From Chitinophaga pinensis (GTDB lineage: Bacteria; Bacteroidota; Bacteroidia; Flavobacteriales_D; Crocinitomicaceae): 64,000 nucleotides of DNA. A model generated the notes under the pieces. That model was given only the letters and a program-made list of their open reading frames with translations, did not search any database and was not told the origin of the DNA. Of this stretch, positions 1 to 64,000 are shown piece after piece. Made by a program: the position numbers and the translations under genes. The DNA is taken from contig CAMDNE010000009.1 in the NCBI GenBank assembly GCA_945902745.1, forward strand, positions 1-64,000, written 5' to 3'. Position 1 is the stretch's first letter. Every line of letters begins with the position of its first letter.

Positions 1-994
1 CGTTGATTTCATTAATTCGATTCACGAACTCAACTTCATTCAAAAATAGAATTTTAGATTGTTCTGCTGCTTTTGAGCAATCCATTCCAGTCATCGAATT
101 TGCAGGTATTGGGACTTCGAATAAGTCACAAAAATATTGATTAACAAAAATTATTTTGTTCTCTAAATCTTCCGCCAAAACGGATGCTTGCATCGACTCT
201 AGTAAAGAATAAAGTCTAGAGGTAGTATTTGTCAATTCTTTTTGATAGAGAACTGTTTCAGTTACTTCATTCAAGTAGATATTGATGTAGTTTTTATCCT
301 TATAAGGAATAAGTGTACAATCAAAATAGCGTGAATTTATATATAATTGTTCTTTAACTTTAGTTGTTAGTTTATGTTTAAATTGGTCAAAAAGAAGCTT
401 TACAAGCGCTGTTTTTTCATTTCGAATTAATGTGTCAGCTGAGGCATTTGAATAAATGAGTTTACCTTCAAAATTTAAACGCATAATTGGTTGTGGATCT
501 TGATTCGGAAACTTTGCCAACTCTATAAATTGGTCGCTAACCTCTTTTAAATCATCATTTACGAGTTGCTTCGATTGCAACAATTGAAGATTATCTATAA
601 TGGTGTCATGAATAGCGAAATCGGAAATCAATAAATCTTGGTAACTTAATTCGGCGATTTGCTTAATCCATGGAGAATTGATAAACAGTATTTCATTTGT
701 ACCTTCTTCAAAAATAAATTGACCCCTAAAACTAGTTTTTAGTGGGTGCTCAATGGACTCAACAATAATTATTGTGTCAAGATGTTTTTTCATTGACTCG
801 AAATTCATCTTGATACTTAAAGTTGGGCGTATAAATTTGAAGAGATCACCAAAATTTTTACCGGTAAAATCTCCCAGTAATTTATGTATTGAAGAACCAA
901 TTTCAATAATTTTCAAAGAATTATCAAAAACAATAAAGAAGGGGAAAAGATTTCCGAAATTCGCTTTAGTTAATTGTCTGTTTTCAGGTTCCAA
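1..994 (-). CDS. HNOBA/PAS sensor protein, probable histidine kinase (3' part outside window)
   Basis: This gene is cut by the left edge; about 331 residues are visible. Residues about 10-120 read like the haem-NO-binding-associated (HNOBA) domain: an opening FGNLFPFFIVFDNSLKIIE, then FRGQFIF and INSPWI. Residues about 150-330 look like two PAS-type segments with a predicted coiled connection, including a stretch resembling PAS folds (LAEDLENKIIFVNQYF). The kinase core would lie beyond the window, so the histidine kinase call is inference from family architecture. The start is a TTG at 992-994, because an in-frame TAA, the stop of the H-NOX gene, lies one codon upstream and the domain begins almost at once. 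It is third in an operon with an NtrC-type regulator and H-NOX, so it probably receives the NO signal from H-NOX and passes phosphate to the regulator. A guanylate cyclase or other output is possible but unlikely here. Confidence 0.75.
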   Translation of the reverse strand, partial: MEPENRQLTKANFGNLFPFFIVFDNSLKIIEIGSSIHKLLGDFTGKNFGDLFKFIRPTLSIKMNFESMKKHLDTIIIVESIEHPLKTSFRGQFIFEEGTNEILFINSPWIKQIAELSYQDLLISDFAIHDTIIDNLQLLQSKQLVNDDLKEVSDQFIELAKFPNQDPQPIMRLNFEGKLIYSNASADTLIRNEKTALVKLLFDQFKHKLTTKVKEQLYINSRYFDCTLIPYKDKNYINIYLNEVTETVLYQKELTNTTSRLYSLLESMQASVLAEDLENKIIFVNQYFCDLFEVPIPANSMTGMDCSKAAEQSKILFLNEVEFVNRINEIN

Positions 995-997
995 CTT

Positions 998-1549
998 TTA
1001 GTGATTTAATATATTGATAGAGAATGTATCATGCCAATTATCAGTTTTTTCAGTTGAAAGAAGCTTAATTATTATTTGTGTTTCAAACATTTCTGCTATA
1101 CCTTCAAACAAGCCAATAACAAAATCTGAAAGTCCATCTCTGCTCGAATAGTAATGCACAATTAATTCCGATTCTGATTTTTTATCCATCATAAATTCCG
1201 GAGGACTCAATTTGGGGTAAATAAGCATTATTCTACTATGAAAATTCGGAAGGTTCATCATGAATTCTAGAAAGTTAGAGCCACCAGCTTTCATTAAATC
1301 TCCATATTTCTCTCTTGCGGTCCTTAAGATCCAATATCCACCAAATGAATGTAAAATTTGTGAAGAAGGAACATTTAAAACTTCCGATGCAGTTGCAACT
1401 AAATCGAATGTAATACTGTCTTCATATGGTTCATTACTTACAAAATAATCAATTTCAATTCCAGCTTTTTTTTTAACAATATTCCATTTTTCATCACCAT
1501 ATTGTTCCGAAATTAATCCTTGTAATGCTTGGTTAACTAATCCGTACAT
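998..1549 (-). CDS. H-NOX haem nitric oxide/oxygen sensor
   Basis: A 183-residue stand-alone H-NOX protein, the usual length for the bacterial family. It starts MYGLVNQALQGLI, has the proximal haem ligand as His104 in LPNFHSRIMLIYP, and carries the porphyrin-binding YxSxR motif as Tyr133, Ser135 and Arg137 (YYSSR). Family members bind ferrous haem and sense NO, then inhibit or activate a partner kinase. The gene sits 4 bases after the NtrC-type regulator and directly before the HNOBA sensor gene, so the three look cotranscribed. No transmembrane segment is visible, so it is cytoplasmic. Whether it discriminates NO from oxygen cannot be read from the primary sequence alone. Confidence 0.93.
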   Translation of the reverse strand: MYGLVNQALQGLISEQYGDEKWNIVKKKAGIEIDYFVSNEPYEDSITFDLVATASEVLNVPSSQILHSFGGYWILRTAREKYGDLMKAGGSNFLEFMMNLPNFHSRIMLIYPKLSPPEFMMDKKSESELIVHYYSSRDGLSDFVIGLFEGIAEMFETQIIIKLLSTEKTDNWHDTFSINILNH

Positions 1550-1553
1550 ACTA

Positions 1554-2897
1554 TTAAATTTTACCTTCCTTTATCATTCTATAAATTGTCGACTTTCCGA
1601 TGTCTAGTTTTTCAGCCACTTGTAATACGTTGTTGTTATATTTATTCAAAAACCATTTGATAATTCTACCATTATATTGGTCTAAGGTTAAATCGTCCTC
1701 TAAGAAATCTTCAATATCGATTTTTTTGTTGAATTCAATATCACTTTCTAATATGTGATCACCATCACTCATAACTACAGAAATTTCTGTAATAGCTTTT
1801 AATTCCCTTACATTTCCTGGATATCTATAGGTCATTAGTTTATTTAGCGCATCTGAAGAGAATTCCTTTTTTTGAATGTTATTTTCTGAACAAAATTCTG
1901 CGGCAAAATGTTTAGCTAATAAGATAATATCATTGCCTCTTTCTCTTAACGGAGGAAGTTCAATATTTATTCCCATAAGTCTATAGTAGAGATCTTCTCT
2001 AAATCTACCATTTTTCACTTCGTCTTGAAGGTTGCGGTGTGTTGCAATAATTATTCTCAAGTTCAATGGGATTAATTTGTTTGCTCCTAAACGACTAATT
2101 TCTTTCTCTTGTAGAACACGAAGTAATTTTGATTGCATATTTAGGTCCATTTCGCCAATTTCATCAAGAAATAAGGTCCCATTATTGGCCTCCTCAAATT
2201 TCCCAATTTTCAAATTATCGGCTCCTGTAAATGCACCTTTTTCATACCCAAATAATTCACTTTCAATTAATTCCTTTGGAATCGCTGCGACATTTATAGC
2301 AACAAATGGTTTTTTTATTCTATCAGAATTGAAATGAACAGATTTTGCGGCTAATTCTTTTCCGGTGCCAGTTTCTCCAGTTATTGTAACGGTAATGTTT
2401 GTTTTGGTAGTCTTTTCCAATAGTGCATGAACTTTCTTCATCGGTTCACTTGATCCTTTCAGATATTTTTGAAAATTATATTGATTTGCAACACTTGAAC
2501 TGAGGAGTTCAATTTCTTTAAATAAATTTTGTTTTTCTATTGCTTGGTGAACTATATGCCACAATTTTTCCATAGCGGCACCGTCTTTTATGATGTAATC
2601 ATAAGCGCCGAATTGGAGCATTTCTAATGCCGTAACAATCAACTCTTGTGATGATAATACAATGACAGGAATTGTAGGGTAATCTTTTTTAATTTTTTTC
2701 AATAATTCCAAACCAGAAATATCAGGTAATGAATGATCTAGTGTAATTATTGTTGGTTTTTGGTGGAGCTTATTTAAAAATGATTGACCATCATTAAAAA
2801 TGGTTATTTCCAATTCTGAATCCATTGAAAGTTTATGATTCATCATTTTTGAATAGAATGCATCATCTTCAACAACAAATATTTTTGTTTTTCCCAT
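1554..2897 (-). CDS. sigma-54-dependent response regulator, NtrC family
   Basis: A 447-residue regulator with three parts. Residues 1-120 form a receiver with acidic residues at 11-12 and phosphoacceptor Asp54 (TLDHSLPD). Residues about 145-370 form an AAA+ domain with Walker A GETGTGKE, the sigma-54 contact loop GAFTGA and a Walker B region FLDEIGEM. The C-terminus (about 405-447) holds a Fis-type helix-turn-helix (VAEKLDIGKSTIYRMIKEG). It is the first gene of the minus-strand operon with H-NOX and the HNOBA sensor, so it is the likely output of NO sensing; target genes are not visible here. The start ATG is preceded by a weak ribosome site, as is common in Bacteroidota. Confidence 0.93.
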   Translation of the reverse strand: MGKTKIFVVEDDAFYSKMMNHKLSMDSELEITIFNDGQSFLNKLHQKPTIITLDHSLPDISGLELLKKIKKDYPTIPVIVLSSQELIVTALEMLQFGAYDYIIKDGAAMEKLWHIVHQAIEKQNLFKEIELLSSSVANQYNFQKYLKGSSEPMKKVHALLEKTTKTNITVTITGETGTGKELAAKSVHFNSDRIKKPFVAINVAAIPKELIESELFGYEKGAFTGADNLKIGKFEEANNGTLFLDEIGEMDLNMQSKLLRVLQEKEISRLGANKLIPLNLRIIIATHRNLQDEVKNGRFREDLYYRLMGINIELPPLRERGNDIILLAKHFAAEFCSENNIQKKEFSSDALNKLMTYRYPGNVRELKAITEISVVMSDGDHILESDIEFNKKIDIEDFLEDDLTLDQYNGRIIKWFLNKYNNNVLQVAEKLDIGKSTIYRMIKEGKI

Positions 2898-2950
2898 TTT
2901 TGGTAATTTGTTCCCAAATTAGGAATTCCTTTTATTATGACAATAATAAA

Positions 2951-3000
2951 TGTTTAAAAATGAATATTTCGTATCATTTATTGTTTAAAAATGCATTTCG
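2951..3000. repeat. direct repeat pair upstream of the NO-sensing operon
   Basis: TGTTTAAAAATG occurs at 2951-2962 and again at 2982-2993, each followed by a short AT(A)TTTCG tail (to 2971 and 3000). The spacing of 31 bases is about three helical turns. It lies 55-105 bases upstream of the regulator start and about the same distance upstream of the divergent DUF255 gene. It could be a paired activator site, but low complexity makes chance possible. Confidence 0.35.
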
Positions 3001-3105
3001 CAAGAAAAAAGGAAGATTTAAATTAATTTATTTGCAATTCTCATTTTTAGACCTTTTGCTAGACCGAGAAGTTTTAGTTGATTAAATCCTTTGTAATTTT
3101 AGCAA

Positions 3106-5118
3106 ATGGAAAAATATACGAATGCACTTATTCATGAGTCTTCCCCTTATTTATTGCAACATGCGCATAATCCAGTAAATTGGGTTTCATGGTCAGATGA
3201 AGTTTTTAGACAAGCTAAACTTCAAAATAAAATGGTACTAGTGAGTGTTGGTTATTCCGCTTGTCATTGGTGTCATGTAATGGAACATGAATGCTTTGAA
3301 GATGAAGAAGTAGCAGCATTGATGAACAAGTTTTTTATTTGTATTAAAGTAGATCGTGAAGAACGTCCAGATGTAGACCAAGTTTATATGACTGCAGTTC
3401 AATTAATGACTCAAAAAGGAGGCTGGCCATTGAACTGTTTCACGTTGGCTGATGGGCGACCAATTTATGGTGGGACTTATTTCCCAAAGGAACAGTGGAT
3501 GCATATTTTGAAATCCTTGCAGCATACGTTTGAAAATGACAGAGAAAAAGTTGAAGAATATGCTGAACATCTTCATCAAGGGGTTCAAAATAGTGAACTT
3601 ATCAATGTCGCCAAAAATAGTGAACAATTTTCTGAAGAAAAATTACACGAATTGGTCCTTCGTTGGTCGAGAAATTTTGATTCTATGGAAGGAGGTGATT
3701 CAAGAGCTCCAAAATTCCCTTTACCAAATAATTATGAGTTTTTATTGCAATATGGTGTCAAATACCAAAATGAAAAAGTATTAAATCATGTAGAGTTGAC
3801 ATTGGATAAAATGGCAATGGGTGGGATTTATGATCAAGTAGGTGGAGGTTTTTCACGCTATTCTGTCGACATGTTATGGAAAGTTCCACATTTTGAAAAG
3901 ATGCTTTATGATAATGGGCAATTACTTGTTTTGTATTCAGAAGCTTATAAATATTTCAAAAAACCCGTGTACAAAAGAATTGTTTTTCAAACCATCGCTT
4001 GGTTGCAAAATGAAATGTTAACAAAAGACGGAGCTTTTTATTCTGCTTTAGATGCAGATAGTGAAGGAGATGAAGGGAAATTTTATTGCTGGAATAAGGA
4101 AGAAATGCTTCAAGTTTTGGGTGACGATTATAGTTGGGTATCAGATTTTTATAATTTGAATCAAAGAGGGTATTGGGAAGAAGAAAAATACATTCTTTTG
4201 CGCACAGAATCGGATAAATCTTTTGCCCAAAAAATGAATTGGTCGTCAGAAGAATTTGAATCGAAAATTTCCAAAATCAATCAACAATTACTAGATGAAC
4301 GAAGTCATCGCATACGTCCAGGTACTGATGACAAATGTTTAACTTCATGGAATGCAATGGCTATTAAAGGACTTTGTACTGCTTATTCATCCTTTGGAGA
4401 AGAAGATTTTTTGCATTTAGCTCTTAAAAATGCACGTTGGATTGTACAATACCAAATAACCAATGACGGGAAATTATTTCGAACGTACAAAAATGGGAAT
4501 TCAACTATTGACGGATTCTTAGAGGATTATGCGCATGTTATCTCCGCTTTTATTGCGTTATACGAAGTTACATTTGATGCAGAATGGTTAGAAAAGGCAA
4601 TTCAATTGACTGAAATTACCTTAAAAGAATTTCATGATGAAAAGAGTAAAATGTTCTTCTTTACTTCAAATACGACCAAATTGATTGCTCGTAAAATGGA
4701 ATTAAATGATAATGTATTACCTGCGAGTAATTCTGTCATGGCGCATAATTTGTTTCGATTAAGTCATTTATATTATAACAATGAATTTAAGCTTATAGCA
4801 GAACAAATGCTAGCAAACATCTATGATGGAATGGAAATGTATGGTTCGGGTTATTCGAATTGGGGAAGCTTACTTTTAAATAGCGTAAGCAATTACTATC
4901 AAGTATCAATCATCGGAATTGAAGCTCAAGAAATGAATTTTAAGTTGCAAAAAAATTATTTACCACATGTTCTTTTTGCAGGAGGAAATGATTTAAAACT
5001 TCCAGTTCTTGCTGACAAAAAAAATGAAAATGAAACAATTATATATGTTTGTTATGATGGAACATGTTTGTCACCCGTCAAAAATATAGAAGAAGTGATT
5101 CGATTAGTTATCCAATAA
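3106..5118 (+). CDS. thioredoxin domain-containing DUF255 protein (YyaL/SPATA20 family)
   Basis: A 670-residue protein matching the widespread DUF255 family. The N-terminal thioredoxin-like domain has CHWC at residues 53-56, followed by [13 protein letters not shown] and [11 protein letters not shown], family hallmarks. GGWPLNCF and PIYGGTYFP follow, and residues about 190-600 look like the alpha/alpha-barrel (six-hairpin glycosidase-like) part, with [19 protein letters not shown] and [10 protein letters not shown]. The length is normal for the family. The biochemical role is not settled; a redox or sugar-related role has been suggested. It is a single-gene unit, divergent from the NO operon. 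There is no signal peptide, so it is cytoplasmic. Confidence 0.92.
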
Positions 5119-5181
5119 GTAATAGTGAAAACAAAATCTTCCCATTGTTAAAAGTGGATTAGTTTTTGCTTTTTTTGTAAT

Positions 5182-6060
5182 GTGAAAAAAACCTGTCTTT
5201 TTTTTATTCTATTTCATAACTTACTGTTCTCGCAAATGCTAGACAACAGAAAAGGAACAGCCTTTACAGATAAACCATTTTTTAACCAAGAATTTATTCG
5301 AGAAAATAAAATTCATTTTTTGAACGGCCAATTTACCTATAAGAAGCCAGGTGAAATGATGCGAGAAACTAAGTTTCATTACGTTTATGAATTCGATTCT
5401 ATAGGTAGGTTAATCTCATCTTATGAAACAAGAAAAGATGATGGTACACAAGATACTACCTGGAATAAATATGTCTATTCAAATGACGATAATATTATTG
5501 AACATAAAAAGGGGGATGGTAAAGGATTTACAGCTACCATCTTTGAATATGACGATCAAAAAAAAAATGTGAAAGAAAGTTTTGTTCGTGAATATATCGA
5601 CAGTCTAGGGTTAAGTCAACGAACCATTATGAATTCAGAAGAAAAGATATATGAGTATTATGATCTTCAAACTAAAATTACTGTTTTTAATAGTTATGGT
5701 TTGCCCTACTTAGATGAATTCTATTATTATAATGAATTGGGTTATCTTGTTGAACGAGTCCAAAGATTAAAAATGACTTCAGCTGTTTTAACTGAAAAAT
5801 ATGCATATAATGAGAAGGGAAATATCGCTTCAATAAAAACATATCAATTGGATAGTGAAGCACCATCTGAAGAAACTCTTTATTTTTATGATGAAAATAG
5901 CAACCTTTTAGAAAAACACTTTTATAGAAATGGTATTTTTATAACTGAAATAGAAATGATTTATAATGACAAGAGTAAATTACTTTCTTATGTTTTAACG
6001 AGAGATGTTGCAACACAATTCATCATGATTCTCGGATTCAAAGATTATGTTTTCTATTGA
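5182..6060 (+). CDS. secreted protein with YD/RHS-like repeats, function unknown
   Basis: A 292-residue protein with an N-terminal signal peptide (KKTCLFFILFHNLLFSQ). The start is a GTG at 5182; the ATG overlapping it runs straight into a stop. The body holds several degenerate repeats of the YEYD/YNEKG type (YEFDSIGRLISSYE, FEYDDQKKNVKESF, YAYNEKGNIASIKTY, YFYDENSNLLEKHFY), as in the beta-strand repeats of RHS/YD proteins. It is far too short to be an RHS toxin, and no toxin or sorting domain is visible at the end. It is probably periplasmic or surface exposed. The 63-base gap after the DUF255 gene gives no firm operon link. Confidence 0.7.
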   Translation: MKKTCLFFILFHNLLFSQMLDNRKGTAFTDKPFFNQEFIRENKIHFLNGQFTYKKPGEMMRETKFHYVYEFDSIGRLISSYETRKDDGTQDTTWNKYVYSNDDNIIEHKKGDGKGFTATIFEYDDQKKNVKESFVREYIDSLGLSQRTIMNSEEKIYEYYDLQTKITVFNSYGLPYLDEFYYYNELGYLVERVQRLKMTSAVLTEKYAYNEKGNIASIKTYQLDSEAPSEETLYFYDENSNLLEKHFYRNGIFITEIEMIYNDKSKLLSYVLTRDVATQFIMILGFKDYVFY

Positions 6061-6069
6061 ATTAAAATT

Positions 6070-7080
6070 TTAATGCCTTTTTTCGATTTTCCCTTTTAAG
6101 GTATTGTCAATAGTTTCTTCAATAGATCGAAATGAAAAAGCAAGTTCGTTTTTAACTTTGCTGCAATCATAAGTCATAAAATTAAATGCTGATTTTGAAC
6201 TAGCTCTTGTCAACATTGCATCTTTTTTAGAAAACAAACTGAAAAACCATGAAAGGCGCCAAACTATTCCAGTTAGCCATTTTGGAGTGTTTATAGTTGG
6301 AGGCTTTTTACCCATTTTTGTGGCTATTTTTTCCATTAAAACTTTGAAGGGAATATTGTTTCCAACACATAAGTAGCGTTCATTTTTTATTTCACTGGTG
6401 GTGAGTTGAACCATTATTTTTGCAACATCTCGTGCATCAACAAATCCGTTTTGGCCACTTGTGTAAAATCGTAGTCCATTTTGAACCGTTCGAAAAATTG
6501 TTAAAGAACTTTCGTCCCAATTACCTGCGCCAAAAATTACCGACGGATTAACGATTATGCAATCTAAACCTTCTTCAACACCTCTCCAAACTTCCTTTTC
6601 ACCAGAATATTTAGAAATAGAATAACCATTCGTTTCCGGAGATTGTTTCCATTTTGTTAATTCTGTGGTAATTTCTCCACTTTGACCACCAATGGCAGCT
6701 GTTGAACTAACATAACACAATTTTTTAACATTGAATTCGAGGCATGTATTTACAATGTTTGCCGTGCCTTCTCTGTTTATTTTAATTAATTGATTGAAAT
6801 GTCTTTTTGAAAATGAGACTAATCCAGCGCAATGATAAACGACTTCAATATCTTTAAATGAGTTATTCAAACTAATAACATCAAGAATATCTGCTTCTAC
6901 CCATTCAATTTTTGAAAATAGAGATGTGAAATTTTCCGGTGAGTAGAATTGAAACAATGACTCAACTTGTGCTATTCTACTTTTTTCTCTATAGATGGAA
7001 CGAATAGGCACATTTTCTTGAGCTAATTGGAATAATAAATGACTTCCTAAAAGACCTGTACCACCTGTGACTAAAATCAT
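6070..7080 (-). CDS. NAD(P)-dependent epimerase/dehydratase (extended SDR, dihydroflavonol reductase-like)
   Basis: A 336-residue extended short-chain dehydrogenase. The Rossmann motif TGGTGLLG is at residues 5-12, the active-site pair is Tyr153 and Lys157 (YSISK), and the serines of YVSSTAAIG lie at about 123-131. VNPSVIFGAGNWDESS marks the end of the Rossmann core. The C-terminal part (about 270-336) is basic with a short hydrophobic stretch, typical of the flavonol reductase/cinnamoyl-CoA reductase-like branch in Bacteroidota. The substrate cannot be told. It stands convergent with the YD-repeat protein. Confidence 0.88.
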   Translation of the reverse strand: MILVTGGTGLLGSHLLFQLAQENVPIRSIYREKSRIAQVESLFQFYSPENFTSLFSKIEWVEADILDVISLNNSFKDIEVVYHCAGLVSFSKRHFNQLIKINREGTANIVNTCLEFNVKKLCYVSSTAAIGGQSGEITTELTKWKQSPETNGYSISKYSGEKEVWRGVEEGLDCIIVNPSVIFGAGNWDESSLTIFRTVQNGLRFYTSGQNGFVDARDVAKIMVQLTTSEIKNERYLCVGNNIPFKVLMEKIATKMGKKPPTINTPKWLTGIVWRLSWFFSLFSKKDAMLTRASSKSAFNFMTYDCSKVKNELAFSFRSIEETIDNTLKGKIEKRH

Positions 7081-7159
7081 GAAATCAAAAATACAACCTT
7101 TAAAGTGAATGTGATATTTTTCTTAGTTTAAATTAAGCAAACTATAGTTAAAAGATTGA

Positions 7160-7513
7160 TTAATCAAGACTCAACTCTATCATTGGGTCCCAAAAATACG
7201 TTTTGAAATTTTGAATTTGATCGTTTTCTACGATTATTCCTTCAGCTTTTAATTTTTCCTCCATTTCGGTTAACGTACCAAAATGAAACTTCCCTGTCAA
7301 TAGACCAATTCTGTTTACGACTCTATGCGCTGGGATATCAGGTGTTTTATGGGCAGCATTCATAGCCCAACCTACCATTCGACTTGATTTAGAACTTCCT
7401 AAATATTTAGCAATTGACCCATAAGAAGTTACTTTACCTTTTGGAATTAATTTAACTACTTCGAAAACCGAGTTGAAAAAGTCTTTGTGCTTATCGTTAA
7501 GAGAAATCGACAT
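7160..7513 (-). CDS. alkyltransferase-like (MGMT family) DNA repair protein
   Basis: A 117-residue protein equal to the DNA-binding half of O6-alkylguanine-DNA methyltransferase: VVKLIPKGKVTSYGSIAKYL, the arginine-finger segment SRMVGWAMNAAH and the active-site strand IPAHRVVNR. The alkyl-accepting Cys of PCHRV is replaced by Ala62, so it cannot accept alkyl groups. It should instead bind damaged DNA and flag it for nucleotide excision repair, as alkyltransferase-like proteins do (established for family members with Trp at this site; inference here). I chose the ATG at 7511-7513, because 15 further upstream codons are hydrophobic and unrelated to the family. Confidence 0.88.
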   Translation of the reverse strand: MSISLNDKHKDFFNSVFEVVKLIPKGKVTSYGSIAKYLGSSKSSRMVGWAMNAAHKTPDIPAHRVVNRIGLLTGKFHFGTLTEMEEKLKAEGIIVENDQIQNFKTYFWDPMIELSLD

Positions 7514-7667
7514 TTTTTTTAAATAGAATTTAATGCAAATAAAAGAAAATGAATACAATTGAAAGTGTCTAGTCCTAAATAATCGATACAGATTATTAAT
7601 GGATGGTTTTTTTATTACAATTATATGATTACTCTACACTAACAGACCAACCCAACTACCGTTCAGA

Positions 7668-9512
7668 CTACTCCACCGTAACAGATTTCGCTAAATTTCT
7701 CGGCTGATCAACATTACAGCCTCTCATAACTGCAATGTGATAAGATAAAAGTTGAAAAGGAACTGTAGCCAATATTGGAACTAAATGTTCGTCTGTATCT
7801 GGAATTTCAATAATATGATCTGCAATTTCTTTAACAGTTTCATCGCCATCAGTGACGATTGCAATTATTTTCCCTTTTCGTGCTTTAACTTCTTGAATAT
7901 TAGAAACAACTTTTTCATACGAAGTACCTTTTGTTGCAATTACAAAAACAGGCATTTCTTCATCAATCAGAGCGATTGGTCCATGTTTCATTTCAGCAGC
8001 TGGATAACCTTCGGCATGTATATAAGAAATTTCCTTAAGCTTAAGAGCTCCTTCTAATGCAACTGGAAAGGAACTACCTCTTCCTAAATAAAGTGCATTT
8101 GTCGCATCTTTATACTCTAAAGCAATTTTTTCAATTAGATCATTTTTTTCTAAAACCATTTTTACTTTTTCAGGAATTGCTTCCAATTCTGCAAGCATAG
8201 TATGAAATTTAGTTTCACTAATAGTTCCTTTTTTATGCGCAAGAGATAATGCCATGAGCGTTAATACCGTTACTTGAGCAGTAAACGCTTTTGTTGATGC
8301 AACTCCAATTTCTGGTCCAGCATGTGTATACGATCCAGCATCAGTGATTCTAGAAATAGAAGAACCGACAACGTTACAAATTCCAAGTATTGTTGCACCT
8401 TTTGATTTTGCTAATTCAAGTGCAGCCATTGTATCAGCTGTTTCACCAGATTGAGATACAGCAATAACGATATCATTTTCGTTTATAATTGGATTACGGT
8501 AACGAAATTCACTTGCATACTCAACTTCAACATTGATACGAGCTAAATCTTCAAATAAATATTCTCCAACTAAACATGCATGCCAAGAAGTACCGCATGC
8601 AACCATTACAATACGTTGAGCATTAATCATTTTTTGCTCATACTCCTTTATACCACCTAAAGAAACCCAACCCTCTTCTGCATTCATTCTTCCTCTAAAA
8701 CAATCTCTAATTGAACGAGGTTGTTCATGAATTTCTTTTAACATAAAATGCTCATAACCGCCTTTTTCTAAAGCTTCTAATTGCAATTCTAATTGTTGTA
8801 TATAAGGTGTTTTTTCTTGATTATTGATGTTAAAAATCTTTAACCCATCATTTAAATCTACTATTGCTATTTCTTCATCTTCTAAATAAACAACTCTTTT
8901 TGTATATTCAACAATAGGAGTTGCGTCAGATGCTAGGTAAAAATCACCTTCACCTCCAATACCAACAACCAGAGGACTACTTTTTCTTGCAGCGATAAGT
9001 TGATTAGGATTCTCTTTTGAAATTACAACAATGGCATATGCTCCAACTACATTAAGTAGGGCTAATCTAACAGCTTCAGCAATTGAAACATGCTCATTTT
9101 TTTGGATGTCATCAATTAAATGCACCAATACTTCAGTGTCAGTTTCACTTTTAAAAACGTAACCATGAAGAATCAATTCTTTGCGAAGGGTATCATAATT
9201 TTCAATAATACCGTTGTGAATTAATGCAAGGTTTCCATCAGTAGAATAATGAGGATGGGCATTTACATCATTTGGAGCACCATGTGTTGCCCAACGAGTG
9301 TGACCTATCCCAGAAGTGCCATTCAAATCTTTATTCGCAGCAAACTCTTCTAAGTTGGCTACTTTACCCTGCCTTTTATATAAATTGATTTGATTTCCAT
9401 TTAATAATGCGATACCCGCACTATCATACCCACGATATTCTAATCTTTTTAATCCTTTTAGAATGATAGGATATGCTTGTTTTTTACCGATATAAGCTAC
9501 AATTCCACACAT
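7668..9512 (-). CDS. glmS: glutamine--fructose-6-phosphate aminotransferase (isomerizing)
   Basis: A 614-residue full-length GlmS, which makes glucosamine-6-phosphate from fructose-6-phosphate and glutamine as the entry to peptidoglycan and lipopolysaccharide precursors. After removal of Met1 the catalytic Cys2 heads the glutaminase domain (MCGIVAYIG), followed by RLEYRGYDSAG and TRWATHG. Two SIS domains follow, with VACGTSWHA, SQSGETADT and GRGSSFPVALEGALKLKE, and the conserved end is LAKSVTVE. It lies one base after the DUF4270 gene, so it is the third gene of a glycogen synthase-DUF4270-glmS operon. No glmS ribozyme is visible upstream, as expected for this phylum. Confidence 0.97.
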   Translation of the reverse strand: MCGIVAYIGKKQAYPIILKGLKRLEYRGYDSAGIALLNGNQINLYKRQGKVANLEEFAANKDLNGTSGIGHTRWATHGAPNDVNAHPHYSTDGNLALIHNGIIENYDTLRKELILHGYVFKSETDTEVLVHLIDDIQKNEHVSIAEAVRLALLNVVGAYAIVVISKENPNQLIAARKSSPLVVGIGGEGDFYLASDATPIVEYTKRVVYLEDEEIAIVDLNDGLKIFNINNQEKTPYIQQLELQLEALEKGGYEHFMLKEIHEQPRSIRDCFRGRMNAEEGWVSLGGIKEYEQKMINAQRIVMVACGTSWHACLVGEYLFEDLARINVEVEYASEFRYRNPIINENDIVIAVSQSGETADTMAALELAKSKGATILGICNVVGSSISRITDAGSYTHAGPEIGVASTKAFTAQVTVLTLMALSLAHKKGTISETKFHTMLAELEAIPEKVKMVLEKNDLIEKIALEYKDATNALYLGRGSSFPVALEGALKLKEISYIHAEGYPAAEMKHGPIALIDEEMPVFVIATKGTSYEKVVSNIQEVKARKGKIIAIVTDGDETVKEIADHIIEIPDTDEHLVPILATVPFQLLSYHIAVMRGCNVDQPRNLAKSVTVE

Positions 9513-9513
9513 G

Positions 9514-10821
9514 TTAAAATTCAGTATAAGTTACTACTAATTTTGGTTTAGATTTATTAATAGTAGTCGGGCCATTAAAAATAACGCGTTCAGCTGAATT
9601 AATAAAATATCTTGGAGAAATAATTAATTCAGTCGTATTAATTTGACCTGATACATATGCTTGCAGATAATTCTTTATATCAATAGTATATTTTTTATAA
9701 CTATAATCGAAAAAACCAAAAACACCTATTCCCGAAAGAACGCCATTAATTCTAGCAGATACAGATAATTCATTTGGTGGAAGATATTTCGCACCAGTTT
9801 GGTATTGTATAGGAAGGATTAATTCAGCCTTGTGAATAATTGCATTTTTTGGAATATTGTCTATCCCAGGTATATCAATTATCGCACGTGAATTAAATGC
9901 CTGAGCGTAAAATTCAGATTGACCACTTATCGTATCGTTGATAACAGTTTGAACATTTGTTCCAGAATTATTGACATCAACATGGTTAAAATCTGCACAT
10001 TCTGAATTAATCAAAAAGTCATATGTTTTAGGAACTCCAGCTTGTTTGTAATAAATAGTCAATTTCGATAATGGGTCATTCAAATTGAAATAAAAGACAC
10101 CACCTGAACCACTAGGTTGAGACCCATTATTTACGTTTACATACAATCCTTTAAAATAATTTAAGAAATTTTCATTAGATGAAAAAGTAGCGCCCCCAGA
10201 AGGATCTGCTTCATCAATGAACTGCTGTGCTAAAGCATTTTTTAAACGAATTCGGAGTTGCGTATCTACAGTATCTGAACCAATAACAGTAATTCCATTG
10301 GGATCCGGTGTAAACGTTTCAAAACCTGTTTCTACCAAGTTTGTTACCGAATGATTTTTTGTTGAGAAAGAATAATACGTAGAATCAATATAGATGCTTT
10401 CGGTCATTTCAAAAACTTCTAATGTTTGACTAGTAAAACTTCCATAGTAACCAGCATATTCTAACCCTAAAATCAATGAATCAATTGTTATTGTTGAAAT
10501 ATCACCAAAATTTGGGTCAGTGCCAGACAATCTAAATTGTGTATAAAAACTCCCGTTAAATGTTCCAAATTTAGGGTCGTTATAGGAGCCCAATACTGCG
10601 TATGCAGGATTATCAGAAATAACTGAATCTTCTTTAATTGTAAAGGTTGTTAATGAAAACGTATCTATTTGAGCAGAATTTAATAATTCATTTGAATCAA
10701 TTGCATTGATTCCAAGATTTGAATCTTTTTTCTTACACCCACCTGTAAAGAAAAGTACTAATAAAAAAGTAGCGGAAAATCCAAAAACTTTCCGCCACAA
10801 TATGGATTCTTTAATATTCAT
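9514..10821 (-). CDS. DUF4270 family lipoprotein
   Basis: About 435 residues. The N-terminus has a basic stretch, a hydrophobic core (FSATFLLVLFF) and a lipobox ending TGGC followed by KKKD, so it is an outer-membrane or inner-membrane lipoprotein. The rest is beta-rich and matches the DUF4270 layout, with NSAQIDTFSLTTFTIKEDSV near the N-terminus and TTINKSKPKLVVTYTEF at the end. I chose the ATG at 10819-10821, just after the stop of the glycogen synthase gene, because it puts a normal signal peptide first. The function is unknown; the family is found almost only in Bacteroidota, usually next to the glycogen synthase-like gene and glmS as here. Confidence 0.85.
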   Translation of the reverse strand: MNIKESILWRKVFGFSATFLLVLFFTGGCKKKDSNLGINAIDSNELLNSAQIDTFSLTTFTIKEDSVISDNPAYAVLGSYNDPKFGTFNGSFYTQFRLSGTDPNFGDISTITIDSLILGLEYAGYYGSFTSQTLEVFEMTESIYIDSTYYSFSTKNHSVTNLVETGFETFTPDPNGITVIGSDTVDTQLRIRLKNALAQQFIDEADPSGGATFSSNENFLNYFKGLYVNVNNGSQPSGSGGVFYFNLNDPLSKLTIYYKQAGVPKTYDFLINSECADFNHVDVNNSGTNVQTVINDTISGQSEFYAQAFNSRAIIDIPGIDNIPKNAIIHKAELILPIQYQTGAKYLPPNELSVSARINGVLSGIGVFGFFDYSYKKYTIDIKNYLQAYVSGQINTTELIISPRYFINSAERVIFNGPTTINKSKPKLVVTYTEF

Positions 10822-10822
10822 T

Positions 10823-11644
10823 TTATATGAGTACAGTTTCTTCAATTACTTTATTAAAAAATTCAGACATTACTTTAGTTTGATTTTCTTCAGCAACGTA
10901 TTCTTGTTTTAAACACGTAGCTTCATCAAATATTGCTTTCAATGATGGCGTTAATTCTTCACTTGAAACGTTAATTCCATCAGCATATTTTGTTATTACT
11001 CGTGTAATATTTTCAAAACTTGTATCAGCCAACTGATTCACTACTTCATCATCAAAGCCGTCAAATTTAAGCTTCTCAGCAAATCGTGCATCCCAATTAT
11101 TGTTAAAGTCATCATTATACATGCTATAAACGACTTTTGTGTCAGCAAAATGAGGGTCTTTGTTGTAAAGTTTTTTGATGTATAAAGACATCAATGAAGT
11201 CATCCAACCGTGGCAGTGAATAACATCCGGCTGCCAACCAAGTTTTTTAACAGTTTCTAAAACTCCTCTGCAGAAGAACATTGATCTTTCATCATTGTCG
11301 TTATAAAAAACGCCTTTATCATCTGCAGTTGTATTTTTACGCTTGAAGTATTCATCATTATCAATGAAGTATACTTGCATACGTGCTGCCGAAATTGAAG
11401 CAACTTTAATTATTAATGGATGATCATTGTCATCAATAATCAAGTTCATTCCTGATAAGCGAATTACTTCATGAAGTTGGTTTCGTCTCTCATTGATACT
11501 TCCAAATCGTGGAGTAAAAACTCTAATTTCTTTTCCAGATTCTTGAATTCCTTGAGGAAGACGTCTTGCGGTACTTGAGATTTCTGATTTTGGTAAAAAG
11601 GGTGCGATTTCTTGTGATACAAAAAGTATTTTCTTTTTCTCCAT
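10823..11644 (-). CDS. glycogen/starch synthase, N-terminal GT5 domain only
   Basis: A 273-residue protein equal to the N-terminal half of GT5 glycogen synthases: KILFVSQEIAPFLPKSEISS (compare KxGGL region), IRVFTPRFGSINER, QVYFIDNDEYFKR and WQPDVIHCHGWMTSL. The nucleotide-sugar-binding C-terminal half is absent, and the KxGG ADP-glucose motif is degraded to PKSEIS. The same short form is known in many Flavobacteriales, so it is not a local truncation, but real synthase activity is doubtful. It is the first gene of the operon with DUF4270 and glmS and is divergent from panC, with a good promoter box upstream. Confidence 0.83.
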   Translation of the reverse strand: MEKKKILFVSQEIAPFLPKSEISSTARRLPQGIQESGKEIRVFTPRFGSINERRNQLHEVIRLSGMNLIIDDNDHPLIIKVASISAARMQVYFIDNDEYFKRKNTTADDKGVFYNDNDERSMFFCRGVLETVKKLGWQPDVIHCHGWMTSLMSLYIKKLYNKDPHFADTKVVYSMYNDDFNNNWDARFAEKLKFDGFDDEVVNQLADTSFENITRVITKYADGINVSSEELTPSLKAIFDEATCLKQEYVAEENQTKVMSEFFNKVIEETVLI

Positions 11645-11669
11645 GAATTATTGATTCGTAAAAACAGTA

Positions 11670-11700
11670 CAAAAATATAGAAAAAAAATCGGAACTTCAA
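11670..11700 (-). promoter_or_regulatory. Bacteroidota-type promoter for glycogen synthase-DUF4270-glmS operon
   Basis: On the minus strand TATTTTTG (11670-11677) fits the -7 consensus TAnnTTTG, with a TTG (11698-11700) 20 bases upstream as the -33 element. It lies 26 bases before the start codon. Confidence 0.55.
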
Positions 11701-11710
11701 CAAAAAGAAA

Positions 11711-11718
11711 TAGTTTTG
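11711..11718 (+). promoter_or_regulatory. -7 promoter box for panC
   Basis: TAGTTTTG fits TAnnTTTG. It sits 32 bases before the ATG at 11750, which supports that start over the TTG at 11723, where transcription would barely have begun. No clear -33 TTG was found. Confidence 0.45.
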
Positions 11719-11749
11719 TTGTTTGGTCTTTTTTAACCAACAGATTCTT

Positions 11750-12586
11750 ATGAGTGTATTTTACACAAGACAAACATTAACAATTGCGCTTGATAAAGCG
11801 AAAGCTGAAAATAAATCTATTGGTTTTGTTCCAACTATGGGTGCTTTGCATGAAGGTCATCTCGCATTAGTCAAACGGGCGATTTCAGAAGTTGATGTTG
11901 TTGTGGTAAGTATTTTTGTGAATCCAACTCAATTTAATAACAAAGAAGATCTTGAAAAATACCCAAGAATGTTATCAACTGATGTAGCATTTTTGGAAAA
12001 TACTGGGAATGTATTAATTTTTGCTCCTGATTATAGTGAAGTTTACCCACTTAATGATTCATTTGATAAAATTGAATTAAATGGAACTGACGAAGTGCTT
12101 GAAGGAAAATATAGACCCGGTCATTTTCAAGGTGTAATGCATGTTGTCCGCAATTTATTTCAAATTGTCAAACCGAATAAAGCCTATTTTGGTTTGAAAG
12201 ATTTTCAACAAGTTGCTATAATTAAAAAAATGGTTCAGGTTTTAAATTTGCCAATTGAGATTGTAGCGTGCCCAACGTTACGCGAAAAAAGCGGGATTGC
12301 TATGAGTAGTAGGAATTTGAGACTGACGGAAAATCAAAAAACAGATGCTTTAATTATTTACCAAACACTCACTTATTTAAAAGAGTTGAAACATAAATGT
12401 AATCCCGAAGAAGCTAAAAAATTGGCTAAAGATTATTTTATGAAAGGAGATTTGACCCTAGAATATCTTGAAATAGTAGAAGGAAATACGTTGCAAAGTC
12501 TTGGTGATTCTTGGGCCGAAGATTCTACATGCTGTATTGCTGCATTCTGTGGCAATGTGAGATTAATTGATACTATTCAGCTTTAA
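11750..12586 (+). CDS. panC: pantoate--beta-alanine ligase (pantothenate synthetase)
   Basis: A 278-residue cytoplasmic enzyme that joins pantoate and beta-alanine with ATP to make pantothenate, the coenzyme A precursor. It has the ATP-binding segment FVPTMGALHEGHLALVKRA with its HxGH motif, FVNPTQFNN, GKYRPGHFQGVMHVV, YFGLKDFQQ and the SSRN motif in AMSSRNLRL. The length matches the family. I chose the ATG at 11750 because homologues begin close to this point and a promoter box lies just upstream. panD, which supplies beta-alanine, follows after 77 bases. Confidence 0.95.
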   Translation: MSVFYTRQTLTIALDKAKAENKSIGFVPTMGALHEGHLALVKRAISEVDVVVVSIFVNPTQFNNKEDLEKYPRMLSTDVAFLENTGNVLIFAPDYSEVYPLNDSFDKIELNGTDEVLEGKYRPGHFQGVMHVVRNLFQIVKPNKAYFGLKDFQQVAIIKKMVQVLNLPIEIVACPTLREKSGIAMSSRNLRLTENQKTDALIIYQTLTYLKELKHKCNPEEAKKLAKDYFMKGDLTLEYLEIVEGNTLQSLGDSWAEDSTCCIAAFCGNVRLIDTIQL

Positions 12587-12635
12587 AGAATTCCTGTACA
12601 TTTCGATTTATATTTCTCTAATTTTAAATTTCAAT

Positions 12636-12643
12636 TAACTTTG
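12636..12643 (+). promoter_or_regulatory. -7 promoter box for panD
   Basis: TAACTTTG fits TAnnTTTG and lies 21 bases before the panD ATG, inside the panC-panD gap. panD may therefore be transcribed both with panC and on its own. Confidence 0.45.
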
Positions 12644-12663
12644 TTTCTGATTATTGAAAAGAG

Positions 12664-13014
12664 ATGTTGATACAAGTAGTAAAATCAAAAATTCATCGAG
12701 TAAGAGTTACTCAGGCTGACTTAAATTATATTGGAAGTATTACAATTGATGAGGATTTAATGAATGCCTCCAATTTAATCGAAGGGGAAAAAGTCCAAAT
12801 TGTGAATATTAATAACGGCGAGCGTTTCGAAACGTATGTTATTAAAGGAGCAAAAAAATCAGGTACAATTTGTTTGAACGGTCCCGCAGCAAGAAGAGTA
12901 GCAATGGGAGATGTTATTATTATAATCGGTTATGGATATATGGATTTTGAAGAAGCAAAATCATTTAAACCATGTTTAGTTTTTCCAAATGAAGAAACCA
13001 ATTTGATTGATTGA
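12664..13014 (+). CDS. panD: aspartate 1-decarboxylase precursor
   Basis: A 116-residue proenzyme that decarboxylates aspartate to beta-alanine for pantothenate synthesis. It self-cleaves at Gly24-Ser25 (NYIGSITID) to form the pyruvoyl group on Ser25. Other landmarks are [10 protein letters not shown] at the N-terminus, the active-site region [10 protein letters not shown], and LNGPAARR and [10 protein letters not shown] near the end. The length is normal. It sits after panC and overlaps the start of the flippase-like gene by one base (TGATG), so these genes look translationally coupled. Confidence 0.96.
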
Positions 13015-14057
13015 TGACAAAAAAAACAATTTTGACTCTTGTCAAAACAGTAGTACCACTTTTATTAGGAGTATATCTTATTTGGGTGTTTTTTGCTGGA
13101 ATGACAGAGGAAGCAAAATTGTTGTTCTATAAAGCAATCCGCGAAGCAAATTATTTTTGGATAGTAATTTCAATGATACTTGGTTTTATTGCTTTTATAT
13201 CTCGTGCTTATCGGTGGAAATATGTGCTCGAACCGTTAGGTTACAAAACAAAATTTTGGAATCGATATCATGCTGTAATGATCGGCTACATTATGAATCT
13301 TACGATTCCAAGAGCTGGTGAAGCATCTCGTTCTGCAATGCTGTATCGATCAGATGGAATTCCATTCACTTCATCTTTCGGGACCATTATAGCTGAAAGA
13401 GCTGTAGATTTAGTTGTCCTTGTTTCAATCGCGTGTCTTACAGCTTTTTTAGGCTACGCTGATTTTCTTGAAATCAAATCTCAAATTGAACTTAAATTTA
13501 GTAGAGTTGGCTCAAATTCAACTGAAACCTTTACATTGAAAATGATCGTCTATATTTTCATTCTAGTTATTGGATTTGTGTTTAGTTACTTCATTGTTTT
13601 TAAAAGAAACTTTCGTTTAAGGGTTTTGAATTTTTCAAAAGATATTTTGAAAGGATTGCTTTCTATCTTTAAATTGAAACAACCTTTCGCTTATTTATTT
13701 TTCACATTGATAATTTGGGGATCTTATGTAGCAATGTTTGCCGTACCATTTTTATCTCTCGAGCAAACATCTTCTATAGCTTTTCCAGGCATCTTATTAG
13801 CTTTTATAGCTGGTTCATTAGGTATTATGTTTACCAATGGTGGCATTGGTACATTTCCATTGTTAGTTGGTTTAGTTGTTGCATTTTATATTGGCAAGGA
13901 TTATCCTGATGATGCACAAGCAATTGGAAATGCACTTGGAATGTTGCTTTGGGTAAGTCAAACCATAGTTATGATTGTGTTAGGATTAATATCGCTAATT
14001 TTATTACCAAAAAATTACACGAAAGAAGATGAGCCGATTAACGTATCTAGAGAGTAA
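13014..14057 (+). CDS. lysylphosphatidylglycerol synthase-like/flippase-like membrane protein (YbhN/UPF0104)
   Basis: A 347-residue integral membrane protein with about eight hydrophobic helices (for example VVPLLLGVYLIWVFF, FWIVISMILGFIAFI, MIVYIFILVIGFVFSYF and IIWGSYVAMFAVPFL). SRAYRWKYVLEPLGY, LTIPRAGEASRSAMLYR and FTNGGIGTFPLLVG are typical of the MprF N-terminal/YbhN family. There is no cytosolic aminoacyl-transfer domain, so it is a flippase-like rather than a lipid-lysylating enzyme. The substrate is unknown. It is coupled to panD and overlaps the heptose adenylyltransferase gene by 29 bases, which hints at a shared envelope role. Confidence 0.85.
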   Translation: MTKKTILTLVKTVVPLLLGVYLIWVFFAGMTEEAKLLFYKAIREANYFWIVISMILGFIAFISRAYRWKYVLEPLGYKTKFWNRYHAVMIGYIMNLTIPRAGEASRSAMLYRSDGIPFTSSFGTIIAERAVDLVVLVSIACLTAFLGYADFLEIKSQIELKFSRVGSNSTETFTLKMIVYIFILVIGFVFSYFIVFKRNFRLRVLNFSKDILKGLLSIFKLKQPFAYLFFTLIIWGSYVAMFAVPFLSLEQTSSIAFPGILLAFIAGSLGIMFTNGGIGTFPLLVGLVVAFYIGKDYPDDAQAIGNALGMLLWVSQTIVMIVLGLISLILLPKNYTKEDEPINVSRE

Positions 14058-14544
14058 AATAGTGTCTATTGAAGATGCCAAACGTCTAACGGCATTGTGG
14101 CATCTCAAAGGCGAAAAAGTGGTTTTTACGAACGGTTGTTTTGACATCCTTCATAAAGGTCACGTTACTTACTTGGCAAAAGCGGCGGAATTAGGCAATC
14201 GAATGATTGTTGCAATAAATACTGATAAATCTGTCCAACAACAAGGAAAAGGAGACGATCGCCCGATTAATTCAGAAGAGGCAAGGGCAACTGTTTTAGC
14301 TGGTTTAGGTTTTGTTGATTTAGTAGTGTTTTTTGAAGAACAAACTCCACAAAAAGTAATTGAAATAGTAGTTCCTGATGTTTTAGTTAAAGGAGCAGAT
14401 TACGATCCTAATGAAAAGGACCCTCATTCAAAAAAATATATTGTTGGTTCAGATGTTGTGTTAAAAAATGGCGGGGAAGTTATTGCTATTCAGCTAGTAG
14501 AAGGATATTCTACAACCGCTATTTTGAATAAATTAAGAAAGTAA
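14029..14544 (+). CDS. rfaE2: D-glycero-beta-D-manno-heptose 1-phosphate adenylyltransferase
   Basis: A 171-residue nucleotidyltransferase equal to the C-terminal domain of E. coli HldE, as a separate protein. It has the phosphate-binding segment FTNGCFDILHKGHVTYL with HxGH-type motif, INTDKSVQ, DDRPINSEEARA, VKGADY and a final GYSTTAIL with the ISTT-like motif. It activates heptose-1-phosphate to ADP-heptose for lipopolysaccharide core synthesis. The kinase partner is not in this window. Its ATG lies inside the end of the preceding gene, so the two are cotranscribed. Confidence 0.92.
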   Translation: MSRLTYLESKIVSIEDAKRLTALWHLKGEKVVFTNGCFDILHKGHVTYLAKAAELGNRMIVAINTDKSVQQQGKGDDRPINSEEARATVLAGLGFVDLVVFFEEQTPQKVIEIVVPDVLVKGADYDPNEKDPHSKKYIVGSDVVLKNGGEVIAIQLVEGYSTTAILNKLRK

Positions 14545-14548
14545 AAGC

Positions 14549-15205
14549 CTATTTTATTCCGTCAATTATCAATTTATTATCCAATACCCAAAGCAATAAG
14601 CTGTTGTTTCGTGCATCTAAATTAAGTTTTTTACAAATTCTAGAACGATAATTTTCCACGGATTTGACAGAAACGAAAAGGAAGTCAGCAATTTCTTTGC
14701 TCGAAAGTTTTTTACTCACCAATTTTAATGTTTTCAGTTCTGTTCGTGTTAGTGAATTCAATAATTCTGCAATATGAAATTTAGAGGCATCAACTTGATC
14801 TCCCATATTTTCTTGATCTCGAATACCTTTTGCTAAATAATTGTTTCCAGCCAAAACTGTTTGAATACATCCGACTAATTCTTCTGAGGTATTGTCCTTA
14901 ACTAAATAACCATTCGCACCATTATAAAACGCAAGTTTCAACAATTCAAGGTCTTTGTGCATTGTCAAAACAATTATTTTCGCAGCATTTTTATCTGCAG
15001 TCAATTCTTCACATACTTGTAAACCATTTTTTATTGGCATATCAATGTCTACAATTATTACGTCTGCAGAATTTGATTTAGCATAGTCTAATAAATCTTG
15101 GCCATTTTCGAATTCATTGAGTGTTAATTTATCAAAAGAAGCTTCCAATAAAAATTTTAAGCCACTGCGGAAAATTGGATGATCGTCAGCTATTAAAATG
15201 TGCAT
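14549..15205 (-). CDS. response regulator, NarL/LuxR family
   Basis: A 218-residue regulator. The receiver domain carries acidic residues Asp7 and Asp8 (LIADDHP), phosphoacceptor Asp53 (VDIDMPIKNG), Thr81 in VLTMHKD and a lysine in YLVKDNT. The C-terminal LuxR helix-turn-helix is at about 150-205 (LTRTELKTLKLVSKKLSSKE, then KSVENYRSRICKKL). It begins 2 bases after the TPR histidine kinase gene, so the two form a classical two-component pair. Targets are not apparent. Confidence 0.93.
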   Translation of the reverse strand: MHILIADDHPIFRSGLKFLLEASFDKLTLNEFENGQDLLDYAKSNSADVIIVDIDMPIKNGLQVCEELTADKNAAKIIVLTMHKDLELLKLAFYNGANGYLVKDNTSEELVGCIQTVLAGNNYLAKGIRDQENMGDQVDASKFHIAELLNSLTRTELKTLKLVSKKLSSKEIADFLFVSVKSVENYRSRICKKLNLDARNNSLLLWVLDNKLIIDGIK

Positions 15206-15207
15206 AA

Positions 15208-17187
15208 TTATATATTAGTTGGAATGGTGAGTATAAGTTTGAAGCCTTTGCTATTTAGTGAATTGGCTACATTAATTTTCCCTTTTATCGTATTTGCTCG
15301 CTCACGAATAGTCATTAGGCCAATTCCTTCCTTTGCTTTATTATTTTCAAAAAGTCCTTTTCCATTATCGCGATATTTTATTTCAAGATTAGATAATTGT
15401 TTTCGAATTGAAATTTTGAGCGCAGTTGCTTCTGCATGTTTCAAGGTATTATTAATACATTCTTGAAGAATACGATAAATTTGAGTTTGTTCTTCTAAGG
15501 AAAGAAATTCTAACGGACACTCAACATCAATGCTGCAAATGAGTTCGGTGTTGTTTTGAGTTTTTTCAATTAATGATACCAAGGAGCGTTCCAACCCAAG
15601 TTTTTGAATTAAAGATGGATGCAGAAAGTGAGAAATATTTCTAGTTTGATTGATAACCTCACCTACTTCAAAATCTAATCCTGCAACATCGTTTATTTTA
15701 CCTGTATTTAAGAGATTTATTTTGGATTTTATAACGGAAAGAGATTGTCCAATATCATCGTGCAAGTCTTTTGCTATTCGGGACCTTTCTTCGTCTATAT
15801 TTTCTATTAATTTTTGAGTAAAATCGTGTTGTTGCTTTTTTGATAAACGAACATATCGAATGTAAACCAAGCCTATACCAATTAAAAGAACAAAAATTGT
15901 TATTAATATAATCGCTCTAATTCTAGTTTTCTTTAGTTCGTTTTCTTTTGATAAAATGGTGTTTTTATTTTTTTCATCTTCAAGTGCAGTTTCTGTCTTT
16001 TCTTTCCCATAAATTACTTGAAGTTGAGCAAATTGATCTTTGTTTGCAATTTTTGAAATACTGTCATTCATATGATGATACCTATTTGAATGAAAATAAG
16101 CAAGTTTGAAATTTCCTTCACTTTCAAAAATTTCACCTAATAAATCATGTGCATTCATCACCGAATTTGGAATGGGATTGACTTTATTCAGTGAAAAAAC
16201 GGAATCAATATATTGTTTTGCTTGTTGATTTTGTTTTATCTCTTTAAAGATGGTCGCTTTTATCAAGTAGGCAGTCCCAACATAGTCCCATTGCTTAAAA
16301 TTTATTAATATTTGTAGCGCAGAATCAACATACTTAGTAGCATTAGAAAATTCTTTATTACTTAAATAAGAATCACTTAAATTCAAATAAGCAACTCCTC
16401 TTCCTAAAGGGAACCCAAGTTCTTTTGCATGTAATAATGTATTGTGATAGTAGTTAATTGATTTGCTGTACTTCTTAAGTTTTTTAGTTACTAAACCAAG
16501 ATTGTTATTCAAATTTAAGCTCAATCGATCCTCATTAAGTCCTTGAATAATTTTCAATCCTTGAACAAAATCTTTCTCTGCCTCTGAAGTTTGTTCATTT
16601 TCTAATTTTATTAAACCAATATTGTTTAACAACATCGCATGTAGGTATTTTTTGTCAGTTTTTTCAGCAATTCTTAATCCTTTGAGATAATATTTTAATG
16701 CCTCATCCTTCATTTGGCGAGTGTCATAAATATTACCTAATCCGTTATATATTTCAATTGAATTCTCTAAGTATTTGTTGCGAAGAGCACTATTTAAAAG
16801 ATCAATGAATTCTTTTTCCGCCGCTAACAAATCAGAATCTGATAAAACAAAAGCCAACCGTATCTTGGTTGAATTTACCAATTTATTATCATTTGCTTTT
16901 TGCGCTATCTCTATTGATTTAGCATAATTTGATTTAGCTTTAGGCAGATTGTAAGAGAAAAAATAAAAATTCCCGTAATATTGATAAATAGTTGCTTCTT
17001 CCTTTAGATCGTTTAATTTTTGAGCGATGGAAATTGCTTTTTGACCATTAGCAAAAACTTGAGATGAATCATAATAACTACTTTGTCGAATAATTTTTTT
17101 TAAATCATCCAATTCTTTGCGTAACTCCTTTTGGCTAAATAGTGAGGAGGAAAATACAAGAAGGATAATCAAAAGTAGTAGTCTCAT
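15208..17187 (-). CDS. TPR-containing membrane sensor histidine kinase (HisKA_3)
   Basis: A 659-residue sensor. A signal sequence (LLLLIILLVFSSSLFSQ) is followed by a periplasmic region of about 370 residues built from tetratricopeptide repeats (for example ATIYQYYGNFYFFSYNLPKA and YNGLGNIYDTRQMKDEALKY). A single membrane helix lies near 428-446 (IILITIFVLLIGIGLVYI). The HisKA_3 dimerisation box with the phosphorylated His is RIAKDLHDDIGQSL, and the HATPase domain ends with DNGKGLF and GIGLMTIRERA. It pairs with the NarL regulator 2 bases downstream. Such TPR kinases are abundant in this phylum; the ligand is unknown. Confidence 0.93.
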   Translation of the reverse strand: MRLLLLIILLVFSSSLFSQKELRKELDDLKKIIRQSSYYDSSQVFANGQKAISIAQKLNDLKEEATIYQYYGNFYFFSYNLPKAKSNYAKSIEIAQKANDNKLVNSTKIRLAFVLSDSDLLAAEKEFIDLLNSALRNKYLENSIEIYNGLGNIYDTRQMKDEALKYYLKGLRIAEKTDKKYLHAMLLNNIGLIKLENEQTSEAEKDFVQGLKIIQGLNEDRLSLNLNNNLGLVTKKLKKYSKSINYYHNTLLHAKELGFPLGRGVAYLNLSDSYLSNKEFSNATKYVDSALQILINFKQWDYVGTAYLIKATIFKEIKQNQQAKQYIDSVFSLNKVNPIPNSVMNAHDLLGEIFESEGNFKLAYFHSNRYHHMNDSISKIANKDQFAQLQVIYGKEKTETALEDEKNKNTILSKENELKKTRIRAIILITIFVLLIGIGLVYIRYVRLSKKQQHDFTQKLIENIDEERSRIAKDLHDDIGQSLSVIKSKINLLNTGKINDVAGLDFEVGEVINQTRNISHFLHPSLIQKLGLERSLVSLIEKTQNNTELICSIDVECPLEFLSLEEQTQIYRILQECINNTLKHAEATALKISIRKQLSNLEIKYRDNGKGLFENNKAKEGIGLMTIRERANTIKGKINVANSLNSKGFKLILTIPTNI

Positions 17188-17226
17188 ATTAAAATGATTT
17201 CAACAAATGTAAGAATAGATTCAATA

Positions 17227-17259
17227 AAAAAGCCATCCGTTAATTGACGAATGGCTTTT
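17227..17259 (-). terminator. intrinsic terminator of glutaryl-CoA dehydrogenase gene
   Basis: A hairpin with arms AGCCATCCGT and ACGAATGGCT (one mismatch) is framed by A and T runs. It lies 18 bases after the acyl-CoA dehydrogenase stop on the minus strand and 40 bases before the TPR kinase gene, so it probably separates the two units. Confidence 0.75.
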
Positions 17260-17276
17260 AATTTATATTTAGGTAA

Positions 17277-18467
17277 TTATATCATTTCTCTTGTGAAGGC
17301 TGGTATTCCCGTTACGTCCATCCCCGTAATCAATAAATGGATGTCGTGTGTTCCTTCGTATGTTAAAACTGATTCTAAATTAGCCATGTGACGCATAATT
17401 GAATATTCACTAGTAATTCCCATTGCTCCATGAATCTGTCTTGCTTCACGTGCTATGTTCAAAGCTATTTCGACATTGTTTCTTTTCGACATTGAGATTT
17501 GCGCAGATGTTGCTTTTCCTTCATTTCTCAATTGACCTAAACGTAAAGTTAATAATTGAGCCTTCGTGATTTCTGTAATCATTTCAGCCAATTTTTTCTG
17601 GATCAACTGGAATGAACCAATTGGAACACCAAATTGAGTTCTTTCTTTTGAATAACGTAGAGCTTGATCATAACAATCCATCGCAGCACCCAACGCACCC
17701 CAAGCAATTCCAAAACGTGCCGAATCCAAACAACTTAAAGGAGCGCCTAAACCAGTTCTTCCTGGTAATATATTTGCTTTTGGAACTTTTACATCAACAA
17801 ATATTAATTCACCTGTAGATGAAGCACGCAAGGAAAGTTTACCATGCATTTCTGGTGTTGAAAATCCTTCCATACCTCTTTCAACGACTAAACCATGAAT
17901 TCTTCCAGTTTCATCTTTTGCCCAAACAACTGCGATATCTGCAAATGGGGCATTTGAAATCCACATTTTAGCACCATTCAAAATAACATGATCACCCGCA
18001 TCTTTGAAATTACTTGTCATGCCAGAAGGGTTAGACCCATGATCTGGTTCAGTTAAACCGAAACAACCCATCATTTCACCAGTAGCTAATTTTGGAAGAT
18101 ATTTTTGTTTTTGCTCTTCAGAACCATATTTCCATATTGGATACATCACTAATGAAGATTGAACTGAAGCTGTTGAGCGAAGTCCAGAATCACATCTTTC
18201 TAGTTCTTGCATAATTAAACCATATGAAATGTGATCTAATCCTGGACCACCATATTCTTCAGGTATGTATGGGCCAAATGCTCCAATTTCACCTAGACCT
18301 TTTAAGAGATGCATTGGAAAAGTTGCCTTTTCATAATGGTCATCAATTATAGGTGAAACTTCCTTTTTAACCCACGCTCTTGCAGCATCTCTTACTAATT
18401 TGTGTTCATCAGACAGCAAATCATCCATATTATAATAATCTGGATGCACATATAAATCAGTTCTCAT
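17277..18467 (-). CDS. gcdH: acyl-CoA dehydrogenase, glutaryl-CoA dehydrogenase type
   Basis: A 396-residue flavoprotein dehydrogenase. GCFGLTEPDHGSNPSGM, WISNAPFADIAVVWAK, SARFGIAWGALGAAMDCY, YSKERTQFG and QIHGAMGITSEY resemble glutaryl-CoA dehydrogenases more than straight-chain acyl-CoA dehydrogenases. The catalytic base is Glu371 in YEGTHDIH. Family members oxidise and decarboxylate glutaryl-CoA to crotonyl-CoA in lysine and tryptophan breakdown; that substrate is inferred. It stands alone between a promoter box and a terminator. Confidence 0.88.
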   Translation of the reverse strand: MRTDLYVHPDYYNMDDLLSDEHKLVRDAARAWVKKEVSPIIDDHYEKATFPMHLLKGLGEIGAFGPYIPEEYGGPGLDHISYGLIMQELERCDSGLRSTASVQSSLVMYPIWKYGSEEQKQKYLPKLATGEMMGCFGLTEPDHGSNPSGMTSNFKDAGDHVILNGAKMWISNAPFADIAVVWAKDETGRIHGLVVERGMEGFSTPEMHGKLSLRASSTGELIFVDVKVPKANILPGRTGLGAPLSCLDSARFGIAWGALGAAMDCYDQALRYSKERTQFGVPIGSFQLIQKKLAEMITEITKAQLLTLRLGQLRNEGKATSAQISMSKRNNVEIALNIAREARQIHGAMGITSEYSIMRHMANLESVLTYEGTHDIHLLITGMDVTGIPAFTREMI

Positions 18468-18487
18468 TTCATTTCTTTTAAGTAAGA

Positions 18488-18495
18488 CAAATTTA
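18488..18495 (-). promoter_or_regulatory. -7 promoter box for glutaryl-CoA dehydrogenase
   Basis: On the minus strand TAAATTTG fits TAnnTTTG, 20 bases before the start codon. No convincing -33 element was found. Confidence 0.4.
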
Positions 18496-18537
18496 AATAT
18501 ATTTTGTTCACATTGAAAGATTCTTATGCTAGGTTGT

Positions 18538-18545
18538 TAACTTTG
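18538..18545 (+). promoter_or_regulatory. -7 promoter box for DUF4271-hemD
   Basis: TAACTTTG fits TAnnTTTG and lies 31 bases before the GTG start of the DUF4271 gene. A TTG lies 22 bases further upstream, a little far for a -33 element. Confidence 0.45.
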
Positions 18546-18576
18546 TCTCATTGATTATTAAAATTTAATAAACGAA

Positions 18577-19281
18577 GTGAATTTAATTCAGGTTTTTGGA
18601 AGCGAAAATGGAGAAATCCCGAGAGAGTTATCAGTTAGAACTGAAACATTTACGATTTTACTATTAGGCGTTCTTTTAATTTCCTTTTTGTTGATTTCTT
18701 TATCTCGATTATATAACACAAAATCACTCAAAACGGTAATTGCTATTTTTTTTAAAAACACTTCTATAGACCAGGAGCTAAAAGAAAATATGAATCTTGG
18801 TTCTTTAAGTTCTGTTTTTTTAATTTTTAATTATTTCATTAGTTTTTCTCTTTGTTGTTTTTTGTATTTAAATCGATTTATGTTATTGGATAATTTTTCA
18901 GCAACTATCATTGCCCTTATTATTCCATTTGGACTATTTTTGATTGAGACAGTAGGATTAATTTTATTAGCTTGGTTCACTGGCGAACAAAAGCAACTAT
19001 TTTCAATACATGTTATTACGTTAACAGGAAATCAATTTATAGGAATTTCATTTGCTATGTTGTCTCTACTTTGGATAATGAATCCAGAATTTAACAAACT
19101 ATTTTTAAGCATTTTTCTAGGCTTGTTCCTTATGAGATATTTTGTAAGACTTTTAAAAAATTCATACATTGTTTTATTGAACGGAGTGTCGTGGTATTAT
19201 TTAATTTTATATTTTTGCACCCTGGAAATTTTACCACTATTCATAATATACTATTATGTAATAAAGAATTTTCATTTGTGA
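18577..19281 (+). CDS. DUF4271 family integral membrane protein
   Basis: A 234-residue protein with about six hydrophobic helices, starting with ETFTILLLGVLLISFLLIS and including IIALIIPFGLFLIETVGLIL and YYLILYFCTLEILPLFIIYY. The length and layout, and the position directly before hemD, match DUF4271 of Bacteroidota. The start is a GTG with no better ATG nearby. Function is unknown; the recurrent pairing with uroporphyrinogen-III synthase is suggestive but proves nothing about haem synthesis. Confidence 0.75.
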   Translation: MNLIQVFGSENGEIPRELSVRTETFTILLLGVLLISFLLISLSRLYNTKSLKTVIAIFFKNTSIDQELKENMNLGSLSSVFLIFNYFISFSLCCFLYLNRFMLLDNFSATIIALIIPFGLFLIETVGLILLAWFTGEQKQLFSIHVITLTGNQFIGISFAMLSLLWIMNPEFNKLFLSIFLGLFLMRYFVRLLKNSYIVLLNGVSWYYLILYFCTLEILPLFIIYYYVIKNFHL

Positions 19282-19311
19282 TTTGAATGTTGAAATTAAA
19301 AATAGATTACG

Positions 19312-20061
19312 TTGGCAATCAAAACAATATTAGTATCTCAACCTAAGCCGGAAGGAGATAAATCGCCTTACTATGATTTGGCAGAAAAGTATAAGTTGAA
19401 AATAGATTTTCGACCTTTTATTCATGTTGTAGGAGTAGATGCTCAAGAATTTCGCTTGCAAAAGGTAAATATTCCTGATCATACAGCAATTATCCTAACT
19501 TCCAAAACGGCAATTGACCATTTTTTTAGAATTTCTGAAGAGATAAGATATGAAGTTCCAGACTCCATGAAATATTTCTGTATATCAGAAGCTGTTGCCT
19601 TGTATTTACAAAAGTATGTTACATATAGAAAACGAAAAATATTCTATGGGAAACAAACAATTGAAGATCTTGTTGAAGTTATGAAAAAACACAAAGCAGA
19701 AAAATTCCTTTTGCCTTGTACAGATATACTAAGAGATAAAATACCTGAAACACTTGAGGAGCATAAATATAACTTCACTAAAGCAGTTCTTTATAAAACC
19801 GTTGCTTCAGATTTATCTGATTTAGAAGATGTATATTACGATATGCTCGTATTCTTTAGCCCAGGCGGAATAGAATCACTTTTAAAAAATTTCCCTGATT
19901 TCAAGCAAAATAAGACTAAAATTGCTGCTTTTGGACCAACAACGTCAAATGCGGTTATAAAAAATAATCTTCGATTGGATTTACACGCGCCAATGCCAAA
20001 TGCTCCTTCAATGACTGGTGCAATTGAGCTATTTGTGAAAGAAGAATTAAAAAAGAAATAA
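19312..20061 (+). CDS. hemD: uroporphyrinogen-III synthase
   Basis: A 249-residue HemD-type protein, the tetrapyrrole enzyme that closes and inverts ring D of hydroxymethylbilane. Recognisable family segments in Bacteroidota are AIKTILVSQPKPEGDKSPYY, AIILTSKTAIDHFFRI, MKYFCISEAVALYLQKY, RKIFYGKQT, FLLPCTD and LVFFSPGGIESLLKNFPDF. HemD is poorly conserved, so the call rests on these segments and on the DUF4271 neighbour. The start is TTG at 19312, with translation following the DUF4271 stop by 30 bases. A strong terminator follows. Confidence 0.88.
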   Translation: MAIKTILVSQPKPEGDKSPYYDLAEKYKLKIDFRPFIHVVGVDAQEFRLQKVNIPDHTAIILTSKTAIDHFFRISEEIRYEVPDSMKYFCISEAVALYLQKYVTYRKRKIFYGKQTIEDLVEVMKKHKAEKFLLPCTDILRDKIPETLEEHKYNFTKAVLYKTVASDLSDLEDVYYDMLVFFSPGGIESLLKNFPDFKQNKTKIAAFGPTTSNAVIKNNLRLDLHAPMPNAPSMTGAIELFVKEELKKK

Positions 20062-20083
20062 AATAAATGTATTTTAATTACAG

Positions 20084-20115
20084 ATGGTCGGAAGAAATTT
20101 CGACCATTTTTTTTT
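20084..20115 (+). terminator. intrinsic terminator after hemD
   Basis: Arms ATGGTCG (20084-20090) and CGACCAT (20101-20107) enclose a 10-base loop, and the hairpin runs into a tract of T to 20115. Confidence 0.85.
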
Positions 20116-20235
20116 CTTAAGATAATTTATAGTCAAATTAGGATTCCAACAATATTATGTTTTCCAATTTTTTAAAAAGAACTTATTATTTAACTTTACT
20201 TTCTATATTTACAATAACTTAAAAATTATTAAACT

Positions 20236-21759
20236 ATGAAAAAATTATTACTTTCAGCTTTGGTTTTAGCTTCAACTTCATTCTCATCGAATGCACAGTT
20301 GGCAGATGGCAGCATCGCTCAAGATTTCACGGTAACGGCTTATCAATCTTGGTTGTCGACATCTGGGATGAACAACAACGGTACTTATAACTTATATGAT
20401 TATTTAGATGCAGGCTATACTGTTATTTTAGATGTGTCTGCAACTTGGTGTGGCCCATGTTGGAATCACCATTTAACAGGCGCTTTAGATGATCTTTACA
20501 TCAATCACGGTCCTGCTGGACAATTGGGAGTTAGTGCAACAACTACAGACGACGTGATGGTAATATGGTTAGATGGTGATGGCGCTACTGCTGACGCAAC
20601 AATGTTAGATGGTTCTGGTTCAATCGGAAACTGGATTCAGCCAAATGCAACTTTGGGTCAAATTCCATTCCCAATGGCAAACCCTATAGCTGCAACAGCT
20701 AGCCAAATCAATAATGGTTATGATATTGCTTATTACCCTACAATTTACAAAATTTGTCCTAACCGTGTAGTTTCTGAAGTTGGTCAATTAAATGCTAGTC
20801 AATTTTACACTTCTGTAGGAACTTGTCCTCCGCCAGCTTCTCAATCAGCTGATGCTGCTGCATTGACTTTTGATTCTGATTTAGTTGTTTGCGGTGGAGC
20901 TTATACTCCTATTGTTACTATTCAAAATAATGGTACCTCTGCAATGACTGCTGCTACTGTTACAGTCCTTAACGGTGCAACTGTTGTTTCAACAGGTTCT
21001 TACTCAGGAAACTTATCTACTTATGGCATAGCTCAAGTTACTTGTACTGCAATTGCTGGATTCACTGGTGGAACATTAACAGTTAATGTTACTACTTCTA
21101 GTGATGCTAGCGCGTCAAATGGAACAGTAAGTGGTGTTGTTTCCAATGCGGTTCAAGCTAACGGAGCTGTTGGAACTGTTGCAATTGTTACGGATCAGTA
21201 TGGTACAGAGACTACTTGGACTATTAAAAATGCTTCTGGTACAACTATCGCTTCTGGTGGTCCTTATACAGATTTAGGTGCTGCTGGTACAACAACTCAA
21301 CCAGTTGTTAATTTCAACATGGTTTCTAACATGTGTTATACATTTGAAATTTTAGACGAATTCGGTGACGGTATTAGCTCTGCTCAATACGGTTTAGGTT
21401 CATATACTGTGAAAGACGGAACAGGAACTACAATTGCAAGTGGTGGTGTGTTTACAAATGACGAATCAAAAGCATTCAAATCAGGAACACTTGCTATTAA
21501 TGAAATGGCAATTGAAGGATTGAATATTTATCCTAATCCAGCTTCTGATGTATTGAATGTTTCTTTTGAAGCAGTAAACAGTGATTATGAAGTTACAATG
21601 ATTGACCTTCAAGGTAGAGTAGTTGCTTCTCAAAATCACTCTTCTTTGAACGGAGCTCAAACACTTTCAATTCCTGTTAGCGAATTTGCAAAAGGAAGCT
21701 ATATCGTTACAATTTCAACGAATGGTATTTCAACAAGCCAAAACGTTATCATCAAATAA
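20236..21759 (+). CDS. secreted thioredoxin-fold protein with type A T9SS sorting domain
   Basis: A 507-residue exported protein. A signal peptide (MKKLLLSALVLASTSFSSNA) comes first. A thioredoxin-like domain follows, with the redox pair Cys72 and Cys75 in SATWCGPCWNHH. The middle (about 205-400) is rich in Thr, Ala, Ser and Gly and looks like CARDB/Ig-like repeats. The last 75 residues are a T9SS type A C-terminal domain: IYPNPASDVLNVSF, VTMIDLQGRVV and GSYIVTISTNG, ending in VIIK. It should cross the outer membrane through the SprA translocon coded 5 kb downstream and be attached or released at the surface. The substrate of the redox domain is unknown. Confidence 0.92.
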   Translation: MKKLLLSALVLASTSFSSNAQLADGSIAQDFTVTAYQSWLSTSGMNNNGTYNLYDYLDAGYTVILDVSATWCGPCWNHHLTGALDDLYINHGPAGQLGVSATTTDDVMVIWLDGDGATADATMLDGSGSIGNWIQPNATLGQIPFPMANPIAATASQINNGYDIAYYPTIYKICPNRVVSEVGQLNASQFYTSVGTCPPPASQSADAAALTFDSDLVVCGGAYTPIVTIQNNGTSAMTAATVTVLNGATVVSTGSYSGNLSTYGIAQVTCTAIAGFTGGTLTVNVTTSSDASASNGTVSGVVSNAVQANGAVGTVAIVTDQYGTETTWTIKNASGTTIASGGPYTDLGAAGTTTQPVVNFNMVSNMCYTFEILDEFGDGISSAQYGLGSYTVKDGTGTTIASGGVFTNDESKAFKSGTLAINEMAIEGLNIYPNPASDVLNVSFEAVNSDYEVTMIDLQGRVVASQNHSSLNGAQTLSIPVSEFAKGSYIVTISTNGISTSQNVIIK

Positions 21760-21779
21760 GATTAAACCTTAACAATTAG

Positions 21780-21811
21780 AGCTCGTACCCGAAAGGTTAC
21801 GAGCTTTTTTT
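21780..21811 (+). terminator. intrinsic terminator after the T9SS cargo gene
   Basis: Arms AGCTCGTACC and GGTTACGAGCT pair with one bulged base around a CGAAA loop, followed by a T tract. Confidence 0.88.
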
Positions 21812-21855
21812 ATGTCATTACATTGCTATTTATGCACATCTTCAAAGCATTTTTG

Positions 21856-21863
21856 TATCTTTG
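21856..21863 (+). promoter_or_regulatory. -7 promoter box for the maeB-ruvA-sprA operon
   Basis: TATCTTTG fits TAnnTTTG exactly and lies 19 bases before the maeB ATG. A clear -33 TTG at the expected distance is not seen. Confidence 0.5.
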
Positions 21864-21882
21864 GCGCCTTCAATAGAGGGTT

Positions 21883-24147
21883 ATGGCTAAAATAAAAAAA
21901 CAAGACGCATTAGATTATCATTCATCTGGGAAGCCAGGGAAAATAGAGGTGGTACCTACTAAACCTTATTCTTCCCAAAGAGATCTATCTTTGGCATATT
22001 CTCCGGGTGTTGCTGAACCTTGTTTGAAAATTGCAGAAAATCCCGATGACGCTTATAAATACACTAGTAAAGCAAATTTAGTTGCTGTCATTACAAATGG
22101 CACAGCTGTTTTAGGACTTGGAAATATTGGTCCACTTGCTTCTAAACCTGTTATGGAAGGGAAAGGACTACTATTTAAAATTTTTGCTGATATTGATGTA
22201 TTTGATATTGAAGTTGATGCTAGTGATCCAGAATTATTTATTCAAACTGTAAAGGCTATTGCTCCAACTTTTGGTGGTATTAATTTGGAAGATATAAAAG
22301 CTCCAGAAGCATTCGAAATAGAAAGAAGATTAAAAGAAGAATTAGATATTCCTGTGATGCATGATGATCAACATGGAACTGCAATTATTTCTTCGGCAGC
22401 TTTATTGAACGCATTAGAATTAGCAAAGAAGCAAATTAGTAAAGTGCAAATAGTTATTTCTGGAGCTGGGGCTGCAGCGATGTCATGTGCAAAATTATAT
22501 TGTGCTTTAGGCGCTGATGTAGAAAACATTTGGATGTTTGACTCGAAAGGGTTGATTTGTCAAGAAAGAACTGATTTAGACGAAAGCAAATTGCCATACT
22601 CAAAGCATAAAAAATCGCTTAGCTTGCTGGAAGCAATGAAAAAAGCAGATGTATTTGTCGGTTTATCTAAAGGGAATATTGTCTCTAAAGAAATGATAAA
22701 AGTCATGGCGAAAGACCCAATTGTCTTTGCTTTGGCTAATCCTGAGCCTGAGATATCATACAAAGATGCTACATCAGTAAGAAAAGATATCATTATGGCA
22801 ACTGGTCGCTCAGACCATCCTAATCAAGTCAATAATGTTCTAGGATTCCCATTCATTTTTAGGGGAGCGTTAGATGTTCGAGCTACAACAATTAACGAAG
22901 AGATGAAGTTGGCTGCTGTTAAAGCACTTGCTTCTCTAGCAAAAGAAACGATACCTGAAGAAGTGATCGAAGCGTATGGTGAAAAAAACATCTCTTTTGG
23001 ACGTGAGCAGATTATTCCGAAACCTTTAGATCCACGATTAATTTATTATGTTGCTCCTGCAGTAGCAAAAGCTGCAATGGAATCTGGTGTAGCTAAAAAT
23101 CCTATTTTGGATTGGGATGCCTACGAAAGACAACTGAAAAACAGGTTAGGACTAGATAATATTCTTATTCGAAATATTACTGAAAAGGCACAAAGTAATC
23201 CAAAAAGAGTCGTTTTTGCCGAGGCGGATAATATTAAAATTCTTAAAGCGGCACAAACAGCTTGGGAAGAAGGAGTTGCGTTTCCTATTTTATTGGGTAA
23301 AAGAAAGAAAATTGAAGAACTAATCCATGAATATAGCATTGAATTCCAGGATGTTCAAATAATTGACCCAAAATCAGAAGAGGAGGAGGATCGAAGAACT
23401 GTTTATGGAAAAGCATTCTTTGAAAAACGTAAACGAAAAGGTATCACAGAATTTGAATCAATTCAAATCATGCGCGAAAGAAATCATTTCGGTGCAATGA
23501 TGGTGGAAATGGGAGATGCTGATGCGATGATTTCTGGAATCACAAGAAATTACCGGGATGTTGTGAGACCGGCAATTCAAACTGTTGGCTTGCAAAAAGA
23601 TGTAAATACAATCGCTGGAATGTATATTTTGGTTACCAAAAGAGGTCCATTATTCTTAGCAGATACAACGATAAATTTGAATCCAACTGCAGAAGAAATT
23701 GCTGAAATAACAAGCAATGTTGCCAAAATGATTCGCAAATTTAAAGTAACGCCTCGTATTGCTTTGTTAAGTTATTCAAATTTTGGTTCTTCGCCAGGCG
23801 AGGATGCCGTAAAAATGGCAAAAGCAGTTGAAATTTTGCATGAAAAGTGTCCAAATCTTGTTGTAGATGGAGAAATTCAAGCAAACTTTGCTTTGAATAA
23901 TGATTTAATGATGGAGAAGTTTTCCTTCTCACAATTAGCAAACAAAGAAGTCAATACGTTGATTTTTCCAAATTTATCTGCTGGAAATATTGCTTATAAA
24001 TTATTGCAAGAAATGACAGATGGAGAGGCTGTTGGTCCTGTTTTAGTTGGCTTGAAAAAATCTATTCACGTGTTACAACTTGGTTCTTCCGTGAGAGAAA
24101 TTATTAATATGGTAAAAGTTGCCGTTGTAGACGCTCAAAATAAATAA
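21883..24147 (+). CDS. maeB: NADP-dependent malic enzyme (malic enzyme-phosphotransacetylase fusion)
   Basis: A 754-residue protein. The N-terminal half (about 1-425) is malic enzyme, with SLAYSPGVAEPCL, TNGTAVLGLGNIG, the metal site region NLEDIKAPEAFEIE, DDQHGTA and the nucleotide site ISGAGAAAMSCAKL. The C-terminal half (about 430-754) is a phosphate acetyltransferase-like domain (VVFAEADNIKILKAA, GPLFLADTTINLNPT and LLSYSNFGSS), the usual MaeB architecture; that half normally serves allosteric control. It converts malate to pyruvate with NADPH formation. It leads an operon in which ruvA follows after 2 bases. Confidence 0.96.
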   Translation: MAKIKKQDALDYHSSGKPGKIEVVPTKPYSSQRDLSLAYSPGVAEPCLKIAENPDDAYKYTSKANLVAVITNGTAVLGLGNIGPLASKPVMEGKGLLFKIFADIDVFDIEVDASDPELFIQTVKAIAPTFGGINLEDIKAPEAFEIERRLKEELDIPVMHDDQHGTAIISSAALLNALELAKKQISKVQIVISGAGAAAMSCAKLYCALGADVENIWMFDSKGLICQERTDLDESKLPYSKHKKSLSLLEAMKKADVFVGLSKGNIVSKEMIKVMAKDPIVFALANPEPEISYKDATSVRKDIIMATGRSDHPNQVNNVLGFPFIFRGALDVRATTINEEMKLAAVKALASLAKETIPEEVIEAYGEKNISFGREQIIPKPLDPRLIYYVAPAVAKAAMESGVAKNPILDWDAYERQLKNRLGLDNILIRNITEKAQSNPKRVVFAEADNIKILKAAQTAWEEGVAFPILLGKRKKIEELIHEYSIEFQDVQIIDPKSEEEEDRRTVYGKAFFEKRKRKGITEFESIQIMRERNHFGAMMVEMGDADAMISGITRNYRDVVRPAIQTVGLQKDVNTIAGMYILVTKRGPLFLADTTINLNPTAEEIAEITSNVAKMIRKFKVTPRIALLSYSNFGSSPGEDAVKMAKAVEILHEKCPNLVVDGEIQANFALNNDLMMEKFSFSQLANKEVNTLIFPNLSAGNIAYKLLQEMTDGEAVGPVLVGLKKSIHVLQLGSSVREIINMVKVAVVDAQNK

Positions 24148-24149
24148 AG

Positions 24150-24725
24150 ATGATTGGACATTTGAACGGTAAATTGGTTGAAAAAAATCCTACTGAATTA
24201 ATTATTGAGTGTGGAGGAGTTGGTTATGAAGTGAAAATTTCATTAAATACTTTTTCTGCTATTGGTTCAGTTGAAGCACTAAAAATATTTACAAAATTGA
24301 TTGTTCGAGAAGACGCTCAAATTCTTTATGGCTTTTCAAGCAAGGAAGAACGAGAAATGTTCAATCACTTAATATCTGTTTCAGGAATCGGACCGAATAC
24401 AGCAATGATTATGCTTTCATCACTCGTTCCTGACGAAATTGCTCATGCTATTCAGGTTGAAGACGTTGCAACAATTCAAAGTATTAAAGGAATTGGCGCA
24501 AAAACAGCACAGCGTGTAATAATAGATTTGAAAGACAAAATGTTAAAAATTGTCTTTTCATCTGAAAATATTTTCAATCAAAACAATACAAATCGATTTG
24601 ATGCGTTAACTGCATTGGTTTCTTTGGGTTTTGATAAAAAATCTGCAGAAAAAGCTATAGATAAAATTGCAGTTAGCGATGAATCTGTAGAGATATTAAT
24701 TAAAGAAGCATTGAAAATCTTATAA
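24150..24725 (+). CDS. ruvA: Holliday junction branch migration protein RuvA
   Basis: A 191-residue RuvA. The N-terminal OB fold begins MIGHLNGKLVEKNPTELIIE, the helix-hairpin-helix motifs are VSGIGPNTAMIML and IKGIGAKTAQRVIIDLKDK, and the C-terminal domain (ALVSLGFDKKSAEKAI) contacts RuvB. It binds four-way junctions as a tetramer and loads RuvB in recombination repair. It sits between maeB and sprA with 2-base and 1-base gaps, an arrangement often seen in Bacteroidota. Confidence 0.96.
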   Translation: MIGHLNGKLVEKNPTELIIECGGVGYEVKISLNTFSAIGSVEALKIFTKLIVREDAQILYGFSSKEEREMFNHLISVSGIGPNTAMIMLSSLVPDEIAHAIQVEDVATIQSIKGIGAKTAQRVIIDLKDKMLKIVFSSENIFNQNNTNRFDALTALVSLGFDKKSAEKAIDKIAVSDESVEILIKEALKIL

Positions 24726-24726
24726 T

Positions 24727-27700
24727 TTGAAGTTACTATTTGGCCTACTTGTTAAGATGAATACAACAATTATGTTGTTAATTCTTGCGTGTGGAATTGT
24801 TTCTACTACTTTGGAAGCTCAAGACACCTTGATTTATCCGATTCAAAATTATCTTGACCCAACTCAAACACAACCTCAAAGTTTTGATTTAGGCGATCCA
24901 ACTTCAGTCAAGCCTACGATTGTTTATGATCCAATAACCGGGACCTATATTTTTAAAGAGACAATTGGCTCAGGATTAAATTATAGAAATCCATCAATGA
25001 TGACGCTAGAAGAATACCTAGAATATGAGCGTCAAAAGTCATTAAGAGAAAATTGGAAAGAGAAAATTGATGAGCAAACAGCTCAAAATCAACCTATGGA
25101 GTTCCCAATTAAGATTGGAAGTAAAGCATTTGAAAACTTCTTTGGTTCAGATCAAATTACAATTCGACCAGCTGGTTCTGTAGAGTTGTCTTTTGGTGTA
25201 AATTCTTCTCGTTATGATAATCCTATATTACCTGTTAAACAAAGAAAAATCACACGATTCGATTTTCAGCAACAAATTCAATTGAATTTAGTTGGGCAAA
25301 TTGGAACAAAATTGAAGATAGGTACAAGTTACAATACGCAGGCAGCATTTGATTTCGATAATATTTCCAAATTGGAATATACTGGTGATGAGGATCAAAT
25401 AATGCAAAAAATTGAATTAGGTAATGTATCGATGCAGCTACCAACTTCATTAATTCAAGGTTCTCAAACATTATTTGGTGTAAAAACACAATTGAAATTT
25501 GGTCGTTCAACGGTCGATTTGATTGCTGCATCATCTAAAGGGAAACGCCAAGAAATTAATATTACAGGAAAGTCTCAAGTTCAGAAATTTGAATTAGGGG
25601 CTGATAATTATGAAGCAAATCGTCATTATTTTGTGAATTTATATCACAAGGATCATTATGACGAAGCTATGTCTACTATTCCGATTGTAAATTCATCCAC
25701 CTACATTACGCGTATGGAGGTTTGGCTGACGAATAGAACCAATAATACGGAGAACACTAGAAATATAATTGCTTTTTCTGACCTAGGTGAAGCAAAACAA
25801 GCGAATTGTCAAGGAACACCGGGAAGTTTGTCAACGAATGAATTTCCAGATAATCAAGCAAACGGTTTGTATGATTGGGCTTCAAGTCAACCGTTAGTTC
25901 GTGGTTTTTCAAATGCTGTATCTGTTTTGAGCTCACAGGTAACTACTCCTGGCCCTTTTCAACAAGCAGTTCATTATGAGAAAGTTGAAAATGCACGTAA
26001 ACTGACTGAACAAGAATATTCATATAATGCTTTATTAGGGTACATTTCATTGAATTTACCTTTAAATAACGACGAAGTTTTGGCTGTTGCCTATGAATAT
26101 ACTTATCGTGGAGAAACATATCAAGTTGGAGAATTTTCAACGGATGGTGTAGCAGGTCAACAAGCATTAATTTTGAAATTAATGAAGCCTACCATTACAA
26201 ATCCAAACAATAAAATTTGGGATTTAATGATGAAAAACGTTTATTCTATTGGGGCATACCAAGTTGATCAAACAGGCTTCAGAATTGATTTGTTGTACAA
26301 CAATCCACAAACATCCTTATTAGTGCCCTTTTTCCCAATGACCGGAGTTGATGATAAACAAATTGTCACGCTCTTAGATATGGACAAATTGAACCAAAAT
26401 AATCAGCCTTTTTCGGATGGTGTATTTGATTATGTTCCTTTAACTTTCAATGGAAATAGGGCCGAAAATGGAGGTACGATAAACACTAAAAACGGGAGAA
26501 TTTATTTTTCTACTATTGAGCCATTCGGAAAAACTTTATCCAAAAAATTAGAGGATGCAGGAATTCCACAATTAGTCATTGATCAAGTTGCATTTACTGA
26601 ATTGTATGATTCAACAAAAACAGCTGCCCAGCAAATTCCAAGTAAAAATAGATTTAGCTTTAAAGGAGAATACCAATCATCAATTACTTCGGATATTCCA
26701 TTAAATGCATTAAATGTTCCTCAAGGTGCGGTAACAGTTACTGCTGGAGGGATAAAGTTAATTGAGGGTACTGATTTTACTGTAGATTATAATCTAGGTA
26801 GAGTAAAAATTCTTAATATTGGTATTTTAGAATCAAATACCCCGATCAAAATTTCGATTGAAAGTAATTCTGTGTTTGGGTTTCAGGCAAGGTCGTTAAT
26901 TGGTGGGCATTATAATTTCAGATTCAGTGATAAATTAAATTTAGGAGGTACCTGGTTGAGAATGATGGAAAGGCCTGTAACTCAAAAAGTGGATATAGGG
27001 AGTGAACCATTCAAAAACAACATGATTGGATTAGATGTGGCTTATAAAACAGATGTTCCATTCCTCACTAAATTGGTGGATTTATTACCTGTAATATCTA
27101 CAACTCAAAAATCTACTTTCTCATTTACAGGTGAATTTGCTCACCTTATTCCTGGACAACCGAAGGCAATAAACAAAGACGGTACTTCTTATGTTGATGA
27201 TTTTGAAGGTGCCCAAAGTGCGATTGATTTGCGTTCAGTAAGTTCTTGGAGATTGGCTTCTGTGCCTCAAGGTCAGCCTGATCTTTTCCCTGAAGGATCT
27301 TCTAAAACGCTTTCTGCTGGTTTCAAACGTGCTAAAGCATGTTGGTATTTAATTGATCCCTTGTTCTATCAAAGTAACTCGTTGACTCCTCAGCACATCA
27401 AAGACGACCCTTCAATGTTGGCAGATAGCCGAATGCGTTTAGTTAATCAAACAGATATTTTTCCAAATTTACAACAACAATACGGTTCAATTCCAAATAT
27501 TCCAATGTTAGAATTAGCCTATTATCCTTTGGAAAGAGGAATGTATAATTACGACACAACGAATACTGTTAATCCAGACGGTACTTTTGTCAATCCGGAA
27601 AATCGTTGGGGTGGAATAATGCGTTCATTGTCAACGAATGATTTTGAACAAACAAATATTGAATTTATTCAGTTTTGGGTATTAGACCCTTTTAATGATG

Positions 27701-30700
27701 ATGCAGAAAATGTTAATCCAAGCACGCAACATTCAGGTGGGGATTTATATTTTAATCTTGGAAATATTTCTGAAGATGTATTGGCAGATTCACGAAAAAG
27801 TTTTGAAAATGGTTTGCCTCCAACGGGTGTTTCAATAAACGATGATTTGGATACTACAGCTTGGGCAAGAATATCGACCCAACAAGTTGTTGTTAATGCA
27901 TTTGATACAGATCCTGCTTCTCGTCTAAATCAAGACATTGGTTTAGATGGATGGAATAATGCCCAAGAAAAAATTGCATTTGATGCATATGTGACTTGGG
28001 TTCAAAATAATACAACTTTATCTGCTGCAGCAAAAGCTCAAATGATTCAAGATCCATCAAATGATGACTTTAATTATTATCGAGATGATAACTACGATGT
28101 TGCAAAGCTTGATATATTAAATCGGTACAAGCATTTTAATGGTTCAGAAGGAAATTCTCCGACGACAGAAATGTCGGATACTGCAAATGCAGATGGATAC
28201 CCAACGCAAGGTTCAAATACACCAGACTTGGAAGATATCAATCAAGATAATAACCTCGCAGAATCAGAAAGTTATTTCCAGTACCGTTTAAGTTTGCGCC
28301 CAAATGACATGGTTGTAGGTAAAAACTTTATTACGAACATTCAATCATACACGAATGGGACGAAAACCGAACGTTGGATTCAAGTAAAAATTCCGATTAA
28401 AGAATTTGAGAAAAAGGTTAATGGAATTCAAGATTTTAGATCTATTCGGTTCATGCGTATGTTCATGAAAGATTTTGATGAAGAAGTCTTATTGCGTTTT
28501 GCTCGACTTGAATTCATTAGAGGTGAATGGAGAAGATACACAAGTGATTTAACACAACCAGGTGAAAATGTTCAGACAGATCCAAACTTAACAACGTTTA
28601 ATATTGGTGCTGTCAATGTTGAAGAAAATGATCAACGTAGTCCTATTAAGTATGAAATTCCGCCAGGAATAGTTCGTGAAGTTGATCCTTCTCAAGTATA
28701 TCAAAGACAATTAAATGAGCAATCTTTAGTTTTGGATATTTGTAATTTACAAGACGGTGATGCAAGAGCAGCATATAAGAATGTTCAATTCGATGTTCGA
28801 ACTTACAAGAAATTGAAAATGTATGTTCATGCTGAGGAGGTTCTTGCCGCGTTGCCATTGAATAACCAGGATTTAACACTTTTTGTTCGTTTAGGAACAG
28901 ATTTCAATGACAATTACTATGAATACGAGATGCCATTGGATAAAACACAATGGGGAGCAACTTTGCCGGAAGATATTTGGCCTGAATCAAATAATGTAGA
29001 AATCATTTTTGATGATCTTTTAGATTTAAAGAAAAAAAGAAATGCATTAATTGATGGAGGCAGCACATCATTGTCTTATGTTATTGAATACTCTGGAGAA
29101 GATCCTGCAAATCCCCTTCGAAGATTAAAAGTAAAGGGAAGTCCAAACCTTCAAGGAATTAAAACTATCATGGTTGGTGTTCGAAATCCTAGTAAAACAG
29201 AATCGAATCCATGGCCGGATGACGGACAAGCAGAATGTGCAATTATTTGGATCAATGAATTACGGTTAACAGACTTTATAAGCGAGGGTGGTTCTGCTGC
29301 TATTGCGCAAGCTAAAGTACAATTGGCAGATTTCGCTAATGTGAATATGTCTGGAAATTATTCAGGAATTAACTGGGGAAGCATTGAAAGTCGCGTTCAA
29401 GAACGACAACGAAATGAAAAAATCGGTGTTGATATGAATGCCAATGTTCAATTAGGACAGTTTTTTGGAAAGCAAGCAGGCGTTTCTTTACCTTTCTTTT
29501 ATGGCTATTCTTTAGGAATAATTAATCCTGAATATGATCCGTTTAATCCAGATGTTAAATTAGCTGATTATGATATTGGCACGCGTAAAGAAAAAGCAAA
29601 ATTAGGGCAAGATTTCACTGAAAGAAAATCTTATAATTTCACCAACGTAAGAAAAGAAGCAAAAGCAGGTTCAACAGGACATTTCTGGAGAGTTTCAAAT
29701 TGGTCAGCAAGTTATGCATATTCAGAAAATCTGCATAGAGATTTTAACACGAATTATGATAGGACAAAAACGTGGAATGGTGGATTGAATTATAATTATT
29801 CTTTTACTGCCAAGCCATTAGAGCCTTTTAAAAAGTTGAAATTTGTTCAGAAATCAAAATGGTTAGCCATTATTAAAGATGTCAATTTATATTTGACTCC
29901 AAAAAATATTTCATTTACAAATGATTTAGTGAGATCATATAATGAGCGCCAAGTTCGGAATAATATGGTTCCTGATTATGAATTTCAGCCAGTATATGTT
30001 AAACGATTTTCGTGGAATAGAAATTATAATGTTGGATATGACGTTACTAAAAATTTGAAAGTAACGTTTGCAGCAACCAATAGATCAATATTTGCTGAAG
30101 GGAATGAAAGAGTGGACAGGAAATTGGATCCGGTTAATTATCAACAGTTCAAAGATACAATTGCATCTCAAATGTCAACTTTTGGTAAAACGATGGATTA
30201 TTCGCACAACTATAGTGTGAATTATACTCTTCCATTAGATAAAATACCTGCCACAGATTGGATGACAGCCAATGTTAAATACGGTGGGACTTATAATTGG
30301 CAAAGAGCACCTTTAGGTCAATCTGAGTTTGGAAATATTATTCAAAACAACCGTACAATAAATTTGACGGGGCAAATGAATTTCACCAATCTATACAATA
30401 AAATTCCTTTTTTAAAGAAAGTCAATACTGACGGAAAAGGAGGGAGACCTGCAATAACAACTAAAGATGCGATAGATGGCAAAAAATCACCTAAACCTGC
30501 TGTTGAACCAGAAAAAGAAGTTAAAAAGCCTGAGTCAGAAATGACTGAAAAGGAAAAGAAAAAAGCAAGAAGAGAAGAGAAACGTAAAGAAAAAGAAAAG
30601 AAAAGAAACGGTAAAGTACACCCGGTAGTAGGATTTATAGCTCGTGCGGTTATGACAGTTCGAAATGTATCTGGAACTTATGCATTGAATGATGGAACTC

Positions 30701-32022
30701 TTTTACCAGGATATAATCAAGAAACGAGTCTTTTAGGATTTAATAGTGGTTTTAGTGCACCTTTAGGAGGATTTGTTTTTGGTCAACAACGATATGATAT
30801 TTGGGGTAGAGAAACGGGTTATAATATTGCTACAACTGCAGCAAGTAATGGTTGGTTAGTTCAAAATCAAGATTTGAATAAGCAATACACTATCACTCAT
30901 TCACAGAATTTGAACCTACGTGCATCTCTTGAGCCAATCAAAGATTTAGCAATAGAGTTAAATTTAACAAGAACATTCGGTAACAATTCAAATGAATTTT
31001 TCCGATGGAATGAGGCAACACAGCAATATGAAAGTCAAAGTAAAGTTGAAACAGGAACTTTAACGTATACAAATGTTACTATAGGTTCAGCTTTTGCATT
31101 GGTGAGTAAAGATTACCAATCAGAAACGTTTAAAACATTGTTAGAGAATCGGGAACTTGTGTCTCAATTATTAGGACAAAATAATGCTAATTCAAATCCT
31201 TTGCTTTCTGGATATTATTCAGGTTATAGTGGAACTCAGCAAGAAGTAGTAACTGGAGCGTTTTTAACAGCATACTCAAATAAACAAATTAACACAAAAA
31301 CTGTCAATCCAATTAAGAATATACCTTTACCAAATTGGTCAATAAATTATAATGGATTGACAAAGATGGCATTTGCAAAGAAATTTGTAAAGAACTTTGT
31401 TGTGCGACATGCTTATAGCTCTACCGTTAGTATTTCTGGACTTCAAACAAATTTAAATGCAGAGTTTGATGCAAATGGGAATGCTTCAGCAATGGACATT
31501 AATAATAATTTCATTGCAAATCGTCAAATACAAAATGTTACTATTTCAGAACGTTTCTCGCCATTAATTGGAATTGATGCTACATGGAATATTAAAGGTG
31601 GGCAAGGACTGATTACGAAATTTGAAATGAAAAAAGACCGAAGTGCAACACTTTCATTAAACAATAATCAAATTACAGAAGTTAGAGGTAATGAATGGGT
31701 AATGGGATTAGGGTATAAATTTGATAAAGTTAAATTGCCTTTCGATAAAATTCCAGCAAGTGCATTAAATATTCGTTTTGATTTATCTTTCCGTGATAAC
31801 TTAACTGTGATTCGTAAAATTGTAGAGAATACAAATCAAGCTACAGCTGGGCAACGTGTTGTTTCTATTAAATCATCTATTGATTATAACTTAACACAGA
31901 ATTTAACAGTTCAATTGTATTATGATCAAGTAATTAATACACCTAAAATTGCTACATCTTTCCCAACAGGAAATATGAGCACTGGAATTCGTTTGAGATT
32001 TAACCTAGCTGGAGTTCAATAA
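24727..32022 (+). CDS. sprA: SprA, outer-membrane translocon of the type IX secretion system
   Basis: A 2431-residue protein, the right size for SprA (Sov in Porphyromonas), the giant single-chain barrel that forms the T9SS outer-membrane pore and is needed for gliding and secretion. After a signal peptide (TTIMLLILACGIVSTTLEAQ) come the SprA landmarks: LTEQEYSYNALLGYISLNLP, KSTFSFTGEFAHLIPGQPKA, DDFEGAQSAIDLRS, NDFEQTNIEFIQFWVLDPF and IIWINELRLTDF. The C-terminal part has many amphipathic strands and ends IRLRFNLAGVQ. A Lys/Glu-rich stretch lies at about 1930-1965. The start may be the TTG at 24727 or the ATG at 24757; both leave a usable signal peptide. It follows ruvA by one base. Confidence 0.95.
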   Translation: MKLLFGLLVKMNTTIMLLILACGIVSTTLEAQDTLIYPIQNYLDPTQTQPQSFDLGDPTSVKPTIVYDPITGTYIFKETIGSGLNYRNPSMMTLEEYLEYERQKSLRENWKEKIDEQTAQNQPMEFPIKIGSKAFENFFGSDQITIRPAGSVELSFGVNSSRYDNPILPVKQRKITRFDFQQQIQLNLVGQIGTKLKIGTSYNTQAAFDFDNISKLEYTGDEDQIMQKIELGNVSMQLPTSLIQGSQTLFGVKTQLKFGRSTVDLIAASSKGKRQEINITGKSQVQKFELGADNYEANRHYFVNLYHKDHYDEAMSTIPIVNSSTYITRMEVWLTNRTNNTENTRNIIAFSDLGEAKQANCQGTPGSLSTNEFPDNQANGLYDWASSQPLVRGFSNAVSVLSSQVTTPGPFQQAVHYEKVENARKLTEQEYSYNALLGYISLNLPLNNDEVLAVAYEYTYRGETYQVGEFSTDGVAGQQALILKLMKPTITNPNNKIWDLMMKNVYSIGAYQVDQTGFRIDLLYNNPQTSLLVPFFPMTGVDDKQIVTLLDMDKLNQNNQPFSDGVFDYVPLTFNGNRAENGGTINTKNGRIYFSTIEPFGKTLSKKLEDAGIPQLVIDQVAFTELYDSTKTAAQQIPSKNRFSFKGEYQSSITSDIPLNALNVPQGAVTVTAGGIKLIEGTDFTVDYNLGRVKILNIGILESNTPIKISIESNSVFGFQARSLIGGHYNFRFSDKLNLGGTWLRMMERPVTQKVDIGSEPFKNNMIGLDVAYKTDVPFLTKLVDLLPVISTTQKSTFSFTGEFAHLIPGQPKAINKDGTSYVDDFEGAQSAIDLRSVSSWRLASVPQGQPDLFPEGSSKTLSAGFKRAKACWYLIDPLFYQSNSLTPQHIKDDPSMLADSRMRLVNQTDIFPNLQQQYGSIPNIPMLELAYYPLERGMYNYDTTNTVNPDGTFVNPENRWGGIMRSLSTNDFEQTNIEFIQFWVLDPFNDDAENVNPSTQHSGGDLYFNLGNISEDVLADSRKSFENGLPPTGVSINDDLDTTAWARISTQQVVVNAFDTDPASRLNQDIGLDGWNNAQEKIAFDAYVTWVQNNTTLSAAAKAQMIQDPSNDDFNYYRDDNYDVAKLDILNRYKHFNGSEGNSPTTEMSDTANADGYPTQGSNTPDLEDINQDNNLAESESYFQYRLSLRPNDMVVGKNFITNIQSYTNGTKTERWIQVKIPIKEFEKKVNGIQDFRSIRFMRMFMKDFDEEVLLRFARLEFIRGEWRRYTSDLTQPGENVQTDPNLTTFNIGAVNVEENDQRSPIKYEIPPGIVREVDPSQVYQRQLNEQSLVLDICNLQDGDARAAYKNVQFDVRTYKKLKMYVHAEEVLAALPLNNQDLTLFVRLGTDFNDNYYEYEMPLDKTQWGATLPEDIWPESNNVEIIFDDLLDLKKKRNALIDGGSTSLSYVIEYSGEDPANPLRRLKVKGSPNLQGIKTIMVGVRNPSKTESNPWPDDGQAECAIIWINELRLTDFISEGGSAAIAQAKVQLADFANVNMSGNYSGINWGSIESRVQERQRNEKIGVDMNANVQLGQFFGKQAGVSLPFFYGYSLGIINPEYDPFNPDVKLADYDIGTRKEKAKLGQDFTERKSYNFTNVRKEAKAGSTGHFWRVSNWSASYAYSENLHRDFNTNYDRTKTWNGGLNYNYSFTAKPLEPFKKLKFVQKSKWLAIIKDVNLYLTPKNISFTNDLVRSYNERQVRNNMVPDYEFQPVYVKRFSWNRNYNVGYDVTKNLKVTFAATNRSIFAEGNERVDRKLDPVNYQQFKDTIASQMSTFGKTMDYSHNYSVNYTLPLDKIPATDWMTANVKYGGTYNWQRAPLGQSEFGNIIQNNRTINLTGQMNFTNLYNKIPFLKKVNTDGKGGRPAITTKDAIDGKKSPKPAVEPEKEVKKPESEMTEKEKKKARREEKRKEKEKKRNGKVHPVVGFIARAVMTVRNVSGTYALNDGTLLPGYNQETSLLGFNSGFSAPLGGFVFGQQRYDIWGRETGYNIATTAASNGWLVQNQDLNKQYTITHSQNLNLRASLEPIKDLAIELNLTRTFGNNSNEFFRWNEATQQYESQSKVETGTLTYTNVTIGSAFALVSKDYQSETFKTLLENRELVSQLLGQNNANSNPLLSGYYSGYSGTQQEVVTGAFLTAYSNKQINTKTVNPIKNIPLPNWSINYNGLTKMAFAKKFVKNFVVRHAYSSTVSISGLQTNLNAEFDANGNASAMDINNNFIANRQIQNVTISERFSPLIGIDATWNIKGGQGLITKFEMKKDRSATLSLNNNQITEVRGNEWVMGLGYKFDKVKLPFDKIPASALNIRFDLSFRDNLTVIRKIVENTNQATAGQRVVSIKSSIDYNLTQNLTVQLYYDQVINTPKIATSFPTGNMSTGIRLRFNLAGVQ

Positions 32023-32025
32023 ATC

Positions 32026-32469
32026 ATGCTTATACGACCAGCTCAAGAAGGAGATGAAGTGGCTATAATGTCATTAATTCAAGCACTTGCCGAATACGAA
32101 AAAGCACCAAATGAAGTTGTTAATTCTGCGCCAGAATTAAGAAGGCATTTGTTCGAAGAAAATATTTGTGATGCTATTGTTGCCATTGAAAAGGATAGCA
32201 TAATCGGATTCGCCCTTTATTACACCAATTATTCAACCTGGAAAGGAAAATGCTTGTATTTAGAGGATTTCTTCGTTCTACCAGAATACCGAGGTACAGG
32301 AATTGGTTCAGAATTATTTGATGAGGTTGTGAAAATTGCAAAATTGCGTGGCGTTAAAAGAATGGATTGGCAAGTTTTGGATTGGAATGAACCCGCTTTG
32401 AATTTTTACAAAAAAAAGAACGCCGTTTTAGATCCTGAATGGATAAACGGACGTTTTTTCTTTGAATAA
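32026..32469 (+). CDS. GNAT family N-acetyltransferase (diamine/thialysine acetyltransferase-like)
   Basis: A 147-residue acetyltransferase of the GNAT fold. It opens MLIRPAQEGDEVAIMSLIQA, carries the acetyl-CoA loop EYRGTGIGSELF (about 87-98), and ends with DWNEPALNFYKKKNA, features shared with spermidine/spermine-type and thialysine acetyltransferases (LAEYEKAPNEVV and YLEDFFVLPEYRG). The substrate is not proven. It begins 3 bases after sprA and is probably the last gene of the maeB operon. Confidence 0.87.
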   Translation: MLIRPAQEGDEVAIMSLIQALAEYEKAPNEVVNSAPELRRHLFEENICDAIVAIEKDSIIGFALYYTNYSTWKGKCLYLEDFFVLPEYRGTGIGSELFDEVVKIAKLRGVKRMDWQVLDWNEPALNFYKKKNAVLDPEWINGRFFFE

Positions 32470-32507
32470 AAGTAGTCTTCTAACTATTTAACTCACACAT
32501 TCGAGTG

Positions 32508-33833
32508 TTATAATAAGTCATTCGCTAAGTTGGCCAATTCAGATCGTTCACCCTTCTCTAGTTTCACATGAGCAAACAATTCTTGACCTTTTAATCTATC
32601 TATTAAATAGGCTAAACCATTACTGTTCTCGTCCAAATATGGTGTGTCAATTTGATGTACATCACCAGTAAAAATAATTTTAGTGTTTTCTCCAGCCCGA
32701 GTTATTATCGTTTTAATTTCATGAGGTGTAAGGTTTTGTGCTTCATCGACGATAAACATGATATTGGATAAACTTCTGCCTCTAATAAAGGCTAATGGAG
32801 TAATAACAATTTTACCAGCTTGTTCCATGTCTAAAATGGCTTTATGCTTTTTTTCGTTTTCTCCAAATTGAGCTTTAATGAATTTCAAATTATCCCATAA
32901 TGGCTCCATGTATGGTCCGATTTTATCACTTGCGTCTCCCGGAAGAAATCCAATATCCTTGTTTGAAAGTGGAACAATTGGTCTTGCCAGAATTATTTGA
33001 TGAAATGATTTACTCGTTTCTAAAGCTGAGGCTAATGCCAAAAGTGTTTTACCTGTTCCCGCAACACCTTGTAATGCAACTAATTTAACTGTAGGATTCA
33101 TCAAAGCATGAAAAGCAAATGCTTGTTCCGCATTTTTAGGTTTGATTCCATAAACATATTCCTTTTCAATCCGCTCAATATGATCTGTTAAATGATTGTA
33201 ATAAGCCAATGAAGAAGTTTTACCATTCTTTAAAATGTAATATCCATTTGCCGTTTTTTTATTGCCTAAAATCCCATTTTCTTCAATTCTTCCATTCGTG
33301 AAAATTTGTCGAATAACTTCTGAATCTACTCCATCAATTGTGTAGGAAGAAGCTTCGGCTAAATGGTTGTTGTCTACTTTTCCCGTTTCGTAATCTTCTG
33401 CAGCAACACCAAGTGCTTTTGCTTTGATTCTCAAATTGATGTCTTTTGTAATGAGCGTAACATCTTTTTTTGTTTCAACTTCCTTTAAATAGAGTGCAGC
33501 ATTAATGATTTTGTGATCATTTTTTCCAACTGAATAAACATATTCGGCATTAACCTCGCGGGGATTACTTTCCATTACGACTTTGAAATTGCCCATTCCT
33601 TTGCCCAAAGAAACCCATTCTTGCAAACTTCCATTTCCTGAAAGTTTATCAATGAATCGAATCACTTCTCTTGCCGAAAAATTCTTGGTGTCGTTTCCGA
33701 TCTTAAATTTATCTAGTTCTTCCAAAACAGTTATCGGTATCGCTACATGATTTGTTTTGAAATTAGTGATAGCTTGATGGTCGTGTAAAAGTACAGAAGT
33801 ATCAAGAACGTAAATCTTTTGTTTTTTGGACAT
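32508..33833 (-). CDS. PhoH family protein with N-terminal PIN domain (YlaK-like ribonuclease-ATPase)
   Basis: About 441 residues. The PIN domain (about 1-135) begins KIYVLDTSVLLHD, with the acidic metal-binding residues in LDTS, LEELDKF and LITKDINLRIKA. The PhoH ATPase half (about 240-441) has Walker A LQGVAGTGKTLLAL, ARPIVPLSNKDIGFLPG, Walker B FIVDEAQNLTPHE and FTGDVHQID. PIN-PhoH proteins are thought to be RNA-unwinding ribonucleases. I chose the ATG at 33831-33833, which begins MSKKQKIYVLDTS; the 20 codons upstream are unrelated to the family. It is convergent with the sprA operon. Confidence 0.92.
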   Translation of the reverse strand: MSKKQKIYVLDTSVLLHDHQAITNFKTNHVAIPITVLEELDKFKIGNDTKNFSAREVIRFIDKLSGNGSLQEWVSLGKGMGNFKVVMESNPREVNAEYVYSVGKNDHKIINAALYLKEVETKKDVTLITKDINLRIKAKALGVAAEDYETGKVDNNHLAEASSYTIDGVDSEVIRQIFTNGRIEENGILGNKKTANGYYILKNGKTSSLAYYNHLTDHIERIEKEYVYGIKPKNAEQAFAFHALMNPTVKLVALQGVAGTGKTLLALASALETSKSFHQIILARPIVPLSNKDIGFLPGDASDKIGPYMEPLWDNLKFIKAQFGENEKKHKAILDMEQAGKIVITPLAFIRGRSLSNIMFIVDEAQNLTPHEIKTIITRAGENTKIIFTGDVHQIDTPYLDENSNGLAYLIDRLKGQELFAHVKLEKGERSELANLANDLL

Positions 33834-33991
33834 GGTTAGATTTTTTAATGAATATACTCGAAAACTATCGCAACGTATGAGAAAAAAATACATAGTTATT
33901 TACACAAACTTGTTAGCTTTCTCATGCTATTGTCTAAACACGTAATTTTACTGAGAATCGTATAGAGTTGAAAAGAAAAGTGAATTAAATT

Positions 33992-35320
33992 TTAGAAAAA
34001 TCTATTTCTACTAATTATACGATTGACTGGGATATAGATTGAGCCAAATGCTTCATACTTACTTAATGAATCCAAACTAAATTCTATTTTAGTTCCGTTT
34101 TTAGTCCAAATCCCACTATTTTTTTCAGTTTTTTCAGTTTTTGGTGTGTATTCACCGCTGTGAAAAATGAAATAATTTGATTTACTTTTCATTTTCAATT
34201 GAGGAGAGAATAAAAAACGATAGTATTCATCTTCTTTCGTTAAAATTCCTTTAGCCAATAAGCGATTTATTAAGCTTCTTGCTTTTTTATTTACAGAGAA
34301 CATCAATGAAAATCCAGGAACTTTCACTTCTTTTTCCATTTCTACTTCTGTGACATTAAAGTCATCATCTAAAACAGATTCAATATATGTTTCTTTAACT
34401 GTTTGAAAACCTCCTTGACGAAATGATAAATCCCCTTCCCAAGCATCAAGGAATTCGGCTGTTGGAAAACTTACCTTTTTTCCAATTTTCACTAACCACA
34501 TATATAAAGGGTCAGTTGGGTCATTTCTCAATTTTGAAATATCCATGTGAATATTTAGCATTTTACTGGTAAAGCCTGCATCACGTAAATTCAAACCGTC
34601 ATTTTTTAACGAGATATTCAACGGCTTTTTGTTTCTAATGTATGTTAACAAGCTGAAACTTACGGAATCACTATTGTGCGCAAATATTGCTGTTTCAACG
34701 CCATTTTCTTTTAGTTTACTCCAATTGGAATAGATGACCAATTTCTCTTCTCTGAATTGTTTTTCTCGCAGAAATGTTCTCCAAGTAGGAGTAATATCAA
34801 GGTATTTGGCATTAGAAACTTTATCTAATTTTGTTGCAAAATCATCTCCTTTGTAGATGAACATGTAATTTTTACTATAAGTCAAATAGCCTTTTTCCTT
34901 TTTGAAACGATAAACACGATTTTCTTTAATTACTTCATCTTCAATATTTACAAAGGTTTTTAATCGTTCTATACCTTCCCTAATCTTACTGCTATCGGTA
35001 ACTTCAATTATTGCTCCCCAATCTCCTTTTTCATTGGCAAAAAAGTAAACAGGATTTTGCAGATTCAAGCCATAAAGTTTACCTTGGCTCAAAATGAATT
35101 CATGTGAAAAAAGATCACGAAATGGAATTTTGTTATAATACATCATTCCACTTGTTTCCCTGGCTACATCTAAAACGTATGCGCGGCCAATAAAATCTCC
35201 ATCTGGTAAACGATCAATAATTCTTGGAATCTCATGTTTTTTAAACAAAAATGGTCGAAGCACTAAAAAGGTACCAAGACCAATAGCAAGAATTATAATA
35301 AGGGATAACTTTTTAAACAT
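33992..35320 (-). CDS. membrane-anchored protein of unknown function
   Basis: A 442-residue protein with an N-terminal membrane anchor (LSLIIILAIGLGTFLVL) and a large extracytoplasmic part. I do not recognise the family. The general plan resembles the upstream neighbour: a short segment about potential protein level (IIDRLPDGDFIGRAYVLDV), then YGLNLQNPVYFFANEKGDWG and IIEVTDSSKIREGIERLKTF, which echoes the repeated strand-helix pattern of that protein. It may be a distant paralogue of it. The gap to that gene is 11 bases, so both belong to one minus-strand operon with the small lipoprotein. No sorting signal is visible. Confidence 0.65.
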   Translation of the reverse strand: MFKKLSLIIILAIGLGTFLVLRPFLFKKHEIPRIIDRLPDGDFIGRAYVLDVARETSGMMYYNKIPFRDLFSHEFILSQGKLYGLNLQNPVYFFANEKGDWGAIIEVTDSSKIREGIERLKTFVNIEDEVIKENRVYRFKKEKGYLTYSKNYMFIYKGDDFATKLDKVSNAKYLDITPTWRTFLREKQFREEKLVIYSNWSKLKENGVETAIFAHNSDSVSFSLLTYIRNKKPLNISLKNDGLNLRDAGFTSKMLNIHMDISKLRNDPTDPLYMWLVKIGKKVSFPTAEFLDAWEGDLSFRQGGFQTVKETYIESVLDDDFNVTEVEMEKEVKVPGFSLMFSVNKKARSLINRLLAKGILTKEDEYYRFLFSPQLKMKSKSNYFIFHSGEYTPKTEKTEKNSGIWTKNGTKIEFSLDSLSKYEAFGSIYIPVNRIISRNRFF

Positions 35321-35331
35321 TTCAGGCTAAC

Positions 35332-37197
35332 CTATTTTGAAATAACATAAAGGCTATTCAACATATCTAATAGATATTTTCCAGAATTATCATAGGTTCC
35401 TCCAAAATTATAAACAAGGTCAAAATTTGTTTTCTCCTTGGTTGTTTTTGATGAAGTTAATTCCATAATTCCTGTCTTACCTCGCATTGCATCGATAATT
35501 TCATTTTGTTGTGCACTGAAAAAGTCTCTCGGAAAACGGTCAATAGCTTGCGCCCAATCAACATGGGCATACATGAAACCGCTTTTCTTTGATTTTTTCG
35601 CCTCCTTTTTAGACAAAGCTACTGATCCAAATCCATTTGCATGATTGATAGCTAAATCTTCGTCATTTGTAAAAATAAATAAGCCATTTTTGTTTATCAT
35701 ATATAAAGGTGCTGCATCCAAAATAGCATCTTCGTAAATCCAATAATTACCCATGTTTTGGAACCGTGATGTTAATCGGCTTAAATGGTTTAAAACTTTT
35801 TCTGGGATATCACCTCTATCAGTGGTAAACCCAATTGTGAATATAGGCATATCCTCTTCTGCTTCTACTTCTTTTTCGATGTACTCATATGTAACTTCGT
35901 CGTAAGTGAACTCAATTTTGGTTGTTTTAATTTTTTTAATTCCATTAAATGTTCCAAACATACTTCCCTTATAGGTGCCAAATAATGCGTCTTTGTTCAC
36001 GAACTCATTTAGCAGTTCAATCGTTAAAACATTTGCTGAAATTTGAGCATTTTTTTCGTCCGTAAGAATTGGCATTACCACTTTATAAGCTTGTTCGTAT
36101 GCCTCACGCAGGTTTACATTATATGTAAAATAAGCCGTGTTATCTTCATGTATATATTTTAACACGTTTTTATCAAATTTTGAATCATTCATTTTTTCAT
36201 AAATGGATCCAATTTTCTCACCATAACGTGCTTCCATTTTAAATTCCACAGAATTATCGTGAAGTAGTAAATCTCCTAACAGAACATTCCCAGTATACAA
36301 TTCTTTCATATCATTATAGAGAGAAGGGAACATCGTTTGGAAATACCATAATCCTTGAGATTTTTGAACATTTCTAGAATTGTCTAAATAAAAGATCCCT
36401 TCCGATGTATGTGTCAATTGTTCAGCGAATCGAATGTCATATGTTAAAAGATTTGTTTTTTCAAGTAATAATTCATCACAAATTTCTTTTAAATACTTCG
36501 TTTGCATGATTAATTGAACACTATCACGTAATTCATAATAATTTTTTTGATTGGGATCCTCTTCTGCCTCTGGAAATTCATAATTTGAATCAGGCTTTTC
36601 TTCTGGGTCCATTTCTTCAAAAATTTCCTCTTCAAAAACCTCCTCGTCGTTAATAACATTTGGATCTATAAAATCATCCATATACCAAGGGTTTTCATTT
36701 CCTCTAGAATACCAAATAGAATCAGTCATTTCATCAACTTTTTCCATTGTTGGATCTACCCGAATCAATAATGCTGAATTACCCTGAATAATTAAATTAT
36801 TGAAGTAAGAGCTATAAAATTCAACTCCTGGATAAGGACTTTCGATACGCTCGAAATCGTCAAATACGATGAATAGATCTGCCTTATTTTTTAGGCCGAA
36901 AGTAAAACCTGAAACTTCGTGATCTTCGCCCCGACCATAAAACACATTTAATTTTTGATCAAAATCAATTCCAGAATCCTTTAAGGTCTTACCTGAAGTA
37001 GAACCGTCAAATAATTCTTGTTGAACTTCTTCCATAAATTCATATTTCACAAGTTCATCCAACGAAATTTTTTGAAGTAAATTGAAATTATTAATGCTAA
37101 AAACTGTGACTGCATCTTTTGGAATTAGGTCTTCAGATTTTTGTGCATTTGCTACTACTGATATGAGTAGAAATGCTATAATATTTTGTAGCTTCAT
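35332..37197 (-). CDS. exported DUF4836-like protein
   Basis: About 621 residues after choosing the ATG at 37195-37197, which gives a clean signal peptide (MKLQNIIAFLLISVVANAQ). The mature start DLIPKDAVTVFSINNFNLLQ resembles the opening of DUF4836 proteins, which are exported Bacteroidota proteins of unknown function. A very acidic stretch rich in Glu, Asp and Pro lies at about 185-225 (VFEEEIFEEMDPEEKPDSNY). The rest alternates strands and helices, with FTNDEDLAINHANGFG and GFMYAHVDWAQAIDRFPRDF near the end. Position is periplasmic or outer-membrane associated. The DUF4836 assignment is by likeness only. Confidence 0.65.
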   Translation of the reverse strand: MKLQNIIAFLLISVVANAQKSEDLIPKDAVTVFSINNFNLLQKISLDELVKYEFMEEVQQELFDGSTSGKTLKDSGIDFDQKLNVFYGRGEDHEVSGFTFGLKNKADLFIVFDDFERIESPYPGVEFYSSYFNNLIIQGNSALLIRVDPTMEKVDEMTDSIWYSRGNENPWYMDDFIDPNVINDEEVFEEEIFEEMDPEEKPDSNYEFPEAEEDPNQKNYYELRDSVQLIMQTKYLKEICDELLLEKTNLLTYDIRFAEQLTHTSEGIFYLDNSRNVQKSQGLWYFQTMFPSLYNDMKELYTGNVLLGDLLLHDNSVEFKMEARYGEKIGSIYEKMNDSKFDKNVLKYIHEDNTAYFTYNVNLREAYEQAYKVVMPILTDEKNAQISANVLTIELLNEFVNKDALFGTYKGSMFGTFNGIKKIKTTKIEFTYDEVTYEYIEKEVEAEEDMPIFTIGFTTDRGDIPEKVLNHLSRLTSRFQNMGNYWIYEDAILDAAPLYMINKNGLFIFTNDEDLAINHANGFGSVALSKKEAKKSKKSGFMYAHVDWAQAIDRFPRDFFSAQQNEIIDAMRGKTGIMELTSSKTTKEKTNFDLVYNFGGTYDNSGKYLLDMLNSLYVISK

Positions 37198-37259
37198 GTG
37201 GAAGTGTGAAATCACTCGTTTATATTAAATTGTCAAACAAATTTAAGAAAAAAACGGTG

Positions 37260-37940
37260 CTAATTCTTGATAGGAGTTAGATAAATAGTGTTTTCTAATA
37301 TTTTTGAATTTTGAGTCAAAGCATATGGATTCGTTCGGATCATAACGGCCATCTTATTTTTAGAAAGAGTAGCGGTTGCATTGTCGAATTTATCTACTGT
37401 TCGCTCAAATCGTGAGATGGAAGTATAGTTCCCTTGCTTCATAGATTCAATATCTTCTTGTTTAAAATCTTTTGTTTTTTTAACAGTTATTTCTGGAATT
37501 GAACGGACCATTTTTGTTCCATCCCAGTTCAACCATGCTTCCTCTAGTTCAGGGATGTTTTTCTCCTTACTTTCTTCCTGAATAACTTCTTTCAAAGCTG
37601 TTTGAAGTGCGGTGACATTGGTGAAGTCGCATTGTAATTTAAAAATGTAATCGGTGAAATTATAATCCAAAGTCACATTTGACATTCCTGGCTTTGCTTC
37701 CAGTTTACTCTTGAATGAAATAATACGTTCTTGTATTTCTGAAAGTGAAGGCACTTTTTTACCTTCCAAGCTGTCAAGAGCCAAAATTGAGTTAATTTTT
37801 ATTTTACTGGAGCTTAAATTAACAGTGTATTTTAGTGTGCCACTTCCGTCGTTTTTGATAGAAATATCATCGATTATTTCAATGCAAGAGTTGAAGCTAA
37901 AAAGAATAACAAGTAATCCGATAAAAGAAGTAATTTTCAT
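37260..37940 (-). CDS. small lipoprotein of unknown function
   Basis: A 226-residue protein with a lipoprotein signal (KITSFIGLLVILFSFNSC, lipobox Cys19). The mature part starts IEIIDDISIKNDGSGTLKYT, a pattern seen in Bacteroidota lipoproteins that begin a beta domain with NDGSGT. No catalytic motif is visible. It is the first of three co-directional envelope genes (62 bases before the DUF4836-like gene), which suggests a shared surface complex. Confidence 0.7.
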   Translation of the reverse strand: MKITSFIGLLVILFSFNSCIEIIDDISIKNDGSGTLKYTVNLSSSKIKINSILALDSLEGKKVPSLSEIQERIISFKSKLEAKPGMSNVTLDYNFTDYIFKLQCDFTNVTALQTALKEVIQEESKEKNIPELEEAWLNWDGTKMVRSIPEITVKKTKDFKQEDIESMKQGNYTSISRFERTVDKFDNATATLSKNKMAVMIRTNPYALTQNSKILENTIYLTPIKN

Positions 37941-38097
37941 AGAGCAAATTTAATCATTTCGCATTTTGCAAAAACAATACCAAGAAAATTGAAGTAACAA
38001 TTAAAAGTGAATAGTTAAATTTTTAAGAGTCGATATGCTTTTTGAATAAAGTTGAATTCTATTTTTTAACTAATTTTACGCTATAAAATTCACATAC

Positions 38098-39372
38098 ATG
38101 AAAGTTTTCAAATTTGGTGGAGCCTCAGTCAAAGATCCTGATGCGGTAAGAAATGTTTCAAATATCCTTTCATTATTTGGAGGTCAAAAATTAACGGTAA
38201 TTGTTTCGGCAATGGGTAAAACAACCAATAAGTTGGAATTATTGGTGAAAGCCTCATTTGACCGTGACCGTAAAATTTACATGGCACTTTTGGATGATGT
38301 TTATGATTTTCATATGAACATTTTAGGCGAACTATTTTTGGAAAAACATTTTGCAATTTACAATCAAGTAGAGGATGTTTTTGAGAAATTGAGAGAACGA
38401 TATAATGAACCTTTACCTGATAATTATAGTTTTGAATATGATCAAATAGTTTCACTTGGAGAATTACTTTCTTCTCAAATTGTAGCAGCATTTCTTTTAG
38501 AACAAGGGCATTCTGCATCTTGGGCTGATTCGCGAAAATTGATCCGAACAAACAACAATTACCAAGAGGGAGAAGTTGATTGGAAAAAAACGGAAGAGTT
38601 AATTACTGCGAATTTTATCCCGCAATTTAAACAAGTTGATGTTCAGGTTACTCAAGGATTTATTGGGCATACCCCAGAAGGGTTCACAACTACTTTAGGC
38701 CGTGAAGGTTCAGATTACACAGCAGGGATTTATGCATATTGCACAAATGCAGATAGTGTTACAATTTGGAAAGATGTCCCAGGAATGTTGAACGCAGATC
38801 CAAAATGGTTCGATAATACAATAAAATTAGAAAGTATTTCATTCAAAGAAGCAATCGAACTTTCGTATTACGGTGCTTCTGTAATTCACCCAAAAACAAT
38901 AAAACCACTTCAAAATAAAGGTATTCCGTTATATGTGAAATCGTTTTTGAATCCACAAGCAGAAGGAACAGTTATTCAAAGTTCAATTGCAAATGATCAT
39001 CTAGTTCCTTCATTTATTTTCAAAATGGATCAAATACTTTTTTCCTTCACAACGAAAGATTTTTCATTCATTGTTGAGGAAAATTTGAGTGATATTTTTA
39101 ATCGCTTATCGAAAGTGAATGCCAAAATTAATTTAATGCAAAATTCGGCTTTAGATTTTTCAATTTTACTTGATAGAAACAAGGTGAATCCAGATCAAAT
39201 ATTGGAAATGTTTAAAGATACATACGAAGTACGTTACAATGAAGGTTTAGAATTGGTTACTATTAGACACTATGACGACGAAACTTTAGAACGCGTTACT
39301 GAAAACAAAGATATTTTGTTGGAACAAAAAACACGACAAACGGCTCGTTTGGTTATGAAAGAAAAAGGATAA
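38098..39372 (+). CDS. lysC: aspartate kinase, monofunctional
   Basis: A 424-residue aspartokinase, the first step of the lysine, threonine and methionine pathways. The kinase part begins MKVFKFGGASVKD and has VIVSAMGKTTNKL, the catalytic-loop segment TLGREGSDYTAGIYA, TIWKDVPGMLNADP and YYGASVIHPKTIKPL. The C-terminal part (about 300-424) is an ACT-type regulatory region. It is not fused to homoserine dehydrogenase. A possible promoter, TTG then TAATTTTA, precedes it, with the last base of the -7 box off consensus. It is divergent from the envelope operon. Confidence 0.95.
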   Translation: MKVFKFGGASVKDPDAVRNVSNILSLFGGQKLTVIVSAMGKTTNKLELLVKASFDRDRKIYMALLDDVYDFHMNILGELFLEKHFAIYNQVEDVFEKLRERYNEPLPDNYSFEYDQIVSLGELLSSQIVAAFLLEQGHSASWADSRKLIRTNNNYQEGEVDWKKTEELITANFIPQFKQVDVQVTQGFIGHTPEGFTTTLGREGSDYTAGIYAYCTNADSVTIWKDVPGMLNADPKWFDNTIKLESISFKEAIELSYYGASVIHPKTIKPLQNKGIPLYVKSFLNPQAEGTVIQSSIANDHLVPSFIFKMDQILFSFTTKDFSFIVEENLSDIFNRLSKVNAKINLMQNSALDFSILLDRNKVNPDQILEMFKDTYEVRYNEGLELVTIRHYDDETLERVTENKDILLEQKTRQTARLVMKEKG

Positions 39373-39414
39373 TATTGAACGGCATTTTTTTAAAATATAC
39401 CTTAAAAGTGGTAC

Positions 39415-39444
39415 TTTGAAACCCATGCCAAATAGGTAACTTTG
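39415..39444 (+). promoter_or_regulatory. Bacteroidota-type promoter for feoA
   Basis: TTTG (39415-39418), an 18-base spacer and TAACTTTG (39437-39444) match the -33/-7 consensus well. The box ends 18 bases before the feoA ATG. Confidence 0.65.
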
Positions 39445-39462
39445 TTTCAATTAATAAATTAA

Positions 39463-39693
39463 ATGAGTAAATCGTTATCTTCAATTATTCCAGGTCAACT
39501 TGTTAAGGTTTCCTTTATCAAAGATTCGGCATTGAAACCGAAATTGATGGAAATGGGTTTGATTATTGGCAAAGAATTACGCGTTCTTTTCAAGGCACCC
39601 TTTGGAGACCCAATTGCAATCGATGTTCATGGTTATGTTTTGTCTCTTCGTCTAGATGAAGCTAGTTTAATTGAAGTAGAAGACTTCAAATAA
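39463..39693 (+). CDS. feoA: FeoA family ferrous iron transport protein
   Basis: A 76-residue SH3-fold protein of the FeoA family: LVKVSFIKDSALKPKLMEMG, then LIIGKELRVLFKAPFGDPIA and YVLSLRLDEASLIEVE. FeoA is a cytoplasmic partner that helps FeoB import ferrous iron. feoB follows after 114 bases and may have its own promoter. No Fur box could be assigned with confidence. Confidence 0.93.
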   Translation: MSKSLSSIIPGQLVKVSFIKDSALKPKLMEMGLIIGKELRVLFKAPFGDPIAIDVHGYVLSLRLDEASLIEVEDFK

Positions 39694-39707
39694 TAGAATG
39701 TTTTGCC

Positions 39708-39715
39708 TAAGTTTG
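39708..39715 (+). promoter_or_regulatory. possible internal promoter for feoB
   Basis: TAAGTTTG fits the TAnnTTTG -7 box in the 114-base feoA-feoB gap, 92 bases before feoB. No -33 element is clear, so this is tentative. Confidence 0.3.
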
Positions 39716-39807
39716 TTCTTCAACTAAATTGTTGCAAATAGTGTTTTTCACCTTCAAAACTGAAAGTTTAATACTGATACTTGAGCAATAACGATCTAAT
39801 TTAACAA

Positions 39808-41763
39808 ATGAGAATAGCGCTTTTAGGAAATCCAAATACAGGTAAAAGTTCTGTATTCAATATGTTGACAGGTTTACGTCAGCAAATTGGGAATTTCCCG
39901 GGCATTACCGTAGATAAAAAATTTGGTGTTTTTTCCATCGAAAAAGAGGAGCACACGCTTATTGATTTTCCAGGAACGTATAGTATTTATCCAAGATCTA
40001 AAGATGAGCAGGTAGTTTACGATGTGCTTTCTAACCCTAATCATGCTGACTATCCCGATCTTGTTATTGTTGTTGCCGACGAATCAAACCTAGAAAGAAA
40101 CCTTTTTCTTTTCACGCAGATTTATGATTTGAAAATCCCTTCAATATTAGTTTTGAATATGGCTGATATTGCGCGAAAGAAGGGGAAAATAGTTGATATA
40201 GAAAAACTACAAAAGCGATTTGAGGGATCTGTCGTTGTTGAAACAACTGCTCGAGTTGGATTAGGAAAAGATAGATTGATTCAAGCAATTCAATTAAATA
40301 TAAGCAAAAAGGAGTATGAAACTTTTCAATTGAAAGCTCATTTATGTGAAGTTGAAGATTTGAAAGGTCAAGAACATGAAGCAAATGAACGGTATATTTT
40401 AATTCGAGAATTAATTGAAGAAATTGAAGTAGAAAAAAATCAAAAGAAAGAATCACAATCTAATCGATTAGATAGAATTTTAGTTCATCCGATATTTGGC
40501 TATTTGATCTTTGCTGGAATCTTACTTTTAATTTTTCAATTTATTTTTGCGTTCGCAACTTATCCAATGGATTTCATTGATAGTGTTTTTGCAAATTTTA
40601 GTGGATGGCTCGGAAATACATTGCCAGAAGGTCTTTTTTCTGATTTGTTGAGCCAAGGAATTGTGCCTGGAATTGGTGGTGTGGTTGTGTTTATCCCTCA
40701 AATAGCGTTGTTGTTTTTCTTTATTTCAATTTTAGAAGAGAGTGGCTATTTGGCGAGAGTAGTTTTTATTATGGATCGACTTATGCGACCATTAGGATTG
40801 AGCGGCAAGAGTGTCGTGCCTTTAATGTCTAGTGTTGCTTGTGCTATTCCAGGTGTAATGGCTACTCGAACAATTTCGGATTGGAAAGAGAGAATGATAA
40901 CAATCTTGGTTGCTCCGTTAATGAGCTGCAGTGCTAGGATTCCAGTTTATACTTTGTTAATCGCATTAGTCATCCCAAATGAAAAAGTACTTGGTTTTAT
41001 TAATCTTCAAGGCTTAGTATTATTTGGTTTGTATTCTTTAGGATTGATTTCTGCCCTAGTGATTGCAGCCATCTTAAAATTGCTTATTAATTCAAAAGAA
41101 AAAGGGTTTCTTTTATTAGAATTACCATCCTATAAAACCCCAAGATGGGGAAATGTCGGAATTACTGTTTGGGAAAAAGTTAAAGTGTTTACTTTGAATG
41201 CTGGAAAGATAATTTTAGCCATTTCAATTGTTTTATGGGCTATGGCAACATTTGGTCCAAGTGATAAAATGGAGCAAGCAGCAAAAGCGACAAAAATTGA
41301 AGCTGAGTCTTTGAATTTAGGAAAAGAGGAAAAAGACAGATTAGTAGCTTCTGCTAAATTGGAGCAATCCTATATTGGCATTCTTGGAAAGACAATTGAA
41401 CCGGTTATTCAACCTTTAGGATATGATTGGAAAATTGGCATTTCCTTGATTACGTCTTTTGCAGCGCGTGAAGTTTTTGTTGGATCTTTAGCAACAATCT
41501 ACGCTGTTCAGGAAGATGGAGGATCGAATAAACGATTAATTGAGCGCTTGAGAGATGAAAAAAGATCAGATGGGAAACCAGTATATAATCTGGCATCAGG
41601 CGTTTCATTAATGATTTTTTATGTTTTTGCAATGCAATGTATGGCAACTTTGGCTGTTGTCAAAAGAGAAACAAAGAGCTGGAAATGGCCTTTAATTCAA
41701 ATGGGCTTCATGGCAACTTTAGCTTATGTAGGTGCTTGGATTGCTTTTCATATTTTAAGTTAA
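39808..41763 (+). CDS. feoB: ferrous iron transporter FeoB
   Basis: A 651-residue ferrous iron permease. The N-terminal GTPase domain has G1 GNPNTGKSSVFN, G2 GNFPGITVDKK, G3 DFPGTYSIYP and G4 NMAD. The membrane part (about 225-651) contains paired Gate motifs: VPGIGGVVVFIPQIALLFFF, with SVACAIPGVMATR, and the later FAAREVFVGSLAT with the conserved FAMQCMATLAVV segment. The length is shorter than E. coli FeoB (773) because the cytoplasmic linkers are compact. It follows feoA and is followed after 4 bases by a tiny Cys-containing membrane protein. Confidence 0.96.
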   Translation: MRIALLGNPNTGKSSVFNMLTGLRQQIGNFPGITVDKKFGVFSIEKEEHTLIDFPGTYSIYPRSKDEQVVYDVLSNPNHADYPDLVIVVADESNLERNLFLFTQIYDLKIPSILVLNMADIARKKGKIVDIEKLQKRFEGSVVVETTARVGLGKDRLIQAIQLNISKKEYETFQLKAHLCEVEDLKGQEHEANERYILIRELIEEIEVEKNQKKESQSNRLDRILVHPIFGYLIFAGILLLIFQFIFAFATYPMDFIDSVFANFSGWLGNTLPEGLFSDLLSQGIVPGIGGVVVFIPQIALLFFFISILEESGYLARVVFIMDRLMRPLGLSGKSVVPLMSSVACAIPGVMATRTISDWKERMITILVAPLMSCSARIPVYTLLIALVIPNEKVLGFINLQGLVLFGLYSLGLISALVIAAILKLLINSKEKGFLLLELPSYKTPRWGNVGITVWEKVKVFTLNAGKIILAISIVLWAMATFGPSDKMEQAAKATKIEAESLNLGKEEKDRLVASAKLEQSYIGILGKTIEPVIQPLGYDWKIGISLITSFAAREVFVGSLATIYAVQEDGGSNKRLIERLRDEKRSDGKPVYNLASGVSLMIFYVFAMQCMATLAVVKRETKSWKWPLIQMGFMATLAYVGAWIAFHILS

Positions 41764-41767
41764 AGAC

Positions 41768-41884
41768 ATGCAATTGACTCTTGTAATAATCACCATTTCT
41801 TTATCACTTATTTATTTAGGCAGAAAATCGTATAAGCGATTTTTTAAAAAGGATGCAAAGTGCGATGGATGTGCTATGAAGTAG
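41768..41884 (+). CDS. FeoB-associated Cys-containing small membrane protein
   Basis: A 38-residue protein: one hydrophobic helix (LTLVIITISLSLIYLG), a basic stretch (RKSYKRFFKK) and a CDGC motif just before the end. This matches the small FeoB-associated Cys-rich proteins that follow feoB in many Bacteroidota. It starts 4 bases after feoB, so it is cotranscribed. It could assist FeoB as a single-pass partner, with the cysteines holding iron; that is inference. Its last 11 bases overlap the tail of the convergent RAYT gene. Confidence 0.85.
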   Translation: MQLTLVIITISLSLIYLGRKSYKRFFKKDAKCDGCAMK

Positions 41885-42470
41885 TATTTATTGAGCTAAT
41901 TTTCTTTTTCCAGTTTTGAGGATTGTCAATGATATATTGTGCAATGCGATTATAGTCTGCTTGATTTCTTATTATATGGTCATAATAATTTCTTTGCCAT
42001 ATTTTATTTTTATAAAATGTGGGGGCGAATTGCAATTCATCATTGGGGGCAAATTGCAATTCGCCCCCACTATTAAAGAAAAGATTTATTTTCTTTGTGC
42101 ATGCTCCTTTAAATCCTCTGATTATTGCCCCAATTGTTTGAGATGGGCTTTTAGGATTTGAATGCTCCCATTCCTCAAGATTTTCATCATTAGTTACTTG
42201 ATGATCAATCGTCAAAATCATGTGCATATGGTCTGGCATAATAATAAATTCTCCCAATGAAATATTTGATCTCAATTGAATTGAATTTTTCCATTCCTGT
42301 TCAACAATTTTCCCTACTGTATTTAAAATCATTTCACTGTTTTCTATTTTTCCAAATAGATGCAATCGATCTTGCGCTACAATTGTTATGAAATAGCTTC
42401 CTTCTAAAGAATAATCATAGGTTTTTAGACGTGTTGATTGCCTGTTTGGCAGGTTTGATAATATTGACAT
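41874..42470 (-). CDS. REP-associated tyrosine transposase-like protein (RAYT, TnpA_REP)
   Basis: A 198-residue protein of the Y1/HUH nuclease superfamily. RQSTRLKTYDYSLEGSYFIT opens the domain, the metal-binding HxH is His81 and His83 in IIMPDHMHMILTI, and the Tyr-containing helix is IWQRNYYDHIIRNQADY (about 157-173). The family is thought to mobilise short palindromes rather than itself. There are no IS200-like ends around it. Residues 134-151 (SGGELQFAPNDELQFAPT) are encoded by a palindrome of REP type lying inside the gene. It is convergent with the feo operon, sharing 11 bases at the ends. Confidence 0.88.
   Translation of the reverse strand: MSILSNLPNRQSTRLKTYDYSLEGSYFITIVAQDRLHLFGKIENSEMILNTVGKIVEQEWKNSIQLRSNISLGEFIIMPDHMHMILTIDHQVTNDENLEEWEHSNPKSPSQTIGAIIRGFKGACTKKINLFFNSGGELQFAPNDELQFAPTFYKNKIWQRNYYDHIIRNQADYNRIAQYIIDNPQNWKKKISSINTTS
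42019..42070. repeat. REP-like palindrome inside the RAYT gene
   Basis: The left arm GTGGGGGCGAATTGCAATTC (42019-42038) and its inverted copy at 42051-42070 match at 19 of 20 positions over a 12-base spacer. Seen the other way it is a direct repeat: GGGGGCGAATTGCAATTC at 42021-42038 and GGGGGCAAATTGCAATTC at 42045-42062, 24 bases apart, which keeps the reading frame. It is GC-rich against an AT-rich background, as REP units are. Confidence 0.9.
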
Positions 42471-42526
42471 TTCGTATTTTTTACATTAATTTACGAAATA
42501 TTTACATATCCATTCAAATTTAAAAA

Positions 42527-44308
42527 CTAATGATTTCCAGCTGTTTCATCAAAAGAAATCCCTTGTTTTTTCAACAAAGCTCTTACATAAATAGCGAAGA
42601 AAGCTAAATAAGCAAAGCAAATTGCCCCAACAATAAACGACGATTGAATTCCAATAACATCAGATAATTTCCCTTGAATAGGAGGGATAATTGCACCACC
42701 CAGAATCATCATCACTAAAAAGGCAGACCCCTGTGATTGATATTTTCCAAGACCTGCAAGCGACAATGAAAATATCGCAGGCCACATGATTGAGCAAAAA
42801 AGTCCTCCACTTAGAAAAGCATAAACTGCAATTGCTCCAGAACTTGTTAAACCAATAATTAAAGCTGTTACTCCAAGTGCACTAAAAACTCCCAATGTTA
42901 AGGCAGGTTTATCATTCGTAATGAAAAACGCTACTATTTGAACACAAACACAGAGAATGTACCAGTATAGCGCATCGATATTGTATCCTGCTAATTTTGT
43001 AAATCCTAATACTAATCCGAAGGCAATTAAAGGAACAATAAAACGTAGAATATTCTTTGTTTTTTTGCTAAAATTAAAAGCATTAATTGCTCCAGCCCAT
43101 CTTCCAATCATTAAACTTCCCCAAAACATTGCTATAAAAGGGGCTATTTCTGATGAAGAATAACCACCAAATTGTTTTTGTTTTAGTAATTCACCGAGAT
43201 TACTACCTATAGCAACTTCAACTCCAACATATACAAAGATGGCTAACATCCCAAGTGTTAATTGAGGATATTGCATTGCACCCCAACCTACTTTTTGCTT
43301 TTTACCAGCAGCAAATGCAAATAACAATCCCCCAATAATTACGATTAATCCACCTGTTAACCAATAAATTCTCTTTTGCTCTAATGGTTTTTTTATTATT
43401 TCTATTTCATTTTGAATGCTTTTTTGTGTTTCAATTTGAACAAGATCGAGGTGTTTAATAGTTTTTCCATTTTCATCTAAAGAAACCATTTCTAAATCTT
43501 GTTGTAATTGAATTAAGTCTTTTGCTTCATTACTCCGATAACTGCTAAAAACAGGAGCAAAACATGCTGCTAATAAACCAGTAATAATGAACAGTGTAAC
43601 AAGAGCTTTCTTTGCTTTGTCAGCAGTGTCATTTGCGTTCTCTTCTTCAAGTAGTATTTTTCCTGAAGGAACACTTTTTGAAAAGCCAAAAAGTGCCGCA
43701 ATACCTAAGAACAAAGCTCCAACAAAAGCATAAAGAATTATAACTTTAGTCAAGGATAATGATTTGATCATATCATCACTAATTGAGGAAGCTGTTCCAA
43801 AGAGAGCCAAAGCAACTATTAATGGACCAATGGTTGTCCCCAAACTATTGACTGCACCGCCCAGATTTATCCTGCTACTTCCAGTGGATTCATCACCTAA
43901 TGAGATCATGAAAGGATTAGCAGATGTTTGTTGAAGAGAAAATCCTAAGGCAACTATAAATAATCCAAAAAGCATTCCTGCAAAAACATTTGCATATACT
44001 GAAACGATCATTGTTACCGCTCCAAGTGCTGAAAAAAGCAAGCCAAAAACAATACTTTTCTTGTATCCCCAATGTCCTACGAGGTCTTTTCCTTTTGTTG
44101 TTCCAACGGCAAAAAGTCCAAGAGCTCCCAAGTAATAAGCACCATAAAAGGCAAAATCAATTAACTGACTTTGAAATTGATCTAAATGGAAATAGTTTTT
44201 GCAAAAAGGGATAAAAACACTATTCCCTGCAGCGATAAATCCCCAAAAGAAAAATACAGTTGTTAAGGTGAAAAGTGCTCCGTTATTTGTTTTTTTTAGT
44301 TCAGACAT
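42527..44308 (-). CDS. sugar MFS transporter, FucP (FHS) family
   Basis: About 593 residues. It resembles L-fucose/glucose-galactose proton symporters: FFFWGFIAAGNSVFIPFCKN, FAFYGAYYLGAL, GFSLQQTSANPFM and FVYVGVEVAIGSNLGELLK. FucP has about 438 residues; here an extra segment of about 110 residues lies mid-protein (about 235-345), made of a hydrophobic helix (VTLFIITGLLAACFAPVF), a hydrophilic region of about 70 residues and another hydrophobic helix (TGGLIVIIGGLLFAFAA). I chose the ATG at 44306-44308, because seven codons upstream lack family likeness. It starts 40 bases after dxs and may be cotranscribed with it. The sugar cannot be told. Confidence 0.87.
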   Translation of the reverse strand: MSELKKTNNGALFTLTTVFFFWGFIAAGNSVFIPFCKNYFHLDQFQSQLIDFAFYGAYYLGALGLFAVGTTKGKDLVGHWGYKKSIVFGLLFSALGAVTMIVSVYANVFAGMLFGLFIVALGFSLQQTSANPFMISLGDESTGSSRINLGGAVNSLGTTIGPLIVALALFGTASSISDDMIKSLSLTKVIILYAFVGALFLGIAALFGFSKSVPSGKILLEEENANDTADKAKKALVTLFIITGLLAACFAPVFSSYRSNEAKDLIQLQQDLEMVSLDENGKTIKHLDLVQIETQKSIQNEIEIIKKPLEQKRIYWLTGGLIVIIGGLLFAFAAGKKQKVGWGAMQYPQLTLGMLAIFVYVGVEVAIGSNLGELLKQKQFGGYSSSEIAPFIAMFWGSLMIGRWAGAINAFNFSKKTKNILRFIVPLIAFGLVLGFTKLAGYNIDALYWYILCVCVQIVAFFITNDKPALTLGVFSALGVTALIIGLTSSGAIAVYAFLSGGLFCSIMWPAIFSLSLAGLGKYQSQGSAFLVMMILGGAIIPPIQGKLSDVIGIQSSFIVGAICFAYLAFFAIYVRALLKKQGISFDETAGNH

Positions 44309-44348
44309 AAGTTGGTTTTGAATGACCAAATTAACTGAAAATTAATAT

Positions 44349-46304
44349 TTAAACGGCTTTTACTGATATATTCTTTGAACTGTCAGCTATTGATAACATT
44401 TTTTTTACTGTTTTTGCAATGGAATTAGCATCAAAACCACAATCAGCCCAAAGTTCTTCTTGCGTTCCGTGATGAATGTATTGATCTGGAATTCCTAAAC
44501 GTACTACTTCAGAATTATATTTCTGATCAACCATAAATTCTATGATCGCTGAACCAAATCCTCCCATCAAACAACCATCTTCAACGGTAATTACCTTTTT
44601 GAATTTAGAGAACACTTCGTGCAACATTACTTCATCCAACGGCTTTACAAAACGCATGTCATAATGTGCAATTGAAGCTCCTGTATCGCTCAGTTTGTTA
44701 ATTGCTTCTTGAGCAAAATTGCCAGGATGTCCTATTGTTAAAATAGCAATGTCTTCACCATTAGTTACTTTTCTGCCTGTTCCTACTTTAATCGGTTTCA
44801 TAACTGTTTTCCATTCTGTCATAACACCATTACCGCGAGGGTAACGGATAGAGAATGGACCCATGTCTTCTTGCTGGGCTGTAAACATAATATTGCGCAA
44901 TTCTGCTTCATTCATGGGAGCTGAAACAATCATGTTTGGAATGCTTCGCATGAAAGAAAGGTCGTAAGCACCATGATGTGTGGCACCATCAGCTCCAACA
45001 AGTCCACCTCGGTCTAAACAAAAAACGACATTCAAATTTTGTATGGCAACATCGTGTAAGACTTGATCATAAGCTCGTTGCATGAAAGATGAATAGATAT
45101 TACAAAAAGGAACTAAACCTTGAGTTGCTAATCCTGCTGAAAAAGTGACAGCATGTTGTTCAGCAATTCCAACATCAAAAGCGCGATCTGGCATTGCTTC
45201 CATCATGATATTAAGCGAACAACCTGAAGGCATAGCAGGAGTTACTCCCATTATTTTTTCATTTTTTTCAGCTAATTCAACAATGGTATGACCAAAAACA
45301 TCTTGATATTTTGGCGGTTGAGGAGATTTTGGAACAATCTTAACAATCTCTCCTGTTTCTTTATTGAAAACGCCAGGTGCATGCCATTTTGTTGGGTTTC
45401 CTTCCTCAGAATATTTATATTTCGCTCCTTTCCGAGTGATACAATGTAAAATTTTTGGTCCAGGTATATCTTTTAAATCCTCAAGTACTTTGGCTAAACC
45501 AATTACATCATGTCCATCAACTGGACCGAAATAACGAAAGTTCAATGATTCAAATAAATTACTTTGTTTCAGCAAGGTTCCTTTAAGAGCACTTGAAATT
45601 TTTGAAGCAACAGATTGTGCATCTGGTCCAAATTTGGAAACTTTTCCTAATAATTTCCAGACTTCATCTTTTACCTTATTGTAAGTATGAGAAGTTGTGA
45701 TATCTGTTAAATATTCTTTTAACGCACCAACATTTGGATCAATTGACATACAATTGTCATTCAGAATAACCAATAAATTAGCATCCTTTTCGAAACCAGC
45801 ATGGTTCATTCCTTCAAAAGCAAGCCCTGCAGTCATAGCACCATCGCCGATTACAGCAATGTGTTGACGGTCTTTTTCTCCTTTGATTTTACTTGCAACT
45901 GCCATTCCTAAAGCAGCAGAAATTGAAGTGGAAGAATGCCCGACACCAAAAGCATCAAACTCGCTTTCTGAACGTTTTGGAAAACCAGATATTCCACCTT
46001 TCAAGCGGTTGGTGTGAAATAATTCTCTTCTACCTGTTAATATTTTGTGACCGTAAGCTTGATGCCCAACGTCCCAGACTAACTGGTCATATGGTGTATT
46101 AAAGACATAATGCAAAGCCACAGTTAACTCAACAACGCCTAAGCTAGCGCCAAAATGGCTATTACCAATTTCGGAAATAACATCCACAATATACTGACGG
46201 ACTTCATCTGAAATTTCAGGAAGATCATCAATAGTGAATTTCGTTCGCATGTCAGACGGAATCTGAATCTGCTCTAATTTTGGTCCTGCTTTATATTCTA
46301 TCAT
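44349..46304 (-). CDS. dxs: 1-deoxy-D-xylulose-5-phosphate synthase
   Basis: About 651 residues, full length. It condenses pyruvate and glyceraldehyde-3-phosphate, using thiamine diphosphate, as the first step of the non-mevalonate isoprenoid pathway. Landmarks are GNSHFGASLGVVELTVALHY, WDVGHQAYGHKILTGRR, the ThDP motif GDGAMTAGLAFEGMNHAG with LNDNCMSIDPN, and DVGIAEQHAVTFSAG with CLDRGGLVGADGATHHGAYD. I chose the ATG at 46302-46304 (MIEYKAGPKL), since six codons upstream add nothing conserved. The sugar transporter follows. Confidence 0.96.
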   Translation of the reverse strand: MIEYKAGPKLEQIQIPSDMRTKFTIDDLPEISDEVRQYIVDVISEIGNSHFGASLGVVELTVALHYVFNTPYDQLVWDVGHQAYGHKILTGRRELFHTNRLKGGISGFPKRSESEFDAFGVGHSSTSISAALGMAVASKIKGEKDRQHIAVIGDGAMTAGLAFEGMNHAGFEKDANLLVILNDNCMSIDPNVGALKEYLTDITTSHTYNKVKDEVWKLLGKVSKFGPDAQSVASKISSALKGTLLKQSNLFESLNFRYFGPVDGHDVIGLAKVLEDLKDIPGPKILHCITRKGAKYKYSEEGNPTKWHAPGVFNKETGEIVKIVPKSPQPPKYQDVFGHTIVELAEKNEKIMGVTPAMPSGCSLNIMMEAMPDRAFDVGIAEQHAVTFSAGLATQGLVPFCNIYSSFMQRAYDQVLHDVAIQNLNVVFCLDRGGLVGADGATHHGAYDLSFMRSIPNMIVSAPMNEAELRNIMFTAQQEDMGPFSIRYPRGNGVMTEWKTVMKPIKVGTGRKVTNGEDIAILTIGHPGNFAQEAINKLSDTGASIAHYDMRFVKPLDEVMLHEVFSKFKKVITVEDGCLMGGFGSAIIEFMVDQKYNSEVVRLGIPDQYIHHGTQEELWADCGFDANSIAKTVKKMLSIADSSKNISVKAV

Positions 46305-46401
46305 AATATTTAACTCAAGCAAATTTATTGCTTATTGTTCTGTAAACAAACAAACAAAGGTTTTATTTTGTTCTATTCAAAAAGAATATTCTTAAAACAA
46401 A

Positions 46402-46429
46402 AAAAGGTGCTGAAAAACAGCACCCTTTT
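46402..46429 (-). terminator. intrinsic terminator after the Ser/Thr-rich lipoprotein gene
   Basis: GGTGCTG (46406-46412) pairs with CAGCACC (46418-46424) over an A-rich loop, and the A/T tracts outside add pairs. On the minus strand the hairpin runs into a T tract 18 bases after the lipoprotein stop. Confidence 0.8.
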
Positions 46430-46446
46430 AAAAAATAATTGTGGTC

Positions 46447-47088
46447 TTAATTCTGAGAAAGTGTAATAGTAGTTGAATTTGTTGAACTACTTGTAGACGA
46501 TCCAGAAGTAGATGAATTACCTTCTGTTGAAGTCAAAATCAATGATTTACCTTTAGACTCAGTAATTAGATATACATCAGAACTTTCTCCTTCAGCATAA
46601 GTATTTGAACTTGTCGAAGTAGTTGAAGAACCACCTACTGCATCAACTTGAGTACTTGTTGAAGACAATGTATTAAATACAACTCTTTCATGTTTTTTAA
46701 ATTCTCCAACTCCAGATAAGAAATCCCAAGTACCTGAAGCAATTTGAGTTTGAGTAGTAGTATATTGAGTACCAAAAACTGTTTCAACAAAAACAACAGT
46801 CATTGTATTACTCCAAGTACCATCTTTTGAAATAGTATATGTTGCATTGCTGAAAGTACCTGTTTGAGTTGATGTTGAACCACCACTTGTTGATGTAATT
46901 GTAACTGCTGCACCAGTTGCGTTAACGTTCTCAGAACTTGTACCACCACCACTTGTGCTAGTAGAATTTGAAACATAAGAATCGATAGTCCATTCACCAT
47001 CCATTTTACCTTTTGTAGATTTCCCACAAGAAACCATAGATCCTGTGATTAAAGCAGCACCAGCTACGAATAAGATTACTTTTTTCAT
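46447..47088 (-). CDS. Ser/Thr-rich lipoprotein of unknown function
   Basis: A 213-residue protein with a lipoprotein signal (KKVILFVAGAALITGSMVSC). The mature part begins GKSTKGKMDGEWTIDSYVSN, which resembles lipocalin-like domains that open with a GEW/W..DS strand. The body is unusually rich in Ser, Thr and Gly (for example STSTSGGGTSS and STSGSSTSSSTNSTTI), with low complexity. It is a single-gene unit with a terminator, standing divergent from the ECF sigma gene. Function unknown. Confidence 0.72.
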   Translation of the reverse strand: MKKVILFVAGAALITGSMVSCGKSTKGKMDGEWTIDSYVSNSTSTSGGGTSSENVNATGAAVTITSTSGGSTSTQTGTFSNATYTISKDGTWSNTMTVVFVETVFGTQYTTTQTQIASGTWDFLSGVGEFKKHERVVFNTLSSTSTQVDAVGGSSTTSTSSNTYAEGESSDVYLITESKGKSLILTSTEGNSSTSGSSTSSSTNSTTITLSQN

Positions 47089-47247
47089 TTTGTTTAAGTT
47101 AATTAAGTTAATTTGCCGTAAAAGTAATATTTATTTAAATTGTAACTCCATTTTAAAATAAATTTGATAAAGATTTAATACTTAATTTATTAATACAAGA
47201 TATGTCAAGAGAAAAAAATCTTTAAGATGTAACTTTTCCCCAACTTA

Positions 47248-47284
47248 TTACACTTACAAGAAGAACACGTATTTTGTAGTGTAA
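47248..47284. repeat. inverted repeat just before the ECF sigma gene
   Basis: TTACACTTACA (47248-47258) and TGTAGTGTAA (47275-47284) are inverted copies with one bulged base over a 16-base spacer. The right arm ends 2 bases before the ATG. It could be an operator or an mRNA hairpin over the ribosome site. Confidence 0.55.
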
Positions 47285-47286
47285 GA

Positions 47287-47811
47287 ATGATAAAAACAAA
47301 ACAAACCGATTTTCTAAAACTTTACGAACCGATTCATGATAGGTTTGAACGCTTCTGCAGGGCAAGAGTTTATGGGGAAATGGACTTCAGGGATTTAATG
47401 AATGAAACCCTTCTTGTTGCGTTTGAAAAATTCGAAACACTCAAGTCTAAAGATGCTTTTTTATCATTTCTTTTCGGAATAAGTGTTCGCTTATTAAGTA
47501 ATCAACACAAAAAGAAGAAAGAAACGCGTTATCAGAAAGAAGATAATATTCAATTGATTCAAGATGTGAATGCCAATCCTCAAGAGGATGTCGATGTACA
47601 TTTTTTACATCAAGCATTGGCACAATTGTCAGAAGATCAAAGAGAATGTATCATCCTATTCGAAATATCGGGCTTCAGTATTAAGGAAATTACACACATT
47701 CAAAATGCTTCTGAATCAGCAGTTAAACAGCGCCTCAAACGCGGAAGAGAAAAGTTGATTGAAATCCTTACGTACGATTCTTCACCTAAAAAAGAAGTAA
47801 AACATGGATAA
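47287..47811 (+). CDS. ECF-type RNA polymerase sigma factor
   Basis: A 174-residue sigma-70 family factor of the extracytoplasmic-function type. Region 2 reads RDLMNETLLVAFEKFETLKS (about 38-57), then AFLSFLFGISVRLLSNQ. Region 4 is LSEDQRECIILFEISGFSIK (about 117-136), with the helix-turn-helix SESAVKQRLKRGREKLIE. Regions 1.1 and 3 are absent, as is normal. Its last 8 bases overlap a gene coding for a membrane protein, the usual place for an anti-sigma factor. An inverted repeat abuts the start and might serve autoregulation. Targets are not known. Confidence 0.92.
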   Translation: MIKTKQTDFLKLYEPIHDRFERFCRARVYGEMDFRDLMNETLLVAFEKFETLKSKDAFLSFLFGISVRLLSNQHKKKKETRYQKEDNIQLIQDVNANPQEDVDVHFLHQALAQLSEDQRECIILFEISGFSIKEITHIQNASESAVKQRLKRGREKLIEILTYDSSPKKEVKHG

Positions 47812-49132
47812 GCAAAAAAATCTAGATGAGTTGTTTCGTCATGCAATGGAGCAAAATCCTGTTGTCACTTTTAAGGAGACAAAGGAACATTTTCTAGCAT
47901 CGGTTGAAACTAATTCTGTTAAATCGAATGGAAAGAAAGGTTCATTTTTATTAACCAAAAAATTAATTATTATGATCGTAACTGTAAGTACTTTAATAAT
48001 AGCGTTATTCTTTTCGAATAGCCAGTCAGAAAATAAACCAATTTCTAAAATATCGTCAAATGTTCCAATGGAAATGAAGAAGAATTCAGAGCCAATAGCA
48101 AATAGTGAAGGGCCATTAACTAATCCTCCATTTAGATTATTTGAATCATTGCCAAACTTCACACACATTTTTCCGGAAGCAATTCAGTTTTCGGAAGCAA
48201 CAATTGATACGTTGAACGTGAAAGAAAACAGGGATTTCATAAAGTCACATATCCCAATATTCAGTGATGAATATGTGTTTCCAAAATTAACGGAGGAGGA
48301 AATTAAGGCAAACAACAAACAGAAAAAGCTAATGCTGAAAAATTTGGAAAAGTTTGATAAAAAAGTATATGCATATATTCCAACAGGAACATTTGATTAT
48401 CAAGGAAAACAGGTTTCTGTCCAATCTTTTTACATGCAAAAAACAGAAATTTCGAATCTTGAATACCGAACCTTCTTGTTCGATTTGCTAATTCAAGGAA
48501 GGAAAGACGAGTTTCTGAAAGCTAGACCTGATTATAAACAGTGGTCAATTCTTCAGAATAAAGAGGATAGTCCGATGGAACAACACTATTTTTCCCACCC
48601 AGCTTATGACAATTTTCCTGTTGTAAATGTGAGTCGTGAGGGAGCAGAAATGTATTGTGTGTGGTTGACAAAAGAAATGATAAACACTGTTGAAGATAAA
48701 AAGAAATCACAATACAATGATGTAAGAATTCCTGTTCGTGAAGAATGGGTAATGGCAGCTTCAAGTGGTGGAACTAAATATCCATATCCTTGGGGAGGTC
48801 CTTTTATGAGAAATAGTCAAGGTTTGTTTTTAGCAAATTTTAGAATGACACCGGAAGAACTGAAATTTAATGATTCAATTGCGCAGACCAGTTCTGATCT
48901 CACTGCTCCAGTCAATTCTTATTCCCCGAATGCATTTGGTTTGTACAATATAAGTGGTAATGTAGCTGAAATGGTGTACAATGATGTGTTTACTAAATCA
49001 GCTGGAACTGCTGGAGGAAGTTGGTCCAATACAGCTGAAGAATTAAAGATTGAGGCAATTGATCCTTTTGAAGGTAAGAAAGAAGGAATTCCAACTATCG
49101 GATTCAGAGTTGTTATGACCGTCAAAAAATAA
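47804..49132 (+). CDS. membrane protein with FGE/SUMF1-like extracytoplasmic domain, putative anti-sigma partner
   Basis: A 442-residue protein. Residues 1-53 are hydrophilic and cytoplasmic, 54-71 form one membrane helix (LIIMIVTVSTLIIALFF), and a linker leads to a formylglycine-generating-enzyme-like domain at about 185-442: SFYMQKTEISNLEYRTFL, PVVNVSREGAEMYCVWLTKE, VRIPVREEWVMAASSG, PYPWGGPF, GLYNISGNVAEM and GTAGGSWSN. The cysteines that FGE uses after GGSW are missing, so it should be a structural or ligand-binding version, as in GldJ/GldK. The 8-base overlap with the sigma gene and the single-helix topology suggest an anti-sigma role for residues 1-53; this is inference, because I see no canonical zinc anti-sigma motif. 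Confidence 0.82.
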   Translation: MDKQKNLDELFRHAMEQNPVVTFKETKEHFLASVETNSVKSNGKKGSFLLTKKLIIMIVTVSTLIIALFFSNSQSENKPISKISSNVPMEMKKNSEPIANSEGPLTNPPFRLFESLPNFTHIFPEAIQFSEATIDTLNVKENRDFIKSHIPIFSDEYVFPKLTEEEIKANNKQKKLMLKNLEKFDKKVYAYIPTGTFDYQGKQVSVQSFYMQKTEISNLEYRTFLFDLLIQGRKDEFLKARPDYKQWSILQNKEDSPMEQHYFSHPAYDNFPVVNVSREGAEMYCVWLTKEMINTVEDKKKSQYNDVRIPVREEWVMAASSGGTKYPYPWGGPFMRNSQGLFLANFRMTPEELKFNDSIAQTSSDLTAPVNSYSPNAFGLYNISGNVAEMVYNDVFTKSAGTAGGSWSNTAEELKIEAIDPFEGKKEGIPTIGFRVVMTVKK

Positions 49133-49146
49133 ATATAATTCAAAAA

Positions 49147-49183
49147 AAAGCCCGCTCCTCGAGTTTGTCGAGGGGCGGGCTTT
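49147..49183 (+). terminator. intrinsic terminator after the sigma/FGE-like operon
   Basis: Arms of 16 bases (AAAGCCCGCTCCTCGA and TCGAGGGGCGGGCTTT) pair with one wobble over a GTTTG loop, followed by T-rich sequence. A related copy lies at 50105-50143. Confidence 0.88.
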
Positions 49184-49250
49184 CTTTAAAAAGATTTCAC
49201 AATGATAAATTCTAACTCCTGAATTTCTAATCGGTAGAGTTTATCAAAAA
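49147..49250. repeat. copy A of a duplicated terminator plus fumarase 3'-end segment
   Basis: This stretch aligns with 50105-50215 over about 105 bases, at roughly 80% identity by eye: terminator hairpin, then AAAAAGATTTCACAAT, a shared AT-rich stretch, and CAAAAAAGTCA. In copy B the last part is the end of the fumarase gene; here it is not part of any intact gene. Confidence 0.75.
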
Positions 49251-49353
49251 AGTCAGATTATTTGTTTATTTCTATTGGATAGATTTTAATTGTATTTTAT
49301 GAAATTGAACCATAATAAGTTATTAACCAATGCTTTTTATATTAGATTTTCAT

Positions 49354-49938
49354 TTAGTCATTCGATTTCTTGAAATTATGTTTCGAAATGTTAAATCTCT
49401 TTTCGTCGATGCAATCCGGATCTATATTTTTAAATATTCTTATGCAATCCATGATATTCCACATTTCCTTCCCTGAAATTTTGTCAATAGAGTTCAATTC
49501 ATAAATCGTAGTCTCGGGTGTGAACCCAGCATATACAATTACTTTGAATTGTTCATTTTCAGCAAGTTCAATATTTAGAAATATTGGGTCAACAATCTGT
49601 GTAATTATTTTAATTTCATATTTACCAGGGTCTAATTCAATCTGCATTGGGCCTTTAAAATCTGTATAATAAAAGAAAAATACAGAATCATTTTCAAACT
49701 TGTGAAATTTTAATATTGATTCAAAAAGCGAGTCTGTGCAATTGCCAATTATTTGAATATTCGTTGTGTCTTGAACTTTGTCAAGCACATAATAACTGCT
49801 ATCTTTAGTGTCATCAAATTGAAACCAATATTGGTATTTAAATTCAGAATTATTGACGGTTTTATGTAAATGATGATAATATTGTCCAAAAGAGAGTTTG
49901 GTAAATAAAACAAACAGGAAAATTAGATAATATCTCAT
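49354..49938 (-). CDS. secreted protein of unknown function
   Basis: A 194-residue protein with a signal peptide (YYLIFLFVLFTKLSFGQ). It has no recognised domain. The middle segment IELDPGKYEIKIITQIVD looks like a PEGA- or carboxypeptidase-regulatory-like beta strand pair, and the C-terminus is basic (KRFNISKHNFKKSND). It lies between two copies of a duplicated terminator/fumarase-tail segment and is in opposite orientation to the sigma operon, so it may have arrived by a duplication or insertion at the fumarase 3' end. Confidence 0.65.
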   Translation of the reverse strand: MRYYLIFLFVLFTKLSFGQYYHHLHKTVNNSEFKYQYWFQFDDTKDSSYYVLDKVQDTTNIQIIGNCTDSLFESILKFHKFENDSVFFFYYTDFKGPMQIELDPGKYEIKIITQIVDPIFLNIELAENEQFKVIVYAGFTPETTIYELNSIDKISGKEMWNIMDCIRIFKNIDPDCIDEKRFNISKHNFKKSND

Positions 49939-50104
49939 GTCTTTTTAATTTAGAAATAATACTGTTTAGAAATAATAATGACCTTCTTTTAAAAGAATGT
50001 TAGCCTAAGATAGAATTTTCTTTTCATTGAAGTGTTTTTTATGTTGATCGTTGTTTGATCAATTATTGTTTTAACCGAACATCGAATTATTGGGAATTAA
50101 ATAT

Positions 50105-50143
50105 AAAGCCTGCTCCCCGAGCTTGTCGAGGGGTGGGTTTTTT
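50105..50143 (-). terminator. intrinsic terminator after fumarase (copy B)
   Basis: GCTCCCCGA (50112-50120) and TCGAGGGGTGGG (50126-50137) pair imperfectly over GCTTG. On the minus strand the hairpin lies about 50 bases after the fumarase stop. It is a diverged copy of the terminator at 49147-49183. Confidence 0.7.
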
Positions 50144-50190
50144 TAAAAAGATTTCACAATTATAAATTCCAAATCCTGAATTCCAAATCG

Positions 50191-51795
50191 TTACAAGTTC
50201 TCAAAAAAGTCATTTCCTTTATCGTCCGTAATAATGAACGCTGGGAAATCCTTAATTGTTATTTTTCTAACTGCTTCCATGCCCATTTCTTCGAAATCAA
50301 CAACTTCAACAGAGGTGATGTTTTCTTTTGCTAGAATTGCAGCTGGTCCACCAACAGATCCTAAATAAAAACCACCGTATTTTTTACACGCATTCGTAAC
50401 ATCTTTCGAGCGATTTCCTTTGGCAAGCATGATCATACTTCCTCCCAAACTTTGGAATAAGTCAACATATGAATCCATTCTTCCAGCCGTTGTTGGACCA
50501 AAACTTCCAGAAGGCATTCCTTGAGGCGTTTTTGCAGGTCCAGCGTAATAAACAGGATGATTTTTGAAATAATCTGGCATTGGTTTTCCAGAATCGATAA
50601 TTTCTTTGATTTTCGCATGAGCAGCGTCACGTGCAACAATCAAGGTACCGTTCAGTTTTAAACGTGTTTTGATTGGGTATTTGGTCAATTCAGCCAAAAC
50701 TTCATTCATTGGACGGTCCAAGTTGATTTCAACTGCTGGTTCTAAATGAGGAGGAATAGCTGGTAAAAAGTCAATAGGATTTTTCTCTAGTTGCTCTAAA
50801 AACAAACCGTCTTTCGTGATTTTTGCTTTGATATTTCTATCTGCAGAGCAAGAAACACCTAATCCAACAGGACAAGAGGCAGCGTGTCGAGGTAAACGAA
50901 TTACACGAACATCATGTGTGAAATATTTTCCTCCGAATTGTGCACCAATTTGACTCTCCTGACAAATTAATTGTACTCGTTTCTCCCATTCTAAATCTCT
51001 GAATGCTTGACCAGCCATATTCCCTTCAGTTGGTAATTCATCGAAATAACCTGCAGATGCTTTTTTAACTGTCGCTAAATTTGCTTCAGCAGAAGTGCCA
51101 CCAATAACAAGTGCTAAGTGATATGGAGGACAAGCTGATGTCCCTAAGTCCATAATTTTCTCTTTGACAAATTCTTCCAACGACTTATCATTCAGCATGG
51201 ATTTTGTCTTCTGATATAAGAACGTTTTATTGGCAGAACCACCACCTTTTGCTAGAAAAAGAAACTCGTAATAATTTCCTTTTTTCGAATAAATGTCAAT
51301 TTGTGCTGGAAGGTTTGAACCAGAGTTCTTCTCATCAAACATGCTTAAAGCTACAACTTGAGAGAAACGCAAATTTTCTTCTTGATAGGTATTGAAAATT
51401 CCTTTTGATAAATATTCTGCGTCATCAACACCAGTATAAACGTCCTCTCCTTTTTTCGCCATCACGATAGCCGTGCCGGTATCTTGACAAGAAGGTAATT
51501 GTCCAACAGCCGCTACTACGGCATTTTGCAATAAATTATGCGCTACAAATCGATCGTTATCTGTTGCTTCCGGATCTTTTAAAATATTAGTTAACATCTG
51601 AAGATGTGTTTTTCTCAAAAAGAAAGAAACATCTTTCATTGCTTCTTGCGCTACAACTTCTAATGCTTTTGGGTCAATATTTAGTATTTCTCGATTTCCA
51701 ACTTTTACTACTTCAACATAATCAGATGAAATCTTGCGGTAATCCGTTTTGTCTTGTTTGATCGGATATGGATCTTGGTAAAAAAATTCTGCCAT
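50191..51795 (-). CDS. fumB: fumarate hydratase, class I (iron-sulfur)
   Basis: A 534-residue class I fumarase that hydrates fumarate to malate in the TCA cycle using a 4Fe-4S cluster. The N-terminal alpha half has [20 protein letters not shown] (with one cluster Cys), and [20 protein letters not shown] holds another. The C-terminal beta half has the conserved [40 protein letters not shown] and [12 protein letters not shown]. The length is normal. It is divergent from ileS, and its 3' end has been copied about 0.95 kb away. The exact gene symbol (fumA or fumB) is arbitrary for this class. Confidence 0.93.
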
Positions 51796-51913
51796 GATGG
51801 TTTGATTGATTCAAAAACAAAGGTAATAATATTGAATTTCAAATGACATTTATATAATACTTATATAAGAAATTATTGGACATCTTGGACTTTCGTCTTT
51901 CATCCAAATTTAC

Positions 51914-51921
51914 TATCTTCG
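51914..51921 (+). promoter_or_regulatory. -7 promoter box for ileS
   Basis: TATCTTCG differs at one base from TAnnTTTG and lies 23 bases before the ATG at 51945. It would fall inside the gene if translation began at 51876, which argues for the later start. Confidence 0.45.
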
Positions 51922-51944
51922 CACATTCATATTTTCAAGGTACA

Positions 51945-54900
51945 ATGACGAAGAATTATCCAGAATACAAAGGGTTGAATTTGCCAAACGTGGCGAAAAC
52001 AGTGTTAGAAAAATGGCAGAACGAGAAAGTTTTCGAGCAATCTATTGCTACACGCGAAGGTCAAACGCCTTTTATTTTCTTTGAAGGGCCACCATCAGCG
52101 AATGGTTTACCTGGTATTCACCACGTTATGGGACGCGCTATCAAAGATATTTTTTGTCGCTACAAAACATTAAAAGGTTTTCAAGTTAAACGAAAAGCTG
52201 GTTGGGATACACACGGTTTGCCTGTTGAATTAGGGGTTGAAAAGGAACTTGGAATCACAAAAGAAGATATTGGAACAAAAATTTCTGTTGAAGATTACAA
52301 CAAAGCGTGTAAAGAAGCAGTAATGCGTTACACAGATATTTGGAATGACCTTACATTGAAAATGGGATATTGGGTGGATATGGAAGATCCATACATCACC
52401 TATGAACCAAAATACATGGAATCAGTTTGGTGGTTATTGGGTCAATTGTACGAGAAAAATCTCATGTATAAAGGATACACAATTCAACCATATTCGCCAA
52501 AAGCTGGAACAGGTTTGTCATCACACGAATTGAATCAACCGGGTTGTTATAGAGATGTAACTGACACGACAGTTGTTGCGCAGTTTAAAATTGTTGATGG
52601 CGAAAAATTACCGTTTGCCAAAAATGTAGGGTCAGGTCGTGACCTGACCCTGCATTTTTTGGCATGGACAACCACACCTTGGACTTTGTCTTCTAATACC
52701 GCATTGTGCGTTGGACCAAAAATAGAATACGTTTTAGTTCAATCATTTAATCAATATACGTTTGAACCAATCAATGTAATTCTTGCAAAGAATCTTGTTG
52801 GATATCAGTTTGCAAAAGGATTTCAAAACGTTGAAACCGCAAGTGAATTAACAAGTTTTAATTCTGGAGATAAAACTATCCCATATTTCATAGCTGGAGA
52901 ATGTTTAGGAAAAGACTTGATCGGAATCTCTTACGAGCAACTATTGCCATTTGCTTTACCTGCGGAAAATCCTGAAAATGCCTTTAAAGTAATTGGAGGT
53001 GATTTTGTAACAACGGAGGATGGAACAGGAATCGTACACATTGCCCCAACGTTTGGTGCTGATGATGCACGTGTTGCTAAAGATGCCGGAGTACCAGGAT
53101 TATTAGTGATTGACGATAAAGGAAATTTGGTTCCGCTTGTTGATCTTCAAGGGAAATTCAGACCAGAAATGGGAGATTATGCCGGAATGTATGTCAAAAA
53201 TGAATATTATGACGACGGTCAAGCACCAGAAAGATCAGCAGATGTTCAAATTGCAATTCAATTAAAAACAGAAAACAAAGCCTTTAAGGTTGAGAAATAT
53301 GTCCACAGTTATCCACATTGTTGGAGAACGGACAAACCAGTATTGTATTATCCGTTGGATTCTTGGTTCATCAAAGTAACTGATGTCAAAGAACGCATGA
53401 TGCAATTGAACAATACTATCAATTGGAAACCTGAATCAACTGGTTCTGGACGATTCGGTAAATGGTTGGAAAATGTAAATGATTGGAACCTTTCTCGTTC
53501 ACGTTATTGGGGAATCCCAATTCCAATTTGGTCGACAGAAGAGGGTGATGAACGTATTTGTATTTCATCTGCTGGTCAACTAAAAAATGAATGTGATAAA
53601 GCAATTTCTGCAGGTTTAATGACTTTAAATCCTTTAGCGGATTTTGATGCAACGGATATGTCCAAAGAGAATTATGCAAAAATTGATTTGCATAAAAACT
53701 ATGTGGATCAAATTGTTTTGGTTTCTCCAACAGGAAAACCGATGAAGCGTGAAGCAGATTTGATTGATGTTTGGTTTGATTCGGGCGCAATGCCTTATGC
53801 ACAGTGGCATTATCCATTTGAAAACAAAGCATTAATTGATAATCACGAAGGTTATCCTGGTGACTTCATTGCCGAAGGGGTAGATCAAACAAGAGGTTGG
53901 TTCTATACATTGCATGCAATTGCGACGATGGTTTTTGATTCTGTGGCATATAAAAATGTTGTTTCTAACGGTTTGGTTTTAGATAAAAATGGTCAGAAAA
54001 TGTCTAAACGTTTGGGCAATGCAATTGATCCATTTTCAACCTTAGAAACGTATGGCGCTGATGCTGCTCGTTGGTATATGATTACCAATGCCCAACCTTG
54101 GGATAATTTAAAATTTGATTTAGAAGGAATAACGGAAGTTCAACGTAAATTCTTCGGAACATTATATAATACGTATTCGTTCTTCACTTTGTACGCAAAT
54201 ATTGATGGATTTGATTATTCTGCTCAAGATATTCCGTTAAACGAGCGGCCAGAAATTGACCGTTGGGTACTTTCCAAATTACATTCTTTAATTCAAGAAG
54301 TTGATGGATCTTTCGATGAATACGAGCCGACTAAAGCGGGTCGATTAATTCAAGATTTTGTAAGTGATCAGTTATCCAATTGGTATGTGAGATTGTGTCG
54401 TCGTCGTTTCTGGAAAAGTGACGATTCAAAAGATAAATTGTCGGCCTATCAAACGTTGTATACGTGTTTAGAAACGGTTTCAATTTTGGGATCTCCAATT
54501 GCACCTTTCTTTATGGATCAATTATTTTCGGATTTGAATTCTGTGAGTAAAAGATTCGCCGTTTCATCTGTGCATTTAGTTGATTTCCCAAAAGTGAATA
54601 AAGCATTTATCAATGAGGAGTTAGAAGCTCAAATGGAGATTGCACAGCGAACTTCATCATTGGTTTTGGGACTACGAAAGAAAGAAAAAATCAGAGTAAG
54701 ACAGCCTTTGCAAAAAATAATGGTTCCTACTTTGAATAAAGCGTTTTCAGATAACATCATGCACGTTAAAGAATTGATCTTATCAGAAGTGAATGTCAAG
54801 GAATTGGAATTATTGAGCGAAGACAACAGTGTTTTAGTGAAAAGTATTAAAGCAAATTTCAAAACAATAGGACCGAAATATGGCAAGCAAATGAAATCAA

Positions 54901-55361
54901 TTGCGGCTATGGTTGGTCAAATGACAAGCGAAGATATTTCAAAAGTGGAAGAGAATAACGGTTGGAAAGGAGAAATTGACGGAGAAGTTATTGCGTTGGA
55001 TTTAGCTGATTTCGAAATTGCAGCACAAGATATTCCAGGATGGCTAGTTGCTACAGAAGGTGGTTTAACTGTCGCGTTGGATATTACAATTTCTGAGCAA
55101 TTAAAAGCGGAAGGAATTGCACGTGAATTAATTAATAGGGTTCAAAATTTAAGAAAAGATTCAGGTTTAGATGTAACAGATCGTATTGTGTTAACTGTTG
55201 ATACAACTGAATTTATTCAGCATGCGATTCAAGCAAATCATGAATATGTGTGCAATGAAGTTTTGGCGAATGAAATACTTTTTGCAAATCTTGGAACGGA
55301 TGCTTTATTAACTGATTTAGAGTTAGAAGGTGATTCTAAAATTGGAATTGTGAAACAATAG
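51945..55361 (+). CDS. ileS: isoleucyl-tRNA synthetase
   Basis: About 1138 residues, a class I synthetase that charges tRNA-Ile. The family opening is MTKNYPEYKGLNLPNVAKTV, the HIGH-type motif is PGIHHVMGRA (about 57-66), the editing domain includes FLAWTTTPWTLSSNTAL, and the KMSKS loop is GQKMSKRLGN. The tRNA-binding C-terminal domain follows, with long eukaryote-like extensions, as is normal in Bacteroidota. I chose the ATG at 51945 because homologues begin here and a promoter box lies just upstream. Residues 225-240 (AKNVGSGRDLTLHFLA) are encoded by a large palindrome, discussed separately. No T-box leader is present. Confidence 0.96.
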   Translation: MTKNYPEYKGLNLPNVAKTVLEKWQNEKVFEQSIATREGQTPFIFFEGPPSANGLPGIHHVMGRAIKDIFCRYKTLKGFQVKRKAGWDTHGLPVELGVEKELGITKEDIGTKISVEDYNKACKEAVMRYTDIWNDLTLKMGYWVDMEDPYITYEPKYMESVWWLLGQLYEKNLMYKGYTIQPYSPKAGTGLSSHELNQPGCYRDVTDTTVVAQFKIVDGEKLPFAKNVGSGRDLTLHFLAWTTTPWTLSSNTALCVGPKIEYVLVQSFNQYTFEPINVILAKNLVGYQFAKGFQNVETASELTSFNSGDKTIPYFIAGECLGKDLIGISYEQLLPFALPAENPENAFKVIGGDFVTTEDGTGIVHIAPTFGADDARVAKDAGVPGLLVIDDKGNLVPLVDLQGKFRPEMGDYAGMYVKNEYYDDGQAPERSADVQIAIQLKTENKAFKVEKYVHSYPHCWRTDKPVLYYPLDSWFIKVTDVKERMMQLNNTINWKPESTGSGRFGKWLENVNDWNLSRSRYWGIPIPIWSTEEGDERICISSAGQLKNECDKAISAGLMTLNPLADFDATDMSKENYAKIDLHKNYVDQIVLVSPTGKPMKREADLIDVWFDSGAMPYAQWHYPFENKALIDNHEGYPGDFIAEGVDQTRGWFYTLHAIATMVFDSVAYKNVVSNGLVLDKNGQKMSKRLGNAIDPFSTLETYGADAARWYMITNAQPWDNLKFDLEGITEVQRKFFGTLYNTYSFFTLYANIDGFDYSAQDIPLNERPEIDRWVLSKLHSLIQEVDGSFDEYEPTKAGRLIQDFVSDQLSNWYVRLCRRRFWKSDDSKDKLSAYQTLYTCLETVSILGSPIAPFFMDQLFSDLNSVSKRFAVSSVHLVDFPKVNKAFINEELEAQMEIAQRTSSLVLGLRKKEKIRVRQPLQKIMVPTLNKAFSDNIMHVKELILSEVNVKELELLSEDNSVLVKSIKANFKTIGPKYGKQMKSIAAMVGQMTSEDISKVEENNGWKGEIDGEVIALDLADFEIAAQDIPGWLVATEGGLTVALDITISEQLKAEGIARELINRVQNLRKDSGLDVTDRIVLTVDTTEFIQHAIQANHEYVCNEVLANEILFANLGTDALLTDLELEGDSKIGIVKQ
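52616..52664. repeat. REP-like palindrome inside ileS
   Basis: The left arm (52616-52638, TGCC then A5 then TGTAGGGTCAGGTC) and the right arm (52641-52664, GACCTGACCCTGCA then T6 then GGCA) are inverted copies except for one A/T length difference and one base, with a 2-base centre. The core GGGTCAGGTC is GC-rich in an AT-rich gene, and the whole unit is read in frame. Confidence 0.93.
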
Positions 55362-55377
55362 AGATTGGGAGATTTTT

Positions 55378-55473
55378 GAAACACATAGGCACATAGGTCA
55401 CATAGTTGTTTGGTCCAAATGCTTCATAGTATTAGTGCAAATTTTGAAACACATAGGCACATAGGTCACATAG
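55378..55473. repeat. direct repeat pair of CACATAGG type after ileS
   Basis: GAAACACATAGGCACATAGG, continuing TCACATAG, occurs at 55378-55405 and again at 55446-55473, identical over 28 bases, 68 bases apart. Its core CACATAG is the reverse complement of the CTATGTG core in the downstream arrays. Confidence 0.9.
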
Positions 55474-55522
55474 ATGTTATACTTACATTTATGTTCTGAT
55501 TGAAAAATATTTTTTACCCAGG

Positions 55523-55816
55523 TAATCCTATGTTTTCTATGTTTCTATGTGGTTAATATTTTCTTTTGCCCCAAAGTACTTAGAGAATACTATATGTTAT
55601 AATCATCTAAAATTTCCAACTAGTTAATCCTATGTTTTCTATGTTCCTATGTGGTTAATATTTTCTTTTGCCCCAAAGCACTTAGAGAATACTATATGTT
55701 TCAATCATCTAAAATTTCCACCTTGTTAATCCTATGTTTTCTATGTTTCTATGTGGTTAATATTTTCTTTTGCCCCAAAGCACTTAGATAATAATATATT
55801 TTTCAATCATCTAATT
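55523..55816. repeat. tandem array of 102-base units ending in the GxxExxY gene tail
   Basis: Units start at 55523, 55625 and 55727, so the period is 102 bases. Each begins TAATCCTATGTTTTCTATGT, continues through GTGGTTAATATTTTCTTTTG and CCCCAAAG(C/T)ACTTAGA, and ends AATCATCTAA. In the third unit that end is the last codons and stop of the GxxExxY gene; in the first two it is followed by AATTTCCA, unlike the gene. Confidence 0.92.
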
Positions 55817-56219
55817 CATTGAAAAGATGATTAACAAAAGTCTTTTGTCCATCCTTAAAAATATTTGTGCAATTGAAATTTATTAATATTCCTTTTGGGA
55901 TTTCTAGCAATTTCATATATGTTAGAAGTTGTGCTTCATGTATCGGATGAATTTTCTCAACTGATTTGAGTTCAATAACTATTCTATTTTCAATAAGTAA
56001 ATCACACTTTAAATCTGTATTTAGTGTTTCACCTTTATAACAAACAGGAACATTGAATTCTGATTCAAACATGATTTTTCGCAGTTCTAATTCGTGTTTA
56101 AGACATTTGTGATAAACGCTTTCAAGTAAGCCAGGACCCAAAGATTTATGCACATCCATCGATGCTCCTAAAATTTGATAAGTTAATTCATTAATATCTG
56201 TTTTTGTATAAAACACCAT
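55803..56219 (-). CDS. GxxExxY family protein (PD-(D/E)XK nuclease-like)
   Basis: A 138-residue protein of the GxxExxY family, named for Gly30, Glu33 and Tyr36 (GPGLLESVYHKCL). The core fits a small nuclease-like fold: CDLLIENRIVIELKSVEKI carries the Asp, Glu and Lys expected of PD-(D/E)XK sites, then HEAQLLTYMKLL and PKGILINFN. The family is common in Bacteroidota as scattered orphan genes of unknown role. It is flanked on both sides by tandem repeats of unlike units, and its terminal codons have been copied into the downstream array. Its base composition matches its neighbours. Confidence 0.9.
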   Translation of the reverse strand: MVFYTKTDINELTYQILGASMDVHKSLGPGLLESVYHKCLKHELELRKIMFESEFNVPVCYKGETLNTDLKCDLLIENRIVIELKSVEKIHPIHEAQLLTYMKLLEIPKGILINFNCTNIFKDGQKTFVNHLFNELDD

Positions 56220-56329
56220 AAATTTCTAATTTACTTGAAGTTAACACAATTATTTTAAAAATGCAATCTCAAAATCTATATTCTCTTTGTTCCTAGGTGT
56301 TAAAAAACTATTTAGACTTTTCCTTTTTT

Positions 56330-56620
56330 TAAATAACTATGTGTCCCATGTGTCTATAGTGTTTCATTTTATTTCTATTTTTTTTTAAATAACAACTATG
56401 TGCCCTATGTTCCTATGTGTTTCATTTTATTTCTATTGTGTTTTTAAATAACAACTATGTTCTCTTTGTTCCTATGTGTTTCATTTTATTTCTATTTTTT
56501 TTTAAATAACAACTATGTTCTCTTTGTTCCACTTCGATAAACTCAGTGCATCGCTATGTGTTTCATTTTATTTCTATTGTGTTTTTAAATAACAACTATG
56601 TTCTCTTTGTTCCTATGTGG
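56330..56620. repeat. tandem array of 56-59-base units before polA
   Basis: Units marked by TAAATAAC start at 56330, 56386, 56445, 56503 and 56586. A typical unit reads TTAAATAACAACTATGTTCT, CTTTGTTCCTATGTG, then TTTCATTTTATTTCTATTG. The step from 56503 to 56586 is 83 because 24 bases are inserted at 56531-56554. A partial unit (TTCTCTTTGTTCCTAGGTGT) lies at 56281-56300. No gene is visible between 56220 and 56670. Confidence 0.92.
56531..56554. repeat. 24-base insert within the tandem array
   Basis: ACTTCGATAAACTCAGTGCA followed by TCGC sits exactly where neighbouring units read TTCC then TATGTG, so the unit is intact apart from this insert. Its core TCGATAAACTC matches, at 10 of 11 positions, TCGACAAACTC on the minus strand of the terminator loop at 49147-49183. 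Confidence 0.85.
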
Positions 56621-56670
56621 TTAAAAAAAATATCCTAGCTTTAAACTCTCATTACTAATTGTTACAAAAA

Positions 56671-59496
56671 ATGCTTACACCGAACATTGATAAAAAACTT
56701 TTTCTTCTTGACGCTTATGCACTCATATACCGTGCTTATTTTGCTTTTGCGAAGAATCCTCGTGTAAATTCGAAAGGTCAAAATACTTCTGCGGCATTTG
56801 GATTTACGAATGTTTTAATCGATGTGATAAAAAATGAAAAACCAACGCATTTAGCCGTTGTTTTTGACCCTCCAGGTGGTTCAACGCATAGAATTGAACA
56901 ATTTGAAGCCTATAAAGGGCAACGTGAAGCAATGCCTGAAGATATTCGTTCAATGATTTTACCAATAAAAAAAATTGTTGAAGCATTCAATGTCCCGATG
57001 ATTGAAATGGCAGGTCACGAAGCAGATGACGTGATTGGCGCTATGGCAAAAGTTGCTGAAAAAAGAGGCTATACAACTTATATGATGACGCCAGATAAAG
57101 ATTACGGTCAACTGGTTTCAGAAAATATTTTCATGTTCAAACCGGGTAGAGGTGGTAATCCACCTGAAATCATGGGTGTAAAAGAAGTATGTGAGAAATT
57201 TGAAATTGAACATCCTTTGCAAGTAATTGATATTCTTGGTCTTTGGGGTGATGCTTCTGATAATATTCCTGGAATTCCTGGAATTGGCGAGAAAACTGCC
57301 AAGTTATTGATTCAGAAATATGGTTCTTTAGAAGGAATTATAGAAAATGCACACGAATTAAAAGGAAAACAACAAGAAAACGTTATAAATTTTGCGGAAC
57401 AAGGACGTGTTTCAAAAATGCTTGCCACAATTACGATTGATTTAGAAGTTGAATTCAACGAAGAGCATTTGGTAATGTGTGATGTGGATGTAGAAAAGGT
57501 AAAAGACATTTTTACAGAATTAGAATTTAGAAATTTAGCGAGAAGGGTTATTGGGGAGGATATTGAATTAACATCAACGCCTTCTGCAAGCAATGAAAAT
57601 AATTCCAACGGTTCAAATCAATTGGATTTATTTGGAATGCAAAGTTTAATTGTAGAACAGAATCCAACTGAAACAGCTGATTATAAAACGATCGCAACTG
57701 AAAAACCTTCTTATCACTTAATAACAAAGGCTGACGAAAGAAAGGAATTGTTAGAAATTTTAATGAACCAAAAACAAGTGTGTTTCGATACTGAAACGAC
57801 TGATTTGGATGCATTACATGCTGATTTAGTGGGAATGTCTTTTTCATATAAAGAACGAGAAGCATTTTACGTTGCAATTCCAGCTGATTTTGAACAAGCA
57901 AAAGCGATTGTAGAGGAATTCAATCCATTTTTCACTTCAGCAACGATTGAAAAAATTGCACACAATATTAAATACGATTTAAAAGTCTTGAATCGTTATG
58001 GAATTCAAGTTGCAAGCCCAACGTTCGATACAATGATTGCGCATTATTTGATTAATCCGGAGTCGAAGCAAAGTATGGATTTCTTGGCAGAATTTTACCT
58101 AAAATACAAGCCAGTTTCCATTGAAGCTTTAATTGGTAAAAAAGGAAAATCGCAAGGAAACATGCGTGATTTGAAACCAGAAGAAATTTCAGATTATGCT
58201 TGTGAAGATGCGGATATTACCTTTCAATTAAAGCAATTATTCGAACCTGAAATTCAAAAGGAGCACTTGAAAGAGTTGTTTTATGGTATGGAAATGCCAT
58301 TGGTTGAAGTGTTAAAAGCAATTGAGCAAGAAGGAATTGCAATTGATGTCCAAGGATTAAAAGAATATTCAAAGCAATTAGAAATTACATTGCTCGATTT
58401 AGAAACGAAGATAAAAGAAGAAGCAGGAGTGCCATTTAATTTGGATTCTCCAAAACAATTGGGCGAGGTGCTTTTTGACCATTTGAAAATTTCTGCAAAA
58501 GCTAAAAAGACTAAAACGGGTCAATATGCAACAGGTGAAGACATTCTTCAAAAGCATGAGAAAGACCATCCAATTATCCCAATGATTTTGGAATACCGTC
58601 AATTGAGAAAATTGAAAAGCACGTATGTGGATCCTTTGCCGCTGTTAACAGACAAAGTTGATGGTAGAATTCATACGAATTTCATGCAAACTGTTACATC
58701 AACTGGTCGTTTGAGTTCAAACAATCCCAACCTTCAAAACATTCCTATTCGAACAGAAAAAGGAAGAGAAATACGTAAAGCATTTATTGCTCGCAGTGAA
58801 GATTTTATTTTGATGGCGGCAGATTATTCTCAAATTGAATTGCGTATAATTGCTGCTTTGAGTGGGGATAAAAATATGATTGAAGCGTTCAAAAGTGGTC
58901 AGGATATTCACATTGCAACAGCATCAAAAGTATTTCATGTTCCCATTGATGAGGTTACGCGTGAACAACGAAGCGCAGCAAAGGCTGTTAATTTTGGAAT
59001 AATATATGGCCAATCAGCCTTTGGATTATCTCAAAATTTGAATATTTCTAGAACAGAAGCAAAATCAATTATTGATAGCTATTTCGAGCAATATTCTACG
59101 ATTAAAACATACATGGACAGCACAATCGCATTGGCTAGAGAAAAAGGGTATGTTGAAACAATCATGCAACGCAGACGTTATTTGTCAGATATTAATTCCG
59201 CCAATGCAGTGGTTCGTGGATTTGCAGAACGAAATGCTATCAATGCACCGATACAAGGTTCAGCTGCTGATGTCATTAAAATGGCAATGATTTCTGTTTA
59301 TAATGCGATGAAAAAGCAAAACGTAAAATCTAAAATGATTTTACAAGTGCATGATGAATTGGTCTTTGATGTTGAAAAATCTGAAATTGAGTTGATGAAA
59401 AAACTCATCAAAGAAGCAATGGAATCTGCTGTTGATTTGGTTGTTCCGATGGAAGTTGAAGTTGGGATGGGAGAGAATTGGTTAGACGCGCACTAA
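56671..59496 (+). CDS. polA: DNA polymerase I
   Basis: About 941 residues, full length. The 5'-3' exonuclease domain (about 8-295) has LFLLDAYALIYRAYFAF, VVFDPPGGSTHR, GHEADDVIGA and DNIPGIPGIGEKTAKLL. The 3'-5' proofreading domain keeps its acidic site (CFDTETTDLDALHADL) and KIAHNIKYDLKVL. The polymerase domain has TGRLSSNNPNLQNIPIRTEK, motif A AADYSQIELRIIAALSGD, the O-helix REQRSAAKAVNFGIIYGQSA and motif C QVHDELVFDV. It acts in Okazaki fragment processing and repair. I chose the ATG at 56671 rather than the TTG four codons upstream. Its stop overlaps that of the convergent helicase gene. Confidence 0.97.
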   Translation: MLTPNIDKKLFLLDAYALIYRAYFAFAKNPRVNSKGQNTSAAFGFTNVLIDVIKNEKPTHLAVVFDPPGGSTHRIEQFEAYKGQREAMPEDIRSMILPIKKIVEAFNVPMIEMAGHEADDVIGAMAKVAEKRGYTTYMMTPDKDYGQLVSENIFMFKPGRGGNPPEIMGVKEVCEKFEIEHPLQVIDILGLWGDASDNIPGIPGIGEKTAKLLIQKYGSLEGIIENAHELKGKQQENVINFAEQGRVSKMLATITIDLEVEFNEEHLVMCDVDVEKVKDIFTELEFRNLARRVIGEDIELTSTPSASNENNSNGSNQLDLFGMQSLIVEQNPTETADYKTIATEKPSYHLITKADERKELLEILMNQKQVCFDTETTDLDALHADLVGMSFSYKEREAFYVAIPADFEQAKAIVEEFNPFFTSATIEKIAHNIKYDLKVLNRYGIQVASPTFDTMIAHYLINPESKQSMDFLAEFYLKYKPVSIEALIGKKGKSQGNMRDLKPEEISDYACEDADITFQLKQLFEPEIQKEHLKELFYGMEMPLVEVLKAIEQEGIAIDVQGLKEYSKQLEITLLDLETKIKEEAGVPFNLDSPKQLGEVLFDHLKISAKAKKTKTGQYATGEDILQKHEKDHPIIPMILEYRQLRKLKSTYVDPLPLLTDKVDGRIHTNFMQTVTSTGRLSSNNPNLQNIPIRTEKGREIRKAFIARSEDFILMAADYSQIELRIIAALSGDKNMIEAFKSGQDIHIATASKVFHVPIDEVTREQRSAAKAVNFGIIYGQSAFGLSQNLNISRTEAKSIIDSYFEQYSTIKTYMDSTIALAREKGYVETIMQRRRYLSDINSANAVVRGFAERNAINAPIQGSAADVIKMAMISVYNAMKKQNVKSKMILQVHDELVFDVEKSEIELMKKLIKEAMESAVDLVVPMEVEVGMGENWLDAH

Positions 59497-62400
59497 AAAC
59501 TAATTTTCCAGCCCCTGTTTTCCATTACGTTAACCAGTGTTACCAATTCGTTGGCATTCTGAATTTTAGCATAAATTGAATCGAAAGCTAAGGAATTACC
59601 AGTGATATCTGGCAACAATGAATAAGGGAATTGATGGGGAATTACTTCGTTGGAAATTGATTCTAATTGTAATAAATACAAGCGCAATAAATCAATTGCT
59701 TCATTACTGCTAATTTTGAAATCGCTCCCTTTTACGGAAGAAAAGAAATCAATTTTTTTGCGGGCTCTTGTCAACAAGACATTCAATCGTTTAGATCCGT
59801 TTTTAGTATTCAAAGGACCAAAACGCATATGAAATTCGCCGTTTTCATTTTTCCCGTATCCTAAACTTATAATCAGTTGATCACATTCTTCTCCTTGAAC
59901 ATTTTCCAATGCTTTGAAAAAGGCTGAATCTGAATCGATGCGTATTTCGAGTTTTTCCTTTGTTTTAGTAGACAATTGCGTGTAAATTTCAGCTAATTGT
60001 GTTTCTGAAAATGCAACTATTCCAATCATTTCTTTTGAATCAATGACTTTTTCAATGTAAAGTGCAACTGCTTTTGCCTCTATTTCATTTTTACGTTCAT
60101 CAAAAATACCTTCGTTTGAATAATGCCAATTAACAGGTGTTTTTTCTTGTTTAAACGAAGGGAACGTAATTAACTCGTTGTTATAAAAATGATAATTTGA
60201 AAATCTTAAAAGTTCTGGATGCTCACTTCTATAATGGTGTTTAAGTCCATTATTTTTCCAATAAAAACTTGCTTGGTGCAGTAAATCTATTGTTTCTTCG
60301 CTCTGTGCTTTAAAAAACGAACTTGGTCCCATTTGTTGATGATCTCCAGCCACTATAATTCTTTTAGAACGTTGAATCGCACCCAATGCATTTTGCAATG
60401 GAATTTGACTCGCTTCATCAAAAATTGCCACATCAAAAAGCTGATTTTGCATTGGAAAGCACTTGGCAATTTGGGTCGGATTACTTAGCCAAATAGGCTT
60501 GAATAATTGAATCCAAATTCGTGCTTCAGAAGCAAATAATTCTCTTAAACTTGGAAAGTTTTTAGTCTTGCTGAATTCCTTAACCAAAATTGCTTTCCCT
60601 TTTTTCAACGTTGCTTTTAACGCTTTTTCTTCCGAATTTAATTTGGTTGAAGCAGTTTGTAGAATTTTATGATAATATTGAAAATGCTTGTGCTGATTGA
60701 GTACTATTTCTTGACCAGTACTAATTGCCTCCTTTTCTTGTTCAGAAATAATTGTATGGCATTTATTCAATAAATCCGCAGTAGAGAATTTTGAGAAAAC
60801 TGGGAATTGTGCTGTGAAATTAGTCCAATTACTTTTTAAAATAGCAGCTTCCATTTGTTCAAAAGTCGAATAGTTTTTCATGTTTCTCAAACACGATTCA
60901 TTTATTTCGTTAATTGAATTTTGGTACTGAAGGATTAGTCCAAAGTTGCTTTTAACTCCCTCAAGGAAATGTTGAATATTCATTTCATCATCCCAATTAA
61001 AATTCAACTTCAATTGAGTATAAAGTTGGTTTAAAGCATGATTCGTATTGGCATATATTTTTTGAAGAGCTGTCGGAATTTGCATCCATTCTTCCCGGTC
61101 GCTTGCTGTGTAAAAATGTATTTGTTGGAAAATTAATTCTAATTCAGTTTGCACATCATCGATTCCAATTTCGCATAATTCAATTTTTACTTGAGAAATA
61201 TCTTCTGAATTAACCAAAAACTGCTTCCATTTATGAAGATTAGATTCAGCTTGATTGATGGATGTTGTTGATACGATTGACCACGACTTTTTGAATTTCA
61301 ATTTCCCGAAAAAACCTGTTCCGTTTGAAAGATTCAATAAGTTTTCAGTCTCTGATAAGGAAGGAAAAACTTTCCAATTTGATTTTTCAAAGTCTAAGTT
61401 ACTTTGAAGGATTTGTAGCTGTTTGAACTTTTTTCTGAGATTTAAAAATTTCTTTTGTTCCTTCGATTCAGGAGTTAGTATTGCTTGATGTCTTCTGAAA
61501 CTTGGGTTGTCAAAGCTTTGGCAAATAGCTGCTTTTTTCATCGCCTTTTGGAGATCCAGCCAAGTTTCAATTTGAAATTGACCTTGTAATTTGATTAACT
61601 CATTCAACCATAAATTGATACTTTGATCAAATTGTTTGAATGAATCTTGTTTAATAACACCAAAAGAAATTCTACTGATGAACGTATTTATTCCTTCATT
61701 GAAAAAAGTGGAAACGTTGTTTTTTGCTTCAAGCCATAAATCAAGTGAAGGCAAATCCGATGAGAAGTTTGCGCTTTCGAAATCAGTTTCTTTTCCTAAT
61801 TCATGAAATTGAGAATAACTGATTCCTCCAATTAATTCTTTCTGATTCAATAAATCCAACTGCATTTGCAATTGAGCAATATATTGCTCAGACAATTGCA
61901 GATTAATAGCGTTTTTTAAATCGAATTTTTCTAATCGTGTCCATGAATCTTTTAAGGAATTTAAAACATCTTTTGAAATGGTTTCCGAAGTTGCAATAAA
62001 GCATAAATGTCCCAAATCAAATTGACCGAGTTTCTTTTGAAGTACTTCTAAAGCAACCCTTTTCTCAGAAATGACGAGAGCAGATTTGTTGTCAATGAGA
62101 AGTTTTGCCAAAAGATTGGATAATACTTGCGATTTACCTGTTCCTGGAGGCCCTTGAATAACCGTATGTTCATTTTCAATTGCATCAAAAACGGAATATT
62201 GATCTGTATCAGCTGGAAAAAGAAGATTGGAATTAAGTTTTATTTTAAAAGATTCAACCTTGCTTTCATCTCCCAAAAGATTTGAAATGGCAGCATTTGG
62301 AACTTCATTACTTAATTCTTCTAATTCTTTGATTATTTCAAATCTGTGGTGATGAAAATTTCCTAAGAAGTTTGCTTTTGATTGAATGTTTTTGAAATTA

Positions 62401-62876
62401 TTGTTTTCAAGAAATTCAATTAATTGTTCTAAACTAAAAATTTCTGCAGGAAGTTTTATTTCAAATTCTCGTTGTAAGCGATTAATTAAAAAAGGATTGA
62501 TAAACGAGATTTCCTCATCAACTGAAAAGCGAATCGTATTGTCAACTTTTTTTAGTTCTATTTCAACTGGACTTAAAAGAAGGGGAGTGCTTATAATTGA
62601 TTGTTTATATTCCCATTCAATCACCCCTCGGGAAAGACACAGAGGAAAAATTCCTTGTTCCTTTTCAGTTTTTTTTGCGTTAGATACAATTGATTTAAAC
62701 GGAAGGTAATCTTGAGTCTGATCAAATGCAGATAAATCTAGAATTGGTAACAACGATGAATGCTCAATATTCACCAATACATCATTCGTATTGAATTGAC
62801 TTACATCCTGCAATAATTGAATTATTCTATGTTTCACACTTTCACTCACCGTGCTAAAATTACTAAAACTTTTCAC
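59493..62876 (-). CDS. superfamily I helicase-like ATPase (AAA_11/AAA_12, DNA2/Upf1 type)
   Basis: A 1127-residue protein. Walker A is QGPPGTGKSQVLSNLLAK (about 239-256), followed by ALVISEKRVALEVLQKKL. After a long helical insert of about 450 residues come Walker B VAIFDEASQIPLQNALGAI and the motif III segment AGDHQQMGPSSFF. The second RecA-like domain ends with ENVQGEECDQLIISLGYGKN, RFGPLNTKNGSKRLNVLLTR and ARKKIDFFSS. The organisation resembles DUF4011/DUF3320-type helicases that are often found near defence genes, but neither flanking domain nor a restriction-like nuclease is evident here. The role is uncertain: repair or defence. Confidence 0.82.
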   Translation of the reverse strand: MKSFSNFSTVSESVKHRIIQLLQDVSQFNTNDVLVNIEHSSLLPILDLSAFDQTQDYLPFKSIVSNAKKTEKEQGIFPLCLSRGVIEWEYKQSIISTPLLLSPVEIELKKVDNTIRFSVDEEISFINPFLINRLQREFEIKLPAEIFSLEQLIEFLENNNFKNIQSKANFLGNFHHHRFEIIKELEELSNEVPNAAISNLLGDESKVESFKIKLNSNLLFPADTDQYSVFDAIENEHTVIQGPPGTGKSQVLSNLLAKLLIDNKSALVISEKRVALEVLQKKLGQFDLGHLCFIATSETISKDVLNSLKDSWTRLEKFDLKNAINLQLSEQYIAQLQMQLDLLNQKELIGGISYSQFHELGKETDFESANFSSDLPSLDLWLEAKNNVSTFFNEGINTFISRISFGVIKQDSFKQFDQSINLWLNELIKLQGQFQIETWLDLQKAMKKAAICQSFDNPSFRRHQAILTPESKEQKKFLNLRKKFKQLQILQSNLDFEKSNWKVFPSLSETENLLNLSNGTGFFGKLKFKKSWSIVSTTSINQAESNLHKWKQFLVNSEDISQVKIELCEIGIDDVQTELELIFQQIHFYTASDREEWMQIPTALQKIYANTNHALNQLYTQLKLNFNWDDEMNIQHFLEGVKSNFGLILQYQNSINEINESCLRNMKNYSTFEQMEAAILKSNWTNFTAQFPVFSKFSTADLLNKCHTIISEQEKEAISTGQEIVLNQHKHFQYYHKILQTASTKLNSEEKALKATLKKGKAILVKEFSKTKNFPSLRELFASEARIWIQLFKPIWLSNPTQIAKCFPMQNQLFDVAIFDEASQIPLQNALGAIQRSKRIIVAGDHQQMGPSSFFKAQSEETIDLLHQASFYWKNNGLKHHYRSEHPELLRFSNYHFYNNELITFPSFKQEKTPVNWHYSNEGIFDERKNEIEAKAVALYIEKVIDSKEMIGIVAFSETQLAEIYTQLSTKTKEKLEIRIDSDSAFFKALENVQGEECDQLIISLGYGKNENGEFHMRFGPLNTKNGSKRLNVLLTRARKKIDFFSSVKGSDFKISSNEAIDLLRLYLLQLESISNEVIPHQFPYSLLPDITGNSLAFDSIYAKIQNANELVTLVNVMENRGWKISF

Positions 62877-62924
62877 GCCTTAAAAATTGTCAAAGGGCAA
62901 TCGAATAATTGTCGATTTAAGAAT

Positions 62925-62932
62925 TAACTTTG
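62925..62932 (+). promoter_or_regulatory. -7 promoter box for the cystathionine gamma-synthase-like gene
   Basis: TAACTTTG fits TAnnTTTG and lies 30 bases before the ATG. A TTG 13 bases upstream is too near to be a good -33 element. Confidence 0.45.
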
Positions 62933-62962
62933 CCCTTACTTACAAAATAAATCAGTTAAAGT

Positions 62963-64000
62963 ATGAAATTCGGCACAAAAGCAATCCACGCAGGCGTACA
63001 TGCAGACCCAACAACGGGAGCGATAATGACTCCTATTTATCAAACGTCGACTTATGTTCAGGAATCACCTGGAGTGAACAAAGGTTATGGTTATGCTCGT
63101 GGGAAAAATCCAACGAGAGAAGCATTACAAGATGCTTTGGCTGCTTTAGAAAACGGAAAACATTGTGTAGCATTTAGTAGTGGTGTTGCTGCGACAGATG
63201 CTGTTTTGAAAATGTTACAACCAGGCGATGAAGTAATTACCGGAGACGATTTATATGGTGGTACTTATCGTTTGTTTACAAAGATTTATGAAAAATTTGG
63301 AATCAAATTTCACTTCATTGATTTGACAAATGCCGAAAATTTACACAAATATATCAACAGTAATACTAAGGTGATTTGGGCTGAAACACCTACAAATCCT
63401 ACAATGCAAATCATCGATATTGAAGCATGCGCTAAAATTGCATCTGCTAATAACATCATTTTGGTTGCTGATAACACCTTTGCATCACCTTATTTGCAAA
63501 ATCCACTTGACTTGGGTGCACACATAGTGATGCATTCGGTAACAAAATATTTAGGAGGTCACTCGGATGTAGTAATGGGTGCGTTAATTACAAATGATCC
63601 TGAAATCCATGAGAAGTTGTATTTCATTTTGAATAGTTCTGGAGCCAATCCTGGTCCTATGGATTCATTCTTGGTATTAAGAGGAATTAAAACACTTCAT
63701 TTAAGAATGGAAAGACATTGTTTTAATGGACGAAAGATTGCAGAATACCTTAAGAATCACCCGAAAATAGAAAAAGTTTATTGGCCAGGTTTTCCTGAAC
63801 ATCACAACCATGAAATTGCCAAAAAGCAAATGCGTGATTTTGGCGGAATGATTTCAATTGTTTTAAAAGACAAAGCAATTGAGAATACCTTCAAAGTTGC
63901 ATCTTCTTTTAAAGTATTTTCATTGGCTGAATCATTAGGAGGAGTCGAATCGTTGATCAATCATCCCGCAACGATGACACATGCATCAATTCCAAAAGAG
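62963..64000 (+). CDS. cystathionine gamma-synthase/lyase-like PLP enzyme (3' end outside window)
   Basis: The first 346 codons of a Cys/Met-metabolism PLP enzyme are visible. It opens MKFGTKAIHAGVHADPTTGA, has TPIYQTSTYVQ, the PLP-contact segment YARGKNPTREALQDALAALE, FSSGVAATDAV, GDDLYGGTYRLF, ETPTNPTMQI, VADNTFASPYLQNPL and the PLP lysine Lys195 in HSVTKYLGGHSD. The family includes cystathionine gamma-synthase (MetB), gamma-lyase and O-acetylhomoserine sulfhydrylase. SLGGVESLINHPATMTHASI favours the synthase or lyase, but they cannot be separated by reading. It is divergent from the helicase; no SAM riboswitch is seen upstream. Confidence 0.9.
   Translation, partial: MKFGTKAIHAGVHADPTTGAIMTPIYQTSTYVQESPGVNKGYGYARGKNPTREALQDALAALENGKHCVAFSSGVAATDAVLKMLQPGDEVITGDDLYGGTYRLFTKIYEKFGIKFHFIDLTNAENLHKYINSNTKVIWAETPTNPTMQIIDIEACAKIASANNIILVADNTFASPYLQNPLDLGAHIVMHSVTKYLGGHSDVVMGALITNDPEIHEKLYFILNSSGANPGPMDSFLVLRGIKTLHLRMERHCFNGRKIAEYLKNHPKIEKVYWPGFPEHHNHEIAKKQMRDFGGMISIVLKDKAIENTFKVASSFKVFSLAESLGGVESLINHPATMTHASIPKE

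Follow-up and report, generated by a model that had tools for sequence, protein, structure and literature searches.

An orphan gene between inverted arms and two arrays

What is a single small gene doing between two unlike tandem arrays in the 1.3-kb gap between ileS and polA, and do the gene and the repeats belong together? In the window, by which we mean the whole 64-kb stretch of DNA analysed, ileS (51876-55361) and polA (56659-59496), both with identities checked by HMM, flank an island whose single gene, on the minus strand (55803-56219), encodes a GxxExxY/PDDEXK_3 protein of 138 aa. An earlier reading made from the letters alone (the sequence-only reading) had placed this gene between a 102-base and a 56-59-base array, and HMM searches, TRF and our repeat search agree. 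As set out below, gene and repeats probably form one undescribed, self-spreading partnership, because most of the relatives examined sit between similar arrays, with a word that tends to match the branch of the nuclease.

The 102-bp array (55523-55814, plus strand; TRF and repeat search) has 2.9 copies with 94% matches, carries one three-word unit per copy and overlaps the 3' end of the gene. The array of 56-59-bp three-word units (56324-56627, plus strand; TRF, repeat search and word count) is resolved by TRF as 3.6 copies of 59 bp at 56324-56530 with 90% matches, and reaches 56622 by repeat search, with start spacings of 59, 58 and 83. The spacing of 83 arises because a 24-nt REP-like insert (56530-56553, plus strand), recognised from the sequence and an insert survey, separates words 2 and 3 of one unit there. 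Adjoining the gene start is a degenerate three-word unit (56271-56307, plus strand), a direct repeat with 2 mismatches to the pattern.

An outer arm with three words in CACATAG orientation lies on the minus strand at 55377-55410, with a second copy on the same strand at 55445-55480 (inverted and direct repeat search, word count). The outer direct pair, earlier given as 28 bases, does exist, but it is 37 nt long and 97% alike, at 55374 and 55442. Its orientation opposite to the arrays was read correctly: 55377-55410 is 94% complementary to 56391-56424 over 34 nt, and both outer copies are 92-94% complementary to the unit at 56389-56424 over 34-36 nt. The gene is therefore enclosed by inverted arms in addition to the arrays, and terminal inverted repeats around the gene, an insertion sequence feature, are present with these lengths and complementarities. 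The CTATGTG/CACATAG words are indeed concentrated in the island: 25 of the 33 CTATGT/ACATAG words in the window fall inside its 1,309 nt, compared with 0.17 expected from the rate outside.

The GxxExxY protein resembles a minimal Cas4/RecB-like nuclease

The protein matches TIGR04256 (E 3.9e-42, 143.3 bits against a curated score of 35) and PF13366 (E 7.6e-41, 139.6 bits against 22), the latter being its sole Pfam match at E 0.001; no Y1 HUH transposase domain (PF01797) was found at that threshold. An alignment of 23 proteins has conserved columns at E33, D73, E83-x-K85 and Q97-x3-Y101, among the catalytic columns by which, together with the family matches and the structural model, the gene was identified. 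The order E, D, ExK, QxxxY is that of the motifs of RecB/Cas4-type PD-(D/E)XK nucleases. None of the invariant or nearly invariant columns of the 23 proteins is a cysteine, and the conserved Fe-S cysteines of Cas4 are lacking.

The AlphaFold2 model of the window protein has a pLDDT of 96.5. Its best structural match is 4ic1 (SSO0001), which we take to be a Cas4, at a Foldseek E of 2.4e-3, with no Foldseek row below 0.001; with VIA-align, 4ic1 is the sole entry with a Z of at least 8 (Z 9.3, rmsd 3.9 over 99 residues), and the lower entries, with middling Z values, were set aside. Among PADLOC models, those for Cas4 give weak matches, with a best E of 1e-4. A phmmer search for a solved structure gave a lone row, RpoS at E 0.08, which is not credible. 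Fold and motifs together support the window protein as a predicted minimal Cas4/RecB-like PD-(D/E)XK nuclease. A search with one CTYTGYG-type member matched 8 of 72,556 plasmid records and 0 of 50,697 phage records, and carriage by phages was rejected on this basis.

We found no function assigned to GxxExxY/PF13366 proteins in the open-access PMC literature, preprints excluded, and no description there of a link between GxxExxY genes and repeats. Three papers there mention the family, and then only in passing; the literature covered includes PMC8934634, PMC12085832, PMC9756366, PMC4679880, PMC5524665, PMC4990558 and PMC6006769.

Inverted word arms accompany GxxExxY genes in many genomes

Of 60 genomes from the taxonomic family of the window, 38 have a GxxExxY match and 22 have none; several of the genes are broken, with stops or as fragments. 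Our sample comprised 84 loci, namely 79 of the 83 rows from genomes other than the window's own (G000), the fragment L143 and four genes of G000. Short fragments were otherwise excluded, and the rows left out were G044:C70, G017:C29, G057:C120 and G021:C106. As a motif-free score we took, for each gene, the best local match of one 400-nt flank to the other in inverted orientation. In the window's family, with 63 of the first 64 loci used, the median score was 15.0 compared with 10.0 for 205 control ORFs from the same loci (p 2e-20) and 10.0 for 756 between-locus pairings (p 6e-23), and 33 of the 63 loci individually exceed the 99th percentile of the controls. Six-mer counts made without a preset motif showed a rise of TCTGCG, TCTGTG, CTCTGT and TTTGCG, plus plain AT-rich words. 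Words of the form [CT]T[ACT]TG[CT]G stood 8-11 nt apart in 71 cases (about 0.4 expected), and at least two of them lay inside 45 nt at 39 of the 63 loci versus 14 of 447 control windows. Many of the remaining loci have inverted pairs of other words.

A multi-phylum set gave a similar picture. It had 76 usable loci out of 80, mostly from Bacteroidota, with Cyanobacteria, Acidobacteria, Planctomycetota, Ignavibacteria and two archaeal contigs also represented. Because the 80 are the top matches to a CTYTGYG-type query, that type is over-represented. The median score was 15.5, compared with 10.0 in 129 control ORFs (p 1e-20); 33 of the 76 loci exceed the control 99th percentile individually, and word clusters are present at 71 of 76 loci versus 18 of 266 control windows, the word spacing peaking at 9-10 and 20-22 nt. 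As a neutral control, ribosomal protein S20 genes (30 of 30 loci used) were never above a score of 14.5 (0/30). Y1 transposase genes, including the RAYT group, exceeded it at 14 of 29 loci (29 of 30 used), without the word period.

The sequence-only reading had placed such repeats beside orphan GxxExxY genes in other Bacteroidota and had proposed enrichment over random genes as the test. The enrichment is strong, and the 76 multi-phylum loci carry it beyond Bacteroidota as well. The CTATGTG-type word that it named is the word of one clade; it is not universal, and several clade-linked words are in use. We regard the association of GxxExxY genes with inverted word arms as practically certain.

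At one locus (L064; G019:C10:165220-166269), two GxxExxY genes with identical scores form a tandem pair at a distance of 699 nt, and palindromic arms lie in between; here the gene-bearing unit itself seems to have been duplicated.

Several word types follow the protein clade, and CTATG copy number the matching gene

By sequence comparison, word type tracks protein clade for several types. The branch words are CTATGTG, CTYTGYG, AATCA, ATCTGTG/ATCTGCG, ATTCGTG, CTTAT and others; classes were assigned on the flanks by an automatic rule, which left 26 of the 84 loci without a class. On a tree of 83 proteins (L143 excluded), all 8 labels, with 'none' included, required 28 changes versus 49.9 when shuffled, and 0 of 200 shuffles reached so low a number. 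All seven AATCA loci fall together in a single clade (98*), as do the three CTCAA loci (96*), and the seven CTATG loci need 2 changes versus 6.8 shuffled (0/500). A 14-row clade (100*) consists of the CTATG and CTCAA loci plus four of the seven CTTA-type ones. The two largest classes cluster weakly, with 14 changes versus 17.2 shuffled for CTYTG and 10 versus 12.3 for AYCTG. In the AATCA and the CTATG group alike, just 2 of 21 locus pairs have neighbour genes in common, so the agreement of word and clade is not due to synteny. Genes within one genome have different words in 32 of 37 labelled pairs, about the level of random pairing, and the genome as such therefore does not set the word; in G000, the window's genome, the four genes have flank words CTATGTG, CTTTGTG/CTTAGTG, ATCTGTG and ATCTGCG/TTCTGCG.

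For the CTATG type, copy number is tied to the matching gene. The complete per-genome counts of CTATGTNNNCTATGT, copies beside the gene included, are 75, 73, 49, 21, 14 and 10 where a CTATG-class gene is present (six genomes). Among the 54 other genomes, G034 has 10 and G059 has 8, with no CTATG-clade gene among the matches found in either, and the remaining 52 have at most one; arrays equally common without the gene, the outcome named earlier as speaking against a link, did not occur. The broader CTNTGYGNNCTNTGYG has a median of 4.5 in the 38 genomes with a GxxExxY match versus 0 (maximum 4) in the 22 without (p 1e-6, genomes of one genus not being independent), and its reversed control shows no difference between the same two groups (p 0.16). 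Six genera include both states: g11, g12, g15 and g16 clearly agree with the trend, g18 does so slightly and g17 is opposite. AATCA units are barely dispersed: 10 of their 12 matches have a GxxExxY match no more than 400 nt away. No exact AATCA-unit match occurs in 3 of the 7 AATCA genomes (G013, G050, G058).

The CTATGTG unit in the window's genome

In G000 the three-word pattern has 79 matches, 64 of them exact and the rest with 1-2 mismatches; a reversed control pattern has 0. An alignment of 55 distinct copies defines a bounded 31-nt unit, CTATGTG-NN-CTATGT-KY-CTATGTG-KTTNAAA, in which conservation begins at the first C and fades past the A run. The A at 11 and the T at 25 are invariant (55/55 each) even though the search pattern left both free, and the first spacer is nearly free of conservation. 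By eye, the arrays are tandem duplications of the unit with neighbouring DNA. Plain slippage as the whole story was rejected because the unit is bounded, its words are conserved and its spacers are free. Many CTATGTG units are single arms. Where listed matches are opposite-strand neighbours less than 400 nt apart, the order is CACATAG then CTATGTG in 13 of 13 cases, with the orthologous gene islands of G000 and its sister species G037 taken separately; in the gene-less arm pairs of G010 the middles look unrelated by eye. A known RNA family was rejected as well, the search giving one sub-threshold snoRNA match (E 0.73).

Another interspersed sequence, with TTATGAATTATGA words around a CCGACCGAATGGGGAGGTAATTA core, adjoins several CTATGTG units, for example at L013, L015 and L023 of G000. 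In G010, a stop-bearing GxxExxY gene (L137) and a short remnant (L143) each lie between well-kept CTATGTG arms.

Turnover between sister species

The sister species G037 is about 94-96% alike around the island. It keeps the orthologous gene in the ileS-polA gap, with the 102-bp unit once versus three times in the window (by eye). A different G000 gene, L004 with arms GGCCACAGATGCACAGATTTT, is missing from G037 between neighbours about 90% alike; in this L004/L095 comparison the gene-bearing segment is present or absent, and the junction is not clean. Of the G000 sites, 24 were unmatched among the first 30 G037 loci and 23 of these were located in G037, 7 with a pattern match nearby and 16 read by eye. 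At the 16, the unit is absent in 9, partly absent in 1, present with an insert in 3, replaced by a different unit in 1 and unscorable in 2. Units and array length thus vary between the two species, as does the presence of one whole gene. The gene and repeats had been suggested to be one replicative or transposing unit; presence and absence, and a variant unit at several places, do point to dispersal, but no target duplication and no clean whole-unit or whole-element insertion was found at the changed G000/G037 sites.

The variant unit carries the 24-nt REP-like sequence CACTTCGATAAACTCAGTGCATCG, which lies directly before word 3 in 14 of 19 places among the examined G000/G037 loci (among them the window and L148, L160, L174, L176, L178, L180, L195, L198, L202 and L206). 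At L028/L202 the insert is present in G037 and missing in G000 with both spacers identical, a precise presence/absence. We compared 12 of the 14 insert-bearing units, leaving out L025 and L170 with degenerate or other words; the 12 represent 10 places, L160/L176 being orthologous and L174 contributing two tandem units. Among the 11 with a common centre, pairwise differences number 36/1,320 in the insert, 153/275 in the spacers and 10/660 in words 1-2, and the ATAAAC centre is found in 1 of 5 free insert copies too. We read this pattern as dispersal of a variant unit, one variant apparently having reached several places, and it hints that the spacers may be where units open and join. Alternatively, the insert may diverge little under a constraint of its own.

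Neighbouring array units point the same way, differing at 24/84 spacer, 132/1063 flank and 8/399 word positions, a comparison in which flanks were chosen at 80% identity or more and which is therefore biased toward spacers looking fast. At orthologous G000/G037 sites (14 locus pairs included, 12 units from 11 pairs scored), spacers are no faster than flanks (5/48 versus 165/1589), and the 0/228 word differences are ascertained because the G037 loci were picked as exact pattern matches.

A second pairing of orphan genes with short words

As a control orphan family we chose TIGR02436 genes (PF05635, 23S rRNA-intervening sequence protein), whose product we take to be a four-helix-bundle protein. 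In the window's family (L310-L339; 29 of 30 loci used), 19 of 29 are above 14.5, with a median of 17.0 and a period of 7, and CTYTGYG clusters occur beside 0 of the 29. Their inverted score is not lower than that of GxxExxY genes, so this score is not GxxExxY-specific; word and period are. A further set from nine genomes (L400-L429; six cyanobacteria, two acidobacteria and one planctomycete by title; 27 of 30 loci scored) passes at 20 of 27 loci, with a median of 24.0 and 664 exact 6-mer recurrences at 7 nt. The cyanobacterial words beside PF05635 genes include CCCCAGT, GGAGTCA and TTAGTTA, which to us look like STRR heptamers. A paper on TAACTGA heptamers states that a transfer mechanism is not evident, and its passages leave helix bundles unmentioned. 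The heptamer partnership may also account for the AT-rich words found next to CTATGTG units in G000 and, if the pairing of PF05635 with heptamers is true, the origin of the cyanobacterial STRR repeats would become directly testable.

Explanations of the association

As the best explanation of the whole, we lean slightly towards a widespread GxxExxY nuclease with its own repeat class, a REP/RAYT-like or homing-like chromosomal disseminating system. Each branch of the nuclease family would have its own short word; at least two words about one helical turn apart would make an arm, with inverted arms on either side of the gene. Acting singly or as an oligomer, the nuclease would recognise the words, a predicted recognition that we consider likely. 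It would cut within or next to the spacers; other copies would then serve as repair templates, with the words as short homologies, so that units move and mix and tandem arrays grow. This predicted cut-and-copy spread is put forward tentatively. A Cas4/RecB-type nuclease would here take the place of the HUH transposase in a REP/RAYT-like system. Just as tentative is the wider view of an unrecognised class in many bacterial phyla and some archaea, in which each branch would read its own word, break the free spacers and copy, mix and rewrite units; together with the PF05635-heptamer pairs, which would explain the cyanobacterial STRR, it would represent a general kind of orphan small gene with cognate phased-word repeats.

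The words could instead be sites useful to the host, bound by a domesticated GxxExxY protein in regulation, repair or chromosome organisation, with selection keeping the words and ordinary duplication making the copies. Words conserved while spacers vary freely, and a chromosomal gene whose ileS-polA position is kept in the sister species, would fit, but we hold this to be unlikely: sites and one gene were gained or lost between the sister species, 22 of 60 family genomes are without a match, some gene copies are broken, and the arms surround the gene itself as inverted pairs. Such arms are also what a conventional transposon would have, with a GxxExxY transposase moving gene and arms as terminal inverted repeats and the gene-less pairs being MITEs; the identical order of the gene-less arm pairs and the presence or absence of a gene between sister species agree with it. 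However, the middles of the gene-less pairs look unrelated by eye, many units are single arms, the G000/G037 sites have neither a clean junction nor a target duplication, and few plasmid and zero phage records match, and we consider a transposon of this kind distinctly unlikely.

A passive association, in which repeats of their own origin occupy crowded intergenic regions where small orphan genes merely land, strikes us as very improbable. The intergenic regions of G000 and G037 do carry several repeat types, and four-helix-bundle and Y1 transposase genes likewise have inverted flanks. Against this, word type tracks protein clade at non-syntenic sites, arms match better within than between loci, CTATGT copy number tracks the matching gene, and four-helix-bundle genes of the same genomes lack CTYTGYG clusters (0/29).

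If gene and repeats do form a disseminating system, the pairing gives GxxExxY/PF13366 proteins a candidate substrate, and gives dispersed repeats of the CTCTGTG, CTTTGCG or CTATGTG kind, for which the open-access PMC papers searched describe no agent that makes them, a likely source. The paired nucleases and words make up a natural set that might allow a DNA-recognition code to be worked out.

Comparison with known systems

With Cas4/RecB nucleases, the GxxExxY protein shares the fold (4ic1, Z 9.3), the motif order and the weak Cas4 HMM matches; it differs in its 138 aa without conserved cysteines in the alignment, and its gene is flanked by inverted word arms and not by a CRISPR-type array. 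A CRISPR array or Cas4 locus was rejected because the neighbours are ileS and polA, not cas1/cas2, and because the units are phased words with arms inverted around the gene. PD-(D/E)XK homing endonucleases have their gene inside an intron or intein and have their own sites. Like them, the GxxExxY system has a nuclease gene with its own sites, and break-and-copy spread is proposed here, but the gene stands between multi-copy site arrays in intergenic DNA; I-Bth0305I is a weak Foldseek row for the GxxExxY model. The 23S rRNA intervening-sequence ORF (PF05635) is likewise an orphan small gene between inverted short-word arms, but the protein family is unrelated and the word period is 7 nt versus 8-11 for GxxExxY.

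A REP is a palindromic hairpin with a characteristic tetranucleotide, whereas the repeat here is built from phased words, two or three in number, separated by free spacers, and a PD-(D/E)XK nuclease stands where RAYT has its defining HUH transposase. The likeness lies in an orphan chromosomal gene with inverted copies of a short dispersed repeat on both sides, in non-autonomous pairs elsewhere in the genome and, for the CTATG type only (AATCA being barely dispersed), in dispersed copies tied to the matching gene. Excerpts on REP/REPIN elements and RAYT (Y1 HUH) transposases are found in PMC3116915 and PMC2817692. We rate the GxxExxY-repeat system as categorically new, and REP/RAYT as the precedent for its general kind, an orphan gene with cognate dispersed repeats.
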